Shown one piece after another: positions 1 through 64,000 of a DNA stretch of 64,000 nt. Location of the stretch: contig NZ_JNIO01000008.1 of NCBI RefSeq assembly GCF_000702545.1, forward strand, positions 62,001 to 126,000, read 5' to 3'. The notes beneath the pieces are model-generated. The model was not told where the DNA came from and made no database searches. It worked only from the letters and a program-made list of their open reading frames with translations. The stretch comes from Selenomonas sp. AB3002. Lineage in GTDB: Bacteria; Bacillota; Negativicutes; Selenomonadales; Selenomonadaceae. Each line of letters opens with the position of its first letter. Position 1 is the first letter of the stretch. The position numbers and the translations under genes were made by a program.

Positions 1-141
1 CCCCCATAGGAAACGAATGTCCGTTAGAGAGATACAGAATAGATGGTTTATTAAGTTGTGGAAAAAATCATATCAAGATTTGCAGCCCTGCGGCAATGCC
101 GGAGGGTGATTTGTGTTGTTTTTAACAGGGAGGTTTTACAG

Positions 142-1017
142 ATGGAGAGGATCAAAGTTCGGAGATTCCTGGCAGGGCTGGTGATGGTTTGCTTCATGAT
201 GTGCATAGGGCTATTGCAAGTGCTGGCTCAAGGCAGCGCCGTCACGGACTGGGAGAATGATATTGTTACTGGCACGGGCTATGGTGCCCCACCAGACAGG
301 GCGAAGAATCCAGGACACGCCAGGATTCTCGCCCATCAGGCAGCCATGCTGGATGCCTACAGACGCTTGGCAGAACAGGCCAATGGAATTCACATCACGG
401 CAGAAAGCACCATCGAAGACAATATATCCACTGGGGATATTGTAGCCGGGCAGGTGGATGCAGTGGTGAAGCGGGCAAAAGTTATTTCAGAAAACTATGA
501 CGAGTATGGCAACTGCACGGTGGTATTGGAAGTCCCCCTCTACGGCGTGACTAATTCCCTTGCCAAGGTAGCCCTGAAGCCCGTGGAAAAAGAAGCTTTC
601 CCCGCGCCCTCCGTAAATGTATCTGTGTCGGTGGAGACAAGTGGCACTCCGACGGCTCCTGCCCCTAGTGGCAATATCGCTGCCACGGGAGGTTATACGG
701 GGCTGGTGGTAGACTGCAGCGGACTGGGGTTAAGTCCTGTAATGTCCCCGGTCATAAGGAACGCCGACAGCCAACCTATCTATGGCTACAAGAATCTGGA
801 CTATGACAAAGTGATAGCCAAGGGTATGGCTAGTTATGCAAACGGCATGAACGGCAACAAGAGCCGCGCCGGGAGCAATCCCCTGGTGGTGAAGGCCGTG
901 AGACTGGAGAGCCACAACAGCTACCCCGTGATTTCCACGGCAGATGCGGATAAGGTACTGGCAGAGAATCAGAAGTGCCATTTTCTGGATAATTGTGCGG
1001 TGGTATTTGTGAGGTAA
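142..1017 (+). CDS. Exported LPP20-like domain protein
   Basis: Predicted secreted protein of 291 residues. The start is placed at the ATG at 142 because GGGAGG lies 8-13 bases upstream; an upstream in-frame start at 58 lacks a ribosome binding site and would spoil the signal peptide. Residues about 8-30 are a basic N-terminus followed by a hydrophobic core ending near LAQG. Residues about 55-145 (AHQAAMLDAYRRLAEQANG onward) have the LPP20/FlgT-like pattern of an alpha helix followed by beta strands. No lipobox cysteine is seen, so it is probably soluble in the periplasm. A Ser/Pro/Thr-rich linker precedes a C-terminal part (about 190-291) that I do not recognise. Base composition is normal for the window, unlike the AT-rich genes that follow. 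Confidence 0.6.
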   Translation: MERIKVRRFLAGLVMVCFMMCIGLLQVLAQGSAVTDWENDIVTGTGYGAPPDRAKNPGHARILAHQAAMLDAYRRLAEQANGIHITAESTIEDNISTGDIVAGQVDAVVKRAKVISENYDEYGNCTVVLEVPLYGVTNSLAKVALKPVEKEAFPAPSVNVSVSVETSGTPTAPAPSGNIAATGGYTGLVVDCSGLGLSPVMSPVIRNADSQPIYGYKNLDYDKVIAKGMASYANGMNGNKSRAGSNPLVVKAVRLESHNSYPVISTADADKVLAENQKCHFLDNCAVVFVR

Positions 1018-1041
1018 ATTTGAGAAAAGAGGTCATGCTTT

Positions 1042-1665
1042 ATGTTTTTAGAAAAGATAAAAATGAGATGGTTTGTATTATTGATTTGCAGTACTTTCCT
1101 TTTATGTATATCTGAAATAAATATTTGTTCAGCAGCGAGAACTCCCTTGTATGATAATGTAACTTTTGATGAAATTGTGTATCAATATAATCAAAGTATA
1201 GTATCATTTTACGATAAGATATTCGAAAGTGGTGAGGTTAGTGGCACATATGTGGCAAAGAACAAGAAGAAAGTTGGAGGTGATGCAAACGGAAGCCTGT
1301 ATAACTATGAGTTGGGAGGGAGAAAAAATCAAATAGTCAGATTCCTGACCAATGAACGTAATGAAGTGTTGGTAATAGATGTAGCATTGCATATACAATC
1401 TCCGATCATGCAGAATGTTAAGAATAACAATAATCCTGCATTTGCTAGTGATATGATAATGTTTTTGCTTTTGGTGTCGGGTGCTATGTTTGATTTACCA
1501 AAAGCTGATTATAACGCAATCGTTGAAGGCGTGAAGGGAATGGAATTTTTTAATACTGGTAAAACTAGTATTAAATTTGTTAACAATAACAGGAAATACT
1601 TTGTGGAAAAATATTTTGATGAAAATATAAGAGCGGTGAGAGTTGAGATAAGTGCGGAACGATAG
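1042..1665 (+). CDS. Secreted hypothetical protein, paralogue 1
   Basis: I do not recognise the family. The 207-residue product begins with a signal peptide (hydrophobic residues 10-26, likely cleavage after NICSA). The mature part has a periodic VYQYNQSI helix, a central YELGGR segment followed by beta strands, and a C-terminal NNNRKYFVEKYFDE block. The genes at 1789 and 3136 share the same order of motifs, so the three are tandem paralogues. AAGAGG lies about 10 bases before the ATG. The gene is AT-rich with many AAT/ATA codons, unlike the housekeeping genes of this window. Function unknown; export to the periplasm or surface is inferred from the signal peptide. Confidence 0.6.
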   Translation: MFLEKIKMRWFVLLICSTFLLCISEINICSAARTPLYDNVTFDEIVYQYNQSIVSFYDKIFESGEVSGTYVAKNKKKVGGDANGSLYNYELGGRKNQIVRFLTNERNEVLVIDVALHIQSPIMQNVKNNNNPAFASDMIMFLLLVSGAMFDLPKADYNAIVEGVKGMEFFNTGKTSIKFVNNNRKYFVEKYFDENIRAVRVEISAER

Positions 1666-1788
1666 AGTCGGAAAAAGTCAATCGGAGGAAATGATTTTTA
1701 AAGCATATATGGGGATTGTTTTATGATATTTTTGAGACAATAAGGTTTGTTAAAGAGCAAAAAGATAAAGATTAGGAGGGACCAAGTT

Positions 1789-2397
1789 ATGGTTTACTAT
1801 GTATTGAAGAAGAGCTTCATGGTGTTGGTAATGTTTGCTTTCCTGTGTGTACCATTACCCGGTATCTGTTCAGCAGAAGATAAATTATTGTGTAGTGGAA
1901 TATATATGGAAGATGTAGTGAAGCGTTACAATGATTTAATAACCAAGGAATATGAGAATGATTATAAAGGCTTTGGTAAGGAGTGTTTTTCCGCTAATAG
2001 AGTGTTGTTGGCTGAATATCCGGCAGGAGAAATGTGGGGATATGATATAGGCCCTAAAGGAAATCAAATGCTTCGATTTTATGCAAGTTTTAAGCATGAA
2101 GTGTATGGAGTTGATGTGTTATTGCATAAAAATTCATTTCTTATGTTAAGTGCATATAAAGATAGAAATCCACAGATTATTTCTATGCTTGTTGAGTGTG
2201 TGTTTAGAGCAGCAGGTTGCTGGGAGAATATAGATGAGGTTGAGAAAGAAAAAGTTCATAACAAATTGCTTGATTTGAAATATTTCACATATGATAAAGA
2301 AGAATTTAGATTCTTCAATAATAACAAGAAATATTTCGTAGAAAAATCCTTTGATCAAAGTACAGACTGCATGAAAGTTGCTGTATATGTAGAGTGA
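1789..2397 (+). CDS. Secreted hypothetical protein, paralogue 2
   Basis: The start is set at the ATG at 1789, which follows AGGAGGG by 8 bases; an upstream TTG at 1747 has no such site. The 202-residue product has a signal peptide ending near GICSA and is related to the genes at 1042 and 3136. Shared features are the VKRYNDLI-type helix, the YDIGPKGNQMLRF block (compare YELGGRKNQIVRF in paralogue 1) and the C-terminal NNNKKYFVEKSFD. It is AT-rich. No catalytic motif is visible. The family is unknown to me. Confidence 0.6.
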   Translation: MVYYVLKKSFMVLVMFAFLCVPLPGICSAEDKLLCSGIYMEDVVKRYNDLITKEYENDYKGFGKECFSANRVLLAEYPAGEMWGYDIGPKGNQMLRFYASFKHEVYGVDVLLHKNSFLMLSAYKDRNPQIISMLVECVFRAAGCWENIDEVEKEKVHNKLLDLKYFTYDKEEFRFFNNNKKYFVEKSFDQSTDCMKVAVYVE

Positions 2398-2514
2398 TTT
2401 AGATTTAGGATATATAACCTAAACCTTGAAGTTAAAGAAACAGCATAGATTGATGGTTAACATACATATAATATGATGTATTATGTGCATTGGTAGAGAA
2501 GGAGATGACTACTT

Positions 2515-3114
2515 ATGTTATCGAGATGGGAAAGATTTTTAAGTAATGCTATACTACCAAGATATATGTTAGTCATATTATGTATTATAGCGGTCGTACT
2601 TTCGTTTCATGCAACAAGTTATGCAAAGACATGGCGGAGAGTGCCAATCTCAAATATAACAGATGAAGATGTTTCTGATTATTTGAAAGCATTTAATGAA
2701 AATGTGGAAAAAAAAGGAAACCTGAAAGTGAAATTGGTTGATTTATATAAAAATGACAATGAGGATGGGCGCTATACATATTTAGCACATTTTTCGGATC
2801 CATATAATTCATCGTTGACAATTACTGTTGAGAAAGGTAGGGTTGTAGCAGCATCAGTTGAAGAATATTTAGGTATTAATGTAGATTATAACAATGATAT
2901 AATGGGATATTTTGGATTCCTCTTGCGTGATATGGGGGGGCTGACAAAAGAAGGGTGGTTTAATCTTTGGAAAAAACCGTTGGAATCTGCTTTAGATGGA
3001 GGTAAACTAAAATTTCTGGAAGAAACAGGAGATGTAAGATTTGCAACATCTGCAGGAATTGTAGAAGATGGAAAAGTAATATTTACATCTGTTTATAAAT
3101 ATGAATACAAATGA
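2515..3114 (+). CDS. Secreted or membrane-anchored hypothetical protein
   Basis: 199 residues, preceded by GAAGGAG about 10 bases before the ATG. Residues about 16-36 are strongly hydrophobic and end in YAK, either a signal peptide or an N-terminal anchor. The remainder is a small mixed alpha/beta domain (SDYLKAFNENV helix, then strands around TYLAHFSDPYNSSLTITVEKG). It lies inside the tandem array of paralogues but does not share their C-terminal NNxxYFVEK block, so it is at most a distant relative. AT-rich. Function unknown. Confidence 0.5.
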   Translation: MLSRWERFLSNAILPRYMLVILCIIAVVLSFHATSYAKTWRRVPISNITDEDVSDYLKAFNENVEKKGNLKVKLVDLYKNDNEDGRYTYLAHFSDPYNSSLTITVEKGRVVAASVEEYLGINVDYNNDIMGYFGFLLRDMGGLTKEGWFNLWKKPLESALDGGKLKFLEETGDVRFATSAGIVEDGKVIFTSVYKYEYK

Positions 3115-3135
3115 AATTATGTATGTAATAGAAGA

Positions 3136-3732
3136 GTGGTGTTGTACTTGGTTTATAAGAAAACATTTTTAATAATGGCTTATTTTATATGTGTACTGGG
3201 AGTGAATATATGTTCTGCCTGTAACATGCCAATGTTTGACGATTTATCTTTAGACTATATAGTGGAGGAGTATAATGAAGCAATTATACAAAAGCAGGAA
3301 CTGAAATATGGAGATTTTAGTGGTTATTGTGTGGCTAAAAATAAAAAGTTGATAGATGAAACAGGAGACGGAACAGTTTATGAGTATCGTTTGGGAGGGA
3401 GAGGTGATCAAAGAGTTCGTTTCTGTGTAAACGGAAAAGGTGAGGTGCTGGCAATAGAAATGATACTGAAGCAAGATTCACCAATTGTGTCTCGTCAGTA
3501 TCCTAAAGTGAATGATGATTTAGCTTTTGTGTTGCTGGAGCAGACGCTTGTTTCATCAAAAATGTTTGCAGAAAAAGATTTAGCTCAAATCCATAAAGCG
3601 CTGGATAATCTAAGTGTATGGAATAACAAGGAACAAGATTTTGAATTCTACGGAAACAATAGGATATATTATGGTGTGAAAACTTTTGATAGACTGTTGT
3701 GGGCAACGAAGATAAAAATATACGCAAAGTAG
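3136..3732 (+). CDS. Secreted hypothetical protein, paralogue 3
   Basis: Third copy of the family seen at 1042 and 1789, up to 198 residues. The start is uncertain: GTG at 3136 overlaps the only purine-rich site, so TTG at 3142 or 3148 may be used. A signal peptide ends near NICSA. The YRLGGRGDQRVRF block and the C-terminal NNRIYYGVKTFD align with the same blocks in the other two copies. The segments between these blocks have diverged strongly, which suggests old duplication or rapid divergence. AT-rich; function unknown. Confidence 0.55.
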   Translation: MVLYLVYKKTFLIMAYFICVLGVNICSACNMPMFDDLSLDYIVEEYNEAIIQKQELKYGDFSGYCVAKNKKLIDETGDGTVYEYRLGGRGDQRVRFCVNGKGEVLAIEMILKQDSPIVSRQYPKVNDDLAFVLLEQTLVSSKMFAEKDLAQIHKALDNLSVWNNKEQDFEFYGNNRIYYGVKTFDRLLWATKIKIYAK

Positions 3733-3765
3733 ATTGCGTTAAATTTTTTATAAAGGGGCGGTAGT

Positions 3766-4791
3766 GTGAAATATAAAATATTTATAATATGTGTACTGGG
3801 TATGCTGGTGTACATAAATGAAGCTAACGCATCTGTTGCGAAATTTTCTTCTGTTGGTGAATATGTTATGAGCAATGTGGACACGATGGAAATAAGTGAA
3901 GCTCACGCCTTAGATTATGCAAAGCAGGCAGCAGCGGAACAGGCTGGAGTATATGTGGAAAATTATACTCATGCAGAGAAAATGCAAGTGGTGGAGGATG
4001 ATATAAAAGTTATTACGAGTCAACAAATAAAAGTCATAAATAAAGATGTTAAAAAAATCATGCTTTCAAGTGGAGAGATTAAAATACGTGTTGAAATAGT
4101 TGCGTCAGTTGACACCTCAGATATAGATGATTATATGAAAATACGAGAAGAGGTAAGAAATCGTATAAAAGAGCAGTACTATACATTAGAGAGGGATAAG
4201 AAAAAGTTGGAAATTGAGCTAAGCGAACTAAGGAACAAAATCAATAATGGTACGATTGATGATTTGGAAGCAGAAAGAGAAAAGATGAGACAAGATAGGG
4301 AGTATAAAGCATTGCTTATGCTTGAAGAAGGGGGGAGAAATTGGAAGAATGCGGATTATGAAGGTATGATAGTGAATAATAATCAGGCGTTGGCACTTAA
4401 TCCTAAATATGCTTTTGCATATAATAACCGTGCTGTTGCTTATGAGGCTTATGGAGATTTTGCAAAAGCTAACGAAGGATATGTTTTTGCAACAATTATT
4501 GATTCAGCATACACAGAACCTCATTATAATCTGGGGAATATTTATTATAAACTCGAGGAATATGACAAAGCGATAAATGAATATCAAAAAGCAATTGCAA
4601 TAGATCAGAATTATGCCAAGGCTTATGGGAATTTAGGTATAGCTTATATAGAGATTGGTCAGTATGATAAAGCTATACAATATTTGGAGAAAGCCATGGA
4701 ACTTGATGGTAGGGATAAGGATCACCGATATAATTTAATTATAGCAAAAGCAAAAAGGGACGGGAAATTTACTGCTGAAAGATTGTGGTGA
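3766..4791 (+). CDS. Exported LPP20-like, coiled-coil and TPR protein
   Basis: 341 residues starting at GTG after AAGGGGCGG. Order of parts: signal peptide (about 1-23, ending NANA); an LPP20-like region (about 45-125) beginning with an alanine-rich helix (ALDYAKQAAAEQAGVYVE) and ending in strands (IKIRVEIVASVD); a charged coiled coil (about 130-180); then at least three tetratricopeptide repeats (about 185-320, e.g. AYNNRAVAYEAYGDF, PHYNLGNIYYKLEEYDKA, AYGNLGIAYIEIGQYDKA). It has the same architecture as the genes at 4832 and 7190. TPRs imply protein-protein contacts, presumably in the periplasm. AT-rich, unlike its GC-rich relative at 7190. Confidence 0.65.
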   Translation: MKYKIFIICVLGMLVYINEANASVAKFSSVGEYVMSNVDTMEISEAHALDYAKQAAAEQAGVYVENYTHAEKMQVVEDDIKVITSQQIKVINKDVKKIMLSSGEIKIRVEIVASVDTSDIDDYMKIREEVRNRIKEQYYTLERDKKKLEIELSELRNKINNGTIDDLEAEREKMRQDREYKALLMLEEGGRNWKNADYEGMIVNNNQALALNPKYAFAYNNRAVAYEAYGDFAKANEGYVFATIIDSAYTEPHYNLGNIYYKLEEYDKAINEYQKAIAIDQNYAKAYGNLGIAYIEIGQYDKAIQYLEKAMELDGRDKDHRYNLIIAKAKRDGKFTAERLW

Positions 4792-4831
4792 ATCAAATAA
4801 CAGTTTATTAGTTATTGGGGTGTAAGATTTT

Positions 4832-5704
4832 ATGGCAAAAAAATTATGGCAAGTGCTTTTGGTTTTGATGATGTGTTTAACAATGCAGTTTGGGGTAGTA
4901 AAAGCTGAAATAATGGTGACTGATGGCAAAGGTGAATATATGATGACAGGAAAAGATTCTGTCAAATATGGGGAGGAATGTGCCTTTACAGAAGCAGTGC
5001 GCAGTATTTCACAACAAGCAGCAGTAGCAATTACAAGTAGCTCAACAAGTGTGGATAATCAGTTGTCAGCTGATGAAATTGAAATGGTTACTGCTACGAT
5101 AATAAAAGTAAAATCAAAGAATTATAATAAAAACATCGCTCCTAACGGTAATATCATAATAACGGCTTCGGTAAAAGGCGAATTGGATGTAGATATTGCT
5201 GAAAAAATGATACACGAAATTGTAGAGGCAAAACGTATCGAAAAAGATAAGGATAAATTAAATGAAGAGTATAAGCGAATAAAAAATCAGTACAGTGAGT
5301 TGAAAAAAGATAATCCTTTGATTGCGTATCAGATTAATATTAAGAGCTTCTATGAAGCAATCAAGATGGAGAGAGAGCAAAAAAAGGATGAAGCACTTGC
5401 TCGATATAATGAGATTATAGCTGAAGGTGCTGATATTGCATCTGTATATAGTCATAGGGGACATATATATAGGGCGCAGGGACAGTTTGATCTAGCTAAA
5501 AAAGACTATGATAAAGCAGCTTCTCTTGATGCAAATGAAGCAGGTTGGCATTATGGTAAGGCTATACTTTTGGAAAGAGGAGGTGATGCTAAAAGTGCAG
5601 TTAGGGAGTACAGGTTGTTCGTGGAGTATGCTGATATTTTGGAGTACGATGTGGAAATTCCGATTGTATTGAAGAAAATTTTTGATTTGGAAAAATGGTT
5701 TTGA
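4832..5704 (+). CDS. Exported LPP20-like, coiled-coil and TPR protein
   Basis: 290 residues. A signal peptide (about 1-25, ending VVKA) is followed by an LPP20-like segment (AFTEAVRSISQQAAVAI, then strands IIITASVKGELD), a lysine/glutamate-rich coiled coil (about 130-170) and two TPR-like helix pairs (VYSHRGHIYRAQGQFDLA; WHYGKAILLERGGDA). It resembles the neighbour at 3766 but has fewer repeats. It lies 40 bases after that gene and is probably co-transcribed. Precise role unknown. Confidence 0.6.
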   Translation: MAKKLWQVLLVLMMCLTMQFGVVKAEIMVTDGKGEYMMTGKDSVKYGEECAFTEAVRSISQQAAVAITSSSTSVDNQLSADEIEMVTATIIKVKSKNYNKNIAPNGNIIITASVKGELDVDIAEKMIHEIVEAKRIEKDKDKLNEEYKRIKNQYSELKKDNPLIAYQINIKSFYEAIKMEREQKKDEALARYNEIIAEGADIASVYSHRGHIYRAQGQFDLAKKDYDKAASLDANEAGWHYGKAILLERGGDAKSAVREYRLFVEYADILEYDVEIPIVLKKIFDLEKWF

Positions 5705-5722
5705 TGTAAAGGAGGGTCCGTG

Positions 5723-6667
5723 GTGGATACTCAAAAGAAATTCAAGGAACTTATGGAGAGTATTGCAGGGCAGTCACTGGATGACTATATAGGGGAGAAA
5801 GAATCAAGAGAGGCACTAGAGAAAAGCTGTCAGGAAATCCAAAAACTATTGATGCCTACATTGACTGTGGATATAGAGAATGGCAATGAGCCCTTCCCCT
5901 TTTGCTACAGCGGAGGTAATCGCAAGGCTGAACTTGTATGGATAGGGCTGAATCCAGGAGCTCCGTTAGATAGATGCAAGAAATGGAAATGGGAAGATGT
6001 TCGTTGGCAAGATATCATAGATTATTGCGTTCCACAAAAAGACATTCGTGAAGACAGCACAGATACTACATATGACACTTTCTTAAGCAAGAATAAAATT
6101 GAATTGGAAACAGACTATTATCGCTATGTACTTCGTATGCATATGGCACTGATGGGAAAGGATGAAATTTATGACACATGGCCGGAAGTCCAGGCCATGT
6201 GCGCTAAAAACAAGAAGAATGGTTATGATAAGGAAGATACAACTGCAAAATTGTTCCTCAACCGCTTCACGGAAAAGCCTGTTCTTACGGCAGAAATGAT
6301 TCCTTATAAGTCAAAACGTATGCAGTTTACGGCAAAGGAGTTGTTGGACAACAAAAAATACATGGCATATTTTAAGAATTTGATGGAGTTTATAGATGCT
6401 ATCTCTGTACCAACATCATGGATTGTTTTCTTTGGTGCGCCTGATGAAATTCTTACAATTTTAGAACATGAATACCCTGAATTTACTAGTTCTGAGGATA
6501 TTAGAAATATTAAACTGCCAGATAATAATGGTCAGAACTTTTACTTACTTCATCTTAAAGAACACCCTGTGCTTCTTTCGCCGTTTATAAAGCGATATAG
6601 TGTGAATTACCGCATTAAAACGTTGGTAGAATGTATGAAGAAATTTGAAGTGGGATTAGCGATTTAA
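5723..6667 (+). CDS. Cytosolic protein with uracil-DNA-glycosylase-like motifs
   Basis: About 314 residues with no signal peptide, unlike the secreted genes around it. Two GTG codons (5720, 5723) follow GGAGGG; 5723 has the better spacing. I do not recognise the family for certain. Three spaced motifs recall the UDG fold: an early strand ending in WIGLNPG (about residue 73), a middle strand WIVFFGAPDEIL (about 234), and a late strand and turn with HLKEHPVLLSP (about 276). In UDG-fold proteins the first resembles the water-activating loop and the last the HPS/NPS DNA-intercalating loop. This is a pattern match by eye only. It could also be an unrelated Rossmann-like protein. Confidence 0.4.
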   Translation: MDTQKKFKELMESIAGQSLDDYIGEKESREALEKSCQEIQKLLMPTLTVDIENGNEPFPFCYSGGNRKAELVWIGLNPGAPLDRCKKWKWEDVRWQDIIDYCVPQKDIREDSTDTTYDTFLSKNKIELETDYYRYVLRMHMALMGKDEIYDTWPEVQAMCAKNKKNGYDKEDTTAKLFLNRFTEKPVLTAEMIPYKSKRMQFTAKELLDNKKYMAYFKNLMEFIDAISVPTSWIVFFGAPDEILTILEHEYPEFTSSEDIRNIKLPDNNGQNFYLLHLKEHPVLLSPFIKRYSVNYRIKTLVECMKKFEVGLAI

Positions 6668-6701
6668 GGTCGAATATGTTCTACAATCAGAAGGGAGAAA
6701 G

Positions 6702-7166
6702 ATGAACATGAAGTCATTGTCCAAGTTATTTCAAATGACGTTATTTTTGTTAGTGGTTTCGATTTCAGCGCATTGCTCTGCAGCTAGTCTGCCTGAAACA
6801 GAATTTATGCTAGGAGATATTCATATAGGTGCAGATGAAGAATATGTGGTAGGTATCTATGGTCCGCCAACTCAGCGGGTTATAGGTTCTCAAGGACAGC
6901 TGGCATATTTGATGTATGGCGATGCCTTCCGTCTGGATTTTTATGATGGTGTAGTTTATAGTATGGTAGTATCGCAAGCAAATGGAATAGGAACGCCTTC
7001 CGGTATTAGGGTTGGAATACCCATGTCAAGCGTGTTTGATAAATTTGGCTATGGTGCTATAGTTTCCAATGGTGCAAGAACATTTTATGCGAACAATGGT
7101 AAAAAACGTATGTGGATAACTACGGATAACAGGGCACGCATTAGGGAAATAAAAGTACAAGGGTAG
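6702..7166 (+). CDS. Small secreted protein with a BamE/SmpA-like repeat pattern
   Basis: 154 residues. The signal peptide ends near CSAAS and SD-like AGGGAG lies upstream. The mature part has two similar units: an IHIGADEEYVVGIYGPP unit followed by strands, and an IRVGIPMSSVFDKFGYG unit followed by strands. The G-(I/M)-x-(8)-(Y/F)-G-x-P style resembles small outer-membrane assembly or inhibitor-like folds (BamE/SmpA-like), but I cannot assign it with confidence. It is the last AT-rich gene of the cluster and lies 23 bases before the GC-richer TPR gene. Confidence 0.5.
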   Translation: MNMKSLSKLFQMTLFLLVVSISAHCSAASLPETEFMLGDIHIGADEEYVVGIYGPPTQRVIGSQGQLAYLMYGDAFRLDFYDGVVYSMVVSQANGIGTPSGIRVGIPMSSVFDKFGYGAIVSNGARTFYANNGKKRMWITTDNRARIREIKVQG

Positions 7167-7189
7167 CGGGAGAGTGAGGAGCGGATTAG

Positions 7190-8242
7190 ATGATAAGGAA
7201 AAAGAGCTGGTCTTGGCACCTTGGGGCAGGGATGTTTTTTTTGATGGCTTGGCTCTGGGGGATAGCGGCTGTGCCTTTGGTTGCTGCCGAGCACCGAATC
7301 ATCGAGGGAGACGGCTTCTACACCATAGGTGACGGGCTGGATGAGAACATATCCGTGGCCAAGGAAAGGGCCAAGAATGAAGCCATGCGAAACGCCGGGG
7401 AGAAGGCGGGGGTGTTCGTGGAGAGCCTTTCCTTTGTGAAGGAGGGGCAGCTTACCCATGATGAGGTCATGGTCATTTCTGCCCAGGTCATGCAGCTGCA
7501 GGGTACGCCAAAGTTCAGGGCGGTGCCAATCACAGAGGATGTGCTTCGCTATGAATGCCATGTGACGGTGTTGGTGGATACGGATAATATCAATGCCTCC
7601 ATGGTGAAGGATAAGGCTGCCCTGTCTGATGCCGTCCGGCAGAATAAAGAACTGACGGAGGAAGTGGTAAGGCTGAACCAGGAAATGGAGACTTTGAAGC
7701 AGCGCTTTGCCAATGCTTCTACTGAGAGTGAAAGACAGGAAATCCGTCAGGAGGTTAGGCGCAATGACGAAGGTTTTGTGGCTGCGGGCCTGAACGAGCA
7801 AGGTGCAAGGCTGTTGGGCGAGGGGCAATTCGCTGAAGCGGCTGGGCTATTTTCTGAGGCGCTTGCCAAAAATCCAGATTTTGCTTATGCCTATCATAAT
7901 AGAGGTATTGCCTATGGAAAGATGAAGGACTATGGCAGGGCCGTGGCAGATTTTTCCCGTGCCATTGCCCTTGACGGTAGCTATGCCACCGCCTACGGAG
8001 GGCGGGGCTTTGTACTATATAGCATGGGAAATTATGAGCAGGCGGTTGCTGATCTGAGCAGAGCAATAACTCTGAAGCCTGACTATGCAGATGCGTTCTA
8101 TATCCGTGGCAATGCTTATATGCAGCTGGGACACTACTCAGAAGCTTTGCGGGATTATAATAAGTCCTTAGCCTTGAACCCGGGGATGGAGGCTGCCCGT
8201 CTGAACCGGGATATGATTGTAGGGGTTATGGAGGAGCATTAG
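7190..8242 (+). CDS. Exported LPP20-like, coiled-coil and TPR protein
   Basis: 350 residues. The signal peptide (about 1-33) ends VAA. The LPP20-like domain (about 45-135) has the helix AKERAKNEAMRNAGEKAGVFVE and strands YECHVTVLVDTDN. A coiled coil (about 140-180) leads to four TPR units (about 190-335), such as AYAYHNRGIAYGKMKDYGRA and AFYIRGNAYMQLGHYSEA. It matches 3766 domain for domain but has the normal composition of the chromosome, so it may be the resident copy from which the AT-rich relatives diverged, or the reverse. A clear terminator follows. Confidence 0.65.
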   Translation: MIRKKSWSWHLGAGMFFLMAWLWGIAAVPLVAAEHRIIEGDGFYTIGDGLDENISVAKERAKNEAMRNAGEKAGVFVESLSFVKEGQLTHDEVMVISAQVMQLQGTPKFRAVPITEDVLRYECHVTVLVDTDNINASMVKDKAALSDAVRQNKELTEEVVRLNQEMETLKQRFANASTESERQEIRQEVRRNDEGFVAAGLNEQGARLLGEGQFAEAAGLFSEALAKNPDFAYAYHNRGIAYGKMKDYGRAVADFSRAIALDGSYATAYGGRGFVLYSMGNYEQAVADLSRAITLKPDYADAFYIRGNAYMQLGHYSEALRDYNKSLALNPGMEAARLNRDMIVGVMEEH

Positions 8243-8279
8243 GTTATAGGTTATAAGTGCATATTTGACTGCAAAATTG

Positions 8280-8309
8280 GCTCTGGCTGGCAACAGTCGG
8301 GGCTTTTTT
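8280..8309 (+). terminator. Rho-independent terminator after the TPR gene
   Basis: A ten-pair stem GCTCTGGCTG / CAGTCGGGGC (with G-U pairs) and GCAA loop is followed by six T. It closes the TPR gene at 7190. Confidence 0.75.
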
Positions 8310-8317
8310 GGTATAAT
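8309..8317 (+). promoter_or_regulatory. Extended -10 promoter of the HipA-like gene
   Basis: TGGTATAAT is a perfect extended -10. It overlaps the last T of the preceding terminator and lies about 25-30 bases before the start codon. No good -35 is seen, as is usual for extended -10 promoters. Confidence 0.55.
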
Positions 8318-8347
8318 GTAAAAAAAGCTTGGGAAGGTTGTGTGGCG

Positions 8348-9487
8348 ATGAAGTTTCAGCTTATGTGCAAAGATGTCGTCGTGGGCAGCTTTGAAGTGAA
8401 TGAGCAGTCAGGGCGCATTGCCGGTGAGGTGCGGGTGGAGAATCGGGAATATCTGCCCTTGTCGGTTTTTTATAGCAGCGATTATCGGGGGGCATTGCAG
8501 AAGTGGATAGATAATCGCAGTGTTTCTGCCAATCGTCAGGATGTAGCAGCCATGCTGGCAGCTTATCAGGTGGAGACTCCCAGTGCCTTGTCCTTCAAGA
8601 GCTTGGGACTTAACTTGTCAGACCAGTATTGGTTCAAGCCGGAAGGGGCAGATTTCGGCTGGCACGATGTGAATTTGTTTGAGCATGACTTTGCGGAGCA
8701 GTCCTTCAGATCAATATCCGGACAGGACGGCTCAAGCTATACGCCGGACAGCAGTTCAAATGGTGACCTGCCAAAGTACTGGAAAATTGAGCAGGGCAGG
8801 AGAATCCTTTACAAAGAAGGCTCTGCCCCCTTTGACCAGCAGCCCTACAATGAAGTCTTTGCCGCACGGTTGCTGGAAATCCTGGGGTTGCCACATGTCA
8901 GCTATAGTTTGGTGCAGGATGAGAGCGGAGAAAAGGCATATAGTGCCTGTGAAACATTTGCCACAACCGAGACGGAGTATATCCCGGCGTTGGAGATTCT
9001 GGGAACTGTGCCAAAACTGAACCATGAAAACAGTTATCAGCACTTCTTTCGCTGCATGGAGGAGCTTTCTATTCCTGTGGTCAGGCAGGAGATAGATGAA
9101 ATGCTCATGTTTGATTACCTCATCAACAATGCAGATCGCCATTATGGCAATTTCGGCTTTGTCAGGAATGTAGAAACCCGCCAATTTGTTGGTATGGCGC
9201 CTATTTTTGACAATGGCAACAGCCTTTGGTATTTGCAGCTCAACAAAAGGATGAAGTTCAAAGACCAGCCCTCCAAGCCCTTCCGCGATACACATGCAGA
9301 GCAGGTAAAGCTGCTGGGCAGGACAGACCTGCAAGTGGCAAGGCTGGATGAAGCACTGCTTTGGCGGCTGATAGAAGATATATACAGCCAAAATGATCTT
9401 TTTGACAGAGAGCGTATGGACAATCTGCTCTATAATGTCAAAACAATTGCGGAGCAGATTGCAGGACGTCAGGACAGGCTGGCGTGA
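8348..9487 (+). CDS. HipA-like serine/threonine kinase
   Basis: 379 residues from the ATG at 8348 (GGAAGG 10 bases upstream; GTG at 8342 is possible). The C-terminal half carries HipA/phosphoinositide-kinase-fold signatures: NADRHYGNFGF (about 256-266, catalytic Asp in the DRH motif and metal-binding Asn) and PIFDNGNSLW (about 280, DFG-like FDNG). WKIEQG...LYKEG (about 140-155) would supply the nucleotide-binding strands and lysine. HipA kinases phosphorylate targets such as aminoacyl-tRNA synthetases and normally pair with a HipB repressor. No helix-turn-helix gene is next to this one. Its neighbour, 54 bases on, is a small HExxH protein. This may be a stand-alone HipA-domain kinase rather than a classical toxin. 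Confidence 0.7.
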   Translation: MKFQLMCKDVVVGSFEVNEQSGRIAGEVRVENREYLPLSVFYSSDYRGALQKWIDNRSVSANRQDVAAMLAAYQVETPSALSFKSLGLNLSDQYWFKPEGADFGWHDVNLFEHDFAEQSFRSISGQDGSSYTPDSSSNGDLPKYWKIEQGRRILYKEGSAPFDQQPYNEVFAARLLEILGLPHVSYSLVQDESGEKAYSACETFATTETEYIPALEILGTVPKLNHENSYQHFFRCMEELSIPVVRQEIDEMLMFDYLINNADRHYGNFGFVRNVETRQFVGMAPIFDNGNSLWYLQLNKRMKFKDQPSKPFRDTHAEQVKLLGRTDLQVARLDEALLWRLIEDIYSQNDLFDRERMDNLLYNVKTIAEQIAGRQDRLA

Positions 9488-9541
9488 TGAATCGGCCTAG
9501 ATATACTATTATAGGCTGCGCTTCTTTAGGAGGGGAGGAAT

Positions 9542-10021
9542 TTGTTTCAGGGTATTAAGCAGATGCTATGGAAGCACAGGGCCGACGGGCTTTTTGCAGC
9601 ATTATTTAAGAGGTTCCCACTCGTCCTTGCTGGCAAGATATACTACGCGCCTACAGGCTATCCCGGGCAGAAGGCGTATACATTTTTTGATGATGACGGC
9701 TCTTACCGCATAGTCATTGACCTTGGTGAGCACACTTCCCAGGAGGATGTGGAAAATTCCGTTTACCATGAGTTCCGCCACCTCATGCAGCATGAGATGC
9801 TGGAGGAGGGGTATATCAGGCGGTGCAACAGGCTGAAGCGGGATATGGCCTGGTATCTCTTTTCTCCCACGGAAATAGATGCGCGGGTCTTTGCCAGAAC
9901 CAGGGGGGAGATAGCAGATAGGCGCATCTTTGAGGAAATTGGCAGGCTGGATGATTTTGCTAATTCCAAGCTGTTTTTATACCGCTGCATGGAAATATCG
10001 AGAAAGTATGACGTAGGATAA
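9542..10021 (+). CDS. Small HExxH zinc-metallopeptidase-like protein
   Basis: 159 residues starting at TTG (M at 9563 also possible) after AGGAGGGGAGG. The centre holds VYHEFRHLMQHEM: HEFRH fits the zinc-binding HExxH motif on a predicted helix, and the following HE could supply further ligands. No signal peptide. The size and single motif recall ImmA/IrrE-like or other minigluzincin peptidases, though I cannot place it in a named family. It follows the HipA-like kinase in the same direction, so the two may form one transcription unit. Activity is unproven. Confidence 0.5.
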   Translation: MFQGIKQMLWKHRADGLFAALFKRFPLVLAGKIYYAPTGYPGQKAYTFFDDDGSYRIVIDLGEHTSQEDVENSVYHEFRHLMQHEMLEEGYIRRCNRLKRDMAWYLFSPTEIDARVFARTRGEIADRRIFEEIGRLDDFANSKLFLYRCMEISRKYDVG

Positions 10022-10041
10022 AGGAAGGAGATCTTGCTGAG

Positions 10042-10878
10042 ATGATACAGGATATATCACCCATGAAACTCAGGAACGAGTACAGGCCGGAAAAGGCGTG
10101 CGGACCGAAGGATACGGTAATATGCGTTCAGGGAGGCAGCTTGCTGGTGTGCGAGGGGGTAGCAGAGATATGTTTCCCCCTGCGTGAGGAACTACCGGCA
10201 GATGCGTCCTGCCGCTATTTGTTTTCCATAGACGAAAGAGACTTCTATCTGGCAGAGAGTGTGGCAGAATTGCCCGGGTATCATTACCTGAGCCTGAGGG
10301 ATATACGTTACAAGCTGAAGGGACCGCGTTTTCTGATGTATGCAGCTTATACAGCCTTCCATCTGGCTGTATGGTACCGGGACAACAAATTCTGTGGGCG
10401 CTGCGGCAGCAGGACAGTTCATTCAGAAAGTGAACGGGCCCTGAAATGCCCAGATTGCGGCCATGTGATTTATCCCCGGCTGATGCCTGCGGTGATTGTG
10501 GGGGTTATCAATGGCGACAGCATTCTCATGACGAAATACGCCAACCGCCCCATGTCCTTTTACGCCCTGATTGCAGGCTTCACGGAAATCGGCGAGACCC
10601 TGGAGGAGTGTGTGGCCCGGGAGGTCATGGAGGAAGCAGGGCTGAAGGTGAAGAACCTGCGCTATTACAAGTCCCAGCCCTGGGGCAGCGTACAGGATCT
10701 CCTGATGGGGTTCTACTGTGATGTGGACGGGGATACGGAAATAAAGCTGGAGAGAAATGAGCTTAAAGAAGGCCGCTGGGTGCCACGGGCAGAAATCGAG
10801 GGGCAGACAGATGATTTGAGCCTGACAAATGAGATGATGATGGTGTTCAAGGAAGGCAGAGAGCCAGGCGTGCGCTGA
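10042..10878 (+). CDS. nudC: NAD+/NADH pyrophosphatase NudC
   Basis: 278 residues. NudC hydrolyses NAD(H) to NMN(H) and AMP and removes NAD caps from RNA. An N-terminal domain is followed by a zinc ribbon (FCGRCG at about 117, CPDC at about 136). The Nudix box begins at about residue 179: GFTEIGETLEE, then the catalytic REVMEEAGL, matching GX5EX7REUXEEXGU. The SQPW signature that separates NudC from other Nudix enzymes follows at about residue 211. Length is near the family norm. GGAAGGAGA precedes the ATG. Confidence 0.93.
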   Translation: MIQDISPMKLRNEYRPEKACGPKDTVICVQGGSLLVCEGVAEICFPLREELPADASCRYLFSIDERDFYLAESVAELPGYHYLSLRDIRYKLKGPRFLMYAAYTAFHLAVWYRDNKFCGRCGSRTVHSESERALKCPDCGHVIYPRLMPAVIVGVINGDSILMTKYANRPMSFYALIAGFTEIGETLEECVAREVMEEAGLKVKNLRYYKSQPWGSVQDLLMGFYCDVDGDTEIKLERNELKEGRWVPRAEIEGQTDDLSLTNEMMMVFKEGREPGVR

Positions 10879-10904
10879 ATATACGCAGAAACAGAGTGTG
10901 CCTG

Positions 10905-10933
10905 TTGACAGCTGATACAGGCTGCTCTATAAT
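10905..10933 (+). promoter_or_regulatory. Consensus promoter of tmRNA
   Basis: TTGACA at 10905-10910 and TATAAT at 10928-10933, separated by exactly 17 bases: perfect sigma-70/A consensus. Transcription would start near 10940, about 30 bases before the mature tmRNA 5' end. Confidence 0.9.
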
Positions 10934-10970
10934 GAAGATAGCGTAATCGCTTGGTGTGTCTTTATCTTGT

Positions 10971-11319
10971 GGGGATGTAATGGTCTCGACGGGGATAGAT
11001 GGTATGTCGATAGCGAGCCGAGACGCCTGATCTCGTTAAAATTGGCAACTAGCTTAAATATAAAAGCTAACGAAGATTACGCACTGGCTGCTTAAAGCCA
11101 CCTCTCTCTGACTGACTCCCACTAAGACAGAAGAGAGGCCAAATGTGGGATACTTGGCAGGTTTTGTCCGAGGGCCTGCTGGGGAACTTTTTATCGGAAT
11201 CGGGATGAGGTTCCTTGTTTGTGGGGGGCTGATTCCTTAAACTAATCCACAAACTGCGCTCGGAGAAGTCGGTGTAGCAATATTTTCGGACAGGAGTTCG
11301 ATTCTCCTCATCTCCACCA
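10971..11319 (+). ncRNA. ssrA: tmRNA (ssrA)
   Basis: Single-piece transfer-messenger RNA that rescues stalled ribosomes. The 5' end GGGGATG pairs with CATCTCC before the 3' ACCA, forming the alanyl acceptor arm. The 3' half has a T-arm (GGAGTTCGATTCTCC). The tag frame, 11066-11095, reads GCT AAC GAA GAT TAC GCA CTG GCT GCT TAA, i.e. ANEDYALAA, ending in the protease-recognised ALAA. A perfect promoter lies upstream and two hairpins downstream. Confidence 0.95.
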
Positions 11320-11331
11320 AAAGAATAGTAC

Positions 11332-11360
11332 AGAGCCGTCCCGGCAGGGGCGGCTCTTTG
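11332..11360 (+). terminator. Terminator of tmRNA
   Basis: AGAGCCGTCCC pairs with GGGGCGGCTCT across a short loop, followed by TTTG. It lies 12 bases after the tmRNA 3' end. Confidence 0.7.
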
Positions 11361-11387
11361 ACTATGGAAAAATTTGCGGACGTCAAA

Positions 11388-11421
11388 GCGGCCCCCGGAT
11401 CTACACTCCGGGGGCCGTTTT
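11388..11421. terminator. Bidirectional terminator between tmRNA and mfrE
   Basis: CGGCCCCCGGA ... TCCGGGGGCCG is an 11-pair GC-rich stem followed by TTTT on the plus strand. It separates the converging tmRNA and fumarate reductase transcripts. Confidence 0.7.
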
Positions 11422-11469
11422 GAGATGTGTATATGTATATATGGGGCAAGCAAATGTTAGAGAAGCACC

Positions 11470-12333
11470 TTAGATCTTGAGCTTGGCCTGGGCGGAAACG
11501 TGGCGGTTGAAGCCTACATCTTCCTTGCTGAGGCCCAAGGCGAAGCCTACCAGCTGCTGCATGTGCAGGATGGGGACTTCAGCCTGGCTGTGGACGGCCT
11601 CGCGGCCTTCCGGCTCGTACATATCAAGCTGCATCTGACAGAGGGGGCAGGGGGTGACGATGGCATCGGCCTCTGCCTTGTTGGCGCTGTCCACAATCTG
11701 GCCAGTCACCGTGAGCACGTCGTGCTCTGCTGCCAGCTGGGCGTGGAAGCCGCAGCACTTGCGCTTGGCATCGAATTCCACGCTCTTGGCACCCAGGGCC
11801 TCGATGAGGCGCTCCAGGGACTGGGGATGCTTGCCGTCCTCGTGATTCATGATTTCCTGGGGACGGAGGATGTGGCAGCCGTAATAGCCTGCCACCCGCA
11901 GGTCGCTCAAGGGCTTGGTGATCTTGCCCTTCAGGAGGTCAAGGTTCTTGTCCAGCACCCAGAGGAAGTGGGTGATTTCGGAAGTGCCCTTGTACTCGTA
12001 GGGATGGCCGCCTTCTTTGAGGATGCCATTGACCTTTTCTTTGAGCTTGGGGTCGCTGTCCAGGCGGTGCTTGGCTGTGCGCAGTTGCAGGGTGCAGGTG
12101 TTGCAGACCGTCATGATGGGCAGGCCCATATGCTCGGCGATGGAGATGTTGCGGGCATTGACTGCCAGGGCTGCCAGATCATTGACGCCCTGAGCGTGGG
12201 ACGCGCCGCAACAGGTCCAGTTCTCGATTTCCACCAATTCGATGCCCAGCTTCTCGCAGACTTTGCTCATGGAAGTATAGGCCTCGGCAGCCGCTCCTTT
12301 CAGGACACAGCCGGGGAAAAATGCGTACTTCAT
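11470..12333 (-). CDS. mfrE: Fumarate reductase subunit E (CCG-domain, HdrB-like)
   Basis: 287 residues. Two cysteine-rich CCG domains of the heterodisulfide reductase B type are visible: FPGCVLKG ... WTCCGA ... CNTC (about 8-105) and GYYGCH ... RKCCGF ... PCPLCQ (about 155-240). In type-E succinate:quinone reductases/fumarate reductases (SdhE, MfrE) this subunit replaces the haem-containing membrane anchors and links the flavoprotein and iron-sulfur subunit to the membrane. It is the last gene of mfrA-mfrB-mfrE, starting 1 base after the mfrB stop. Alternative names are sdhE or hdrB-like. Confidence 0.85.
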   Translation of the reverse strand: MKYAFFPGCVLKGAAAEAYTSMSKVCEKLGIELVEIENWTCCGASHAQGVNDLAALAVNARNISIAEHMGLPIMTVCNTCTLQLRTAKHRLDSDPKLKEKVNGILKEGGHPYEYKGTSEITHFLWVLDKNLDLLKGKITKPLSDLRVAGYYGCHILRPQEIMNHEDGKHPQSLERLIEALGAKSVEFDAKRKCCGFHAQLAAEHDVLTVTGQIVDSANKAEADAIVTPCPLCQMQLDMYEPEGREAVHSQAEVPILHMQQLVGFALGLSKEDVGFNRHVSAQAKLKI

Positions 12334-12334
12334 A

Positions 12335-13282
12335 TTATTCTGCCTCCTTTTCCGCGGCCTTTACAACGGCTTGGATGGTCTTGATATCGGGGTTCACGGG
12401 ATGGGATTCCAGCGGATTCATCTTGCCCGTGTTCATGAGGCGCAGGGCCATGGGCAGGCGCAGGCCGGCCATGAGGAAGCCCTCGGACTTGATGTTGAGC
12501 TTGGACTCGTCCAGCATGCCGGAATCGGAGATGTCATCGTAGATGGCCTTGGCGTGCTTGCCGCCAACTCCCTGGCTGAGGCCCATCTTGAAGGTAGCTT
12601 CCTTGAGCTTCTCGATGGCACCGGCGGGGTCCAGGCCCTTGGGGCACTTGGCGGTGCATTCCTGGCAGTTGAAGCAGCGCCAGAGACCGGAATCCTGCAC
12701 AGCCTGGAGATGCTGCTTGGGGTCGCGGTTGCGGCTGTCTGCTACCAGGCGTTCTGCCTTCACGAATACGAAGGGATCCAGGAAGTCATCCTGGTTCAGG
12801 GTGTTCTTGTTGCATTCGGAAACGCAGGAGCCGCAGAGGATGCAGCCTGCGTATTTCTTGAATTTGTTGAATTCCTCAGGGCTCTGCTTGCAGCCGGTCT
12901 CTGCCGTGAATTCGGGCTTCGGCTCCAGAGCGGGCTTGATCTTCTTGAGTCGGGCATACTTGGGATCCCAGTCCACAATCAGGTCGCGGATGACACGGAA
13001 ATTGCCCAGAGGCTCGATGGTGAGGGTATCGGTGTCATAGCGCTTCAGCAGGTTCTCCACGAGAATCTCGCAGGCCAGCTCGGCATTGCCATTGACCTTC
13101 ACGGCGCAGGCGCCGCAGATGCTGGAGCGGCAGGAGCAGGTGAAGGAGAGGGTGGGGTCCTGGGTCTCTTTCACCACGGTCAGGGCTTCCAGGACAGTCA
13201 TGCCCACAGTCACAGGCAGCTTGTACTTCTGCACCCACTGCTTGCCCTCTACGGAGCGGTGTATATTCAGCGTTACGTCCAT
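12335..13282 (-). CDS. mfrB: Fumarate reductase iron-sulfur subunit
   Basis: 315 residues starting at ATG (MDVTLNIHRS), 1 base after the mfrA stop; an in-frame start further upstream would only overlap mfrA. An N-terminal plant-type ferredoxin domain has CSCRSSICGAC and a later C for a [2Fe-2S] cluster (about 55-80). Two C-terminal sets follow: CILCGSCVSEC (about 147) and CFNCQECTAKCP (about 205). In canonical SdhB/FrdB the last set lacks its second cysteine and holds [3Fe-4S]. Here the extra Cys suggests [4Fe-4S], as in type-E enzymes. It carries electrons between quinol and the flavin subunit. Confidence 0.9.
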   Translation of the reverse strand: MDVTLNIHRSVEGKQWVQKYKLPVTVGMTVLEALTVVKETQDPTLSFTCSCRSSICGACAVKVNGNAELACEILVENLLKRYDTDTLTIEPLGNFRVIRDLIVDWDPKYARLKKIKPALEPKPEFTAETGCKQSPEEFNKFKKYAGCILCGSCVSECNKNTLNQDDFLDPFVFVKAERLVADSRNRDPKQHLQAVQDSGLWRCFNCQECTAKCPKGLDPAGAIEKLKEATFKMGLSQGVGGKHAKAIYDDISDSGMLDESKLNIKSEGFLMAGLRLPMALRLMNTGKMNPLESHPVNPDIKTIQAVVKAAEKEAE

Positions 13283-13283
13283 T

Positions 13284-15125
13284 TTAGTACTTCCTTTCCT
13301 TCGGCTGATACTTCGTGATGACAACGTCCTTGTACTCGGTGTGGTAGCCGCCATCCTTCTTGAAAATCAGTGTGTGCTTGAGGAAATTCACATCATCGCG
13401 CTTCGGATAATCCCGGCGGGAATGGCCGCCACGGCTCTCCTTGCGGGCAATGGCTCCCTGCACGATGCTGTGGGACACCTGCAGGAGGTTCCCCAGCTCG
13501 ATGTACTGCTCGAAGGCGGTATTGTACACATGGGAGGTATCTCCCACGTAGCAGTGCTCGTATTCTTTCTCTAGGGCAGTGAGTTCCTGGGCTGCTTCCA
13601 GCAGCTGGTTCTCCTCACGGAAGACGCCCACCTTGTACCACATGGTGTTGACCATGGCATCACGGATCTCGGGCACAGTCTTGCCTGCGGAGCGGTCACG
13701 GGTGGTGACTTCCGTGAACTTGTCCTGCCACTTGGCGCAGTCCTGGGCCATCTTCTCCTGATTGCCCTCGTATTTGTGCTCCTTGGCATAGGCTGCGGCA
13801 CCGTCGCCTGCGGTGTGGCCGAAGACCAGCACCTCGGAGAGGGAGTTGGCACCCAGGCGGTTGGCGCCATGGATGGAAACGCAGCTGCACTCACCTGCTA
13901 CGAAGACGCCGGGCACACGGGAGGCGCCGGTGTGGAAGTCGGCCATTTCCAGGCCGCCCATGGAGTAGTGGCAGGTGGGAGCGATGGGCACCATTTCCTT
14001 CTTGATGTCCACGCCGGCAAAGCGCTTGGAGAGATCCCAGACCTGGCCCAGGCGCTCGTCGATGCGCTCGGGAGGAATGTGGCGGAAGTCCATGTAGACG
14101 CCTGCATGGATGCCTTCGCCGATGCCGCGGCCTTCCAGCATTTCCGTGGCAATGGCACGGGCCACGATATCGCGGGTGGCCAGCTCTTTCTTCTCAGGAG
14201 CATACTTGCCCATGAAGCGCTCGCCGTCCTTGTTGATGAGGAGAGCACCCTCAGCGCGGCTGGACTCGGAGAGCAGCACGCCGTTGGCGGAAAGGCCAGT
14301 GGGGTGGAACTGCACCATTTCGGGATCCTTGAAGGGGATGCCGATGTTCATGCCGGCCACGATGCCGTCGCCGGTGGAGCTGTAGGGATTGGAGGTGCGG
14401 ATCCAGTAGACCCGCCCATAGCCGCCGGTAGCTATGATGACGGTCTTGGCAGCCACGCCCAGGAGGTTGCCGCTGCGCATATCCATGGCGATGACGCCGT
14501 TGAGTTTGTCGCCGTCCATGCTGATTTCCAGCATCTGGCACTCGGAGATGAAGTCGATGTTGTTCTTCAGGCACTGCTCGAAGAGGGCGTGTACCATGGC
14601 GTGGCCTGCGCGGTCCTCGAAGTAAGCAGCCCTGGGGTGGGAGGAACCGCCCATCTTGCGCTGATGGAAAGCGCCGTCCTTCTGACGGTTGTAGGGATAA
14701 CCCATGAAATCCATCTCATAGATGTTCTCGCCGGCCCGCTGGGCGAAGTATTCCACTGCATCCTGGTCGCAGAGGTAGTCGCCGCCCTTGATGGTGTCGA
14801 ACATGTGGGAGTCCACGCTGTCCTCCGGGTCAGTGACGCCGGTGACGCCGTTCATGCCGCCCTGGGCCATGGTGGAAGCGGAGCGGGTGGGCACCAGCTT
14901 GGTCATGACGGCCACTTTCAGGTCCTTGTTCTCGGCTGCTGCCAGGGCTGCGCGCATGCCAGCGCCGCCGCTGCCGATAATCAGCACATCGTAGGTGACT
15001 TCACCTTTTTGCACAGATTTGGGAATGTTCTGCCCATTCCAGGTGAAGTATGACCCTGCAGCCAAAGCTACGCCTGCAGCTGCCGCACCTTTTATGAATG
15101 TGCGGCGTGAGATGGTAGTTGACAT
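13284..15125 (-). CDS. mfrA: Tat-exported fumarate reductase flavoprotein
   Basis: 613 residues. The N-terminus ISRRTFIKGAAAAGVALAAG is a twin-arginine signal, pointing to folded export to the periplasm. FAD motif IIGSGGAGMRAALAAAE (about 48-65). Catalytic regions include HPTGL, SESSRAEGALLINKDGERF, the HYSMGGLEM histidine region and the C-terminal FAD loop GANRLGANSLSE. With mfrB and mfrE this matches 8-methylmenaquinol:fumarate reductase, as in Wolinella, rather than cytosolic FrdABC. AGGAGGG precedes the ATG. A likely promoter lies at 15193-15222 on the minus strand. Confidence 0.92.
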   Translation of the reverse strand: MSTTISRRTFIKGAAAAGVALAAGSYFTWNGQNIPKSVQKGEVTYDVLIIGSGGAGMRAALAAAENKDLKVAVMTKLVPTRSASTMAQGGMNGVTGVTDPEDSVDSHMFDTIKGGDYLCDQDAVEYFAQRAGENIYEMDFMGYPYNRQKDGAFHQRKMGGSSHPRAAYFEDRAGHAMVHALFEQCLKNNIDFISECQMLEISMDGDKLNGVIAMDMRSGNLLGVAAKTVIIATGGYGRVYWIRTSNPYSSTGDGIVAGMNIGIPFKDPEMVQFHPTGLSANGVLLSESSRAEGALLINKDGERFMGKYAPEKKELATRDIVARAIATEMLEGRGIGEGIHAGVYMDFRHIPPERIDERLGQVWDLSKRFAGVDIKKEMVPIAPTCHYSMGGLEMADFHTGASRVPGVFVAGECSCVSIHGANRLGANSLSEVLVFGHTAGDGAAAYAKEHKYEGNQEKMAQDCAKWQDKFTEVTTRDRSAGKTVPEIRDAMVNTMWYKVGVFREENQLLEAAQELTALEKEYEHCYVGDTSHVYNTAFEQYIELGNLLQVSHSIVQGAIARKESRGGHSRRDYPKRDDVNFLKHTLIFKKDGGYHTEYKDVVITKYQPKERKY

Positions 15126-15192
15126 AGTACAAGCCCTCCTGTTGCGAAAAAATCATGCAACTCAAAATAACAATACAAAATAAATCGGCTTT

Positions 15193-15222
15193 ATTGTAGC
15201 ATTTACTATTGTCTATGGTAAA
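15193..15222 (-). promoter_or_regulatory. Probable promoter of mfrABE
   Basis: Reading the minus strand: TTTACC, 18 bases, then TACAAT preceded by TGC (extended -10). The start codon is about 70 bases downstream. Confidence 0.45.
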
Positions 15223-15285
15223 ATACATCTTTCTTATATGAGGTATTTGATTTTTCAATAGGTTTGGGAAGGGGCTATTGGAAAT

Positions 15286-15312
15286 TAAAAAGCCTTCCTC
15301 TGAGAGGAAGGC
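15286..15312 (-). terminator. Terminator of the LysR gene
   Basis: GCCTTCCTCTGAGAGGAAGGC is a near-perfect hairpin followed on the minus strand by TTTTTAATTT. It begins 4 bases after the lysR stop codon and isolates mfrA from read-through. Confidence 0.8.
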
Positions 15313-15316
15313 GGTC

Positions 15317-16216
15317 TTACCGTATGAACTGCAGGAATACCTGGGCAGCTTTGGACAGCTGCTGGTTTGCTCCGTAGGCTGCTACCAGTTGCCTGGCCTC
15401 TATATTTTCCTTCAGTGCGAAGAAGAAAGGAGGCTCCTTGCGGGCACCAAGCCTGATGAGCATATCCGTGATGAGGGTGGCTCCCATGCCACGGGAGCAA
15501 AGCTCTGCGGCGCTCAGGACGCTGTCTCCCTCGAAGACCTCACGGGGCTTCACGCCGGTGGTCTTGCAGAGATTGTCATAAATGGTCCTCATGCACCGGC
15601 TGGGTTTCAGGATGATGAAAGGCTCGTCCTGGAAAGCCTTGAAGGAAATGACCGGATAGGGCAGGGGCTGTACCCCGTTGTACTGGCTTACCATGGGGTG
15701 GTGCTGCGGCACTGCTACGAACACGCGCTCCTCCATGAGGGGAATGGTGCGGAAAGTATCCGGCAGAGGAGTGTAGAGCAGGGAAAAGTCCACGTGCCCC
15801 TGGAGGATATGCTCCTGGAGCCTGGAAGTTGAGCCTTCGACTACGGATAGTTGGATATTGGGATAGCGCTGGTGGAAGGCTACCATGGCATCTGCCAGAA
15901 CACATACAGAGCGGGTGCGGGAACTGCCTATGCGCACCTGCCCGGAGCGGAGCTCCGAGAGGTCGTCCACCCGGCTCAGGAGATTCTTGCGCAGGTCTTT
16001 CATTTGGTGGGCGGCTTCTATATAGATGCGTCCCGCCTCTGTCAGCTGCAAAGGGCTCTTGCTGCGGTCAAAGATCTGCATGCCCAGCTCTCCCTCGATT
16101 TTCTTGATGCATTGGGAAAGGGAGGGCTGGGAGATGAAGAGGTGTTTGGCGGCCAGGGAGAAAGTCCCGTCCTTGGCCACTTGCAATACGCTGCGCCATT
16201 CGTGTTCATCTATCAT
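15317..16216 (-). CDS. LysR-family transcriptional regulator
   Basis: 299 residues, standard LysR length. N-terminal winged helix-turn-helix (about 3-62): TFSLAAKHLFISQPSLSQCIKKIEGELG, then FDRSKSPLQLTEAG. The linker helix and a periplasmic-binding-protein-like effector domain (about 90-295) follow, with SSRTRSVCVLAD and GMGATLITDMLI. It sits directly upstream of mfrA in the same direction but is separated by a terminator, so control of mfrABE is plausible from position only. Ligand unknown. Confidence 0.88.
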   Translation of the reverse strand: MIDEHEWRSVLQVAKDGTFSLAAKHLFISQPSLSQCIKKIEGELGMQIFDRSKSPLQLTEAGRIYIEAAHQMKDLRKNLLSRVDDLSELRSGQVRIGSSRTRSVCVLADAMVAFHQRYPNIQLSVVEGSTSRLQEHILQGHVDFSLLYTPLPDTFRTIPLMEERVFVAVPQHHPMVSQYNGVQPLPYPVISFKAFQDEPFIILKPSRCMRTIYDNLCKTTGVKPREVFEGDSVLSAAELCSRGMGATLITDMLIRLGARKEPPFFFALKENIEARQLVAAYGANQQLSKAAQVFLQFIR

Positions 16217-16292
16217 AATATCCCTTCCTGTTTTCTTGATTTAAAATCGGCTGGCAGACAAGGCCGCCAGCCGATGGGGGAGCGATTCGGTT

Positions 16293-18086
16293 TCAGACCT
16301 TGAACTTGGTGACGGCCTGGCGGAGTTTCTCAGACATATTGGCCAGCTCCCGGCAGGAGTGAGCCATATCCTGCATGGAGGCTGACTGTTCTTCCGTAGC
16401 GGCGGAGACGTTCTCGGATTCTGCCACCACGTTCTTGCTCATATTGTCAATCTCCTGGATGGACTGCTGGCAGCCCGTGGCATCTTCCGTAGCGGAGCGG
16501 GAAGCCTGGGCAATGCGGTCAGACTGTTTGGAGATGCTCTCGATGAGCTGGGCAATATCCTGGAATTCGGAGCCGGTCTGGCTGACGCTTTCCTTGGTGG
16601 TGACCAGCTGCTGGGTGCCGTCGTTCATGCTGGACACAGCGTGCTTGGTGTCTTCCTGGATCTGCCCGATGAGCTGGGCAATCTGGGAAGCTGCTTCTTC
16701 GGACTGGGCAGCCAGTTTCCTGATTTCCTCAGCTACTACGGCGAAACCTCGGCCCTGCTCGCCAGCCCTGGCTGCCTCGATGGCGGCGTTGAGAGCCAGG
16801 AGGTTCGTCTGCTCGGCGATGCTGGAGATGGTATCCGTAATCTGGCCGATGGTGTCGGAGCGAGCCCCCAGCTCCCGGATGCGGGCGGCGGAACTCTCCA
16901 CGGCCTGGCTAAGATGTTCCATGTCGCTGACGGTGCGGGAGACCACCTGCTGGCCGTTCTGGGCGGCCTGGGCAGCCCGGCGGGTATTGGCAGCGGTGTC
17001 TTCGGCGCTGCTGGAGACACGGTTCATGGTCTCTGCCAGCCGGTCGATGGATTGGGTGGCGTCATTGACGGCGTTCAGCTGGTTGTTGGCGGCTCCGGCC
17101 ACATCGGTGATGGACACGGCTACGCTGTGGCTGGCCTGGGAGGACTGCTCGGTGCGCTCTGTCAGGTCAGCAGCATCGGAGGCTACCTGCTCGGCAGAAC
17201 TGGTGATGGTGTTGAGAAGACCGCGCATGCTGCCAGCAAGATTGCCTATGGAATGCATCATGCCGCCGATTTCGTCATTGCGGCTCACCCAGTCTTCACG
17301 GATGGGTTCCTTGCGGTAGTCGCCTTCGGCAAACTGCCCCAGACGGCGGGTGACGAAGACAATGGGGTCAGCAAAGGCCTGGGCCAGGCGCATGCTGATG
17401 ATGACTACCAGCACTTCGATGACAGCCAGCAGGATGATGGAAATGATGATCTGGCTGTTCAGCTTGCTCTGCATCTCGTCAGCGTATTCATTGGCTCTGG
17501 CATCGATGTAGTCGATGTAGGAGCCGGTATCGATGACCCAGTCATAGGGTTTGAAATAGCCTACATAGGTGCGCTTGGGAGAGTCAGTGCTCTCGCCGGG
17601 CTTGGGGAAGGAGTAGTTTACGAAGCCGCCGCCTGCGTCAGCTGCCTTGAACATGTCCTGCATGTACATGACGCCCTGGCTGTCCTTGTTCTGGGAGCGG
17701 TCCTTGCCCTCTACCTTGGCTCCCTGGATGGGGTGCACCACGCAGATGCCTGTGCGGCGCTCATCTACTGAGAAGTAGCCCTTGCCCTCATCGAAGCGGG
17801 TGTTGCGGATAGCTTCCATGGCCAGCTTCTTGGCCTCGGCCTCCTGTATGCGGCCGGCCTGCTGTTCCTTGTAGATGCCTTCGATGGCGGAGATGATGCC
17901 TTCAGTCTGCATCTTCAGTTCCCGGTCATACTGCTGGGCAAGCTCGACCCTGTAGGTTTCCACCTGCTCATTGTTGCTGCGTATCTGGGACACAATGAAG
18001 AAGGCGCCGACGGTCAGGGTCGATGCTGCACTCAGCAGCACGAACAGCACAGTCAGCCTGTCCCGGACGGATTTGAAGTTAAACAT
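16293..18086 (-). CDS. Methyl-accepting chemotaxis protein with Cache domain
   Basis: 597 residues. The start is the second of two near ATGs: AGGAGG directly abuts the ATG at 18092, while the ATG at 18086 has six-base spacing. Order: transmembrane helix (about 9-32), extracytoplasmic sCache_2-type domain (about 38-190, with [11 protein letters not shown] and [12 protein letters not shown]), second transmembrane helix (about 203-223), HAMP domain (about 225-285) and MCP signalling domain with the hairpin tip [20 protein letters not shown]. Cache_2 receptors usually bind small organic acids or similar molecules. No CheR-tethering pentapeptide is at the C-terminus. Confidence 0.92.
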
Positions 18087-18231
18087 AGCCATCCTCCTAG
18101 TATTGAAAATGAAAAACGATTCCGTGGTAATATGGAATAATTCGTTTCAGATGGGAGAAAATCCTTCACCAGACAAAGAAAAATGGTAAATTAGGCAGAA
18201 TTTTAAGGGATTTTATGTTGGGAATCGTATG

Positions 18232-18240
18232 TGGTATCAT
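18232..18240 (+). promoter_or_regulatory. Extended -10 promoter
   Basis: TGGTATCAT, an extended -10 about 22 bases before the start codon at 18262. The upstream -35 region (TTTATG) is weak. Confidence 0.4.
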
Positions 18241-18261
18241 AGATGCCATGGAGGTGGAGAA

Positions 18262-19995
18262 ATGCTCTCCGAAAGACTTAGGAAAATCAAAGCGCAGCTT
18301 TTACGCCTTTGGGCCAGGGGCAAGCGTTTCGCAGAAAAAAATCTGGGGCTGATCATGGCCTTGTTCCTGTTGAATTGGTTCACCATCTGCTATCTGAACC
18401 TGCAGCATTACAAAGACCAGCAGCTGGGAGTGCTGCTGGTGGATGGCGTCTTCGTGCTGGCGGGGGCAGCTCTGTATGTGGGGCTGCTGGGACTGGTACC
18501 TGCAAGACCTGTCAGGCGCGCGCTGGCCGGCCTGTCCTTTTTTGTCGCGGCGCTCTTGGGAGGGCTGGAGTGCTTTGCCCTCTGGAATTACCGCGCCCAG
18601 ATTGGGGCGGGCATCATCACGGCGGTGATGCAGACCAATCCACAGGAGGCGGGGGAGTTCTTTGCCCGCTATGTGGGGATTTTTGGTATTGTCCTGGCCT
18701 TTGGCTTCCTTGCCCTCTGTGTGGGCATTTGGCACTATATGCAGGAATTGCGCTGGAACTATCCCTCGGGGCACTGGCGCAGCCGTTTGCTGCTGGTCCT
18801 GCTACTGGCGGGAGCCGGGGCGGGAGGTGTGCTTTTCCAGCAGTACCACAATTTCATCGTCAACAATGACCTGGACATTCCTGTGGTGAGAGTGGGACTT
18901 TCCCTTGATACGGCCATGACCAATATGCGTTCCTATGAGGAAATCATCACTCAGGCCGCCACGGAGCCTGAGCTTATTCGCAATGACAGTTCTGTGCCCT
19001 ATGTGGTTTTCATTGTGGGAGAGTCCACCAACCGCCGCCGTCTGCATCTTTATGGCTACCCGCTGGAGAATACGCCCAATCTAGATGACCTTTATGGCAA
19101 GGGGGAACTGGCAGTCTTTCGCGAGGTCATCGCTCCCCAGGGGGCCACAGCGGCGGTGCTCAGGGAACTTTTCACCTTTGCAGATGCGGAGAACACGGAC
19201 ACCTGGTACAAATACAACAATCTCATAGATATCATGAAGGCAGCGGGGTATAAGACTTCCTGGCTTTCCAATCAGGAAAGTTCTGGCATCTGGGGCAATG
19301 TCAGCCAGTTCTACAGCCAGCGCAGTGATTTGAGCCGCTATACCCAGATAAGAGAGTCTCACGAAGAAAGCGGCAGGCTGGATGAGGAGCTTTTCCCTTT
19401 GGTGGATGAAGCTCTGGCAGAGGCTCAGCCCGGGCAGAAGCAGTTCATGGTGCTGCATCTGATGGGGGGCCACAGCCTCTACTATCTGCGCTTTCCCTAT
19501 CTCTTCACAAAATTCAGGGCGGAAGATGTACCTCCGCCCCAGGATGGGCTTTCTGAAGAAAAGCGCACGGAAATCGCCCAGTATGAGAATGCCCTGTTCT
19601 ACAATGACTTTGTGGTCAGCTCCCTCATTGGCAAGTTTCGGGATAAGGATGCTCTCATCATCTATCTGCCAGACCACGGGGAGGCAGTTTACGACCACGG
19701 TTACCGCAGCGGCCATGTGGAGGAGAACCCCACCCAGGAAATGCTGGAGGTGCCGATGGTGTTCTGGGGCTCACCTGAGTTCCGCAGCAAGCACAGTGAT
19801 AAATGGGAACAGCTCCAGGCAGCAGTGAACCGTCCCTATATGACAGACGATATGATTCATACTGTATTGGATCTGCTGGACATTGCCACGGCAGAGTATG
19901 ACCCTGCCAAGAGCATTGTGAATCCTGCTTTCAATGAAAAAAGGCCCCGCATGGTGCAGGGCCGGGATTTTGACAAGGAGATATTGGGGAAGTGA
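18262..19995 (+). CDS. Phosphoethanolamine-transferase-like membrane enzyme
   Basis: 577 residues from the ATG at 18262 (GGAGGTGGAG just upstream). The N-terminal part (about 20-205) has about five transmembrane helices. The periplasmic sulfatase-fold domain begins at about residue 240 with VVFIVGESTNRRRLHLYGY; the Thr of GEST is the expected nucleophile that carries phosphoethanolamine. Later metal-binding motifs are HLMGGHSLYYLRFP and LPDHGEAVYDHGY, then SGHVEENP. This is the EptA/CptA/OpgE-type family, which decorates lipid A, LPS core or glucans. The exact acceptor cannot be told. It converges on cydC with one base between stops. Confidence 0.85.
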   Translation: MLSERLRKIKAQLLRLWARGKRFAEKNLGLIMALFLLNWFTICYLNLQHYKDQQLGVLLVDGVFVLAGAALYVGLLGLVPARPVRRALAGLSFFVAALLGGLECFALWNYRAQIGAGIITAVMQTNPQEAGEFFARYVGIFGIVLAFGFLALCVGIWHYMQELRWNYPSGHWRSRLLLVLLLAGAGAGGVLFQQYHNFIVNNDLDIPVVRVGLSLDTAMTNMRSYEEIITQAATEPELIRNDSSVPYVVFIVGESTNRRRLHLYGYPLENTPNLDDLYGKGELAVFREVIAPQGATAAVLRELFTFADAENTDTWYKYNNLIDIMKAAGYKTSWLSNQESSGIWGNVSQFYSQRSDLSRYTQIRESHEESGRLDEELFPLVDEALAEAQPGQKQFMVLHLMGGHSLYYLRFPYLFTKFRAEDVPPPQDGLSEEKRTEIAQYENALFYNDFVVSSLIGKFRDKDALIIYLPDHGEAVYDHGYRSGHVEENPTQEMLEVPMVFWGSPEFRSKHSDKWEQLQAAVNRPYMTDDMIHTVLDLLDIATAEYDPAKSIVNPAFNEKRPRMVQGRDFDKEILGK

Positions 19996-19996
19996 A

Positions 19997-21544
19997 TTAA
20001 AGTTCGATAACCTGCCTAAACCTATCCAATATATTCAATTCATGTGTAATAATTATCAGCGTCCTGCTCTGTTCCTGCACTCTTTCAAAGAGTGCCTCAA
20101 GCAGCCGGGACGCTGTTTTTTTGTCCAGTCCTGCGGTGGGTTCGTCAAGGAGCAGCAGGGGAGAAGGGGCGGCAAGGGCCAGGGCGGTGAGCAGGCGGTT
20201 GCGTTCCCCGCCTGACAGGCTGCTGCCGTCAAAGCCCAAGGGGGTATCAAGTCCCTGGGGGAGGCTGGTCAGGCAGTCTGTAAGTTGTGCTGTTTCCAGG
20301 CAGGCCATCATTTCTTCCTCTGGCAGTTCCGGATGCAGCCGCAGGAAGTTCTCCCTGATGGACCCGCTGAAAATGAAGCACCCTTGCAGATTCCCGGCGG
20401 GCGGGGCGGAAAGCTTGATTGTCCCGTCCTCTGGCTGGTAAAGTCCTGCCAGCAGATAAGCCAGGGTGGTCTTCCCCCTGCCGCTTTCGCCCATGATGGC
20501 TGTGTGCTGATGGGGGGCGATGGTGAAGGAGAGGTTATGGAAAAGGGGCTGGTCATTGTAACCAAAGGTCAGGTTATCAACCTGCAATAAATCGCCTTTG
20601 CAGGCTGCAGTTGAGGCGGAAGTTGAAGCAGCGACTGCAAGAGACTTGCCTGCTGCCCTGGCTTCTTTCATTTGTTCAAGTGCAGGGAGCAGCACATTGT
20701 AATCCTGGCAGAGGGTCAGCAGGAGCAGCAGCCAGACGGCCAGTTCAATGTAATCCATCCTGGCGGGTACCAGCAGGCAGAGCTGATAGAATAGCAAGGT
20801 GAAGCCGGAGTATTTGACAAGGGAGAGCAGAAGCTCCAGCCAGCAGTTTCGTGCTTGTTCCTTTGCCTGTTGCAGCTGCCAGCGTTCAGCACGCTCCTGC
20901 AAGCGAATCAAGGAAGGCGGAGCAGAACCTGCCGTCAGCAGTTCTTCCCTGCCTTCTGCCATTTCCAGCAGTTCCTGCCGATAGGCTGACTTGGCAGGGG
21001 ATGACCTTGGTTCCCTGGTCAGAAGCCAGCCAAGGGCTGCCATGACTTCGAAGGTTAGGAGCAGGGTCAGGGACAGCAAGGGGTGACAGTCATACAATAT
21101 CCAACAGAAGGCAATGGTTATGACAAGATTCAATGCCAGGGGCAGCAGGGCGCGCACATAGGCATCCCGCAGCAGGCTGCAGTCCCTGATAAGCCGTTCC
21201 AGCCACAGCCCTTGGGACAGGGTGCCTGATTTCAGGGGAAGCATTGACAAGGCAAGGGCATAAACAGATTCCTGAAGCTGGCAATAAGCGTTGAAGGCTA
21301 GCTTATGGCCTGAATACCTTTCCAGATAGCGGAACACCGCCCGGAAGATGCCGCAGGCTCTGACACAGGTAACGCCCAGGGCAAGGGTGTAGAGGGGAGG
21401 CTGGAGAGCAGCCTTGGCGATAAGCCAGGCTCCGGCGCCCATAAGGCCCAGTCCTGTGAGACTTGCCATCAGCCCTGCCAGCAGGGGAGGGAGCAGAGTC
21501 TTCTTTTCCGTATGGGAGAGCAAGAGTTTCAAGGTTTCTGTCAT
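19997..21544 (-). CDS. cydC: Glutathione/cysteine ABC exporter subunit CydC
   Basis: 515 residues. An N-terminal ABC exporter membrane domain of six helices (about 15-300) is followed by an ATPase with Walker A MGESGRGKTT (about 358), signature LSGGERNR (about 440) and Walker B LLLLDEPTAGLD. CydDC exports thiol reductants to the periplasm and is needed for haem insertion into cytochrome bd. It overlaps the cydD stop by 4 bases and is the last gene of cydA-B-D-C. Confidence 0.9.
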   Translation of the reverse strand: MTETLKLLLSHTEKKTLLPPLLAGLMASLTGLGLMGAGAWLIAKAALQPPLYTLALGVTCVRACGIFRAVFRYLERYSGHKLAFNAYCQLQESVYALALSMLPLKSGTLSQGLWLERLIRDCSLLRDAYVRALLPLALNLVITIAFCWILYDCHPLLSLTLLLTFEVMAALGWLLTREPRSSPAKSAYRQELLEMAEGREELLTAGSAPPSLIRLQERAERWQLQQAKEQARNCWLELLLSLVKYSGFTLLFYQLCLLVPARMDYIELAVWLLLLLTLCQDYNVLLPALEQMKEARAAGKSLAVAASTSASTAACKGDLLQVDNLTFGYNDQPLFHNLSFTIAPHQHTAIMGESGRGKTTLAYLLAGLYQPEDGTIKLSAPPAGNLQGCFIFSGSIRENFLRLHPELPEEEMMACLETAQLTDCLTSLPQGLDTPLGFDGSSLSGGERNRLLTALALAAPSPLLLLDEPTAGLDKKTASRLLEALFERVQEQSRTLIIITHELNILDRFRQVIEL

Positions 21545-23163
21545 GGCAATAGCTCCTCCCAGTTGAAGATTTTTTCAGCCCACTCCCTTAGGGCAGGGCG
21601 GTGGGAAACTATCAGCAGAGTGCGTCGGTGGCTGAAGGCTTCAAGAGCACGTATTACGGCTGCTTCTGTCTGGCTGTCCAGTCCGTTGGTAGGCTCGTCC
21701 AGGAGCACCAATGGTCGGTTTTGCAGGATAAGGCGGGCAAGTCCCAGCCGTTTCCGTTCCCCCTGTGACAGGCTGATGCCTTCTGCGCCCAGCCTGGTAT
21801 CAAGCCCCTCAGGCAAAGACTTATGCCAGTTTTCCAGGGAGGCCAGACGCAGGGCCTGCACCATTCTTTCCTTGGGAACGTCCTGAAATAGGGCCAGATT
21901 TTCTGACAAAGTGCCAGAGAAAATCTTTGGCTCCTGGGGCAGATAGCTGATGATTTTCTGACGGCTGACGGGAGCCAGCTTCAGCACATCGCTGTCATTC
22001 AGCAGGACTTCTCCAGTTAGGGGCAGGCTCAGTCCTGCTATGGCCTTTAGCAGAGTGCTCTTGCCGCAGCCGCTGGGGCCGGTGAGGAGAGCTTTGCAGC
22101 CTGCGGGGATAGCAAGACTTAGTCCCTTGAATACAGGCTGCTGACGTCCCTCATAGCCAAGGGAGAGATGGCTTATGCGCAGGGCGGGGGGAATCTGCAG
22201 CTGCCCCTTGTGACCTGCAAGTTCGGGAGGTTCTGCCAGATACTTTTCCAGCTTCTTTTCGGCAGTCCGGGCTTCCATAGCCGCATGGAAGGAGGCGCCA
22301 GCCTGCCTCAGGGGCTGATAATATAAGGGCGTGATAAGCAGCAGGAAGAAGGCCGGCTCGAACTCCAGGCCGCCTCCCAGCAGGCGGAAGCCGATGCTGA
22401 CGGCCACAATGGCGATGGAAAGGGTGGTGATGAGCTCCAGGGCAAAGCTGGAGATAAAGGCAGTCTGCAGTACCTGCAGGGAAGCGGCAGAAAAATCACG
22501 GCTCAATTCTGCCAGCCGCGACTTTTGTCCTTCACCCTGCCGGAAGAGCTTGATGGAAATCATGCCTGCCAATAGTTCGCGGAATTCACTGGTCAGCCGT
22601 AGCAGTTCCTGCCATTGCCTGGCAGTCCGCTCCCTGGTGACTGTGCCAATCAGGTAGAGCAGGAAAGGGGCGATGGGCAGGGTCAGGAGGAACAGTCCTG
22701 CTGTTACATAATCAAGGGCCAGGGCAGAAGCCAGCATGATGGGCATAAGGATTAGGAGGCTAAGTATGTTAGGCAGCACAGCGGAGAAATACCTGCCCAG
22801 GGCTTCTGTGGTTTCCAAGGCAGCGGCTGAAATCTCCTGCGTGTTCTCAGCGGGGGAAAAGAGACTTTCGTGTAGTTTCTGGCGGCAGTCCATGCGGCAA
22901 TGGTGGCTTAACGCATTCAGATATTTCCTTTGCTGCCATCGTGCAGGGCTTCGCAGGCACAGCACAAAAAGCAGCACCAGCAAAGCCGGTGCTGCTTCCA
23001 TATTGCCAGCTCCCAGGGAAAGCTGTCTGGCAGATTCCATCAAATGTGCCAGTGTTCCTGAGGCTCCAAGCAGCAGCAGACTGCCCACAGCTTCAAGAGC
23101 GAAAAGGCGGAAGGTTATGTTTTTGTGTTTATGGCAGGTCTGGTAGAGCAGATTGTTTTTCAT
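21541..23163 (-). CDS. cydD: Glutathione/cysteine ABC exporter subunit CydD
   Basis: 540 residues. A six-helix exporter domain (about 15-310) precedes an ATPase with Walker A LLTGPSGCGKST (about 358), Q-loop YLPQEPKIF, signature LSQGERKR and Walker B PLVLLDEPTNGLD. It starts 3 bases after the cydB stop and partners CydC as a heterodimer. The order cydABDC in one tight unit supports the assignment over generic ABC exporters. Confidence 0.9.
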   Translation of the reverse strand: MKNNLLYQTCHKHKNITFRLFALEAVGSLLLLGASGTLAHLMESARQLSLGAGNMEAAPALLVLLFVLCLRSPARWQQRKYLNALSHHCRMDCRQKLHESLFSPAENTQEISAAALETTEALGRYFSAVLPNILSLLILMPIMLASALALDYVTAGLFLLTLPIAPFLLYLIGTVTRERTARQWQELLRLTSEFRELLAGMISIKLFRQGEGQKSRLAELSRDFSAASLQVLQTAFISSFALELITTLSIAIVAVSIGFRLLGGGLEFEPAFFLLLITPLYYQPLRQAGASFHAAMEARTAEKKLEKYLAEPPELAGHKGQLQIPPALRISHLSLGYEGRQQPVFKGLSLAIPAGCKALLTGPSGCGKSTLLKAIAGLSLPLTGEVLLNDSDVLKLAPVSRQKIISYLPQEPKIFSGTLSENLALFQDVPKERMVQALRLASLENWHKSLPEGLDTRLGAEGISLSQGERKRLGLARLILQNRPLVLLDEPTNGLDSQTEAAVIRALEAFSHRRTLLIVSHRPALREWAEKIFNWEELLP

Positions 23164-23166
23164 GGT

Positions 23167-24177
23167 TCAGTGGTTTCCTAAATCCTTGCCCGTAACCCTG
23201 TGCCTGAACACCCAGTAGCACCAGCCCTGATAGATCAGCACGATGGGCACCAGCACCAGGGCTGCCACGGTCATGATGGACAGGGTGTAGGGAGTGGAAG
23301 AGGCGTTCTCAATGGTGAGGCTGAAAGCCGGGTTGATGGAAGATACCATCAGCCTGGGGAAAAGTCCCGTGAAGAAGGAGCAGGAGACAGCTACGATGGC
23401 CAGGGAGGAGCAGATGAAGCTGCCCCTGAACTTGCCTTGCCCCATGGAAATGTAGCCGGCAATGAAGAGCACTCCTGTCAGCACCAGCAGCAGGGCGGCG
23501 GGGAAGCTGTGGAAAAGGTCGGTCTTGGTAGCCGTGAGCACGAAGCACAGCACAAAGAAGAAGATGGCCGCAGCCCCGGTTTTCAAGGCAAAATCCCTGG
23601 CCCTTAGCACCAGCCCGTAGTCACCCAGCCGCTGGGTGAGGAAGGCGGCCCCGTGGAAGAGGAATACTGTCAGGAAGGTGAAACCTCCCACGATGGTATA
23701 GGCGGAAAGCAGATCGTAGAAACTGCCCAGGTAATGCATTTCATTGTTGATGGGCAGTCCTGCGATGAGATTGGTGACCGCCACACCCCAGAGGAATGCG
23801 GGCACGATGCTGCCGAAGGCGATGCAGCCTTCCCAGAACCTGCGCCAGCAGAGGCAGTCAGCCTTGCCCCGCAGCTCGAAGGCTACCCCCCGGAGAATCA
23901 GGGCCACCAGCATCAGGAACAGGGCCAGGTAGAAAGTGGAGAACATGGTGGAATAAACGTGGGGAAAAGCGGCAAAGAGGGCGCCGCCGGCGGTGATCAT
24001 CCACACTTCATTGCCGTCCCAGACGGGGCCGATGGTGCGGATAATCATGCCCCGTTCCTCATCGGTGCGTCCCATGAAGGGGGCAAGGCCGCCCACGCCG
24101 TAGTCAAAGCCCTCCAGGAAGAAGAAGCCCGTGAAGAGCACGGTAATCAGCACGAACCATAAGACGTTCAGTTCCAT
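23167..24177 (-). CDS. cydB: Cytochrome bd oxidase subunit II (CydB)
   Basis: 336 residues, MELNVLWFVLITVLF onward, with the family-typical GFFFLEGFDYGVGGL and GPVWDGNEVWMITAGGALFAAFP near the N-terminus and about eight transmembrane helices. Adjacent ATGs at 24180 and 24177 are both possible; both overlap the cydA stop (ATGATG containing TGA). CydB scaffolds CydA in the quinol oxidase that reduces O2 at high affinity. Confidence 0.93.
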   Translation of the reverse strand: MELNVLWFVLITVLFTGFFFLEGFDYGVGGLAPFMGRTDEERGMIIRTIGPVWDGNEVWMITAGGALFAAFPHVYSTMFSTFYLALFLMLVALILRGVAFELRGKADCLCWRRFWEGCIAFGSIVPAFLWGVAVTNLIAGLPINNEMHYLGSFYDLLSAYTIVGGFTFLTVFLFHGAAFLTQRLGDYGLVLRARDFALKTGAAAIFFFVLCFVLTATKTDLFHSFPAALLLVLTGVLFIAGYISMGQGKFRGSFICSSLAIVAVSCSFFTGLFPRLMVSSINPAFSLTIENASSTPYTLSIMTVAALVLVPIVLIYQGWCYWVFRHRVTGKDLGNH

Positions 24178-25547
24178 CATCCATTCCTCCCTTCTGTCTG
24201 CAGGACTTTGGTGCGGTTGATGAAGCGGAAGGCCGCATAGAGGGCGGCCATGGCCAGCAGGAGATAGATTACAGTGAAGCCAATCATGGTAAGCCACACC
24301 TCGCCTCCCGTGATATTGGGAGAAACGGCATCGGCAGTTTTCTGCAGGCCTACCACTATCCAGGGCTGGCGCCCTCCCTCGGCGATGAACCAGCCCACGG
24401 AATTGGCTATGAAGGGCAGGGGAAGCAGCCAGGGCAGCAGCTTCAGCGCGCAGCTGAAGTTATCCAGCCTGCCAGTCCAGGCTAAAAAGCCCATGGCACC
24501 GGCGATGAAAGCCATGAGGCCGCCCACACCTACCATGATGCGGAAGCTCCAGAAGAGGCCTGTCACATCGGGACGGTAGTCGCCGGCCCCGTACTTGGCT
24601 ACAGCTTCTTTCTGCAAATCGTTGATGCCTTTGACTTCGCCCTCAGGCGCATTGTAGAGCATGAAGGAGAAGAGGGCGGGGACTGCAATCTCAAAGTCAT
24701 TCTTGCCCTGTTCCTGGTTGATATCCGCCATGATGGCGAAGGGGGCGGGATTTTCCGTCTCCCAGAGTGCTTCCATGGAGGAGAGCTTCATGGGGTTGGC
24801 TTCCCGCAGGTACTGGGCATGGAGATGGCCAGTGCCCATGACGCCAAGGGTGCCCACCAGCATATAGACAGCCCCGGCTTTCAGGGTCTGCTTGAAGGCT
24901 TCTTTGGAATCATAGTCATGGGCAATCTTCCAGGCGGATACCGCCAGCACCACGAAGCCGCCTGTGGCCAGGCCTGCGCAAAGGGCGTGGGTGTACTCGC
25001 CAACCACATAGGGATTGGTCACCAGGGCGAAGAAATCTGTCATCTCAGCCCGGCCGTTGTTCACGGCATAGCCCACAGGGTGCTGCATGAAGGAGTTGGC
25101 CACCAGGATCCAGAAGGCGGACAGGTTGCTGCCGATGGCCACCAGCCAGATGCAGGCGCAGTGGGCTTTCTCCGACAGCTTGTCCCAGCCGAACATCCAG
25201 ATGCCCAGGAAGGTGGACTCCAGGAAGAAGGCGGTGAGAGCTTCCAGGGCCAGAGGCGCGCCGAAGATATCCCCCATGAAGCGGGAATACTCTGACCAGT
25301 TCATGCCGAAGTGGAACTCCTGCACGATGCCTGTGACTACGCCCATGGCAAAATTGATGAGGAAAATAGTGCCGAAGAATTTCGTGAGCTTCTTGCATAC
25401 GGGCTTCCACTCCGGGTGCTGAGTCCGCACATAGCAGGTCTCCAGCAGAGCCGTGAAGATGGAAAGCCCCAGGGTAATGGGGACGAAGAGAAAATGGTAA
25501 ACCGTGGTGATGGCAAACTGCCATCTGGATAGCAGCAAGGCTTCCAT
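24177..25547 (-). CDS. cydA: Cytochrome bd oxidase subunit I (CydA)
   Basis: 456 residues. The start is the ATG at 25547, preceded by GAGGAGGG. Visible haem-ligand and quinol motifs: VYHFLFVPITLG (His18, high-spin haem), the His region HALCAGLATGGF, FRIMVGVGGLM (Met ligand of haem b558) and GRQPWIVVGLQKT. The periplasmic loop before FRIM is short, so this is a short-Q-loop cytochrome bd of about 456 rather than 520 residues. In an anaerobe this oxidase mainly scavenges oxygen. It follows the pseudo-ATPase gene by 33 bases, same strand. Confidence 0.95.
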   Translation of the reverse strand: MEALLLSRWQFAITTVYHFLFVPITLGLSIFTALLETCYVRTQHPEWKPVCKKLTKFFGTIFLINFAMGVVTGIVQEFHFGMNWSEYSRFMGDIFGAPLALEALTAFFLESTFLGIWMFGWDKLSEKAHCACIWLVAIGSNLSAFWILVANSFMQHPVGYAVNNGRAEMTDFFALVTNPYVVGEYTHALCAGLATGGFVVLAVSAWKIAHDYDSKEAFKQTLKAGAVYMLVGTLGVMGTGHLHAQYLREANPMKLSSMEALWETENPAPFAIMADINQEQGKNDFEIAVPALFSFMLYNAPEGEVKGINDLQKEAVAKYGAGDYRPDVTGLFWSFRIMVGVGGLMAFIAGAMGFLAWTGRLDNFSCALKLLPWLLPLPFIANSVGWFIAEGGRQPWIVVGLQKTADAVSPNITGGEVWLTMIGFTVIYLLLAMAALYAAFRFINRTKVLQTEGRNG

Positions 25548-25580
25548 AAACAACCCTCCTCATAGATATATATGAATAAG

Positions 25581-26891
25581 TCACGCCCTGAAGGAAATAA
25601 GGAGAATGAACACGGCAATCAATAGATTGCCAAGTATTGAAACTACAGGGTCAACGAAGGGAACTCCGAAAGGCGTCAGGGTGTTGGTAGCAGGAAGCAT
25701 AAGTGCCAGGCAGAGCACCATGGCAATCATCCGTTGCTGCTTCACCAGTTTCATGCCCACCGCCGCCCTGTTGCGCAGCCTGGCCAGTGCCAGGAAATTG
25801 CCTTGGGGAATGCTGATATGGGGCTTGACTGGTGTCTTGGCAGCAAAGCTGTCCTTCACCTCCGGCTGGGGAGGCTCATCGGGGAAATCCGGGTCGGGGC
25901 CGGGAGTTTCTTCCTCTGCTTTGCCTTCGGCAGGGGGAGTTTCGCCTTTTTTATCCTGGGCAGAGGGCAGCCAGGCAATGCGCACATCTGCTGCTTCCAT
26001 AAGTTCTTTGTCCAGTTCACAGTCCCCCAGCACGGCGATGACGTCTTTTCTGGTGCGCATAAGGTGCAGTTCCCGTGTTTTTTGCTCCGGGAAAATCTCG
26101 AAGCGTATGTCGTCAATGTTGGTCTGCTTCTTGATATAGCTGGCATTGCGCTTGTTCAGCCCTGTCAGCAACATGAGCTTCAGTCCCAGCTTTTGCAGCC
26201 TGTGCAGGGCTGCGATGGTGTCGAAGCTGATTTCCCTCTGAACGGCGATAAGTCCCCGGGAGTATTTGCCTGAGCAGACAAAGACGGGAATCATGCCCTT
26301 GAGGGAAAGCTGGTCTGCCCTGGTGAGAAATTCTGCGCTGATATCAGCTTCCTCGCTTTTCAGCCAGGCAGCATTGCCCACCCGTACGGGAATGCGGCTG
26401 ATGATGGCCTCCGCCCCCTGCCCGGGAAGCTCGTTGAAATTCGTCACCGGCTGGAGCCGCAGACGGCGGTCGGAAGCAGTCTGGCAGATGAGTTGGGCAA
26501 TGGGGTGAGTGGAGCCTGATTCCACACTGGCAGCCATGGACAGCAGTGTTCCCTGGGAAACGCCCTGGGGAATGAGCTCCGTGATGAAGGCCGCGCCGCT
26601 GGTGAGGAAGCGGCTGTGGGTGAGTACCAGCGTAGAGGCAGAAGCCAGCTCTGAGAGACTGCCTTTCTTATGTACATTGATGCCCAGTTCCTCAGCCCGG
26701 CAGCCAATGCGGTACATGACCAGAGGGCGGGAGGCAATCAGGGGCAGGGGAAGCCCTGCCAGCAGTACAGAGAGGGCGGTGGCTATCACCATCACCAGAG
26801 GTGCCTGCTGCATCTGTTGCCAGTAGCCTGCTCCAAAGGCAATGAGGATGACAAAGGCCTGCCAAAGTTTGATGATAAGACTATGTCCCAT
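25581..26891 (-). CDS. Degenerate P1B-type ATPase-like protein
   Basis: 436 residues. It aligns by eye with the C-terminal two-thirds of CopA/ZntA-like metal ATPases but has lost the catalytic residues. The membrane metal site CPC-A-x is LPLPLIASRP (about 46). The phosphorylation motif DKTGTLT is LTHSRFLTSG (about 90), with no Asp. The nucleotide-domain HP motif survives (ESGSTHPIAQLI, about 125) and so does LPGQGAEAII. The hinge GDGxND is LGDCELDKELMEAADVRIAW. A proline/acidic low-complexity stretch (about 312-345) precedes two final membrane helices. The actuator domain is absent. It heads the cyd operon, 33 bases before cydA. I infer a non-transporting structural or sensory role; function unproven. 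Confidence 0.7.
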   Translation of the reverse strand: MGHSLIIKLWQAFVILIAFGAGYWQQMQQAPLVMVIATALSVLLAGLPLPLIASRPLVMYRIGCRAEELGINVHKKGSLSELASASTLVLTHSRFLTSGAAFITELIPQGVSQGTLLSMAASVESGSTHPIAQLICQTASDRRLRLQPVTNFNELPGQGAEAIISRIPVRVGNAAWLKSEEADISAEFLTRADQLSLKGMIPVFVCSGKYSRGLIAVQREISFDTIAALHRLQKLGLKLMLLTGLNKRNASYIKKQTNIDDIRFEIFPEQKTRELHLMRTRKDVIAVLGDCELDKELMEAADVRIAWLPSAQDKKGETPPAEGKAEEETPGPDPDFPDEPPQPEVKDSFAAKTPVKPHISIPQGNFLALARLRNRAAVGMKLVKQQRMIAMVLCLALMLPATNTLTPFGVPFVDPVVSILGNLLIAVFILLISFRA

Positions 26892-27039
26892 GTTTATGAC
26901 CTCGATTCTTACTAGGTTTGGGGTAGTTATTCAACTTTTATGCCTGTTTATCCTGCCTGTTGTGTCATTTGCCAGCTGCCTTTTTCTTTTGAAGCTTTTC
27001 CGAGCTATCTATTTTTTATAGCCATAGCTATGCCGTTTG

Positions 27040-27048
27040 TGTTATAAT
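27040..27048 (+). promoter_or_regulatory. Extended -10 promoter of the DhaM-like gene
   Basis: TGTTATAAT, about 130 bases before the start at 27178. No clear -35. The rest of 26892-27177 holds no gene that I can see. Confidence 0.45.
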
Positions 27049-27177
27049 ACAGGGACAGTTTTACGGATAAGTTATCAATAAACAGGCAGGAAAAGCCGCA
27101 GGGCATGTCAAATAGTAGATATACAAGTGTAATAGAATTGATTTGTGTGACAACTTTGATAAAGGAGAGAAATCAGT

Positions 27178-27576
27178 TTGGTTGGAATTGTGATAGTCTC
27201 CCATAGCCATACTTTGGCTGAGGGCGTTAGAGAACTGGCGGAGATGATGGCCCGTGAAGTGAAGATTGCCTGCGCTGGCGGATTGGAAGAAGGCATCAGC
27301 GGCGTCAGCTATGAGCGCATCACAAATGCAGTGGAAGAAGTCTGCGGCCGTGATGGTGCCGTGATTTTCGGCGATATGGGCAGCGCTATGCTCACCAGCG
27401 AACTGGTACTGGAGGAAATGAAGGATGACAAGCTGCATCTGGTGAACGCTCCTCTGGTAGAGGGGGTAGTGAGGGCGGCAGCTCTGGCCTCCGGCGGGGC
27501 CGATGTGGAAACCATCGTTCAGCGGGTAGAAGCAGAATGGAAAAGGCAGGAGGGTGATTGCTATAGTATTTCGTGA
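27178..27576 (+). CDS. EIIA-Man/DhaM-like phosphocarrier
   Basis: 132 residues starting at TTG with GGAGAG eight bases upstream. MVGIVIVSHSHTLAEGV carries the phosphorylatable His of the mannose-EIIA/DhaM fold (His10 in SHS). CAGGLEEGISGVSYERITNAVEEV and GDMGSAMLTSELVLEEM match DhaM, which passes phosphate from HPr to the DhaL-ADP cofactor of dihydroxyacetone kinase. No dhaK or dhaL gene is in the window, so the partner is elsewhere or the role differs. It overlaps the next gene by 23 bases. Confidence 0.75.
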   Translation: MVGIVIVSHSHTLAEGVRELAEMMAREVKIACAGGLEEGISGVSYERITNAVEEVCGRDGAVIFGDMGSAMLTSELVLEEMKDDKLHLVNAPLVEGVVRAAALASGGADVETIVQRVEAEWKRQEGDCYSIS

Positions 27577-28459
27577 CCTTGTAAAAGAGGATAAGCCTCT
27601 TTTGGACCGCTACTGCCATAGCCAGTATTACGAGAATTCACATTTGAACTTTACGAACCTCTTCATGTGGAGGGAACCCTATCAGATAAAGATTTGTGAA
27701 GAAAATGATGTGCTCTACATGATCAGCACCTGGCAGGACGAACTCATGGCCCTTCAGCCCTTGGGAGCAGAGGACAAGATGCAGGAGGCTATTGGCAAGC
27801 TCGCAGAGTATTTCAAGGAGCAGGGGAAGCCTTTGGTTTTCAGCGGCATCGAAAAGTTTTTCGTCAGGGAACTGGAGTTCTATCCTGGTGCTAAATTTGA
27901 CATCAAGTCAGACAGAGACAACTTTGATTATGTGTATCTGGCAGAGAAGCTGATCAACCTCTCGGGCAGGAAGCTTCATTCCAAGAAGAATCACCTGAAC
28001 GCTTTCAGGAAACTCTATCCCCAGGCGGAATGTCTGCCCATCGATGATGATATCATCACCCTTTGCAAGATAGAGTTGAATAACTGGTATAAGCTGCGTC
28101 TGGCTGATGAGCCGGATGACCCTTTTATCGGCTGGGAACGCAAGGCCATCATGGAAATCTTGAACGATTTCCGTTACTTTGACCTGAAGGGCGGCGCAAT
28201 CCGCCTGGACGGCAGGATTATCGCCTTTACCTTCGGCGAGCAGCTGAACAAGGATACGGCGGTCATCCATGTGGAAAAGGCCGACCCGGATATTCGCGGT
28301 GCCTATCCCGCCATCAATCAGGGCTTCGTGGCTCACGCCTGGAGCCACATGACCTATATCAACCGGGAGGAAGATATGGGGCATGAGGGTCTGCGGAAGG
28401 CCAAGGAATCTTATAAGCCGGAGAAAATGATCGAGAAATTCACGGCCCGTATGATTTGA
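27554..28459 (+). CDS. DUF2156 (phosphatidylglycerol lysyltransferase C-domain-like) protein
   Basis: About 301 residues. Two GNAT-like halves are visible. Typical features are YYENSHLNFTNLFMWREPYQIKI near the N-terminus, KKNHLNAFRKLYP in the centre, and EKADPDIRGAYPAINQGF and INREEDMGHEGLRKAKESYKP near the end. The family includes the C-terminal domain of MprF-type aminoacyl-phosphatidylglycerol synthases; stand-alone members have no settled function. The start is unclear: GTG at 27554 overlaps the AGGAGG site, and better-spaced in-frame codons are ATT or ATA. It overlaps the DhaM-like gene, suggesting translational coupling. Confidence 0.7.
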   Translation: MIAIVFRDLVKEDKPLLDRYCHSQYYENSHLNFTNLFMWREPYQIKICEENDVLYMISTWQDELMALQPLGAEDKMQEAIGKLAEYFKEQGKPLVFSGIEKFFVRELEFYPGAKFDIKSDRDNFDYVYLAEKLINLSGRKLHSKKNHLNAFRKLYPQAECLPIDDDIITLCKIELNNWYKLRLADEPDDPFIGWERKAIMEILNDFRYFDLKGGAIRLDGRIIAFTFGEQLNKDTAVIHVEKADPDIRGAYPAINQGFVAHAWSHMTYINREEDMGHEGLRKAKESYKPEKMIEKFTARMI

Positions 28460-28474
28460 TGAGACATTGACTAT

Positions 28475-28506
28475 AGGAGAGCATACTGCGGCTCTCCTTT
28501 TTTTTG
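28475..28506 (+). terminator. Rho-independent terminator
   Basis: AGGAGAGC ... GCTCTCCT stem, eight-base loop, then about eight T. It ends the DhaM-like/DUF2156 unit. Confidence 0.85.
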
Positions 28507-28636
28507 TGATTTTGAATGCGAGATGACTGAAAATAAAAACATTGGGACTTGTGTACTTTTTGCACACAAATTGTCGGAGATGTGGTAGAATAAAAAAATC
28601 GTGATGTATCTGTGTAGAAGGAGTGTTTTAGAAAGT

Positions 28637-30013
28637 ATGTCAGAGCCGAAAATCGAGAATATCTACCAGTTGGATGGCAAGGTTCCTCTGGGGAAGGCGG
28701 TACCCTTTGGCCTTCAGCATGTGCTGGCTATGTTTGTGGCGAATCTTGCCCCCATCATCATCGTGGCGGGGGCTGCGGGAATGGATAAGAGCAGCGTGGC
28801 CATGCTCTTGCAGAATGCCATGTTCGTAGCAGGTATTGCTACCCTGATTCAGCTTTACCCCCTGGGCCGGGTGGGGGCGCGTCTCCCCATTGTCATGGGC
28901 GTGAGCTTCACCTTCGTCAGCATTCTCTGCTATGTCTCTGCCAGCTATGGTTACGGCGCTGCCGTGGGTGCTGTGCTGGTGGGGGGTATCTTTGAGGGTA
29001 CGCTGGGTCTCATGGCCAAATACTGGCGCCGCATCATCACTCCCGTGGTGGCGGCTATCGTGGTGACTACCATCGGCTATTCATTGCTGGGGGTGGGCAT
29101 TCGCTCCTTTGGCGGCGGCTACAATGAGGGCTACGGTGCCGTAGGCAATCTGGGCATTGCCGCCATTACCCTGGTGTCCTGCCTGCTGTTCAATGTCTTT
29201 GCCAAGGGCTACTGGAAACAGCTTTCCGTGCTTTTCGGTCTGATTGTGGGTTATGTCATTTCCATCTTTGCGGGGATTGTGGATCTTTCCAGGATTTTCA
29301 ACAGCGGCATCATCTCTTTCCCCACCTTCCTGCCCTTCACGCCGGAGTTCCATGCGGGGGCTATCGTGTCTGTAGCTATCATCTTCCTGGTGTCTGCTGC
29401 TGAGACTATCGGTGACACTTCTGCCATGACCATGGCAGGCCTGAAGCGTGAGATCAAGGAAAAGGAGATTTCTGGGTCTCTGGCCTGCGACGGCTTTGCC
29501 AGCTCTATTTCCTCTCTCTTCGGCTGCACGCCCATCACTTCTTTCAGCCAGAACGTGGGCCTCATTGCCATGACGAAAGTAGTGAACCGCTTCACCATCA
29601 TGACTGGTGCGGCCTGCATGATACTGGCCAGCATGTTCCCTCCCATCGGCGCTTTCTTCGCTTCCCTGCCTGATCCGGTGCTGGGGGGCTGCACCGTCAT
29701 GATGTTCGGTGCTATCATGGTCAGCGGCATTCAGATGATGGCTGCCGCAGGCTTTACCCAGCGCAATGTGACCATTGCCGCCATTTCCCTGTCCTTCGGC
29801 ATCGGCGCCACCCAGGCCAGCGAGGCTGGCATCTGGCAGGCCATGCCCCAGCTGGTGCAGGATGTCTTCGGTGCCAACTGCGTGGCTGTGGTCTTCGTGA
29901 TTTCCGTGCTTCTGAGCGCCCTGTTGCCCAAGGATATGGAAATTGCTGCTTTGGGCGAGGAGAAAAAAGAAGAGGCTGAGCAGGAAGAAGGAGAAAAGGC
30001 ATGGAATTACTGA
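28637..30013 (+). CDS. NCS2-family xanthine/uracil permease
   Basis: 458 residues from the ATG at 28637. The Shine-Dalgarno AGAAGGAG is rather far (14 bases). About 12-14 transmembrane segments. NCS2 signatures: FGLQHVLAMFVANLAPIIIV (first helix), ETIGDTSAMT (about 265, substrate-binding Glu in TM8) and SFSQNVGLIAMTKVVNR. Overlap with xpt by 13 bases argues for xanthine as substrate (pbuX-like). Proton-coupled uptake at the inner membrane. Confidence 0.9.
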   Translation: MSEPKIENIYQLDGKVPLGKAVPFGLQHVLAMFVANLAPIIIVAGAAGMDKSSVAMLLQNAMFVAGIATLIQLYPLGRVGARLPIVMGVSFTFVSILCYVSASYGYGAAVGAVLVGGIFEGTLGLMAKYWRRIITPVVAAIVVTTIGYSLLGVGIRSFGGGYNEGYGAVGNLGIAAITLVSCLLFNVFAKGYWKQLSVLFGLIVGYVISIFAGIVDLSRIFNSGIISFPTFLPFTPEFHAGAIVSVAIIFLVSAAETIGDTSAMTMAGLKREIKEKEISGSLACDGFASSISSLFGCTPITSFSQNVGLIAMTKVVNRFTIMTGAACMILASMFPPIGAFFASLPDPVLGGCTVMMFGAIMVSGIQMMAAAGFTQRNVTIAAISLSFGIGATQASEAGIWQAMPQLVQDVFGANCVAVVFVISVLLSALLPKDMEIAALGEEKKEEAEQEEGEKAWNY

Positions 30014-30576
30014 AGCAGAGAATCAGGGAAGAGGGCTTCTGCCTGCCGGGGAATATCCTGAAGGTGGATTCCTTCCTGAACCATCAGATCGATCCCCAGC
30101 TGTCTCTGGCCATGGGAAAGGAATTTGCCAGGCTCTTTGCTGATGTGAAGGTAGACAAGGTAGTGACGGTGGAGTCCTCCGGTATCGCCATTGCCCTGGC
30201 CGTGGCGGCAGAGCTGGGCACGAAACTGGTTTTTGCCCGCAAGCATCAGTCAGCGCTGATGGAAGAGGACCGTTACGCTTGCCCCATCACTTCTTTCACC
30301 AAGAAGGAAACCAAGAATGTCTATATCCTGAAGAAATTCCTGACCGCCGGTGAGAAGGTCCTCATTATCGATGACTTCCTGGCAGACGGCAATGCGGCCC
30401 TGGGCCTCTGCAATATCGTGGAGCAGGGAGGCTGCGAGGTGGTGGGCATTGGCATCGCCATCGAGAAGTCCTTCCAGCGGGGAGCCGAGAGAATCCGTGA
30501 GGCTGGCTACAGGCTGGAGTCTCTGGCCCGCATCAAATCCCTGTCTGACTGCAAGATTGAGTTCGTAGAAGAATAA
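30001..30576 (+). CDS. xpt: Xanthine phosphoribosyltransferase
   Basis: 191 residues, the usual Xpt length. It converts xanthine and PRPP to XMP in purine salvage. The PRPP-binding loop is VLIIDDFLADGNAA (about 122-135). N-terminal MELLKQRIREEGFCLPGNILKVDSF and VVTVESSGIAIA are typical. It starts inside the permease gene, so uptake and salvage are coupled. I looked for a purine riboswitch upstream of the permease and did not see one. Confidence 0.95.
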   Translation: MELLKQRIREEGFCLPGNILKVDSFLNHQIDPQLSLAMGKEFARLFADVKVDKVVTVESSGIAIALAVAAELGTKLVFARKHQSALMEEDRYACPITSFTKKETKNVYILKKFLTAGEKVLIIDDFLADGNAALGLCNIVEQGGCEVVGIGIAIEKSFQRGAERIREAGYRLESLARIKSLSDCKIEFVEE

Positions 30577-30596
30577 AGTGCCATCCTCTCTGCTGA

Positions 30597-30617
30597 CCGG
30601 CAGCTTGAACCTGCCGG
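30597..30617 (+). other. Perfect 7-bp hairpin before comEC
   Basis: CCGGCAG-CTTGAAC-CTGCCGG between xpt and comEC. It lacks a T-run, so it is not a classic terminator; it may act on mRNA processing or stability. Confidence 0.4.
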
Positions 30618-30636
30618 AATTCAAGAAGGTGTGATC

Positions 30637-33033
30637 ATGGGACAGCATCAGGAACCATTCCTCTTAGGGCTGCTCTTTGCCTTGAGTTTTGGTATCTTCT
30701 GCGCCCATAGTGTGACTGTATTGCCGCTGCTGCCGGTATGCCTGCTTCTCTGCGGGCTGCTGGGGGCAGCGGCTTTTGGCATCTGGAAAAGTCGGGAGTG
30801 GACCTGGGTGCCTTTTATACTGGCGGCTTTTGTACTGGGGGCTGCCAGGCTTTGGAGTGCGGAGATGCTGCCAGCTGATGATATCTCACACTTTGCCCAT
30901 GAGGAAGTGCGGGTGACGGGTAAGCTGCTGGAGGAGCCATTCCTCAGGCTGGCTTCTGATGGCTCTTACAGGCTACGCCTCCATTTGGAGGCTGAACGAA
31001 TAAAGAAGGGAAAAGCGGAAACGGTTACGGCTGAAGGCGGCTTGTATGTCTATGCCAGGTTCAATGAAGCGCCCAAGGCATTGCCCCGTATTGGTGATGG
31101 TGTTGCTGTCACGGGGAAAGTACGCCTGCCTCATGGCTACAGGAACCCAGGTCAGCTTGATACGGCTCTGCTTCTGAAAAGTCAGGGCATCACCGCTACC
31201 CTTTCTGCCCGGGGAGAAAGCCTGAAGGTGGAGGAACGGGAGGGAGCATCCTTCAAGCGTTGGCTATCCTCAGTGCGGAGTCATTATCTCAGCGCTATGG
31301 AGGAAGTAATGCCCAAGGAGGACGCTGCTGCTATCTTCGCCATGCTCTTTGGCGGCTATGGCGGGCTGCAGCCGGAATTGTTGGATGCCTTCACCGCCAC
31401 CGGCATAGTACACATACTTTCGGTTTCCGGCGCTCATATCAGCCTGATTGCAGCGGTGATGGCGTGGCTGGGCATGGCTTTGCGCCTTTCCAAAGGTTTG
31501 CGGGCAATTTTGGTAATTGGAACTATAGTGGTTTATTCCCTGCTGTCCGGCTGTGTCCCGCCTGTTATACGCAGCGCCATTATGGGCGGGCTGGCGTTCC
31601 TGGCCTTGTCGCTGGACAGGGAGAGGGATGCAAGGCGGATTCTGCTGATAACTGGGTTGGTGATGCTGACAGTTTCTCCACTGCTTCTATTTCATATCAG
31701 CTTCCAACTGTCCTTCCTGGCTACGGCGGGGTTGTTGTATCTTGCTCCTGTGATGAGGGAGTGGCTCAAGAAATGTCGTTTGGGTGAGTTCGTTTCTGCA
31801 GGTTTTGCCATCACTATGGCGGCGCAATTGTCAACCTTGCCTATTTTAGCCTGGTATTTTAACCAGCTTTCTATATCCTCCCTGCTTGCCAATCTGACTA
31901 TTGTGCCTATAGTTGAGCTGATCATTGTCATTGGCTTGTTTGGAGGAATAATTGCCTTTCTTTTGCCTTTCCTGGGCAGGATAATCTATGTCGGGGACAG
32001 TTTGCTGTTGGGCATCGTTTACGAAATGGCGAGATGGATGTCAAAGCTGCCCGGCAGCATGATCTGGATCCCAACCTTGAACGGTTGGGCAGGGGCTGTT
32101 TACTATGCCATACTGTGCTTTATGGTGGCAGATAAGCCCTGGCAGGAAAAGGCATGGGATTTCATGAAGTCCAGGCGGCAATACCTTTTGCTGGCAGGGC
32201 TGGTCTTGCTCATGTTCCTGGGCGGACGTTATTTTGCCCACACAGGCGAAATGACTCTGGTGGCAGTGGATGTAGGGCAGGGAGACGCGCTGGTCCTTTG
32301 CAGTCCCAAGGGTAGAGTGCTGCTTTTCGACAGTGGAGGCACGCGGGGGGACTTTGATGTGGGGGAGAAGGTCCTGGTTCCTTATTTGAGGCACTATGGC
32401 ATGAACCGCGTGGAGGCGGTTTTTCTCACTCATGCCCACGATGACCATGCTGGCGGCACTGGGGCGGTACTGAAGAAACTGCCGGTAGGGAAGGTTTATA
32501 CTGCCTGGGAGGGGCGGGGAGAATATGCCAGGAGCTTCCATCTGAGCCAGGCAGACCCGTTGCTGAATAAACTGGAACCGGCCAGGCAGGGGGCGGCTAT
32601 GGAGGTTGACGGAGTGCGGGTGGAGGTGCTCTATGCCCCGGAAGTTGTGGCTCCAGGCAGCGGCAATGAGGCTTCCAATGTGTATAAGATTACATACGGG
32701 GAGGCGAGCTTCCTTATTACGGGAGATTTGACCAAGGAAAATGAGGCGGTCATTCTGTCCCAGCAAGATCAGGGGAAGCTTCACAGCACAGTACTGAAGG
32801 TAGGCCATCACGGTTCAGATACTTCCAGCTCGGAAGAATTTCTCAGGGCAGTTTCTCCAAATTTTGCCATTATCTGTGTGGGCGCAGACAACAGCTTCGG
32901 CCACCCAAAGGCCAAAGTGTTGGAGAGACTGCAGCAGGCAGGGGCCGAAATTCACCGTACGGATTTGGAAGGGGAAGTGGTATTCCATACCGATGGGAAG
33001 AAGATGTGGGTGGAAAGTTATGCAAAAGAATGA
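30637..33033 (+). CDS. comEC: DNA-uptake channel ComEC/Rec2
   Basis: 798 residues from the ATG at 30637 (AGAAGG upstream; GTG at 30631 possible). Order: N-terminal membrane helices, OB-like DUF4131 region, the Competence domain with many helices (about 225-500; e.g. GIVHILSVSGAHISL and SGCVPPVIRSAIMGG), then a C-terminal metallo-beta-lactamase domain (about 545-780) with LTHAHDDHAGG and VGHHGSDTS. ComEC transports single-stranded DNA across the inner membrane in natural transformation. Full length, so transformation machinery may be functional. Confidence 0.93.
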   Translation: MGQHQEPFLLGLLFALSFGIFCAHSVTVLPLLPVCLLLCGLLGAAAFGIWKSREWTWVPFILAAFVLGAARLWSAEMLPADDISHFAHEEVRVTGKLLEEPFLRLASDGSYRLRLHLEAERIKKGKAETVTAEGGLYVYARFNEAPKALPRIGDGVAVTGKVRLPHGYRNPGQLDTALLLKSQGITATLSARGESLKVEEREGASFKRWLSSVRSHYLSAMEEVMPKEDAAAIFAMLFGGYGGLQPELLDAFTATGIVHILSVSGAHISLIAAVMAWLGMALRLSKGLRAILVIGTIVVYSLLSGCVPPVIRSAIMGGLAFLALSLDRERDARRILLITGLVMLTVSPLLLFHISFQLSFLATAGLLYLAPVMREWLKKCRLGEFVSAGFAITMAAQLSTLPILAWYFNQLSISSLLANLTIVPIVELIIVIGLFGGIIAFLLPFLGRIIYVGDSLLLGIVYEMARWMSKLPGSMIWIPTLNGWAGAVYYAILCFMVADKPWQEKAWDFMKSRRQYLLLAGLVLLMFLGGRYFAHTGEMTLVAVDVGQGDALVLCSPKGRVLLFDSGGTRGDFDVGEKVLVPYLRHYGMNRVEAVFLTHAHDDHAGGTGAVLKKLPVGKVYTAWEGRGEYARSFHLSQADPLLNKLEPARQGAAMEVDGVRVEVLYAPEVVAPGSGNEASNVYKITYGEASFLITGDLTKENEAVILSQQDQGKLHSTVLKVGHHGSDTSSSEEFLRAVSPNFAIICVGADNSFGHPKAKVLERLQQAGAEIHRTDLEGEVVFHTDGKKMWVESYAKE

Positions 33034-33152
33034 AGAGCTTGATTGTGTTCTAATTTATTTCATGACAAAACCATAACAATAGCGTTATAACTCGGAACAA
33101 GATGTCCTTCACTTCCATAGTTGACGATGACGAATATAATAACGGGTTATAA

Positions 33153-33176
33153 GCATATGTAGCCCGCCTCGTTGAA
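33153..33176. other. Hairpin after comEC
   Basis: CGGGTTA ... TAGCCCG inverted repeat (one G-U pair) without a strong T-run, in the 250-base gap before sufC. Confidence 0.35.
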
Positions 33177-33190
33177 ACACTAATTGGAAG

Positions 33191-33229
33191 ATTTTGCCCA
33201 CGGCAAAATTTGAACAATTGTGTTATAAT
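33191..33229 (+). promoter_or_regulatory. Palindrome plus extended -10 promoter of sufC
   Basis: ATTTTGCC-CAC-GGCAAAAT (33191-33209) is a perfect 8-bp inverted repeat. Fourteen bases on comes TGTTATAAT, an extended -10. The palindrome thus covers the -35 zone and could be an operator. It belongs to the same sequence family as the repeats at 45.9, 51.5 and 55.0 kb. Confidence 0.55.
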
Positions 33230-33285
33230 ATAAAAAGAAAGCTAAAGCATAAATTTCGTAAATCGGAAGGGAGAGCTAGATATAC

Positions 33286-34014
33286 ATGTTGGAACTGAAG
33301 AACATTTCCTTCCATGTCACCGAGGGCAATAGCCAGGTGGATATCATCCAGGACCTGAGTCTTACTGTGGACAACAGGAAATTTGTGGTCATCACAGGGC
33401 CTAACGGCAGCGGCAAGTCCACCCTGGCCAAGATCATTGCGGGCATTGAGCAGCCCACTTCTGGCAGGATTTATTTGGACGGTGAGGATATCACTGACAA
33501 GAGCATCACGGAGAGGGCGAAGCTGGGCATCAGTTTTGCCTTCCAGCAGCCTGTGCGTTTCCGGGGCCTGCAGGTCATAGACCTGCTGCGCCTGGCGGCG
33601 GGCAAGAAGATTTCTCATATCAAAGCCTGTGACTACCTTTCAGAGGTGGGGCTCTGCGCCAACGACTATCTCAACCGCGAAGTGAACAGCTCCCTGTCCG
33701 GCGGCGAGCTGAAGCGTATTGAGATTGCCACTATCCTGGCCCGCAAGACCAGCCTTTCCATCTTTGATGAGCCGGAGGCGGGCATCGACCTCTGGAGTTT
33801 CCAGAACCTTATCCGCATCTTTGAGAAAATGCGGGAGGAAATCGAGGAAAGCTCCATCATCATCATTTCCCATCAGGAGCGCATCCTGCAGATTGCTGAT
33901 GAGATTATCGTGCTGGCAGACGGCAGGGTGCAGGAACATGGGCCCGGCAAGGACATCCTGCCCAAGATTATGGATACCGAGGTCAGCATGCCCATGTGCA
34001 GGAAGTTTCAGTAA
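33286..34014 (+). CDS. sufC: Fe-S cluster assembly ATPase SufC
   Basis: 242 residues, the usual SufC length. ABC ATPase with Walker A GPNGSGKST (about 38), signature SLSGGELKRIEIA, Walker B LSIFDEPEAGIDLWS and H-loop IISHQE. SufC drives conformational change in the SufB scaffold. It is followed after 12 bases by a short SufB/D-like gene and no sufS, sufU or sufD. The pair resembles the minimal two-gene SufBC-like (SMS) systems. Confidence 0.88.
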   Translation: MLELKNISFHVTEGNSQVDIIQDLSLTVDNRKFVVITGPNGSGKSTLAKIIAGIEQPTSGRIYLDGEDITDKSITERAKLGISFAFQQPVRFRGLQVIDLLRLAAGKKISHIKACDYLSEVGLCANDYLNREVNSSLSGGELKRIEIATILARKTSLSIFDEPEAGIDLWSFQNLIRIFEKMREEIEESSIIIISHQERILQIADEIIVLADGRVQEHGPGKDILPKIMDTEVSMPMCRKFQ

Positions 34015-34026
34015 GGAGGCCGCCCA

Positions 34027-34953
34027 ATGCTACAGATGGATGAGATACAGAAAAGACTGCTGCTGGAGGTGGCTGACCTCCATGATGTGCCCATCGGGGC
34101 CTATAACCTGCGTGCCAACGGCAAGTCCGTGGGCCGCGGCAGCTCTGCCAATATTGAGATAACCTCCAAGGAGGACGGCTCCGGCATTGATATCCGCATC
34201 AAGCCGGGCACCAAGAATGAGAGCGTGCATATCCCCGTGGTTATGAGCGAGAGCGGCCTGAAGGAAACGGTTTACAACGATTTCTACATCGGTGAGGGGG
34301 CCGACGTGGTCATCGTGGCAGGTTGCGGCATCGATAACTGCGGCAAGCAGGATTCGGAGCATGACGGCGTGCACCGCTTCTTCGTAGGGGAAAATGCCAA
34401 GGTCAAGTATGTGGAAAAGCATTACGGTTCCGGCCAGGGGGACGGCCAGCGCATCCTGAACCCCGTCACCGAGGTGACCATGGAGGCAGGCAGCTCCATG
34501 GAAATGGAAATGGTGCAGATCAAGGGCGTGGACTCCACCAGCCGCACTACCAAAGCCAATCTCAAGGCTGACGCCAGCCTCATCGTGAGGGAGCGCCTGA
34601 TGACCCATGGCACCCAGTACGCCTACAGCGAATATGAGGTGAATCTGGACGGTGAAAACTCCAGCGCCGATGTGGTATCCAGAGGCGTAGCCAAGGACAA
34701 GTCCTATCAGAAGCTGGACCTCCGCATCGTAGGCAACGCCGCCTGCCACGGCCATACGGAGTGCGATTCCATCATCATGGACGAGGGCAGGATTCTGGCC
34801 GTGCCTTCTTTGGAAGCCAATAACGTGGACGCCATGCTGGTGCATGAAGCCGCCATCGGCAAGATTGCCGGCGACCAGCTCATCAAGCTGATGACCCTGG
34901 GGCTCACAGAGAAAGAGGCTGAGGAACAGATTGTCAACGGGTTCCTGAAGTAA
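34027..34953 (+). CDS. sufB: Minimal SufB-like Fe-S scaffold
   Basis: 308 residues, much shorter than classical SufB (about 470-495). The beta-helical core is recognisable: CGIDNCGKQDSEHDGVHRF, GEGADVVIVAGCG, then AACHGHTECDSIIMD (about 238-252, with a Cys at the position of the essential SufB cysteine and nearby His) and VHEAAIGKIAGDQLIKLMTLGL. The N-terminal extension of SufB is missing. It pairs with the SufC gene upstream; together they could build clusters without a separate SufD. Confidence 0.8.
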   Translation: MLQMDEIQKRLLLEVADLHDVPIGAYNLRANGKSVGRGSSANIEITSKEDGSGIDIRIKPGTKNESVHIPVVMSESGLKETVYNDFYIGEGADVVIVAGCGIDNCGKQDSEHDGVHRFFVGENAKVKYVEKHYGSGQGDGQRILNPVTEVTMEAGSSMEMEMVQIKGVDSTSRTTKANLKADASLIVRERLMTHGTQYAYSEYEVNLDGENSSADVVSRGVAKDKSYQKLDLRIVGNAACHGHTECDSIIMDEGRILAVPSLEANNVDAMLVHEAAIGKIAGDQLIKLMTLGLTEKEAEEQIVNGFLK

Positions 34954-34972
34954 GTTTTGTAATAGCAAACAT

Positions 34973-35023
34973 AAAAAGTCCGATTAAATCAACATTGCGA
35001 TGCTGATTTGATCGGACTTTTTG
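34973..35023. terminator. Bidirectional terminator
   Basis: AAAAAGTCCGATTAAATCA pairs with TGATTTGATCGGACTTTTT around a 12-base loop. It serves both sufB (plus) and the retropepsin-like gene (minus). Confidence 0.9.
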
Positions 35024-35028
35024 AGTTG

Positions 35029-35481
35029 CTATTCTCCGGTACAGAGGATATGCAGGGTTCCGTTTTTGTCTTCGATAGTTAATTTTCGTACATGGGATTC
35101 GTGGTCAGGGATAGTTACGTTGAATTTGTGATTCCAGTCATCAATTTCGTAAATGAGGCCATTAAACATGGTAGCACTTAAAATCATCTGGCAGGGCAAG
35201 TCAATACGAGAAGCTATGATGGGGAATTCAGGAAATATCAATTCGCCAATCTGAAAAGTCGGCAATCTGTAAATTGTTCCTGTGGTCATACCTCCAAAGC
35301 CGCCAAATGGCTGATCTGGTGCAATAGGAACACCGCCTAGAGACTTTAGCAGTGTTTCGTTGCTTACCCATACAGGCAGTACAGCACCAGTATCCAGCAT
35401 AGCGTGTAGATGAGAAAAGTTTGTTAGTATTGCAGTAGGGCGTTGTACATCTTCACGCAAGCGTAAGGTAAACTGATTCAT
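35029..35481 (-). CDS. Retropepsin-like aspartic protease domain protein
   Basis: 150 residues from the ATG at 35481, which overlaps the stop of the upstream gene (ATGA). HAMLDTGAVLPVWV (about 27-40) is the hydrophobic-DTGA motif of retroviral-type (clan AA) aspartic proteases. A later strand-turn GELIFPEFPIIASRIDLPCQMILSATMF has the shape of the second conserved psi-loop (usually ILG). No signal peptide. Such small proteases act as homodimers. It forms a two-gene unit with the 77-residue gene upstream, which may be a partner or substrate. Confidence 0.6.
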   Translation of the reverse strand: MNQFTLRLREDVQRPTAILTNFSHLHAMLDTGAVLPVWVSNETLLKSLGGVPIAPDQPFGGFGGMTTGTIYRLPTFQIGELIFPEFPIIASRIDLPCQMILSATMFNGLIYEIDDWNHKFNVTIPDHESHVRKLTIEDKNGTLHILCTGE

Positions 35482-35711
35482 TTTCCACTCACCAGCATTC
35501 CTAATGGGCACAAATCATCTGGTGTAGTATAGATTGTATACATATCTTCCCCAGCGAGCTGCCGTTTCAATGGTTCCTCATCGGATTCGCCCGCATATTC
35601 AACGATGGCAGAACTTACATTTGCTTCGTCTTTCCATTCCACATTGGAGAGACCTACCCATTTGCCAGGGTAGATTTTTTTTATCTCCTCCCAGGTCAGA
35701 CGCTTGCTCAT
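35478..35711 (-). CDS. 77-residue acidic hypothetical protein
   Basis: MSKRLTWEEIKKIYPGKWVGLSNVEW... is a compact, soluble, acidic protein. AGGAGG lies about 8 bases upstream of the ATG. It overlaps the retropepsin-like gene by 4 bases, so the two are translationally coupled. The family name is not known to me. Confidence 0.6.
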   Translation of the reverse strand: MSKRLTWEEIKKIYPGKWVGLSNVEWKDEANVSSAIVEYAGESDEEPLKRQLAGEDMYTIYTTPDDLCPLGMLVSGK

Positions 35712-36101
35712 ACTAACACCTCCTAGCAGAAATTATGTGTTGTCTTAATTATATCATCTTTGTGGATATATTGAAGATGTTTTCAGAAAAGTATTTTTTA
35801 ATAATATGATCTATAGATAAAGTATATGGATGTGGATCTGATTATAAAAATACTTAATCTATATTAGGGCAACAACAGGCCGTCATGGTGCAAGTGGTGA
35901 TGTAATGTTTCGCATATTGGGAATACGACTTTTAAAGGCAGGAAATCAGGCTGGTGTTAACGAAGACTAATAGGTAGAGGTTGATCGTTTATTAAAATAA
36001 TTGTTGTAATATCGTGCGTCTAAAGCTGTTCATGATGCTTTGCCTCCCAATAGCACTGTGGACAGGTTTGGAGATAGCTATTTGATAGGGAGGGGAAATG
36101 T
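35712..36101. other. AT-rich gap without a convincing gene
   Basis: The left end probably holds the promoter of the minus-strand pair (TATAAT on the minus strand at 35753-35748). The remainder is AT-rich with only very short open frames (for example a 21-codon frame at 35905) and reads like decayed sequence. AGGGAGGGG at the right end serves the gene at 36102. Confidence 0.4.
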
Positions 36102-36626
36102 GTGGGAACGGAGTACAAAATGCTTGATTTTGTTAACAGGAATAGAGTTCAGTTAAAAGAAGATTTGCTGAGATATTTTGGTGATTATGAAGTTGAGGTT
36201 TATTCAAGAGGAAATAAGGGTTATGAGTACCTGGAGGCTGATGATTTTGTGTTGGTTATAAAGAACCCATATTGTAATAAAACGTTAGATATAGAACTAA
36301 GAGGAGATTTTACAGTTTTCTTCTCTGATTGGCACGCACATTACTTTGCGTTTGATAATGATTACGAGGAAATGAAGAAGGATATATTGGGGTTGTTGAG
36401 AGGAAAGATAGGTGTGATGTTAGCGGTTGATTCTCTTAATAAACCATTATCGTCGCATTTATGTAGTGCAAGACTTACAGGTTTGACAGATAAATTTCAT
36501 TTATTAAATAGGTATGTACATAGTGAAGATGTAGCTAGGAAAATTATTAAAATGGGTGGGAGTATACATATTGTATGTTGGAATCCTGCAGATTCTTCGA
36601 CATTCGATATTCCTGCGGAGTGTTAA
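36102..36626 (+). CDS. Hypothetical cytosolic protein, AT-rich
   Basis: 174 residues starting at GTG after AGGGAGGGG. I do not recognise the family. It has an amphipathic N-terminal helix, alternating strands (YEVEVYSRGNKGYEYL, FVLVIKNPY) and a FFSDWHAHYFAFDNDYEEM segment. No signal peptide or membrane helix. It precedes the DUF262/HNH gene by 72 bases in the same AT-rich block and may be a companion gene. Confidence 0.55.
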   Translation: MGTEYKMLDFVNRNRVQLKEDLLRYFGDYEVEVYSRGNKGYEYLEADDFVLVIKNPYCNKTLDIELRGDFTVFFSDWHAHYFAFDNDYEEMKKDILGLLRGKIGVMLAVDSLNKPLSSHLCSARLTGLTDKFHLLNRYVHSEDVARKIIKMGGSIHIVCWNPADSSTFDIPAEC

Positions 36627-36698
36627 TAGGGAAAATAAGAGGAACGGTAATCGAATATTGTAGTGGCGCATGTAATCATGTGAGATGGAGAATTTTAA

Positions 36699-38510
36699 AT
36701 GGAGACAGTAAAATTTGAATTGAAGCAGTATCAAATAAGTTCCATACTAGGTATGATTGAGGCTGGACAGTTTGTTATACCGGAGATTCAGCGTCCTTTT
36801 GTATGGAAACGTAGTCAAGTCAGGGATTTAATCGATTCGCTTTATAATGGATATCCAACTGGGTATATTATCACATGGAAAAACCCTGATGTGCAGATAA
36901 AAGATGGAACTGTAGCTAATGGTAATCATGTTCTTATTGATGGGCAGCAGAGAATTACAGCGATCATGGCGGCAATCTCGGGACTGGAAGTTTTAGATGA
37001 AGATTTTAATAAAGATAGAATAAAGATTGCATTTAATCCGTTAACTGAAGACAAATCGAAACGTTTTGCAGTGCAGGATGCTTCTCATTTGAAAGATAAA
37101 CGTTGGATTCCCGATATTTCATTGATATTTAGAAGTGATTTTGATTCTTTTACGTTTTCTCAAGAATATAGTAATAATAATCCAGATGTGACGCCTAGTA
37201 TGATAAATAGTGTGATTAATAAGCTTAAGGATATATCATATCGACAGATAGGTGTTATTGAACTTGCCCATAGCCTGGATATAGATGAGGTAACAGAAAT
37301 ATTCATACGTATCAACTCTAAGGGTACTGCACTCAGTCAGTCTGATTTTGTAATGTCAAAGATGGCTGCTGATGTGAATCATGGTGGTAATAAATTGCGT
37401 AAGGTTGTAGACTATTTCTGTCATTTGGCGGTAAAACCTGATTTTTATGAACAAATGACTAAGGATGAAGCGTTTGTATTGACTCCGTATGCTGAGAAAA
37501 TAAGATGGCTTTATCATGATAATGAAGAGCTTTATATCCCGACTTATAGTGATATGCTTCGGGTTGCATTTATGCATAAATTTGATCGTGCTAAATTGGC
37601 AGATTTAGTTAGTTTGCTATCGGGGCGTGACTTTGAAACAAAAGAATTTAGGGAAGAAATTATTGAAGATTCTTATACTAGACTAGAGCAGGGGATAAAT
37701 GATTTTATAAATGAAAATAACTTTAAGAATTTCATATTGGCAATTAGAAGTGCAGGGTTTAGATCTAATAAGCTTTTGAATTCAAAAATGACATTGGATT
37801 TTGCATATATGCTCTATCTCAATTTGCTAAAGGATAAGGAAACTTCCGCTGTTCAAGTGAAGCGTTATGTGCAGAAGTGGTTTGTGTTGTCAACTCTTAC
37901 GGGGCGTTATGTTGGATCACCAGAATCTGTGATGAGTCGTGACATACGACTTATAAGAGAAAAAGGATACATTGATTATTTTAGGGAGGTGGAAGATTCT
38001 ACACTTTCAGATACTTTTTGGAATGTAACACTTCCTCAAAATCTAGAAACTTCATCAGCTAACAGCCCCGCATTTAATACGTTTTTAGCTGCACAAATTA
38101 ACCAAAATAGCAATTCGCTTTTTCAAACTGGAACTATGGTATCTGATCTAGTAGAGGTCGTTGGCGATATCCATCATATATTTCCTAAGGCGTATTTAAA
38201 GAAGAATGGAATAGATAACAAATCAAAATATAATCAAGTTGCAAATTATATTTATCTTGACACTCATGTTAATACGGCTATAAGTGATAGTGCTCCTAGT
38301 GAATACTTTGCGACGGTCTGTCAACAGTGCGATTCTAGGGAAATAAAAATAGGCAATATCACGGATAGAGAAGCTATGATGGTTAATCTTAGTGAAAATG
38401 CGATTCCCGAGACTATCTTTGATATGAATTATAGTGACTACGATTATTTTTTGTTATTAAGACGTAAAATGATGGCAAAATTTATTGAAATGTATTATAA
38501 AGGATTATGA
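36699..38510 (+). CDS. DUF262 / HNH-nuclease protein (GmrSD-like)
   Basis: 603 residues. The N-terminal DUF262 (ParB-like) domain shows FVIPEIQRPFVWKRSQVRDLIDSL and VLIDGQQRITAI (about 27-85); DGQQR is the NTP/DNA-handling signature. IFIRINSKGTALSQSDFVMSKM (about 200) is also typical. The C-terminal part has an HNH/DUF1524-like nuclease core, GDIHHIFPKAYLKKNG then NQVANYIYLD and N (about 487-525). This layout is that of GmrSD-type modification-dependent restriction proteins and related phage-defence genes. AT-rich compared with flanking genes, consistent with transfer. Confidence 0.75.
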   Translation: METVKFELKQYQISSILGMIEAGQFVIPEIQRPFVWKRSQVRDLIDSLYNGYPTGYIITWKNPDVQIKDGTVANGNHVLIDGQQRITAIMAAISGLEVLDEDFNKDRIKIAFNPLTEDKSKRFAVQDASHLKDKRWIPDISLIFRSDFDSFTFSQEYSNNNPDVTPSMINSVINKLKDISYRQIGVIELAHSLDIDEVTEIFIRINSKGTALSQSDFVMSKMAADVNHGGNKLRKVVDYFCHLAVKPDFYEQMTKDEAFVLTPYAEKIRWLYHDNEELYIPTYSDMLRVAFMHKFDRAKLADLVSLLSGRDFETKEFREEIIEDSYTRLEQGINDFINENNFKNFILAIRSAGFRSNKLLNSKMTLDFAYMLYLNLLKDKETSAVQVKRYVQKWFVLSTLTGRYVGSPESVMSRDIRLIREKGYIDYFREVEDSTLSDTFWNVTLPQNLETSSANSPAFNTFLAAQINQNSNSLFQTGTMVSDLVEVVGDIHHIFPKAYLKKNGIDNKSKYNQVANYIYLDTHVNTAISDSAPSEYFATVCQQCDSREIKIGNITDREAMMVNLSENAIPETIFDMNYSDYDYFLLLRRKMMAKFIEMYYKGL

Positions 38511-38517
38511 ATAATAG

Positions 38518-38535
38518 ACAACTAATTTTAGTTGT
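38518..38535. other. 18-base palindrome after the DUF262 gene
   Basis: ACAACTAATTTTAGTTGT, a perfect inverted repeat 8 bases after the stop codon. The rest of 38511-38767 is AT-rich and shows no gene. Confidence 0.4.
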
Positions 38536-38767
38536 GGTTGGTTGACGATTATTTATATGCGTAATGTCAACAGAAAGAGAATTTGGAAGATGAGCTCTAA
38601 TTTTATATATTGAATAGTAGTTTGTTGATTTGTGAGGAGAAAAATAATAGAGTATTTCAAGCTTGGTCTACACAAATCGGAACCGCATTTTGCATGCTAT
38701 ACGAAGCGTTCACCTTTTATGGATAGTCTGCCATAAATGTCATTTAGCTTTACGGGGGGCGTAAATA

Positions 38768-39787
38768 ATGCCTTTGGAAATAGTACGCAACGATATAACG
38801 AAGATGCAGGTTGATGCCATCGTCAACACAGCAAATCCCCGTCCTGTGGTGGGCGGGGGTGTTGACCGGGCTATACATAAGGCCGCAGGGACTGGGTTAT
38901 TGGCAGCACGGAAGGAAATCGGTGACATTGCCACAGGTAAGGCCGTTATTACCCCTGCATTCAGCCTCAATGCCAAATTCGTAATCCACACGGCAGGTCC
39001 TGTGTGGCATGATGGCGGGCAGGGGGAGAGGGAACTGCTGGCAGATTGTTATGCAAACTCCCTGCGACTGGCAGAGGAGAACGGCTGCACTTCTGTAGCT
39101 TTCCCGCTTATCTCTGCGGGGGTGTATGGCTGTCCCTCAGAGATTGCTATAGCCGTGGCGACCCAGGCTATACGCGGATTTTTGTCTGACCATGATATGA
39201 AAGTCTATCTGGTAGTTTTTGACCAGAAGTCCTTCAGGATATCCAGCAGCTTGTTTGAAGAGGTGCAGAGTTTCCTGGATGAGAGGTATATTGAGGAACT
39301 GCTGGGCGAGGAATACTTTGGTGATCTCAGGGAAAGACGCAGGATGTTTGAAAAGCCTGCATATTTGGGAGATGAAGCGCCCGTGGAGGAGGCAGCTATG
39401 GCTGCTCCAGCCAAAGCCCGCTCTCTGGACGATTTGCTCAAGGAAATAGACGATACTTTCTCCGAAGCGCTGCTGCGCCTGATAGATACAAAGGGGAAGA
39501 CCGACCCTGAGGTGTATAAAAGGGCTAATGTTGACCGAAAGCTGTTTTCGAAGATACGCAACAACCCGGCCTATAAGCCCAGCAAGTCCACAGCTATAGC
39601 ATTTGCGGTGGCCCTGGAGCTGAATCTTGATGAAACCAAGGATTTTATCGGCAGGGCGGGGTATGCCCTGTCTCACAGCAGCAAGGCAGATATAATCGTG
39701 GAGTATTTCATCGAGCGGAAGGAGTACGATATCTTTACCATCAATGAGACGTTGTTTGCCTTCCAGCAGCCGCTTTTAGGGTGCTGA
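38768..39787 (+). CDS. Macro-domain protein with C-terminal helical domain
   Basis: 339 residues. Macro domain (about 1-170): IVRNDITKMQVDAIVNTANP (ADP-ribose pocket Asn), GGGVDRAIHKAAG, and the later loop FPLISAGVYGCP. Macro domains bind or hydrolyse ADP-ribose or O-acetyl-ADP-ribose on proteins or nucleic acids. After a linker the C-terminal part (about 215-339) is helical, with KLFSKIRNNPAYKPSKSTAI resembling a repressor-type DNA-binding helix pair. It follows the AT-rich defence block but has normal composition. Confidence 0.85.
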   Translation: MPLEIVRNDITKMQVDAIVNTANPRPVVGGGVDRAIHKAAGTGLLAARKEIGDIATGKAVITPAFSLNAKFVIHTAGPVWHDGGQGERELLADCYANSLRLAEENGCTSVAFPLISAGVYGCPSEIAIAVATQAIRGFLSDHDMKVYLVVFDQKSFRISSSLFEEVQSFLDERYIEELLGEEYFGDLRERRRMFEKPAYLGDEAPVEEAAMAAPAKARSLDDLLKEIDDTFSEALLRLIDTKGKTDPEVYKRANVDRKLFSKIRNNPAYKPSKSTAIAFAVALELNLDETKDFIGRAGYALSHSSKADIIVEYFIERKEYDIFTINETLFAFQQPLLGC

Positions 39788-39869
39788 AGATGGTTTCTGG
39801 CAGGAAAATGGTAAGACGGGGAAGAATGAAAAAACGAGGATTTTTAGTTTTTTTGCGAGGTGAAGAAAG

Positions 39870-40352
39870 ATGTATTTTGGAAAGCATGTCAAAGCTGTGG
39901 CTATTATCGGGGCTTCGTTGATTCTCTGCGGTTCGGTGGCGGCCTATGCAGATGTGGCTGAGCCCTGGCCAGGGCCGCGGCCTTATGCCCATGAGGGGCG
40001 GGAAGCTGATGCTGCCATGCCGGATGTCAACTTCGGCATAGAGGAGAATGGGGTAATGGCGATGTATTTCCATTTCAACGCTCCATGCCAGTATCAATAT
40101 GCCATTCGGAGAGCGGATTCTGATGAAATGGTCACTTACGGCAAGGGGGCAGGCAGCAGGGATAGTACGGAGAGGGATGTCTTTTTCTACGGATCGCCGG
40201 AAGAGGGCGTGACACTACATTATGTGCTGAGAATCGACGCAACTTTCCAGCGCCAGACGCGTTTTGGCAATAAGCTGTCCAACAATTGGCTGGAAAAGCA
40301 TATCTTCATCCAGAAAGTTGACGGAGAGGACAAGGTAAGTGTTTTTCTGTAG
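39870..40352 (+). CDS. Secreted protein with ADVAEPWPGPR mature start
   Basis: 160 residues. The signal peptide (about 1-26) ends AYA and the mature chain begins DVAEPWPGPRPY. The rest is a predicted beta-rich domain (MAMYFHFNAPCQYQYAIRR, HYVLRIDATFQ). The gene at 41361 has a nearly identical signal-peptide junction (AYADVANPLPGSR), and an MFS-like membrane protein lies between them, so the three probably form one functional unit. Function unknown. Confidence 0.6.
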   Translation: MYFGKHVKAVAIIGASLILCGSVAAYADVAEPWPGPRPYAHEGREADAAMPDVNFGIEENGVMAMYFHFNAPCQYQYAIRRADSDEMVTYGKGAGSRDSTERDVFFYGSPEEGVTLHYVLRIDATFQRQTRFGNKLSNNWLEKHIFIQKVDGEDKVSVFL

Positions 40353-40359
40353 GGAGAGA

Positions 40360-41364
40360 ATGAGCAGGTTGCTTCTGTATACGCTGCAACACTTTGCCGT
40401 GGATGGTGTTTGCGGCGCTGCTTTGGCGGCGTATGCCCTGCGGGAGTTGTATTATGAACCGATTCTCTACTATTTCGGGATGTATAACCTGATAGCCTTT
40501 GGCGGCCAATGGCTGGCTGGCTATCTGCTGGATCGCCGCCCCACCTGGACTTCCTACGGGCTTCTGTTGTCCTTGGCGGCTCTGGGGCTTGGCACGGTGG
40601 AAACCTTGGACATTTTTGCAAAGGTCATCTGCCTGGGGCTGGGCAACTGTATCTTCCATGTGGCGGCGGGAAGCATTGTCCTGCGTGGGTATTCCACCTA
40701 CAAGGAGCTGGGGCTTTTTGTGTCCAGTGGTGCTATCGGGCTGGCCCTGGGGCTGAACCAGCTTTGCGGGGAGTACTTGTTCCTGTCGTTGTATGCTGTA
40801 TTGACCCTGGTGGTATTTTACAATCTGCAAAAGGAGGGCGGGCAGGCTCCCTGCGTATGCAAAACAAGCACGCAGGATGCAGCCGGAGTGAAGGGGATTG
40901 CTCCGCTGGCAGGGATGGCCTGCCTCTTCCTGCTCCTGGGGTGCGTGGTCCTGCGTGGTTTTGGCGGTGGCGGCGGTTCAGAGGAGTACGTGATGCTCTT
41001 CCCCTGTGTCTTTGCGCTAGGCAAGGCTCTGGGAGGATGGTGCAGCGACCGCATCGGTTTCCAGCACACGATTGTGCTGATTTTCCTGCTGGGATTTTTG
41101 GCGCTGCAGGGAGGCGGACTGTGGTCTGCGGTGCTGCTGGCCTTGGCCTTTAACATGACGATGCCTTTGACACTGCGCCTGGCGCATTGGTGCAGCCCGT
41201 CCCATCCCGGCCTGATGTTCGGGCTGGCTGCCGGCTGCCTGTTGCCGGGTGCCTTCTTTTATGACAGCTTACGGATGCCGCCTCACGCCATGCTTGTGAT
41301 TCAGTTCCTATGCCTTTTTGCATCTTTTGAGCTTTTTCGGAGGTTCAGTAAGGAACGGCCGTGA
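40360..41364 (+). CDS. MFS-like integral membrane protein
   Basis: 334 residues from the ATG at 40360 (AGGGAG just upstream). About 10-12 hydrophobic segments with glycine-rich helix packing motifs, a central loop at about 160-180, and DRRPTW / CSDRIGF turns like the A-motifs of major facilitator transporters. Shorter than usual MFS proteins (about 400). It starts 7 bases after the secreted-protein gene and overlaps the next by 4 bases. Substrate unknown. Confidence 0.6.
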   Translation: MSRLLLYTLQHFAVDGVCGAALAAYALRELYYEPILYYFGMYNLIAFGGQWLAGYLLDRRPTWTSYGLLLSLAALGLGTVETLDIFAKVICLGLGNCIFHVAAGSIVLRGYSTYKELGLFVSSGAIGLALGLNQLCGEYLFLSLYAVLTLVVFYNLQKEGGQAPCVCKTSTQDAAGVKGIAPLAGMACLFLLLGCVVLRGFGGGGGSEEYVMLFPCVFALGKALGGWCSDRIGFQHTIVLIFLLGFLALQGGGLWSAVLLALAFNMTMPLTLRLAHWCSPSHPGLMFGLAAGCLLPGAFFYDSLRMPPHAMLVIQFLCLFASFELFRRFSKERP

Positions 41365-41861
41365 GAATGCAGTTTTTTGACTATCTTCTTGAGGTGAGGT
41401 GTGATGGTTTGCTGAAGAAGGGAAGGATAGTTGCGGTCATAGGGATTCTTTTGTTTCTCTTCAATTCCACTGTCGCTTATGCAGATGTAGCGAATCCTTT
41501 GCCTGGCTCAAGGTACCTTGATTATATTGCCCAGCCTGAGTTGCTGGAGAATGCCCTGCTGACTGTGATCATTGAGGTGCCTCTGTTTTACTTGCTAGGC
41601 TATCGAAGGCTCTATGACTGCGCCTACTTTGCAGGAGTCAACATCATCACCAATCTCCTGCTGAACGAATGCTTGCAATTTGCCACGGACGATACCTGGT
41701 ATCTGTGCCTGCTGGTGGTGGGGGAGTGCATGGTGGTGGCACTGGAATTCGCATTATGCCTATATGGACTCCGCACTGAGGGCAAAAATCTGTTTCGTAC
41801 CCTCCTGCTCACGAACCTGGCCAGTTTTTTGGTGGGGGTCATTTATTACATCTTTTTCTAG
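41361..41861 (+). CDS. Membrane protein with ADVANPLPGSR motif
   Basis: Up to 166 residues. GTG at 41361 overlaps the upstream stop; TTG at 41409, nine bases after GAGGTGAGGT, would give a cleaner signal peptide (LLKKGRIVAVIGILLF...). After AYA the chain reads DVANPLPGSRYLDYI, then four transmembrane helices. The junction motif matches the secreted protein at 39870. The stop shares the CTAG tetramer with the stop of the converging GH84 gene. Confidence 0.55.
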   Translation: MRMQFFDYLLEVRCDGLLKKGRIVAVIGILLFLFNSTVAYADVANPLPGSRYLDYIAQPELLENALLTVIIEVPLFYLLGYRRLYDCAYFAGVNIITNLLLNECLQFATDDTWYLCLLVVGECMVVALEFALCLYGLRTEGKNLFRTLLLTNLASFLVGVIYYIFF

Positions 41862-43249
41862 GAAGGGCAGGAAGGTGTTTTAAGGCAGTTTTTTTCTATT
41901 TCCGTCAGCAGGGCGCGGGCGCTTTGCTCTGAAACCAGGGCTTCCTGGTCGTGGGCTTTCACTTCCTGCAGGGCTTGGGCAAAGTTTGCTGCTTTGTCCT
42001 GGCTGCCTGCCAGCAGGTCGAGGCCCAGCAGGTCGGCCCTGGCTATGCGCTGCAGCTGTTCCAGCTGGGGGCGGCATTCGGCGAGGACTTCCGGCGGGAG
42101 GTCAGTGAGGAGATTGCCGATGGACTTGTCCAGGGCAAGAAGCTCTTTGGTCAGTTTCTTTTCAGCGGTTTGGCGTTTCCTGGGAGTCTTGGCTGCCCAG
42201 TAGGAATCTGCCAGCTGGCGGAGTTTTTTGCCGTCTGCGGGGCCGATTTCTGCCCAGCTTACCTTCATGTGCTGGGAATGGTCAGCAAATCTTTCCATGT
42301 CAGCTGCCAAGGGACCGTATTCTTTTTTCAGGGCTTTGCGCCAGGCTTTGGCGGGCTTGTAGCCTCTGGGGTATTTGGCATAGGCCGCCCCGGTGGTGAG
42401 GCTGAGCTTTGACAGTTGGGCATATTTCATGGGGTTGAAAAAGATGGCAGGGAGCTTCTTGCGGGGAAGCTTCTCTATGGGGCCGAGAGCCAGCTTTGCT
42501 TCCAGATAATCGCTGACGGGATAGTTCCACCACAGGCCAAGCCGCCTGCTGTAGAGCTTGTTGGCTTCTGCGTAGTCCTTGTCCTGCAGCCCGTCGGGTA
42601 CTACCTTCTCCCCGGTGTAGAGCACCAGGATGTCCTTGTTCAGGGTGTCTGAAAAAGATTTTGTGTATTCTTTCACTGCGCCTTTTTCCGTCATGTCCAG
42701 ATGGAAATATTCTGTGGGCACGGTGATGAGAGGGGAGACGCTGGGGTGGCTTTTGACGAAGTTTTCCTCCAGCCAGTTCAGGAATTCTGCCTGCCCCTGG
42801 CCGTCCTTGTTTTCTATGTCGTCAAAGAAGATGGCAAAATCCCTCACGCCAAGGTCATACATGGCATTGAGTTTGTTTTGCATGGCCAGGCGGTCGTTCT
42901 GCCCTTGCTCCCCTGCAAAGCTGATGTCAAGGCCAGGAGAAACTGCAAAGATGAACTTCACTTGCTGGCGTTTGGCTGCAGCGATGAGGTCAGACAGTTC
43001 AGTCAGTTTGTCCTGGGGATATGGTTCGCGCCACTTGGAGCGATGATAGGGATCATCTTTGGGGGCGTAGATGTAGGCGTTGAGTTTTTCCTGCTGGCAG
43101 AAGTCTATCATGTCCAATCTGTCAGACTGGGACCAGGGGGTGCCGTAGAAGCCTTCTACGATGCCCCGCAGGGGAATGGGGGAGGCTGAGGCAGTGAGGC
43201 TGCCGGTGAGCAGCAGGGCTGCCAGGCTGGCAAGAAGTTTCTTTTTCAT
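41858..43249 (-). CDS. GH84 beta-N-acetylglucosaminidase
   Basis: 463 residues with a signal peptide (about 1-22, ending SASA). PLRGIVEGFYGTPWSQSDRLD opens the GH84 barrel. FAIFFDDIEN (about 140-149) carries the twin catalytic aspartates used in substrate-assisted catalysis. YIYAPKDDPYHRSKWR is also typical. GH84 enzymes remove beta-linked GlcNAc from glycoproteins or hyaluronan. The barrel is followed by a helical C-terminal region (about 300-463). The periplasmic or secreted location suggests use of host or feed glycans. Confidence 0.88.
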   Translation of the reverse strand: MKKKLLASLAALLLTGSLTASASPIPLRGIVEGFYGTPWSQSDRLDMIDFCQQEKLNAYIYAPKDDPYHRSKWREPYPQDKLTELSDLIAAAKRQQVKFIFAVSPGLDISFAGEQGQNDRLAMQNKLNAMYDLGVRDFAIFFDDIENKDGQGQAEFLNWLEENFVKSHPSVSPLITVPTEYFHLDMTEKGAVKEYTKSFSDTLNKDILVLYTGEKVVPDGLQDKDYAEANKLYSRRLGLWWNYPVSDYLEAKLALGPIEKLPRKKLPAIFFNPMKYAQLSKLSLTTGAAYAKYPRGYKPAKAWRKALKKEYGPLAADMERFADHSQHMKVSWAEIGPADGKKLRQLADSYWAAKTPRKRQTAEKKLTKELLALDKSIGNLLTDLPPEVLAECRPQLEQLQRIARADLLGLDLLAGSQDKAANFAQALQEVKAHDQEALVSEQSARALLTEIEKNCLKTPSCPS

Positions 43250-43267
43250 GGGCTTGCTCCTCTGTTT

Positions 43268-43528
43268 TCAGTAAATATGATATTCCTTCCAGGGAATTTG
43301 GTCCAGTCGGATGGATTTCAGGAATTCCACGATGTCCTTGCGCCCATAGTAATGGGGCGTACCATTATTATCCTGGCTCATGAGGATGATGGGCATGTTG
43401 GGAAAGAAGCGGGAGAGGGCCCGGCGCGTGTGTACCAGTCGGGCGGTGTAGCGGGTGACTTCCGGCCTTACGGCTACGACAGCGAAGGTCACTCCCTGCT
43501 CTATGATTACGGCTCCGTGTATGGTCAT
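43268..43528 (-). CDS. Small hypothetical protein
   Basis: 86 residues from the ATG at 43528 (GGAGAGG upstream); an upstream in-frame start lacks a binding site. MTIHGAVIIEQGVTFAVVAVRPEV ... MPIILMSQDNNGTPHYYGRKDIVEFL: a strand-helix-strand pattern with a central arginine-rich helix. Similar small proteins are common in Firmicutes but unnamed. It precedes the GH84 gene by 18 bases on the same strand. Confidence 0.6.
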   Translation of the reverse strand: MTIHGAVIIEQGVTFAVVAVRPEVTRYTARLVHTRRALSRFFPNMPIILMSQDNNGTPHYYGRKDIVEFLKSIRLDQIPWKEYHIY

Positions 43529-43600
43529 GATAGTCCTCTCCTTTGCGAGTTTCTTTGTTTTCATTTTATCAGAGAAGGCAGGCGGGAACAAGAAAAACTC

Positions 43601-43629
43601 CTTGACAGGGCAGGGGGCAGCTCCTATAA
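43601..43629 (+). promoter_or_regulatory. Consensus promoter of the thrS T-box
   Basis: TTGACA, 17 bases, TATAAT: perfect consensus. Transcription would begin near 43636. Confidence 0.9.
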
Positions 43630-43635
43630 TAATCC

Positions 43636-43900
43636 TTACATAAGAACAAAGGCGATGCGGAAGACATGACGACTGTGGTTGCTCCTACAGAGAGCGGGGC
43701 CCTGGCTGCAAGCCCTGCGGAGAGAAAGCAGTGCGTTACCCCTTCCAAGCTGCAAGGCTGAAGCCTTTTGGTGGGTAGGTCTTGCCGGAGCAATCTCCGT
43801 TAAAAATGTCCAAAGTGGCTCTGAGTTTTCGGGGCAAGCAGGGTGGAACCGCGAGTTTGTGACTCGTCCCTTCATTAGATTGAAGGGACGGGTCTTTTTA
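43636..43900 (+). promoter_or_regulatory. T-box riboswitch of thrS
   Basis: A leader of about 265 bases that senses uncharged tRNA-Thr. The T-box sequence AGGGTGGAACCGCG lies at 43840-43853. The terminator GACTCGTCCCTTCA ... TGAAGGGACGGGTC followed by TTTTT ends at 43900; the T-box can pair with its 5' side to form the antiterminator. The specifier codon in stem I was not resolved by eye. Confidence 0.92.
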
Positions 43901-43962
43901 GTTTTACGTCTTTGGATGCGCTTTCCTGCGGGTGTCCGGGGCGGTGTTTAGGAGGAATTTTC

Positions 43963-45888
43963 ATGCTGAAAATCACGCTGAAAGACGGTGCGGTGCGCGA
44001 AGTGGCCGAGGGTACGTCCGTACTTGATTTTGTGAAGCAGGTGAGCAACAGCCTGGCCAAGAAGGTGCTGGCTGCCAAGGTGGACGGCGAGACTGTAGAC
44101 CTTACCCGCGTCCTGGACAAGGATTGCCAGGTGGATTTCCTGACCTTTGAGGAAGAGGACGGCCGCTGGGCTCTGCGCCATACGGCTTCCCATATCCTGG
44201 CACAGGCCGTGAAGCGCCTCTACAAGGACAACAATGTGCAGCTGGCCATCGGCCCTGCTATCGACAACGGCTTCTACTATGACTTCGACATGGACCGCCA
44301 GCTTACGGAAAGCGACTTGCGGGACATTGAGAAGGAAATGAAGAAGATCGTCAAGGAGAACCTGAAGTTGGAGAGGAAAGAAGTCAGCCGTGCTGATGCC
44401 ATCGCCTTCTTCAAGGAAAAGGGCGAGAACTACAAGGTGGAGCTCATCGAAGATCTGCCTGAGGATGCAACTATTTCCATGTACTCCCAGGGCGAGTTCA
44501 CCGACCTCTGCGCCGGTCCCCATGTGCTTTCCACGGGCAAGGTGAAGGCCATCAAGCTTCAGAGTGTGGCAGGTGCTTACTGGCGCGGCAGCGAGAAGAA
44601 CAAGATGCTCCAGCGTATCTACGGCACGGCTTTCGAGAAGCAGGCAGATCTTGACGAGTACCTGCATATGCTGGAGGAGGCTGCCAAGCGCGATCACCGC
44701 AAGCTGGGCAAGGAACTTGATCTCTTCAGCCTCCACGAGGAAGGTCCCGGCTTCCCCTTCTTCCACCCCAATGGCATGGTGATTCGCAACGAACTCATCA
44801 ATTACTGGCGTGAAGTGCACCGCCGCTACGGCTATCAGGAAATCAAGACTCCCATGATTATGAACCGCAAGCTCTGGGAGACTTCCGGCCATTGGGATCA
44901 TTATAAGGAGAACATGTACTTCACGAAGATTGATGAGGAAGATTATGCAGTGAAGCCCATGAACTGCCCCGGCGGCATGCTGGTTTACAAGTCCCATCAG
45001 CACAGCTATCGTGACCTGCCCCTGCGCATGGGCGAGCTGGGCCTGGTACACCGCCATGAGCTCTCCGGTGCTCTCCACGGTCTGTTCCGCGTCCGCAACT
45101 TCACCCAGGACGATGCCCATCTCTTCATCACTCCCAGCCAGATTGAGGAGGAAATCCAGCACACCATCGACCTGTTCGATGAGGTCTACAGCACCTTCGG
45201 CCTGTCCTACACGGCAGAGCTGTCTACCCGTCCTGAGGACTCCATGGGTTCTGATGAGATCTGGGAGAATGCTACCAACGCTCTCCGCAATGCCTTGGAG
45301 CACCGCGGCCTTGAGTACATCATCAACGAGGGTGACGGCGCTTTCTACGGCCCGAAGATTGACTTCCACCTCCGTGATTCCATCGGTCGTACCTGGCAGT
45401 GCGGCACCATCCAGCTGGATATGCTCATGCCTGAGAAGTTCGACCTGACCTATGTGGGTGAGGACGGCGAGAAGCACCGCCCTGTCATGCTCCACCGTGT
45501 GGTGTACGGCTCCATCGAGCGCTTCATTGGCATCCTCATCGAGAACTATGCCGGTGCCTTCCCGGTATGGCTGGCTCCTGTGCAGGTGAAGATCCTGCCC
45601 ATCACGGACAAGCATGCCGACTACGCTTATGAGCTGAAGAAGAAGATGTTCGACCTTGGCCTCCGCGTTGAGGTGGATGACCGCAACGAGAAGACGGGCT
45701 ACAAGATCCGCGAAGCCCAGGTCAAGAAGATTCCTTACGCTCTCGTAGTAGGCGACCAGGAAGTGGAGAACGGTACTGTCACTGTCCGCCGCTATGGCGA
45801 GAAGGAAACCCAGTCCATGGGCGCTGAGGACTTCATCAAGCTGGTGCAGGAGAAGATTGCCAGCAAGAAGTCTGCCAGCGAGGAGTAA
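43963..45888 (+). CDS. thrS: Threonyl-tRNA synthetase
   Basis: 641 residues, full length. N-terminal TGS domain (MLKITLKDGAVREVAEG), editing domain with HTASHILAQAVKRL (HxxxH) and the Cys motif, class II catalytic core with motif 2 RNFTQDDAHLF and motif 3 GSIERFIGILIE, and a C-terminal anticodon-binding domain. Start at the ATG after GGAGG with 7-base spacing. Expression is controlled by the T-box. A long antisense open frame over the gene is a codon-bias artefact. Confidence 0.98.
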   Translation: MLKITLKDGAVREVAEGTSVLDFVKQVSNSLAKKVLAAKVDGETVDLTRVLDKDCQVDFLTFEEEDGRWALRHTASHILAQAVKRLYKDNNVQLAIGPAIDNGFYYDFDMDRQLTESDLRDIEKEMKKIVKENLKLERKEVSRADAIAFFKEKGENYKVELIEDLPEDATISMYSQGEFTDLCAGPHVLSTGKVKAIKLQSVAGAYWRGSEKNKMLQRIYGTAFEKQADLDEYLHMLEEAAKRDHRKLGKELDLFSLHEEGPGFPFFHPNGMVIRNELINYWREVHRRYGYQEIKTPMIMNRKLWETSGHWDHYKENMYFTKIDEEDYAVKPMNCPGGMLVYKSHQHSYRDLPLRMGELGLVHRHELSGALHGLFRVRNFTQDDAHLFITPSQIEEEIQHTIDLFDEVYSTFGLSYTAELSTRPEDSMGSDEIWENATNALRNALEHRGLEYIINEGDGAFYGPKIDFHLRDSIGRTWQCGTIQLDMLMPEKFDLTYVGEDGEKHRPVMLHRVVYGSIERFIGILIENYAGAFPVWLAPVQVKILPITDKHADYAYELKKKMFDLGLRVEVDDRNEKTGYKIREAQVKKIPYALVVGDQEVENGTVTVRRYGEKETQSMGAEDFIKLVQEKIASKKSASEE

Positions 45889-45908
45889 GAAATAGTTAGT
45901 GAGAAAGG

Positions 45909-46000
45909 GGGATAGGTGTAGCATAAGCGGAACGTGTGGGATTTTGCCATAGGCAAAATTCCAAGTGTTGCGTTGCTATGCCTATGTCCCAAACGCCTTA
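45909..46000. repeat. Palindromic intergenic repeat, copy B
   Basis: A nested dyad centred on ATTTTGCC-ATA-GGCAAAAT (45941-45959), with outer arms GGATAGG ... CCTATGTCC. On the opposite strand the repeat at 54980-55073 matches it along nearly its whole length (GTAGCATAAGCGGAACGTGTG and GCAGCATAAGCGGAACGTGTG in the left arms). The base changes between copies keep pairing. Confidence 0.8.
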
Positions 46001-46055
46001 GCAGGGAAATGCTTTCAAAGTTTGCTGAAAGTTTTCCTTGCTAAGGCTTTTTCTT
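45995..46055 (+). terminator. Long terminator hairpin after thrS
   Basis: GCCTTAGCA...GGAAA...CTTTCA pairs with TGAAAG...TTTCC...TGCTAAGGC, followed by TTTTTCTTT. It adjoins repeat copy B. Confidence 0.8.
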
Positions 46056-46066
46056 TGTGGTAAAAT
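46038..46066 (+). promoter_or_regulatory. Promoter of rpmB
   Basis: TTGCTA, 17 bases, TAAAAT preceded by TGG. The -35 lies inside the descending arm of the thrS terminator. Confidence 0.5.
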
Positions 46067-46133
46067 ATATCCGTTCTGTTTGGAAGCCATACCACTCAAC
46101 GGTTTTCAACATCCAGTAAGGAGGTGTAGCGAT

Positions 46134-46325
46134 ATGGCAAATGTTTGCGAGATTTGTGCAAAGGGTGAGCTGTCCGGTAACAACGTCAGCCATTCCCATC
46201 TGAAGACGAAGCGCTCCTGGAAGCCCAACATTCAGCGCGTCCGTGCTGTGGTCGAGGGTGAGGTCAAGCGTGTTAACGTCTGCACCCGTTGCCTGCGTTC
46301 AGGTAAGGTTCAGCGTGCCCTTTAA
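46134..46325 (+). CDS. rpmB: Ribosomal protein L28
   Basis: 63 residues (MANVCEICAKGELSGNNVSHS...). It keeps both zinc-ligand pairs, CEIC and CTRC, so it is the zinc-containing form. KTKRSWKPNIQRVR is the conserved core. AAGGAGGTG precedes the ATG. A structural protein of the 50S subunit. Confidence 0.97.
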   Translation: MANVCEICAKGELSGNNVSHSHLKTKRSWKPNIQRVRAVVEGEVKRVNVCTRCLRSGKVQRAL

Positions 46326-46341
46326 TCTATGCGCATAGATT
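46324..46341. other. Perfect 18-base palindrome after rpmB
   Basis: AATCTATGCGCATAGATT overlaps the last base of the rpmB stop codon. It has no T-run; it could be a protein-binding site or part of the 3' end structure. Confidence 0.4.
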
Positions 46342-46361
46342 GGTAAAAGCTGATATATCAT

Positions 46362-46403
46362 AAAAGAAGCTGCCTAGCCTTGGTGCTAGACAGCTTCTTT
46401 TAT
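46362..46403. terminator. Bidirectional terminator after rpmB
   Basis: AAAAGAAGCTGCCTAGC ... GCTAGACAGCTTCTTTT, a long stem with A-run before and T-run after. It serves rpmB and the converging gene at 46468. Confidence 0.85.
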
Positions 46404-46467
46404 TTGTTCTGGTAGAAAGCATCCCATAATAATAAAACCTCCCCGCGTATGGGGGAGGTGGCAGGGC

Positions 46468-47175
46468 TTAGATATCCCAGTGCAGCATATCCGGGTTCGG
46501 GGTTGCTTTGTCAATCTCGGCCAGGATAAAGGGAGTGTTGTCGTGGGTGGCGGCAAAGGCGTGCTCCAGGGCAGCCTTGTTTCGTTCGGGAATCTCCATG
46601 GCGTGGAGGGCCATGTGCATGTAGTCCTTGGCAATGAGGGTGCCGGATCCCCGGGCGGCGGCCAGGTGGGCCTTGAAGCGGTAGCCGTAGTAGACGTAGC
46701 TGTTGTGGGGGATGGGCAGGTCCTTGTATGCTTCCAGGCGCTCGTCCACTTCAGCCTCGGCCTGCTCTGTCATCTTCATCTTGTGCATGAGGTTCCAGCG
46801 GTCAGCCCAGAGCTCGCCGCGCAGCAGGTATTTGTAGAGGAAGTCCGTGTTCTCCGCCAGCTCGATGGCCAGGTTGATATGGTTAAGGGCCTTCTCGTCC
46901 TGATTGAGGCTCTTTTCCAGGCTGCAGAGCTTCTGGAGGGCAAAGGCCTTTTCCTCAACTTCTTCAGCATTCTCCTCGTCAATCTCTTCCTCTACGATGC
47001 TGCGGAAGAGTTCTAACGCTTCCTTTTCCTTGTCAATGCCCTTCATGGCCAGGAAATGGGCCAGATGGGCTCTGGCCCGCCAGTTGTCCATGCCGCCGGT
47101 GAAGAGCGTCTCGGGGGGATGGGCGGGGGAGTCCATTACCAGATGAACGAGCTTGTGGAATTCTTCTTGAGTCAT
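46468..47175 (-). CDS. Helical repeat (TPR-like) hypothetical protein
   Basis: 235 residues without a signal peptide. Amphipathic helix pairs throughout (ARAHLAHFLAMKGIDKEKEALELFRSI; AFALQKLCSLEKSLNQDEKAL; AINLAIELAENTDFLY-like) suggest a TPR-like superhelix. Acidic stretch VEEEIDEENAEEVEEK near residue 62. A scaffold role is a guess. Start after a GGAGGTTTG site. Confidence 0.6.
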   Translation of the reverse strand: MTQEEFHKLVHLVMDSPAHPPETLFTGGMDNWRARAHLAHFLAMKGIDKEKEALELFRSIVEEEIDEENAEEVEEKAFALQKLCSLEKSLNQDEKALNHINLAIELAENTDFLYKYLLRGELWADRWNLMHKMKMTEQAEAEVDERLEAYKDLPIPHNSYVYYGYRFKAHLAAARGSGTLIAKDYMHMALHAMEIPERNKAALEHAFAATHDNTPFILAEIDKATPNPDMLHWDI

Positions 47176-47202
47176 TGCAAACCTCCGTAATAAACATCAA
47201 TG

Positions 47203-47236
47203 AAAAAGCCCCGAGGCTGAACCTCAGGGCTTGCAT
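47203..47236 (-). terminator. Terminator of tRNA-Leu
   Basis: On the minus strand, GCAAGCCCTGAGG ... CCTCGGGGCTTTTT directly follows the tRNA. Confidence 0.75.
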
Positions 47237-47243
47237 TTTCAAG

Positions 47244-47331
47244 TGGTGCCGGAAATCGGACTTGAACCGATACGTTGTTGCCAACGCCAGATTTTGAGTC
47301 TGGTGCGTCTGCCAATTCCGCCATTCCGGCA
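47244..47331 (-). tRNA. tRNA-Leu (CAA)
   Basis: Class II tRNA with a long variable arm and encoded CCA. Acceptor TGCCGGA pairs with the 3' end; anticodon loop CTCAAAA gives CAA, reading UUG. T-arm GGTTCAAGTCC. Confidence 0.95.
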
Positions 47332-47470
47332 AGATAGTAACTGCTTGTGTCGCTAACGAATAAAAGTATATCATTTATTTATATGTACGTCAATATTTTT
47401 GTGAGAAAATTTTCTGGGAGAGGATTATGTGAGCCGTTGTTTACAGAGGATAGACAGGGGAATTTTCTTG

Positions 47471-47499
47471 TTTACAAGGGGGGCGTTATCTGCTAACAT
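47471..47499 (+). promoter_or_regulatory. Promoter of the decarboxylase leader
   Basis: TTTACA, 17 bases, TAACAT preceded by TGC (extended -10). The start would be near 47506, giving a 5' leader of about 155 bases. Confidence 0.6.
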
Positions 47500-47505
47500 A
47501 AGGAA

Positions 47506-47661
47506 AGATTTTTACTGCAGAACTCCGTGAAACGAACCCGAAGGGGGAAGGTGAGCGGTTAGTTCTGCGTATACACAGGGCACTTAGCGAATGCAAGCCC
47601 ATAGGGCGCAGTATGAGCTTAGTGCACCACTGTACATCATGTAAAAAGGAAGGGTTGTGTT
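47506..47661 (+). promoter_or_regulatory. Structured 5' leader of the decarboxylase gene
   Basis: Two compact folds are visible. Fold 1 (47517-47568): GCAGAACT/AGTTCTGC closes a second helix CCG/CGG and an inner ACCC-GAA-GGGG hairpin in purine-rich flanks. Fold 2 (47580-47625): GCACTTAGC/GCTTAGTGC encloses TGC-AA-GCCC-ATA-GGGC-GCA. No known riboswitch class was recognised. The linker to AGGAAGG and the ATG is unstructured. A cis-acting lysine or polyamine sensor is possible but unproven. Confidence 0.5.
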
Positions 47662-48828
47662 ATGTTTCGACTGACCGAACAAGAGATGAATGAATTGGCA
47701 GCGCGTATTCCTACGCCGTTTCTGGTGGCTTCACTGGACCAGGTGGAGGAGAATTATCGCTTTATGCGGAAGCATATGCCCCGGGCGGGCATCTACTATG
47801 CCATGAAGGCAAATCCCACACCGGGAATACTGAAGCGGCTGGCTTCTTTGGGCTCCTGCTTCGATGTGGCTTCTGCTGGTGAGATAAGGACGCTTCATGA
47901 GCTGGGAGTTGACGGTTCCCGCATGATTTATGCCAATCCTGTGAAAGACCAGCGCGGCCTTTTGGCGGCGGCAGAGTGCAATGTGCGCCGCATGACTTTT
48001 GATGATGAGTCTGAGATTGGAAAAATGGCTGCTGCTGTGCCGGGCGCGGATGTCTTGGTCAGGGTCAGTGTGCGTAACAATAAGGCTCTGGTGGATCTCA
48101 ACACCAAATTCGGTGCTCCTTTGGCTGAGGCGCTGCCTCTGCTGCAGAAGGCCAAGGCAGCGGGGCTTAACCCCATTGGCATCTGCTTCCATGTGGGCAG
48201 CCAGTCCCTTTCTACGGCGGCTTATGAAGAGGCTCTGCTGGTGTGCAGGGGGCTCTTTGACGAGGCAAAGAGGATGGGCATGGAGCTGACTGACCTGGAT
48301 ATAGGCGGCGGCTTCCCGGTGCCCTCTGCGGAAGGTCTTTCCGTGGATCTGGCAGCTATGATGGAGGCCATCAACAGGCAGATTGAGCGCCTCTTCCCCG
48401 ATGTGGCTGTGTGGACGGAGCCAGGCCGCTATATGTGCGGCACGGCGGTGAATCTGGTGGCTTCTGTCATCGGCACCAAGTTCCGGGGGGAGAAGCCTTG
48501 GTATATCCTGGATGAAAGCATTTATGGTGCTTTCTCCGGCATTATCTATGACCACTGGACCTATCCTCTTCACTGCTTCGGCAAGGGGAAGAAGCGTCCT
48601 TCCTTTTTTGGCGGTCCTAGCTGCGATGGCATTGATGTGCTCTACAGCGATTTTGAGGCGCCTGCTTTGAAGATTGGGGACAAGGTGCTGGTAACGGAAA
48701 TCGGTGCCTACTCCACAGTGAGCGCCACCCGCTTCAATGGCTTCGAGCTGGCTCCCACCATTATCTGGGAGGAGCAGAAGGAAGCTCAGGCTGCTGAGTA
48801 CGAGCTGGACAATACAGAGGCTGTGTAA
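47662..48828 (+). CDS. ldc: Lysine/ornithine decarboxylase (PLP, fold III)
   Basis: 388 residues, closely resembling the S. ruminantium lysine/ornithine decarboxylase along its length. PLP-binding lysine in FYAMKANPTP-type YYAMKANPTPGIL (about 50), FDVASAGEI, HVGSQS, GGGFPVP, WTEPGRYM, and the active-site cysteine in FGGPSCDGIDVLY (about 310-322). It makes cadaverine or putrescine; in Selenomonas these are covalently linked to peptidoglycan and anchor the outer membrane. AGGAAGG precedes the ATG, and a structured leader lies upstream. Confidence 0.93.
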   Translation: MFRLTEQEMNELAARIPTPFLVASLDQVEENYRFMRKHMPRAGIYYAMKANPTPGILKRLASLGSCFDVASAGEIRTLHELGVDGSRMIYANPVKDQRGLLAAAECNVRRMTFDDESEIGKMAAAVPGADVLVRVSVRNNKALVDLNTKFGAPLAEALPLLQKAKAAGLNPIGICFHVGSQSLSTAAYEEALLVCRGLFDEAKRMGMELTDLDIGGGFPVPSAEGLSVDLAAMMEAINRQIERLFPDVAVWTEPGRYMCGTAVNLVASVIGTKFRGEKPWYILDESIYGAFSGIIYDHWTYPLHCFGKGKKRPSFFGGPSCDGIDVLYSDFEAPALKIGDKVLVTEIGAYSTVSATRFNGFELAPTIIWEEQKEAQAAEYELDNTEAV

Positions 48829-48847
48829 GGCTGAAAGCAGGATATAT

Positions 48848-49042
48848 ATGGAAAGAAATATAGAGGAAATAGAGCACATGCTCATGCATGCCCTGACAGA
48901 GGACAGTATATCAGAGCGCATTGAGCAGGCTGTTTCCCAGCTGGAAGTTTACGACTTGATGAAGGAACTGCCCTACTTTGACCTCAGCCTGGAGGAATTC
49001 CAGGCGGGGATCATAGCTTTGCAGTCAAAAGACGCGGAATAA
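48848..49042 (+). CDS. Small acidic protein downstream of ldc
   Basis: 64 residues (MERNIEEIEHMLMHALTEDS...), predicted all-helical and acidic, starting 19 bases after the ldc stop and ending before a terminator, so probably in the ldc transcript. No known family. A regulatory or interaction partner of the decarboxylase is only a contextual guess. Confidence 0.5.
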   Translation: MERNIEEIEHMLMHALTEDSISERIEQAVSQLEVYDLMKELPYFDLSLEEFQAGIIALQSKDAE

Positions 49043-49049
49043 GAAAAAT

Positions 49050-49081
49050 CCGTCGGGGAGCTTTTCCCTGACGGTTTTTTT
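49050..49081 (+). terminator. Terminator of the ldc operon
   Basis: CCGTCGGGG-AGCTTTT-CCCTGACGG followed by seven T. Confidence 0.9.
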
Positions 49082-49249
49082 CGAGGGCCATTTGGGGCTT
49101 GAAGAGCAGTTCAAAAGCCAGCAGGAAAAAGGCCATGGATGTAGAATTATCCAAGCAAGAGTGAGTGTACGAACTTCTGTATATGACGTGATGAGGAGAG
49201 CCATCTGTGCAAACGGGAGGTGAAGCGGGCAGGGCGTCCCGCGGTTCAA

Positions 49250-49561
49250 ATGACGATAAAGCAGATTTTCAGGTACAAGGGCAAGCATATCCTTTACAAC
49301 ACTGGAGAAATCCAGCAGGATGAGGAGAAGGAAGAGTCCGTGGAGGCCAAGGAAGACACGGGGCTTACTGAGGAACAGATGGACGTGGTGAAGGGCTCCA
49401 TGAGCGACAACCGCATATCCGACAGCGTGAAGGATCTAGTGGCACAGGCTTCAGTTGAACCGGAACTTTCCGAGGAACAGATGAATGTGGTGAAGGGGTC
49501 TATGAGCGATAACCGCATTTCCGACAGTGTCAGGGATCTGGTGGAGAAAGCTTCTAAGTAA
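49250..49561 (+). CDS. Protein with a 34-residue internal tandem repeat
   Basis: About 103 residues from ATG at 49250 (a GTG at 49220 overlaps its own GGGAGG site). After an N-terminal segment MTIKQIFRYKGKHILYNTGE and an acidic linker come two copies of EEQMxVVKGSMSDNRISDSV-xDLV, 102 bases apart (49370 and 49472). They are nearly identical in protein and similar in DNA, a recent duplication. A GCGGG...CCCGC hairpin lies between the purine-rich site and the ATG. Helical, soluble; function unknown. It precedes the HD-GYP gene by 62 bases. Confidence 0.5.
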   Translation: MTIKQIFRYKGKHILYNTGEIQQDEEKEESVEAKEDTGLTEEQMDVVKGSMSDNRISDSVKDLVAQASVEPELSEEQMNVVKGSMSDNRISDSVRDLVEKASK

Positions 49562-49623
49562 GGGGAGGTTCCTGCAGGGAATTTTGGCAGGGGATGTACT
49601 TTATTATATGGGAAGGAACAACT

Positions 49624-50748
49624 ATGATAGATTTACCGCTGAAAAAATTGCGTCCCGGCATGGTGACGGCCCAGAGCATATACAATTCCAGCGGTGCCAG
49701 CTACCTTACCAAAGGCACAGAACTTACCGAGCATTATATAGACAAGCTGCGTGACCTGGGAGTCATTGGCCTGCATGTATTGAACTATTCTTCGGAAATA
49801 AAGCCAATGCCGCCGGAGGATATCCTTTCGGAAAGGACCAGGGTCATGGCCATACAGCGCGTGTGCGATGTGTTTGCCCAGATTGAGCGGACGGGGACTT
49901 TTGAGTTTGAGCCATTGGCCAAAGCTGCTTCTGCCATGGTGGCAGATATCGCCACCCGCAGCGGGAATTTGGTACAGCTGACGGATATACGCGTACACGA
50001 TGAATATACCTTTGCCCATAGTGTCAATGTAGCCATGCTTTCTGGCATGCTGGGGCGTTTGGCTAATCTGCCGGAGGGGGGAGTGCAGGAGCTGACTATG
50101 GGAGGGCTGCTGCATGATCTGGGGAAAATCATCGTGCCCCCGGAAATCCTGAACAAGCGTGGCAGGCTTACGCAGAACGAGTTTGATATCATCAAGCATC
50201 ACCCGGAGGCCGGTTTCAGCAAGATACGGGCCATGTCATTGCCGGATGCCCCTATACTGGGGATAGTGGCTTTGCAGCATCATGAGCATATGAATGGGAA
50301 GGGCTATCCAGGAGGGCGGCAAGGGACGGACATACATCTTTACGGGCGTATTTGCGCTATTGCAGATGTGTACGATGCTCTCACCAGCAGAAGGCCTTAC
50401 AAGAAGGCATACTCTCCTGCTGTGGCTTACAATATCATGGTGAACTGCTCAGAGGGACAATTTGATAAAAGGCTCTTGAAGCTGTTTTTCAGCAATGTGG
50501 CCATCTACCCTGTGGGAACCGTGGTTAAGACTACCAGGGGCTTTGGCATTGTGAAGAAAGTTGAGTTTGGCTTGACGGACAGGCCTACGCTTATGATGTT
50601 TGCAGACCAGTATGAGCATATTCTGCCGGAGCCATATGAAGAACATCTTCGTGAGAGTCCGGAACATGAGATAGACTCAGTGGTGGATGATAAGGTGCTC
50701 CTGACAAGAATAAGGAACTCTGGTTTTGATCCTGCATCTTTGCTGTAA
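49624..50748 (+). CDS. HD-GYP domain phosphodiesterase
   Basis: 374 residues from the ATG at 49624 (GGAAGGA upstream). An N-terminal unassigned region (about 1-120) precedes the HD-GYP domain: HSVNVAMLSGMLG, GLLHDLGKIIVP (HD), IKHHPEAGF, LQHHEHMNGKGYPGG (GYP loop) and ADVYDALTSRRPYKKA. Such enzymes degrade cyclic di-GMP to lower its level. All expected metal ligands are present. A C-terminal beta-rich tail (about 300-374) follows. Confidence 0.88.
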   Translation: MIDLPLKKLRPGMVTAQSIYNSSGASYLTKGTELTEHYIDKLRDLGVIGLHVLNYSSEIKPMPPEDILSERTRVMAIQRVCDVFAQIERTGTFEFEPLAKAASAMVADIATRSGNLVQLTDIRVHDEYTFAHSVNVAMLSGMLGRLANLPEGGVQELTMGGLLHDLGKIIVPPEILNKRGRLTQNEFDIIKHHPEAGFSKIRAMSLPDAPILGIVALQHHEHMNGKGYPGGRQGTDIHLYGRICAIADVYDALTSRRPYKKAYSPAVAYNIMVNCSEGQFDKRLLKLFFSNVAIYPVGTVVKTTRGFGIVKKVEFGLTDRPTLMMFADQYEHILPEPYEEHLRESPEHEIDSVVDDKVLLTRIRNSGFDPASLL

Positions 50749-50761
50749 TTGCACGAAAATA

Positions 50762-50792
50762 AGGGGCACCATACGTTGGCGCCCCTTTTAGA
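50762..50792 (+). terminator. Terminator of the HD-GYP gene
   Basis: GGGGCACCA ... TGGCGCCCC stem (one mismatch) followed by TTTT. Confidence 0.75.
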
Positions 50793-50806
50793 GTGCTTGT
50801 TAATGC

Positions 50807-51352
50807 TTATTTGCCGAAATAACGGTCATAGAGCCCCTTGAAGCCGCAGCCATGGCGGGCTTCGTCCTTGCACATCTCATGAACCGTGTCATGGATGGCA
50901 TCAAGGTTGAGCTGCTTGGCAAGGGTAGCGAGCTCCTTCTTGCCGGCGCAGGCGCCATGCTCAGCGTCTATGCGCATTTCAAGGTTCTTCTTGGTGCTGT
51001 TCGTGAGGACTTCGCCCAAGAGCTCAGCGAACTTGGCAGCATGCTCAGCTTCTTCCCAGGCGTAGCGCTTATAGGCTTCGGCAACCTCAGGATAGCCTTC
51101 ACGGTCAGCCTGACGGCTCATGGCAAGATACATGCCTACTTCGGAGCATTCACCCGTGAAGTTCATGCGCAGGCCTTCGATGATGCGCTCATCAACACCT
51201 TTGGCCACGCCAATGCGGTGCTCATCTGCGAACACCAAATCACCGGTCTGCTCAACGAATTTGTCAGCTGGTGCCTTGCAGATGGGGCACTGAGCCGGAG
51301 GGGCATCTCCCTCATGTACGTAACCACAGACGGTGCAGACAAATTTTTTCAT
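50807..51352 (-). CDS. Reverse rubrerythrin
   Basis: 181 residues from the ATG after AGGAGG. A rubredoxin-like domain is at the N-terminus ([10 protein letters not shown] ... CPICKAP, about 5-35) and the diiron ferritin-like domain follows ([42 protein letters not shown]). This order is the reverse of classical rubrerythrin. Reverse rubrerythrins use NADH-derived electrons to reduce hydrogen peroxide or oxygen in anaerobes. Monocistronic by appearance. Confidence 0.93.
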
Positions 51353-51487
51353 TTGGCATCCTCCTAAAAAATACACAGAATGACAACTTGCTCCCATATT
51401 TTGTGGCTTATCGCTACGCCACCTATTATATAATAAAGGTCAGAAAATTTCAACATAAAAATAAGCAAAAAGGCATGTATGGGGCGG

Positions 51488-51522
51488 TTTTGTATAATTT
51501 TGTCTATCGACAGAATCTGAAA
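51488..51522 (+). repeat. Palindromic repeat unit D1
   Basis: ATTTTGTC-TATC-GACAGAAT with flanks shared with the unit 67 bases downstream. It is followed by GGCGCTATGGC, resembling the right arm of copy B. Confidence 0.6.
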
Positions 51523-51554
51523 AAAGGCGCTATGGCTTATCGCCGAAACGCTGA

Positions 51555-51602
51555 TTTGTGTAATTTTGTCTATCGACAAAATCTGAAATATAGCGTTATA
51601 AT
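51555..51602 (+). promoter_or_regulatory. Repeat unit D2 with the tsaE promoter
   Basis: A perfect palindrome ATTTTGTC-TATC-GACAAAAT (51563-51582) overlaps TCGACA, a 5/6 match to the -35. Eighteen bases on is TATAAT (51597-51602). Similar layout precedes sufC. Confidence 0.55.
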
Positions 51603-51659
51603 AGAAAATTGAATGGAGACTGATGTAACTGTCTATCAAAATAGGAGAGATAAAAAATT

Positions 51660-52136
51660 ATGTTTACGTGTACAACCAATTCCCCTGAGGAAACTGCTGA
51701 CCTAGCTGATAAACTGGGACAGAAGATCCGCGAGGGAACCGTGCTGTGCTTGGAAGGTGATTTGGGCGCAGGCAAGACCCTTTTTGTCCAGAGCCTGGCA
51801 AAGACTTTGGGCGTGGAGGGGGAAGTCACCAGCCCTACCTTCAATCTGATGAACATATATGAGGGCATCTGCCCAATCTACCATTTCGACCTCTATCGCC
51901 TGGAGACGGAAGAGGAACTGGAGGAAATCGGCTTCTATGAATATCTGGAGGAGCCGGAGGGCATCGTGGTCATTGAGTGGCCCGACAAGTTCCCCCAGTC
52001 CATGCCGGATGACTATGTGGAAGTGTCCATTGAGCGCATCAGCGAGACTGGCCGCAAGCTCACTTTTTCCTCCATTGGTGAAGAGAACAAGGAATTTTTG
52101 AAGGAGTTGGAGACCTTTGTCAATACTGGCCATTGA
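51660..52136 (+). CDS. tsaE: t6A biosynthesis ATPase TsaE
   Basis: 158 residues. Walker A LEGDLGAGKTLF (about 30-41), VTSPTFNLMNIYEG and YHFDLYRLE are family hallmarks. With TsaB and TsaD it forms the complex that transfers threonylcarbamoyl to A37 of tRNAs. AGGAGAG precedes the ATG. It overlaps tsaB by 20 bases. Confidence 0.96.
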   Translation: MFTCTTNSPEETADLADKLGQKIREGTVLCLEGDLGAGKTLFVQSLAKTLGVEGEVTSPTFNLMNIYEGICPIYHFDLYRLETEEELEEIGFYEYLEEPEGIVVIEWPDKFPQSMPDDYVEVSIERISETGRKLTFSSIGEENKEFLKELETFVNTGH

Positions 52137-52839
52137 TACAGCCACCCAGGTTTCAAGCGTGGCTGTGGCCTCAGAGGCGCGGCTTTCTGCTGAACTTACC
52201 ATGCAGGCCCGCCTGACCCATTCTGAGACTTTGCTCCCACATATGGAGCAGGTGCTCAAAATGGCAAATGTGAAAAAAGAAGATTTGGATGGCATCGCCG
52301 TGAGCATTGGGCCGGGCTCCTTTACAGGGCTTCGCATCGGTCTGGCGGCAGCCAAGGCTGTCTGCTATGCCCTGAAGCTGCCTCTTATAGGCGTGCCTAC
52401 CCTGGAAGCTATGGCCTGGCACTATCCTGTGCCGGGGGTGCGCATCGTGACCCTGCTGGATGCCCAGAAAGGCAATGCTTACCGCCAGAGTTTCCGCTTC
52501 CATGAGGGACGCATGGAGGCACAGGAAGAAATCACCGTCTCCGGCCTGCTTGAGGTTATCTCTTCTTGCGGGGAGATGAAGGAGCCAGTGGTGCTCCTGG
52601 GGGATGTGGTGCCCAAGAAGATTGCGGGCAAGCTGGAACTTCCCGCTAATGTCAGCCTGGCCCCTGCTCATCTGGTCATGCCCCGGGCCGCTTGTGTGGC
52701 TATGGTGGGATTGAAGAAGCTGGCTGCAGGTGAAGTGGGCAATGTCATGGATATGGAGCCTGTCTATATTCGCCGCAGCGAGGCGGAGGTTCTGTGGGAG
52801 AAGCGTCATCCCGAGGCAGCGGAGGGCGGTGCCAAGTGA
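52117..52839 (+). CDS. tsaB: t6A biosynthesis protein TsaB
   Basis: 240 residues starting at TTG (AAGGAG about 10 bases before). MSILAIDTATQVSSVAV and GIAVSIGPGSFTGLRIGLAAAKA are the ASKHA signatures of TsaB, the inactive partner that dimerises with TsaD. It is co-translated with tsaE and overlaps rimI by 4 bases. Confidence 0.95.
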   Translation: MSILAIDTATQVSSVAVASEARLSAELTMQARLTHSETLLPHMEQVLKMANVKKEDLDGIAVSIGPGSFTGLRIGLAAAKAVCYALKLPLIGVPTLEAMAWHYPVPGVRIVTLLDAQKGNAYRQSFRFHEGRMEAQEEITVSGLLEVISSCGEMKEPVVLLGDVVPKKIAGKLELPANVSLAPAHLVMPRAACVAMVGLKKLAAGEVGNVMDMEPVYIRRSEAEVLWEKRHPEAAEGGAK

Positions 52840-53294
52840 AGCTTACTTTCCGCGAAATGGTGCCGGATGATGCGGCAGCTGTTGAAAAGGTGGAGAAGGC
52901 CTGCTTTGCCATGCCCTGGTCCAGGGAGTCCTTTTGGCGGGAAGCTGCCAATGAGAACACCCTTTACCTGCTGGCGCTGGATGAGGAGACTCCTGCAGAG
53001 GAGCAGGTCATAGGCTATGTGGGGTGCTGGATCTCCTTTGAGGAGGCCCAGATCACCAATGTGGCAGTGTCTCCTGATTACCGGGGGAAGCACGTGGGCA
53101 CGGAAATGATGGCAGAGCTGATCCAAAGGGTGAAGGAGAAAGGCGTAACTGCCCTTACCCTGGAAGTGCGGCCTTCAAATGATCCTGCGCTGGCCCTTTA
53201 CAAGAATTTCGGCTTCAAGGAGGCCGGACGTCGTCCCCGCTATTATCAGGACAATGGGGAAGACGCCATCATCATGTGGAATACGAAGATTTGA
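52836..53294 (+). CDS. rimI: Ribosomal protein S18-alanine N-acetyltransferase
   Basis: 152 residues from GTG (GGAGGG upstream, overlap GTGA with tsaB). GNAT fold: acetyl-CoA loop VSPDYRGKHVGTEMM (about 82-96) and LEVRPSNDPALALYKNFGF, the RimI signature. It acetylates the N-terminus of S18 and possibly other proteins. Its place between tsaB and tsaD is common in Firmicutes. Confidence 0.93.
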   Translation: MKLTFREMVPDDAAAVEKVEKACFAMPWSRESFWREAANENTLYLLALDEETPAEEQVIGYVGCWISFEEAQITNVAVSPDYRGKHVGTEMMAELIQRVKEKGVTALTLEVRPSNDPALALYKNFGFKEAGRRPRYYQDNGEDAIIMWNTKI

Positions 53295-53307
53295 AATAGG
53301 AGCTTTA

Positions 53308-54342
53308 ATGGAACAGAAAGACCAGCAGGAAATCCTGACCCTTGGCATTGAGTCCAGCTGTGACGAGACTTCGGCAGCGGTGCTCAAGGGGGGGCGGGAA
53401 ATCCTTTCCAATATCATTTCCACCCAGATACCCATTCATCAGAAATTTGGAGGGGTGGTGCCGGAGATTGCTTCCCGGAAACACATTGTGAACATCATGC
53501 CTGTTATTGATGAGGCAGTCCGCGAGGCCGGAGTGGAACTTGGCGATATCGACCAGGTGGCAGTGACTTATGGTCCCGGGCTGGTGGGAGCTCTGCTGGT
53601 GGGAGTGTCGGCAGGCAAGTCTTTGGCTTATGCCCTGGATGTGCCCCTGATTGGGGTGAACCATCTGGAGGGGCATATCTTTGCCAATTTCCTTTCTGAT
53701 ACTTCCCTTGAGCCGCCTTTTATGGCTCTGGTGGTATCAGGTGGACATACGGCTTTGGTGGATGTGCGGGGCTATAATGAGTTCCGCATGATGGGCCAGA
53801 CCCGTGATGATGCGGCAGGGGAAGCCTTTGACAAGATTGCCCGGGTCATGGGGCTGCCTTATCCCGGCGGTCCCCGCATAGACGCCCTGGCCAAGGAGGG
53901 CAACCCCCTGGCTATTGATTTCCCCCGCGCTCTGGAGGAAAAGGGCAATTACGAGTTCAGCTTCAGCGGTTTGAAATCGGCGGTGCTGAACTACATCAAT
54001 AGCGAGAAGATGAAGGGGCATGAGCTGAACAAGGCTGATATTGCCGCTTCCTTCCAGCATTCCGTCATCGAGGTGCTGACCCACAAGGCCTTTGAGGCAG
54101 TGGCAGAAGCAGGCAGAGATACACTGGTACTGGCAGGTGGCGTGGCCGCTAACAGCGGCCTGGAGGCAAGGCTCAGGGAAGAGGCAGGCAGGCGCGGAGT
54201 GAAGTTCTCCTATCCCAGCAAAATCCTCTGCACGGACAACGCCGCCATGATTGCCTGCCGTGGGTACTATCAGGCACAGGCCGGGCTTTACAGCGACCAT
54301 TATCTGAATGCCGTGCCGGGACTTACCCTGACAGATAAATAA
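53308..54342 (+). CDS. tsaD: tRNA threonylcarbamoyladenosine synthase TsaD
   Basis: 344 residues. TLGIESSCDETSAAVL at the N-terminus, metal-binding HQKFGGVVPEIASRKHI and NHLEGHIFANF (His pairs), VSGGHTALV and LAGGVAANSGLEARL: the full Kae1/YgjD set. It catalyses the final transfer of threonylcarbamoyl to tRNA A37. Start at the ATG after TAGGAG. Confidence 0.97.
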   Translation: MEQKDQQEILTLGIESSCDETSAAVLKGGREILSNIISTQIPIHQKFGGVVPEIASRKHIVNIMPVIDEAVREAGVELGDIDQVAVTYGPGLVGALLVGVSAGKSLAYALDVPLIGVNHLEGHIFANFLSDTSLEPPFMALVVSGGHTALVDVRGYNEFRMMGQTRDDAAGEAFDKIARVMGLPYPGGPRIDALAKEGNPLAIDFPRALEEKGNYEFSFSGLKSAVLNYINSEKMKGHELNKADIAASFQHSVIEVLTHKAFEAVAEAGRDTLVLAGGVAANSGLEARLREEAGRRGVKFSYPSKILCTDNAAMIACRGYYQAQAGLYSDHYLNAVPGLTLTDK

Positions 54343-54404
54343 ATTTAGTTTGTGAGATGATATGAAGCAGCTTTTTGGTACCAGTAAAGGACAGGGATGA
54401 ATTT

Positions 54405-54968
54405 ATGCCCCAGGGATTGCCCAGCGTTTTGTTAGTCGAGCCGGAGTACCGCTTGCGTCTCCAGTACAAGAGTATTTTCAAGAAAGCCGGTTTTGAGCTC
54501 TCGGGAGAGGCAGGGGAACCTGCCAGAGCCCTTGAGCTTGCTATAGAAAAGAAACCGGGAGCCGTGTTATTTCACCTGGGGACAGAGCCGGAAGGTACAG
54601 AAAGCCTGGCAAGGCTGGCGAAGCTGGCTCCCGTCCTGGTATTGGGAAAGGCTGCTCCTGAACTGGCCTTGCTGGGCATTTACGGCTGCCTGCCTGAGGG
54701 AGCGGAGGATGAGGAAATCCTCACATCTCTTGCTATAGCTTCTGCCAGATGGCAGGAAGCAAAAAGTCTCCGCCAGGAGGCTGAGGAGCTGCGCGACCTC
54801 CTGGCTCTGCGGAAGATTCTGGATCAGGCCAAGGGCATCCTTATGAAGAAGCATCACATGAGCGAGCAGGAGGCACACCGTCGCATCCAGCGTTATGCCA
54901 TGTACAAGCGGCTGACGGTGAAGTCCGTGGCCGAGGCCATTATCAAAGCCACGGGTGGTAAAGTGTGA
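54405..54968 (+). CDS. ANTAR-domain RNA-binding regulator, degenerate receiver
   Basis: 188 residues from the ATG at 54405 (GGACAGGG upstream; TTG at 54375 possible). The N-terminal part has a receiver-like fold (SVLLVEPEYRLRLQYKSIFKKAGFEL), but the expected phospho-acceptor Asp is absent: the strand reads GAVLFHLG. A coiled coil (about 120-135) leads to the ANTAR domain LRKILDQAKGILMKKHHMSEQEAHRRIQ (spanning about 130-185). ANTAR proteins bind paired hexaloop RNAs and block terminators. The target is not visible nearby. Confidence 0.85.
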   Translation: MPQGLPSVLLVEPEYRLRLQYKSIFKKAGFELSGEAGEPARALELAIEKKPGAVLFHLGTEPEGTESLARLAKLAPVLVLGKAAPELALLGIYGCLPEGAEDEEILTSLAIASARWQEAKSLRQEAEELRDLLALRKILDQAKGILMKKHHMSEQEAHRRIQRYAMYKRLTVKSVAEAIIKATGGKV

Positions 54969-54979
54969 GACCTGCACGT

Positions 54980-55073
54980 TAAGGCGTTCAGGCCACAGGT
55001 ACAGCAACGCTTCACTTGAAATTTTGCCTGTGGCAAAATTTCACACGTTCCGCTTATGCTGCACCTGTGGCCT
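54980..55073. repeat. Palindromic intergenic repeat, copy C
   Basis: Inverted relative to copy B at 45909. Centre ATTTTGCC-TGT-GGCAAAAT (55021-55039); outer arms GGCCACAGGT (54991-55000) and ACCTGTGGCC (55063-55072) are fully complementary, extended by CAGC/GCTG. Confidence 0.85.
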
Positions 55074-55096
55074 TCGCTTACCTTGATATGATTAAA

Positions 55097-55147
55097 CAAA
55101 GCATTCGACCCTGATGTTAGGAGGGGGCGGGTGCTTTGTTTTTTTGA
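55097..55147 (+). terminator. Terminator before groES
   Basis: CAAAGCA ... TGCTTTG with inner CCC/GGG pairing, followed by TTTTTTT. It ends the tsa/ANTAR unit. Confidence 0.6.
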
Positions 55148-55165
55148 CTTTTTTAATTTTATTTA

Positions 55166-55194
55166 TTGACTTTTTGATGTTCAAGCGTTATCAT
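55166..55194 (+). promoter_or_regulatory. Promoter of groESL
   Basis: TTGACT, 17 bases, TATCAT. The start would fall just before the CIRCE element. Confidence 0.7.
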
Positions 55195-55205
55195 AATACC
55201 TGTGA

Positions 55206-55232
55206 TTAGCACTCGACGTGAGTGAGTGCTAA
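55206..55232 (+). promoter_or_regulatory. CIRCE operator (HrcA site)
   Basis: TTAGCACTC-N9-GAGTGCTAA, an exact consensus match. HrcA repressor binds it and releases it under heat stress. Confidence 0.98.
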
Positions 55233-55274
55233 CAGATTGAATCTTGTATATTTCTATATGGGAGGAAGATAAAT

Positions 55275-55556
55275 ATGATTAAGCCATTGGGCGAAAGAGT
55301 TGTCATTGAAGTTTCCGAGGGCGATGTCAAGACTGCCAGCGGCATTGTGCTGCCGGACACTGCCAAAGAGAAGCCCCAGAAGGGCAAGGTTGTGGCTGTA
55401 GGCGCAGGCAAGCTTCTGGACAATGGCCAGCGCGCTGAGATGGAAGTCAAGGTTGGCGACGACATCCTCTTCTCTAAATATTCCGGGACTGAGGTCAAGG
55501 TTGATGACAAGGATTACCTGGTCATCCGCGAGAGCGACATCCTGGCAGTTCTCTAA
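55275..55556 (+). CDS. groES: Co-chaperonin GroES
   Basis: 93 residues. [28 protein letters not shown], the mobile loop, and the C-terminal [13 protein letters not shown] are diagnostic. GGGAGGAAG precedes the ATG. Controlled by CIRCE; followed after 30 bases by groEL. Confidence 0.98.
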
Positions 55557-55586
55557 TTGAATCAGAACCTTTTGGAGGTAATATAA

Positions 55587-57212
<1,626 letters not shown>

Positions 57213-57244
57213 TAAGGCATAAGAGTACTGTCCGTATAGGAAAG

Positions 57245-57285
57245 AAAGCACCACTCGTTCTGGTTGAGCGAGTGGTGCTTTTTAA
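57245..57285 (+). terminator. Terminator of groESL
   Basis: AAGCACCACTCG ... CGAGTGGTGCTTTTT, a 12-pair stem and T-run. Confidence 0.9.
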
Positions 57286-57315
57286 TATGCTTTATCAAAG
57301 CTCATTTAGCCAATG

Positions 57316-57357
57316 AAAAATCCCGAAAGCAATTTTGATATCGCTTTCGGGATTTAT
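57316..57357 (-). terminator. Terminator of tRNA-Arg
   Basis: ATCCCGAAAGC ... GCTTTCGGGAT; on the minus strand it is followed by TTTTTC. It lies about 50 bases past the tRNA 3' end. Confidence 0.85.
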
Positions 57358-57403
57358 ATATTACCTTCGTGACTGAATACTCAACGCCACGAAACACTCA
57401 TTT

Positions 57404-57478
57404 TGGTGCGCTCGGCGGGAGTCGAACCCACGCTTTCAGCTCCGGAGGCTAACGTCCTATCCACTGGACTACGAGCGC
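57404..57478 (-). tRNA. tRNA-Arg (CCG)
   Basis: Acceptor GCGCTCG pairs with CGAGCGC; encoded ACCA end. Anticodon loop CTCCGGA gives CCG, reading CGG. T-arm GGGTTCGACTCCC. Confidence 0.95.
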
Positions 57479-57600
57479 AATCAACTCTGTAATAATATCA
57501 TGTTTTGCTTAATTGTGTCAAGGATTTTGACTGAATTCATCTCCCAAATGGGGATTTGGGGATATCTTATAGCTGTAAATTTCGAACGTCATACGGTTAT

Positions 57601-58161
57601 TTACAGAAACTTCCTTATCATTTCAGCTGCGGTGTTGTCGCCGCCGCGCCTGTCTGAGCAGGAGGCGGAGACGGAGACTTTGTAGCGGTCATCGCCGTAG
57701 TAGACAGCCTTGTGATGGCTGCTTATCTTTGAAGAGGAGGTTATGCCCAGGTCGCTGAGTTTTTTCCTGACGGAAGCGTCCATGGTTACGTAGCCTTTGA
57801 AAGCAGCCTGCAGTGCTTTGGCACGGGTGTTGGGAGCGCCTTCCACGGGGTTGGCTTTCAGGATGTCGTCCACGACGTCTGCCCGGCGGGTGCCATCTTT
57901 GACGATGTTGGCTCTGGCGGCTTTCAGCACATCCATGAGGATTTCTCTGACTTCGTTGGGGTAGAGGTCAGCTTCCTGGCCACGGGAAATCAGTCCGTCG
58001 TTGAGGCTTACGGTTTGGCCCCGGGCTCGTTCATCTATTATTTTTTGAAGGCGTTCATTTTCTTCTTTTAGAACTTCGATGTCGATATTTAGCATATCGA
58101 TGGTGTTGTCATAGTAAGTCATGAGTTCCTGCATGCTCTTTGGTTTCTGTGACTGGTTCAT
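57601..58161 (-). CDS. Coiled-coil hypothetical protein
   Basis: 186 residues from the ATG at 58161; an ATG four codons earlier contains the GGAGG ribosome site itself and is unlikely. An N-terminal helix and coiled coil (DIEVLKEENERLQKIIDERA, about 30-50) precede a basic region (RANIVKDGTRRADVVDDILKAN) and a C-terminal VRKKLSDLGITSSSKISSHHKAVYYGDDRYKVSVSAS-like segment. No signal peptide. The layout suggests an oligomer that may bind nucleic acid, but I do not recognise it. Confidence 0.55.
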   Translation of the reverse strand: MNQSQKPKSMQELMTYYDNTIDMLNIDIEVLKEENERLQKIIDERARGQTVSLNDGLISRGQEADLYPNEVREILMDVLKAARANIVKDGTRRADVVDDILKANPVEGAPNTRAKALQAAFKGYVTMDASVRKKLSDLGITSSSKISSHHKAVYYGDDRYKVSVSASCSDRRGGDNTAAEMIRKFL

Positions 58162-58340
58162 TTTTTCCTCCATATACTCTACATAATATTGTACGATATC
58201 TATTATAACCTACTTGTATACTGCTTGAGAATAGAAAGTTTAATGCAATACTGAAATTTCTGTACGCAGGCAGGGATTTTGAGGAATAAGTAGTATATAT
58301 ACACTAGGATTATACAGGGCATTTTTGGGGAGGGTGAGCT

Positions 58341-58562
58341 ATGGAAGATGTGAAGAAACCTATACGGGAAGCTTTGGAGACCTTGAAGGAAATGCAGAGA
58401 TATGAATCAAGCTATGCGCAAATCAATAAGTTCCACCAAGTGGTAAACCGTTTTGCTCAGCTGGAGCGGGTCTGCGATCTTATGGCGGCAGCCCTGGCCG
58501 AAGTGGAGGGGTGCCATAAGGAAGATGTGCTGAAGGAGTATTTTGACAAGGCTGACCTATAA
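58341..58562 (+). CDS. Small helical protein before a chemoreceptor
   Basis: 73 residues, all-helical ([23 protein letters not shown]...). GGGGAGGG lies upstream of the ATG. It ends 43 bases before the chemoreceptor gene and may be co-transcribed with it. Family unknown. Confidence 0.55.
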
Positions 58563-58605
58563 GTCAGGCCCGGGCCCGGGTGCCCCGAGAAAGGATGAAG
58601 ACTTC

Positions 58606-60393
58606 ATGCAATCTGTATTATCTTTGAGAGCTAAGATTATTGCCATGATGGTAGGGACATCATTGCTGACCATGGTCTGTGTCAGCATCGTGTTCCTGCA
58701 GAACATGATGAGTGAGTCTGACCGTCAGGTGGAAAACTACCGCCAGACGCTGACTGCAGATGTGGAATCTTCCCTGAGGAACGAGACTCAATTGGCTATC
58801 TCGGTGATTGAAGAAGTCCATAAAAAGCAGCAGAAAGGAGAACTGACAGAGGAGCAGGCCAAGAAAGAAGCGGCTGACAGGGTTAGGGAGCTTCGCTACG
58901 ATGAAGGCAAGGGGTATTTCTGGATTGACACTTATGAGGGTGTCAATGTGGTGCTTTTGGGGCGTGACACCGAGGGAAAATCCCGTATCAATTCCGTTGA
59001 TCCTTCCGGACGTTATTTTATCAAGGAAATGATTGAGAATGGCCGCAAGCCTGGGGGCGGCTTCACGGATCTGATGTTTGCCAAGCCTAATGAGACGGAG
59101 CCGTTGCCTAAGCGTAACTACACTGCTACGTATGAGCCTTACAAATGGGTGCTGGGAACTGGCGTTTGGATTGATGATATTGATGTCAAAGTGGCGGAGG
59201 AGCAGGAAAAGGCAGATTCTGCTTTCTGGTCCAGCCTTATCAAACTGCTTGTTTTTGTACTGGTGATGGAAGCCGTCTTCGTGGCTCTGGCCATCTGGGC
59301 AGGCAAGACGATTGTGGCGCCTATTGGCAGGGTTACTGACAGACTTACAGTCCTTGCAACCGGTGATTTCCGTCCGGTCCATAAGGAGGAAGAGGATGCA
59401 GCCAGGTCTGATGAAATCGGCGCCATGACCAGGGCCCTGCAGAAACTCCAGGATAATGTTGATGCCATGATCAAACAGGTGGCAGAAGATGCCCAGCAGG
59501 TAGCTCAGTCTGCTGCTCACCTGACGGAGAACTCCAGCCAGTCGGCTACCGTCAGCGGTCAGATTGCCGATTCTATCGTCAATGTGGCAGGTTCCTGCAG
59601 TGAGCAGTTCACTGAGGTGGAGAATGCAGGCATTCAGACTGAAGAACTGGCTAAGCACATGAATGACTTTGCTGAGACAGTTAAACACGCTGCCGAGGTG
59701 GTAGGGGAGACCAAATCACATGCTGATGACGGTGAAAAGAGCGTCAGCACTGCTGTGCAGCAGATGAAGCTCATCGAGCAGACGGTCAGCGAGTCTGGCA
59801 AGGTTATTGAAGATTTGGGCCATGAGTCAGACAAAATTGGCGCCATTGTTGATGCTATTTCCCAGATTGCCGAGCAGACCAACCTGCTGGCCCTGAACGC
59901 TGCCATCGAGGCTGCCCGTGCTGGTGAGCATGGCCGTGGCTTTGCTGTGGTAGCTGATGAAGTTAGGAAGCTGGCAGAGCAGTCCAGCCAGTCTGCAGGA
60001 GAAATTGCTTCTCTCATCACTTCCATCCAGAATAAGTCCAAGCAGGCTGTTACTGTCATGGAGGAGGGGGTACGCCAGGTACAGAGCGGTACCGCAGCTG
60101 TAGACGGTGCGGGAGCTACTTTCCATAGCATAGCAGGCATGGTAGACAAGGTGGCTCATGATTCCAGAGAAATGGAACTGGCCATCAGGCGGTTGTCGGA
60201 GAATACCAACCTTATTACCAGTGCGATTGAAAAGATCAGCAAGATGAGCCGCAATGTGTCCGGCGAGGCAGAGACTGTATCTGCTGCTACAGAGGAGCAG
60301 ACTGCCACCATGCATGAGATTGCCGCTGCCAGCCGCAAGCTGACGGAGATGGCAAATTCCATGGAAGAAGCTGTGGCTAAGTTCAAGATTTGA
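58606..60393 (+). CDS. Methyl-accepting chemotaxis protein with Cache domain
   Basis: 595 residues from the ATG at 58606 (AAAGGA upstream). Transmembrane helix 1 (about 8-32), sCache_2-type sensor (about 38-205: [28 protein letters not shown]), transmembrane helix 2 (about 212-235), HAMP (about 236-295), signalling domain with [20 protein letters not shown] at the tip. It resembles the receptor at 16293 in domain order, and both sensor parts share DEGKGYF. Ligand unknown, probably small and acidic. Confidence 0.92.
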
Positions 60394-60419
60394 CAGCTAA
60401 AATGATATAATCAAAAAGT

Positions 60420-60457
60420 GGCGGCCGCGACCATCGAGTTTCGGCCGCCGTCTTTTT
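60420..60457 (+). terminator. Terminator of the chemoreceptor gene
   Basis: GGCGGCCG ... CGGCCGCC stem, 14-base loop, then GTCTTTTT. Confidence 0.9.
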
Positions 60458-60548
60458 GCAAAAGGCGTGGATTCATAATGGGATATACTTTAGGGTGAAT
60501 AGGCTGGCAATGCTTAAAAATAATCCTGTAACTTTTTTAAAAAAGTTG

Positions 60549-60577
60549 TTGACAAACACCTTCGAGACGTGTATCAT
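60549..60577 (+). promoter_or_regulatory. rRNA operon promoter P1
   Basis: TTGACA, 17 bases, TATCAT, preceded by an A/T-rich UP-like tract (TTTTTTAAAAAAG). Confidence 0.75.
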
Positions 60578-60685
60578 AATACAAGTCGCTAGCGGGAGCG
60601 GCAAGCACGAAAGAGTTTCCTACAATATAAAAGAGAGCTTTGATTGGCCAGCAAAAAATATTGAAAAAGAAATTCAAAAAAGTGC

Positions 60686-60714
60686 TTGACACTCCGAAAG
60701 AGACAAGATAAAAT
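60686..60714 (+). promoter_or_regulatory. rRNA operon promoter P2
   Basis: TTGACA, 17 bases, TAAAAT, with an A-rich upstream tract. Tandem promoters are normal for rRNA operons. Confidence 0.85.
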
Positions 60715-60749
60715 AAACAAGTCGCTTCAAGCGAGCGGCCCTTGAGAAA

Positions 60750-60803
60750 TCAAGTTGTTCCTTGAAAACTAAACAATGCAAAATGAATCATGCAACATGA
60801 TTC
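60750..60803 (+). promoter_or_regulatory. rRNA leader antitermination/processing region
   Basis: GTTCCTTGAAAACTAAACA is a leader motif that recurs as GATCTTTGAAAACTACACA in the 16S-23S spacer. A perfect hairpin GAATCATG-CAA-CATGATTC follows at 60785-60803. Confidence 0.5.
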
Positions 60804-60917
60804 AAGCCAGATGTTAGTCAAACCTTTTGGTTTGAAATAAAACATCGATTGGTATGAACAACATAGCAATCGGCAATTTCTTTAACAAATGAGAGCTTGA
60901 TTAAGTTCTTCAATACT

Positions 60918-64000
<3,083 letters not shown>

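Follow-up and report, generated by a model that had tools for sequence, protein, structure and literature searches.

The region analysed here (the window) is a stretch of 64,000 nucleotides from Selenomonas sp. AB3002 (contig NZ_JNIO01000008.1, positions 62,001 to 126,000); in what follows genera are denoted by codes (g1, g5 and so on), genomes by G numbers and loci by L numbers. On the reverse strand of the window, positions 25581 to 26891 hold an ATG-initiated open reading frame of 436 amino acids without an internal stop, here called pseudo-CopA, and the closest named relative of its product is a 78% identical protein from a Selenomonas sp. MAG. The same strand continues with cydA (24177-25547; PF01654, 3.4e-163), cydB (23167-24180; PF02322, 1e-96, and TIGR00203, 4e-88), cydD (21541-23163; TIGR02857, 8.6e-131) and cydC (19997-21544; TIGR02868, 4.3e-89, just below the curated cut-off of that profile). 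Pseudo-CopA and cydA are separated by 33 bp when counted to the conserved ATG at 25547, the spacing given in the earlier note on this DNA, and by 27 bp when counted to an upstream TTG. On the other side, a divergent gene at 27178-27576 (forward strand) encodes a DhaM-like phosphotransferase domain protein; in G003 and G004 the two are set apart by other genes that together span about 5 kb.

Profile searches matched the 436-aa protein to TIGR01525 (4.5e-35) and to the Pfam HAD hydrolase family (2e-10), and the PDB entry for CopA, 3j08, matched it across residues 12-306 (4e-27). The family profile matched Legionella CopA (3rfu) at 4.5e-86 over CopA residues 337-733, a span that takes in transmembrane helices, both cytoplasmic domains (P and N) and the final helix pair. 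Homology to P1B-ATPases is far beyond chance, and the sequence reads as that of a truncated ATPase of the CopA type. Hydrophobic segments were confined to residues 1-60 (26712-26891), which align within 3rfu 337-733 to the helix pair preceding the P-domain, and to residues 387-436 (25584-25733), which align to the last two CopA helices, so that the two segments flank the P- and N-domains. An AlphaFold model built from two sequences had a pLDDT of 36 and a pTM of 0.20 and was left unused.

Alignment to intact CopA showed that the motifs required of a functional enzyme have been lost or altered. The phosphorylation motif DKTGT, which carries the phospho-Asp, is replaced by THSRF (residues 91-95, 26607-26621) and the CPC/CPx metal site by LPL (residues 47-49, 26745-26753); TGD has become TGL (residues 243-245, 26157-26165) and GDGIND has become GDCELD (residues 289-294, 26010-26027). 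The A-domain with its TGE is missing, as are the first four of the eight helices. The earlier note had described a dead P1B-ATPase relative that retains THPIAQ and LPGQGAEA and has lost the phospho-Asp of DKTGT, the CPC site and the actuator domain, and every part of this description agrees with the alignment and with the TIGR01525, 3j08 and 3rfu matches. It had also listed GDGxND as lacking, which is correct insofar as the motif is not intact, but a degenerate version of it remains.

The putative nucleotide contacts of the N-domain (residues 101-216, 26244-26591) have fared differently from the catalytic motifs. The P1B nucleotide pocket includes the Glu and His of the E...HP motif (PMC5089723), and the pocket of ATP7B includes G1099, G1101, G1149 and N1150 (PMC3203118). 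The predicted counterparts in the window protein are E124 and the HP motif H129-P130 (26502-26522), the GxG nucleotide loop G157/G159 (26415-26423), and G172 (26376-26378), the equivalent of G1149. Across the degenerate family described below, genus-weighted retention was 0.98 for E124, 0.92 for H129, 0.82 for P130, 0.78 for G157 and 1.00 for both G159 and G172, as against 0.04 for the phospho-Asp, 0.07 for the Thr of DKTGT, 0.33, 0.11 and 0.10 for the D, G and N of GDGxND, and 0.36 and 0.04 for the two cysteines of CPC, the proline of which was kept at 0.90. As far as residue identities can tell, this contrast indicates that phosphoryl transfer and metal binding are gone whereas the residues of the nucleotide pocket stayed. 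The equivalent of Asn1150 was retained at 0.11 only, a position that Lys occupies even in the intact enzymes of g9 and g15.

Some points weigh against nucleotide binding. An isolated P1B N-domain can be a weak binder of ATP (PMC5089723). Taken alone, H129 is weak evidence, because the H1069Q substitution is reported not to alter the affinity for ATP that the ATP7B domain shows in isolation (PMC3203118), and the glycines of GxG and at G172 may be retained for folding. The HP motif has lost its His, its Pro or both in genera g5, g12, g18, g2 and g4 and in species such as G005, so that binding may not extend to all members. These losses, together with the fact that glycine conservation can be structural, would fit a protein that has given up nucleotide binding altogether and serves as a structural scaffold or adaptor; we regard this as unlikely, since the polar contacts E124 and H129 have outlasted nearly all other chemistry in the family. 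A role as a metal or haem sensor was also considered and rejected: apart from the His of HP and a single CPC cysteine that is itself fading, the family conserves none of its Cys, Met or His residues, which makes the copper or haem sensor proposed in the earlier note unlikely.

Among 151 Selenomonadaceae genomes, 137 gave a match at E <= 1e-28, that of G059 being to a canonical CopA only. We extracted 122 orthologues, comprising 6 intact CopAs (genera g9, g15, g39 and g40) and 116 degenerate members from 23 genera. The intact locus CopAs are 738-756 aa long with all catalytic motifs present (the g39 copy is cut by a contig end), and the degenerate members range from 266 to 734 aa, with gene starts chosen mechanically. 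Those of g5 and g46 are about 660-730 aa long and include an A-domain remnant, those of g4, g6, g11, g13, g19 and g20 are about 530-650 aa long without such a remnant, and those of the remaining genera are mostly about 380-480 aa; by homology and hydropathy, the core helices are retained in the short forms. DKTGT and CPC are absent from all 116 degenerate members, and the phospho-Asp survives in one of them only, G023, where it stands in DRSGT in a protein without an A-domain or GDGxND. Among the matches listed for 155 genomes of other Negativicutes families, none looked degenerate; the best two (G274 and G294) are intact, and the one short frame among them (G172, here a genome) is a frame-split CopA that retains DKTGT.

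The gene has been lost in some lineages. In G042 the loss is clean, ispE and cydA now being divergent neighbours only about 290 bp apart (L183), and in g10 a ferredoxin-like 4Fe-4S protein is encoded between cydA and ispE at the place expected for pseudo-CopA (L167:586-1428 and L168:596-1447, both forward strand). In G011, which is without pseudo-CopA, the gene ahead of ispE (L162:983-1312, forward strand) encodes a CsoR/FrmR-like regulator whose N-terminus (HEHVHEDGTVHTHHGHTHSH) is rich in His. An unannotated TPR-like protein of about 235 aa (cluster c8) is encoded near pseudo-CopA or the cyd genes at 9 of the 41 loci compared, among them L041, L045, L053, L063, L064 and L072.

Selection on the gene was assessed from pairwise dN/dS within genera by NG86, a simple method. 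Close pairs mostly gave values of 0.03-0.25, and the pooled value over 28 pairs was 0.13. Constraint differed among domains, being strongest in the N-domain (0.06), intermediate in the P-domain parts (0.10-0.13) and membrane parts (0.14-0.17), and weakest in the Pro/Glu-rich variable linker (0.23; residues 309-365, 25797-25967). Pseudo-CopA is under strong purifying selection and is not in neutral decay; these values and the open frames rule out a recent pseudogene or frameshift and bear out the view that the gene is kept by selection. With catalytic motifs lost and purifying selection acting on what remains, the family has both marks of a pseudoenzyme. That it is nevertheless a functionless relic in slow decay would accord with its long branches and stepwise truncation, with an in-frame stop inside the matched core of three members (G049, G079 and G156), and with the losses in G042, between ispE and cydA, and at this locus in g10. 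We consider such decay very improbable, because it is contradicted by a dN/dS of about 0.13 with domain-specific constraint, by open frames in nearly all of about 130 genomes, and by survival of the gene after relocation. The gene also persists in lineages that have lost its two ancestral neighbours (g2, g12, g18, g44 and part of g16).

In a tree of 280 columns from which the motif columns were excluded, all degenerate members grouped in a single clade (bootstrap 100, SH-aLRT 99) that arises from within the intact CopAs of the locus, although the degenerate branches are long and a long-branch effect is possible. Orthology in this tree joins the 4e-27 CopA match and the 4.5e-86 profile match in identifying the family as P1B homologues by descent. 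Synteny with ispE is found for the intact genes of g15 and g40, while copZ is shared by g9 and csoR by g39. In g40 an intact csoR-copA-copZ sits between ispE and cydABDC, and this layout, in which ispE is divergent from csoR-copA-copZ and cydABDC follows, is likely ancestral. Homologues with intact DKTGT at the same place, which in the earlier note were to signify a recent pseudogene, do exist, but they represent the ancestral state and not recent decay. The phospho-Asp was probably lost more than once, following an earlier inactivation, because it persists in g19. Neighbour clusters c2, c3, c5 and c4 were identified by sequence inspection as ispE, a GntR regulator, glmU and prs; as functional partners they were set aside, being housekeeping genes without which pseudo-CopA persists.

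In the six genomes whose locus CopA is intact there is no second CopA of about 850 aa, whereas essentially all genomes with a degenerate member carry one elsewhere; exceptions or unclear cases are the incomplete genomes G051 and G126 and those of g18, which are fragmented. We infer that the locus copy was set free when copper export came to be served by a replacement encoded elsewhere. The same correlation could instead reflect a dead protomer that hetero-oligomerises with, or competes for, the intact CopA and so tunes copper export. Control of a parent paralogue by a pseudoenzyme derived from it has precedent (PMC10211241), and the four retained helices match core helices of CopA. Replacement alone accounts for the correlation, however; the genes for pseudo-CopA and the ~850-aa CopA are unlinked, genomes that lack pseudo-CopA (G011, G014, G016, G042, G055, G058, G059 and G075) carry the same CopA, and conservation peaks in the N-domain and not in the membrane part. 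A role as a partner of CopA is accordingly doubtful.

In genus g5 a CopZ-like protein is still encoded downstream of pseudo-CopA (L043:10571-10783, forward strand; also L138, L156 and L141). Its MxCxxC motif is kept in G053 (MMCEHC) and lost in 4 of 5 species through the absence of one or both cysteines (KDEHC in G009, FDEDC in G072, TNERC in G084 and DSSHS in G092), and the body of the protein (AALGDLEGMH) is conserved. We read this as a pseudo-chaperone paired with a pseudo-pump, and as a second sign of a role other than copper handling.

The position of pseudo-CopA ahead of the cyd genes had led the earlier note to tie it to cytochrome bd, as an assembly factor or a regulator of CydDC. The gene lies directly upstream of cydA on the same strand, within 0.7 kb, in 37 of the 105 genomes that bear both a degenerate member and cydA, a figure lowered by contig breaks in the many MAGs; these 37 belong to 8 genera (g1, g3, g8, g14, g17, g19, g46 and part of g16). 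In five of six g1 species the gap is 24-61 bp, hardly enough to accommodate a separate promoter, and g1 (G000-G004) and g8 have kept the link to cydA while losing that to ispE. Co-transcription with cydA is plausible in the genus of the window because the gap is short, and a search of that gap found nothing resembling a terminator. The wider distribution does not bear out the tie. All 11 well-assembled genomes without cydA retain pseudo-CopA and all 8 well-assembled genomes without pseudo-CopA have cydA, and a co-occurrence test showed no association between the two (Fisher p 0.59, well-assembled genomes). In g16, moreover, a terminator-like stem of 10-12 bp and a promoter-like TTGTAA-17-TATAAT separate the genes. 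An obligate cyd partner is ruled out by this co-occurrence and these transcription signals, and, since adjacency to cyd predates the decay (as the intact csoR-copA-copZ of g40 shows), the link looks inherited from an ancestral copA-cyd arrangement rather than functional. A factor specific to cytochrome bd is on these grounds quite improbable for the family, although there may be a local cyd role in g1 or g8. Our search of the open-access literature turned up no account of a dead P-type ATPase encoded next to cyd genes. An upstream element, GCAGGATAA, was dropped from consideration; it occurs with 14 of the 122 orthologues, is limited to g1 and part of g16, and resembles a -10 box.

The reading that we hold to be somewhat probable, from comparison of sequences, is that pseudo-CopA is a family-wide pseudoenzyme derived from the CopA of an ancestral csoR-copA-copZ locus and would now act as a membrane-anchored regulator or scaffold that binds ATP or ADP and does not hydrolyse it. 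Once the ~850-aa CopA encoded elsewhere had taken over copper export, the locus copy would have been free to lose the metal site and the phospho-Asp along with its A-domain and the first four of its helices. The resulting membrane-anchored protein may bind nucleotide without turnover, and its nucleotide-loaded state might exert allosteric control over, or act as a scaffold for, a membrane partner, for which cytochrome bd would not be obligatory.

P-type ATPases are textbook pumps, and their phosphorylated aspartate is deemed indispensable. To our knowledge, this would be the first conserved bacterial family of P-type pseudo-ATPases to be described. That such a family retained nucleotide sensing (in g5 together with a co-degenerate pseudo-CopZ) and became a non-copper membrane regulator is a proposal we make tentatively, at somewhat less than even confidence. 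A clade of at least 23 genera that has discarded the aspartate and yet preserves the protein, with its ATP pocket and some of its membrane core, would be a natural experiment that separates nucleotide sensing from transport. The series from intact to dead at one locus, preserved in living genera, makes the evolutionary route testable. Such genes will mostly be labelled as a generic ATPase or hydrolase in annotation, and their real role has therefore not been looked for.

The nearest known system is the intact locus CopA of g9, g15, g39 and g40, a direct orthologue by the tree and also by ispE synteny in g15 and g40, which differs in its full length and complete catalytic motifs. With CopA-type Cu+-ATPases in general (P1B-1; TIGR01525/TIGR01511; PDB 3rfu, 3j08 and 7r0g) pseudo-CopA shares the P-domain scaffold, the E, HP, GxG and Gly contacts of the N-domain, the helix pair before the P-domain (with the Pro of CPC) and the last two helices, but it lacks the heavy-metal-binding domain, the A-domain and the first four helices, and it has neither the CPC cysteines, the phospho-Asp nor an intact GDGxND. 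P-type ATPases are not mentioned in a review of pseudoenzymes (PMC10211241), yet the pseudokinase-type pseudoenzymes treated there have likewise lost catalytic residues while their fold and apparent ligand pocket remain under selection; pseudo-CopA differs from them in being a membrane pump reduced to half its helices.
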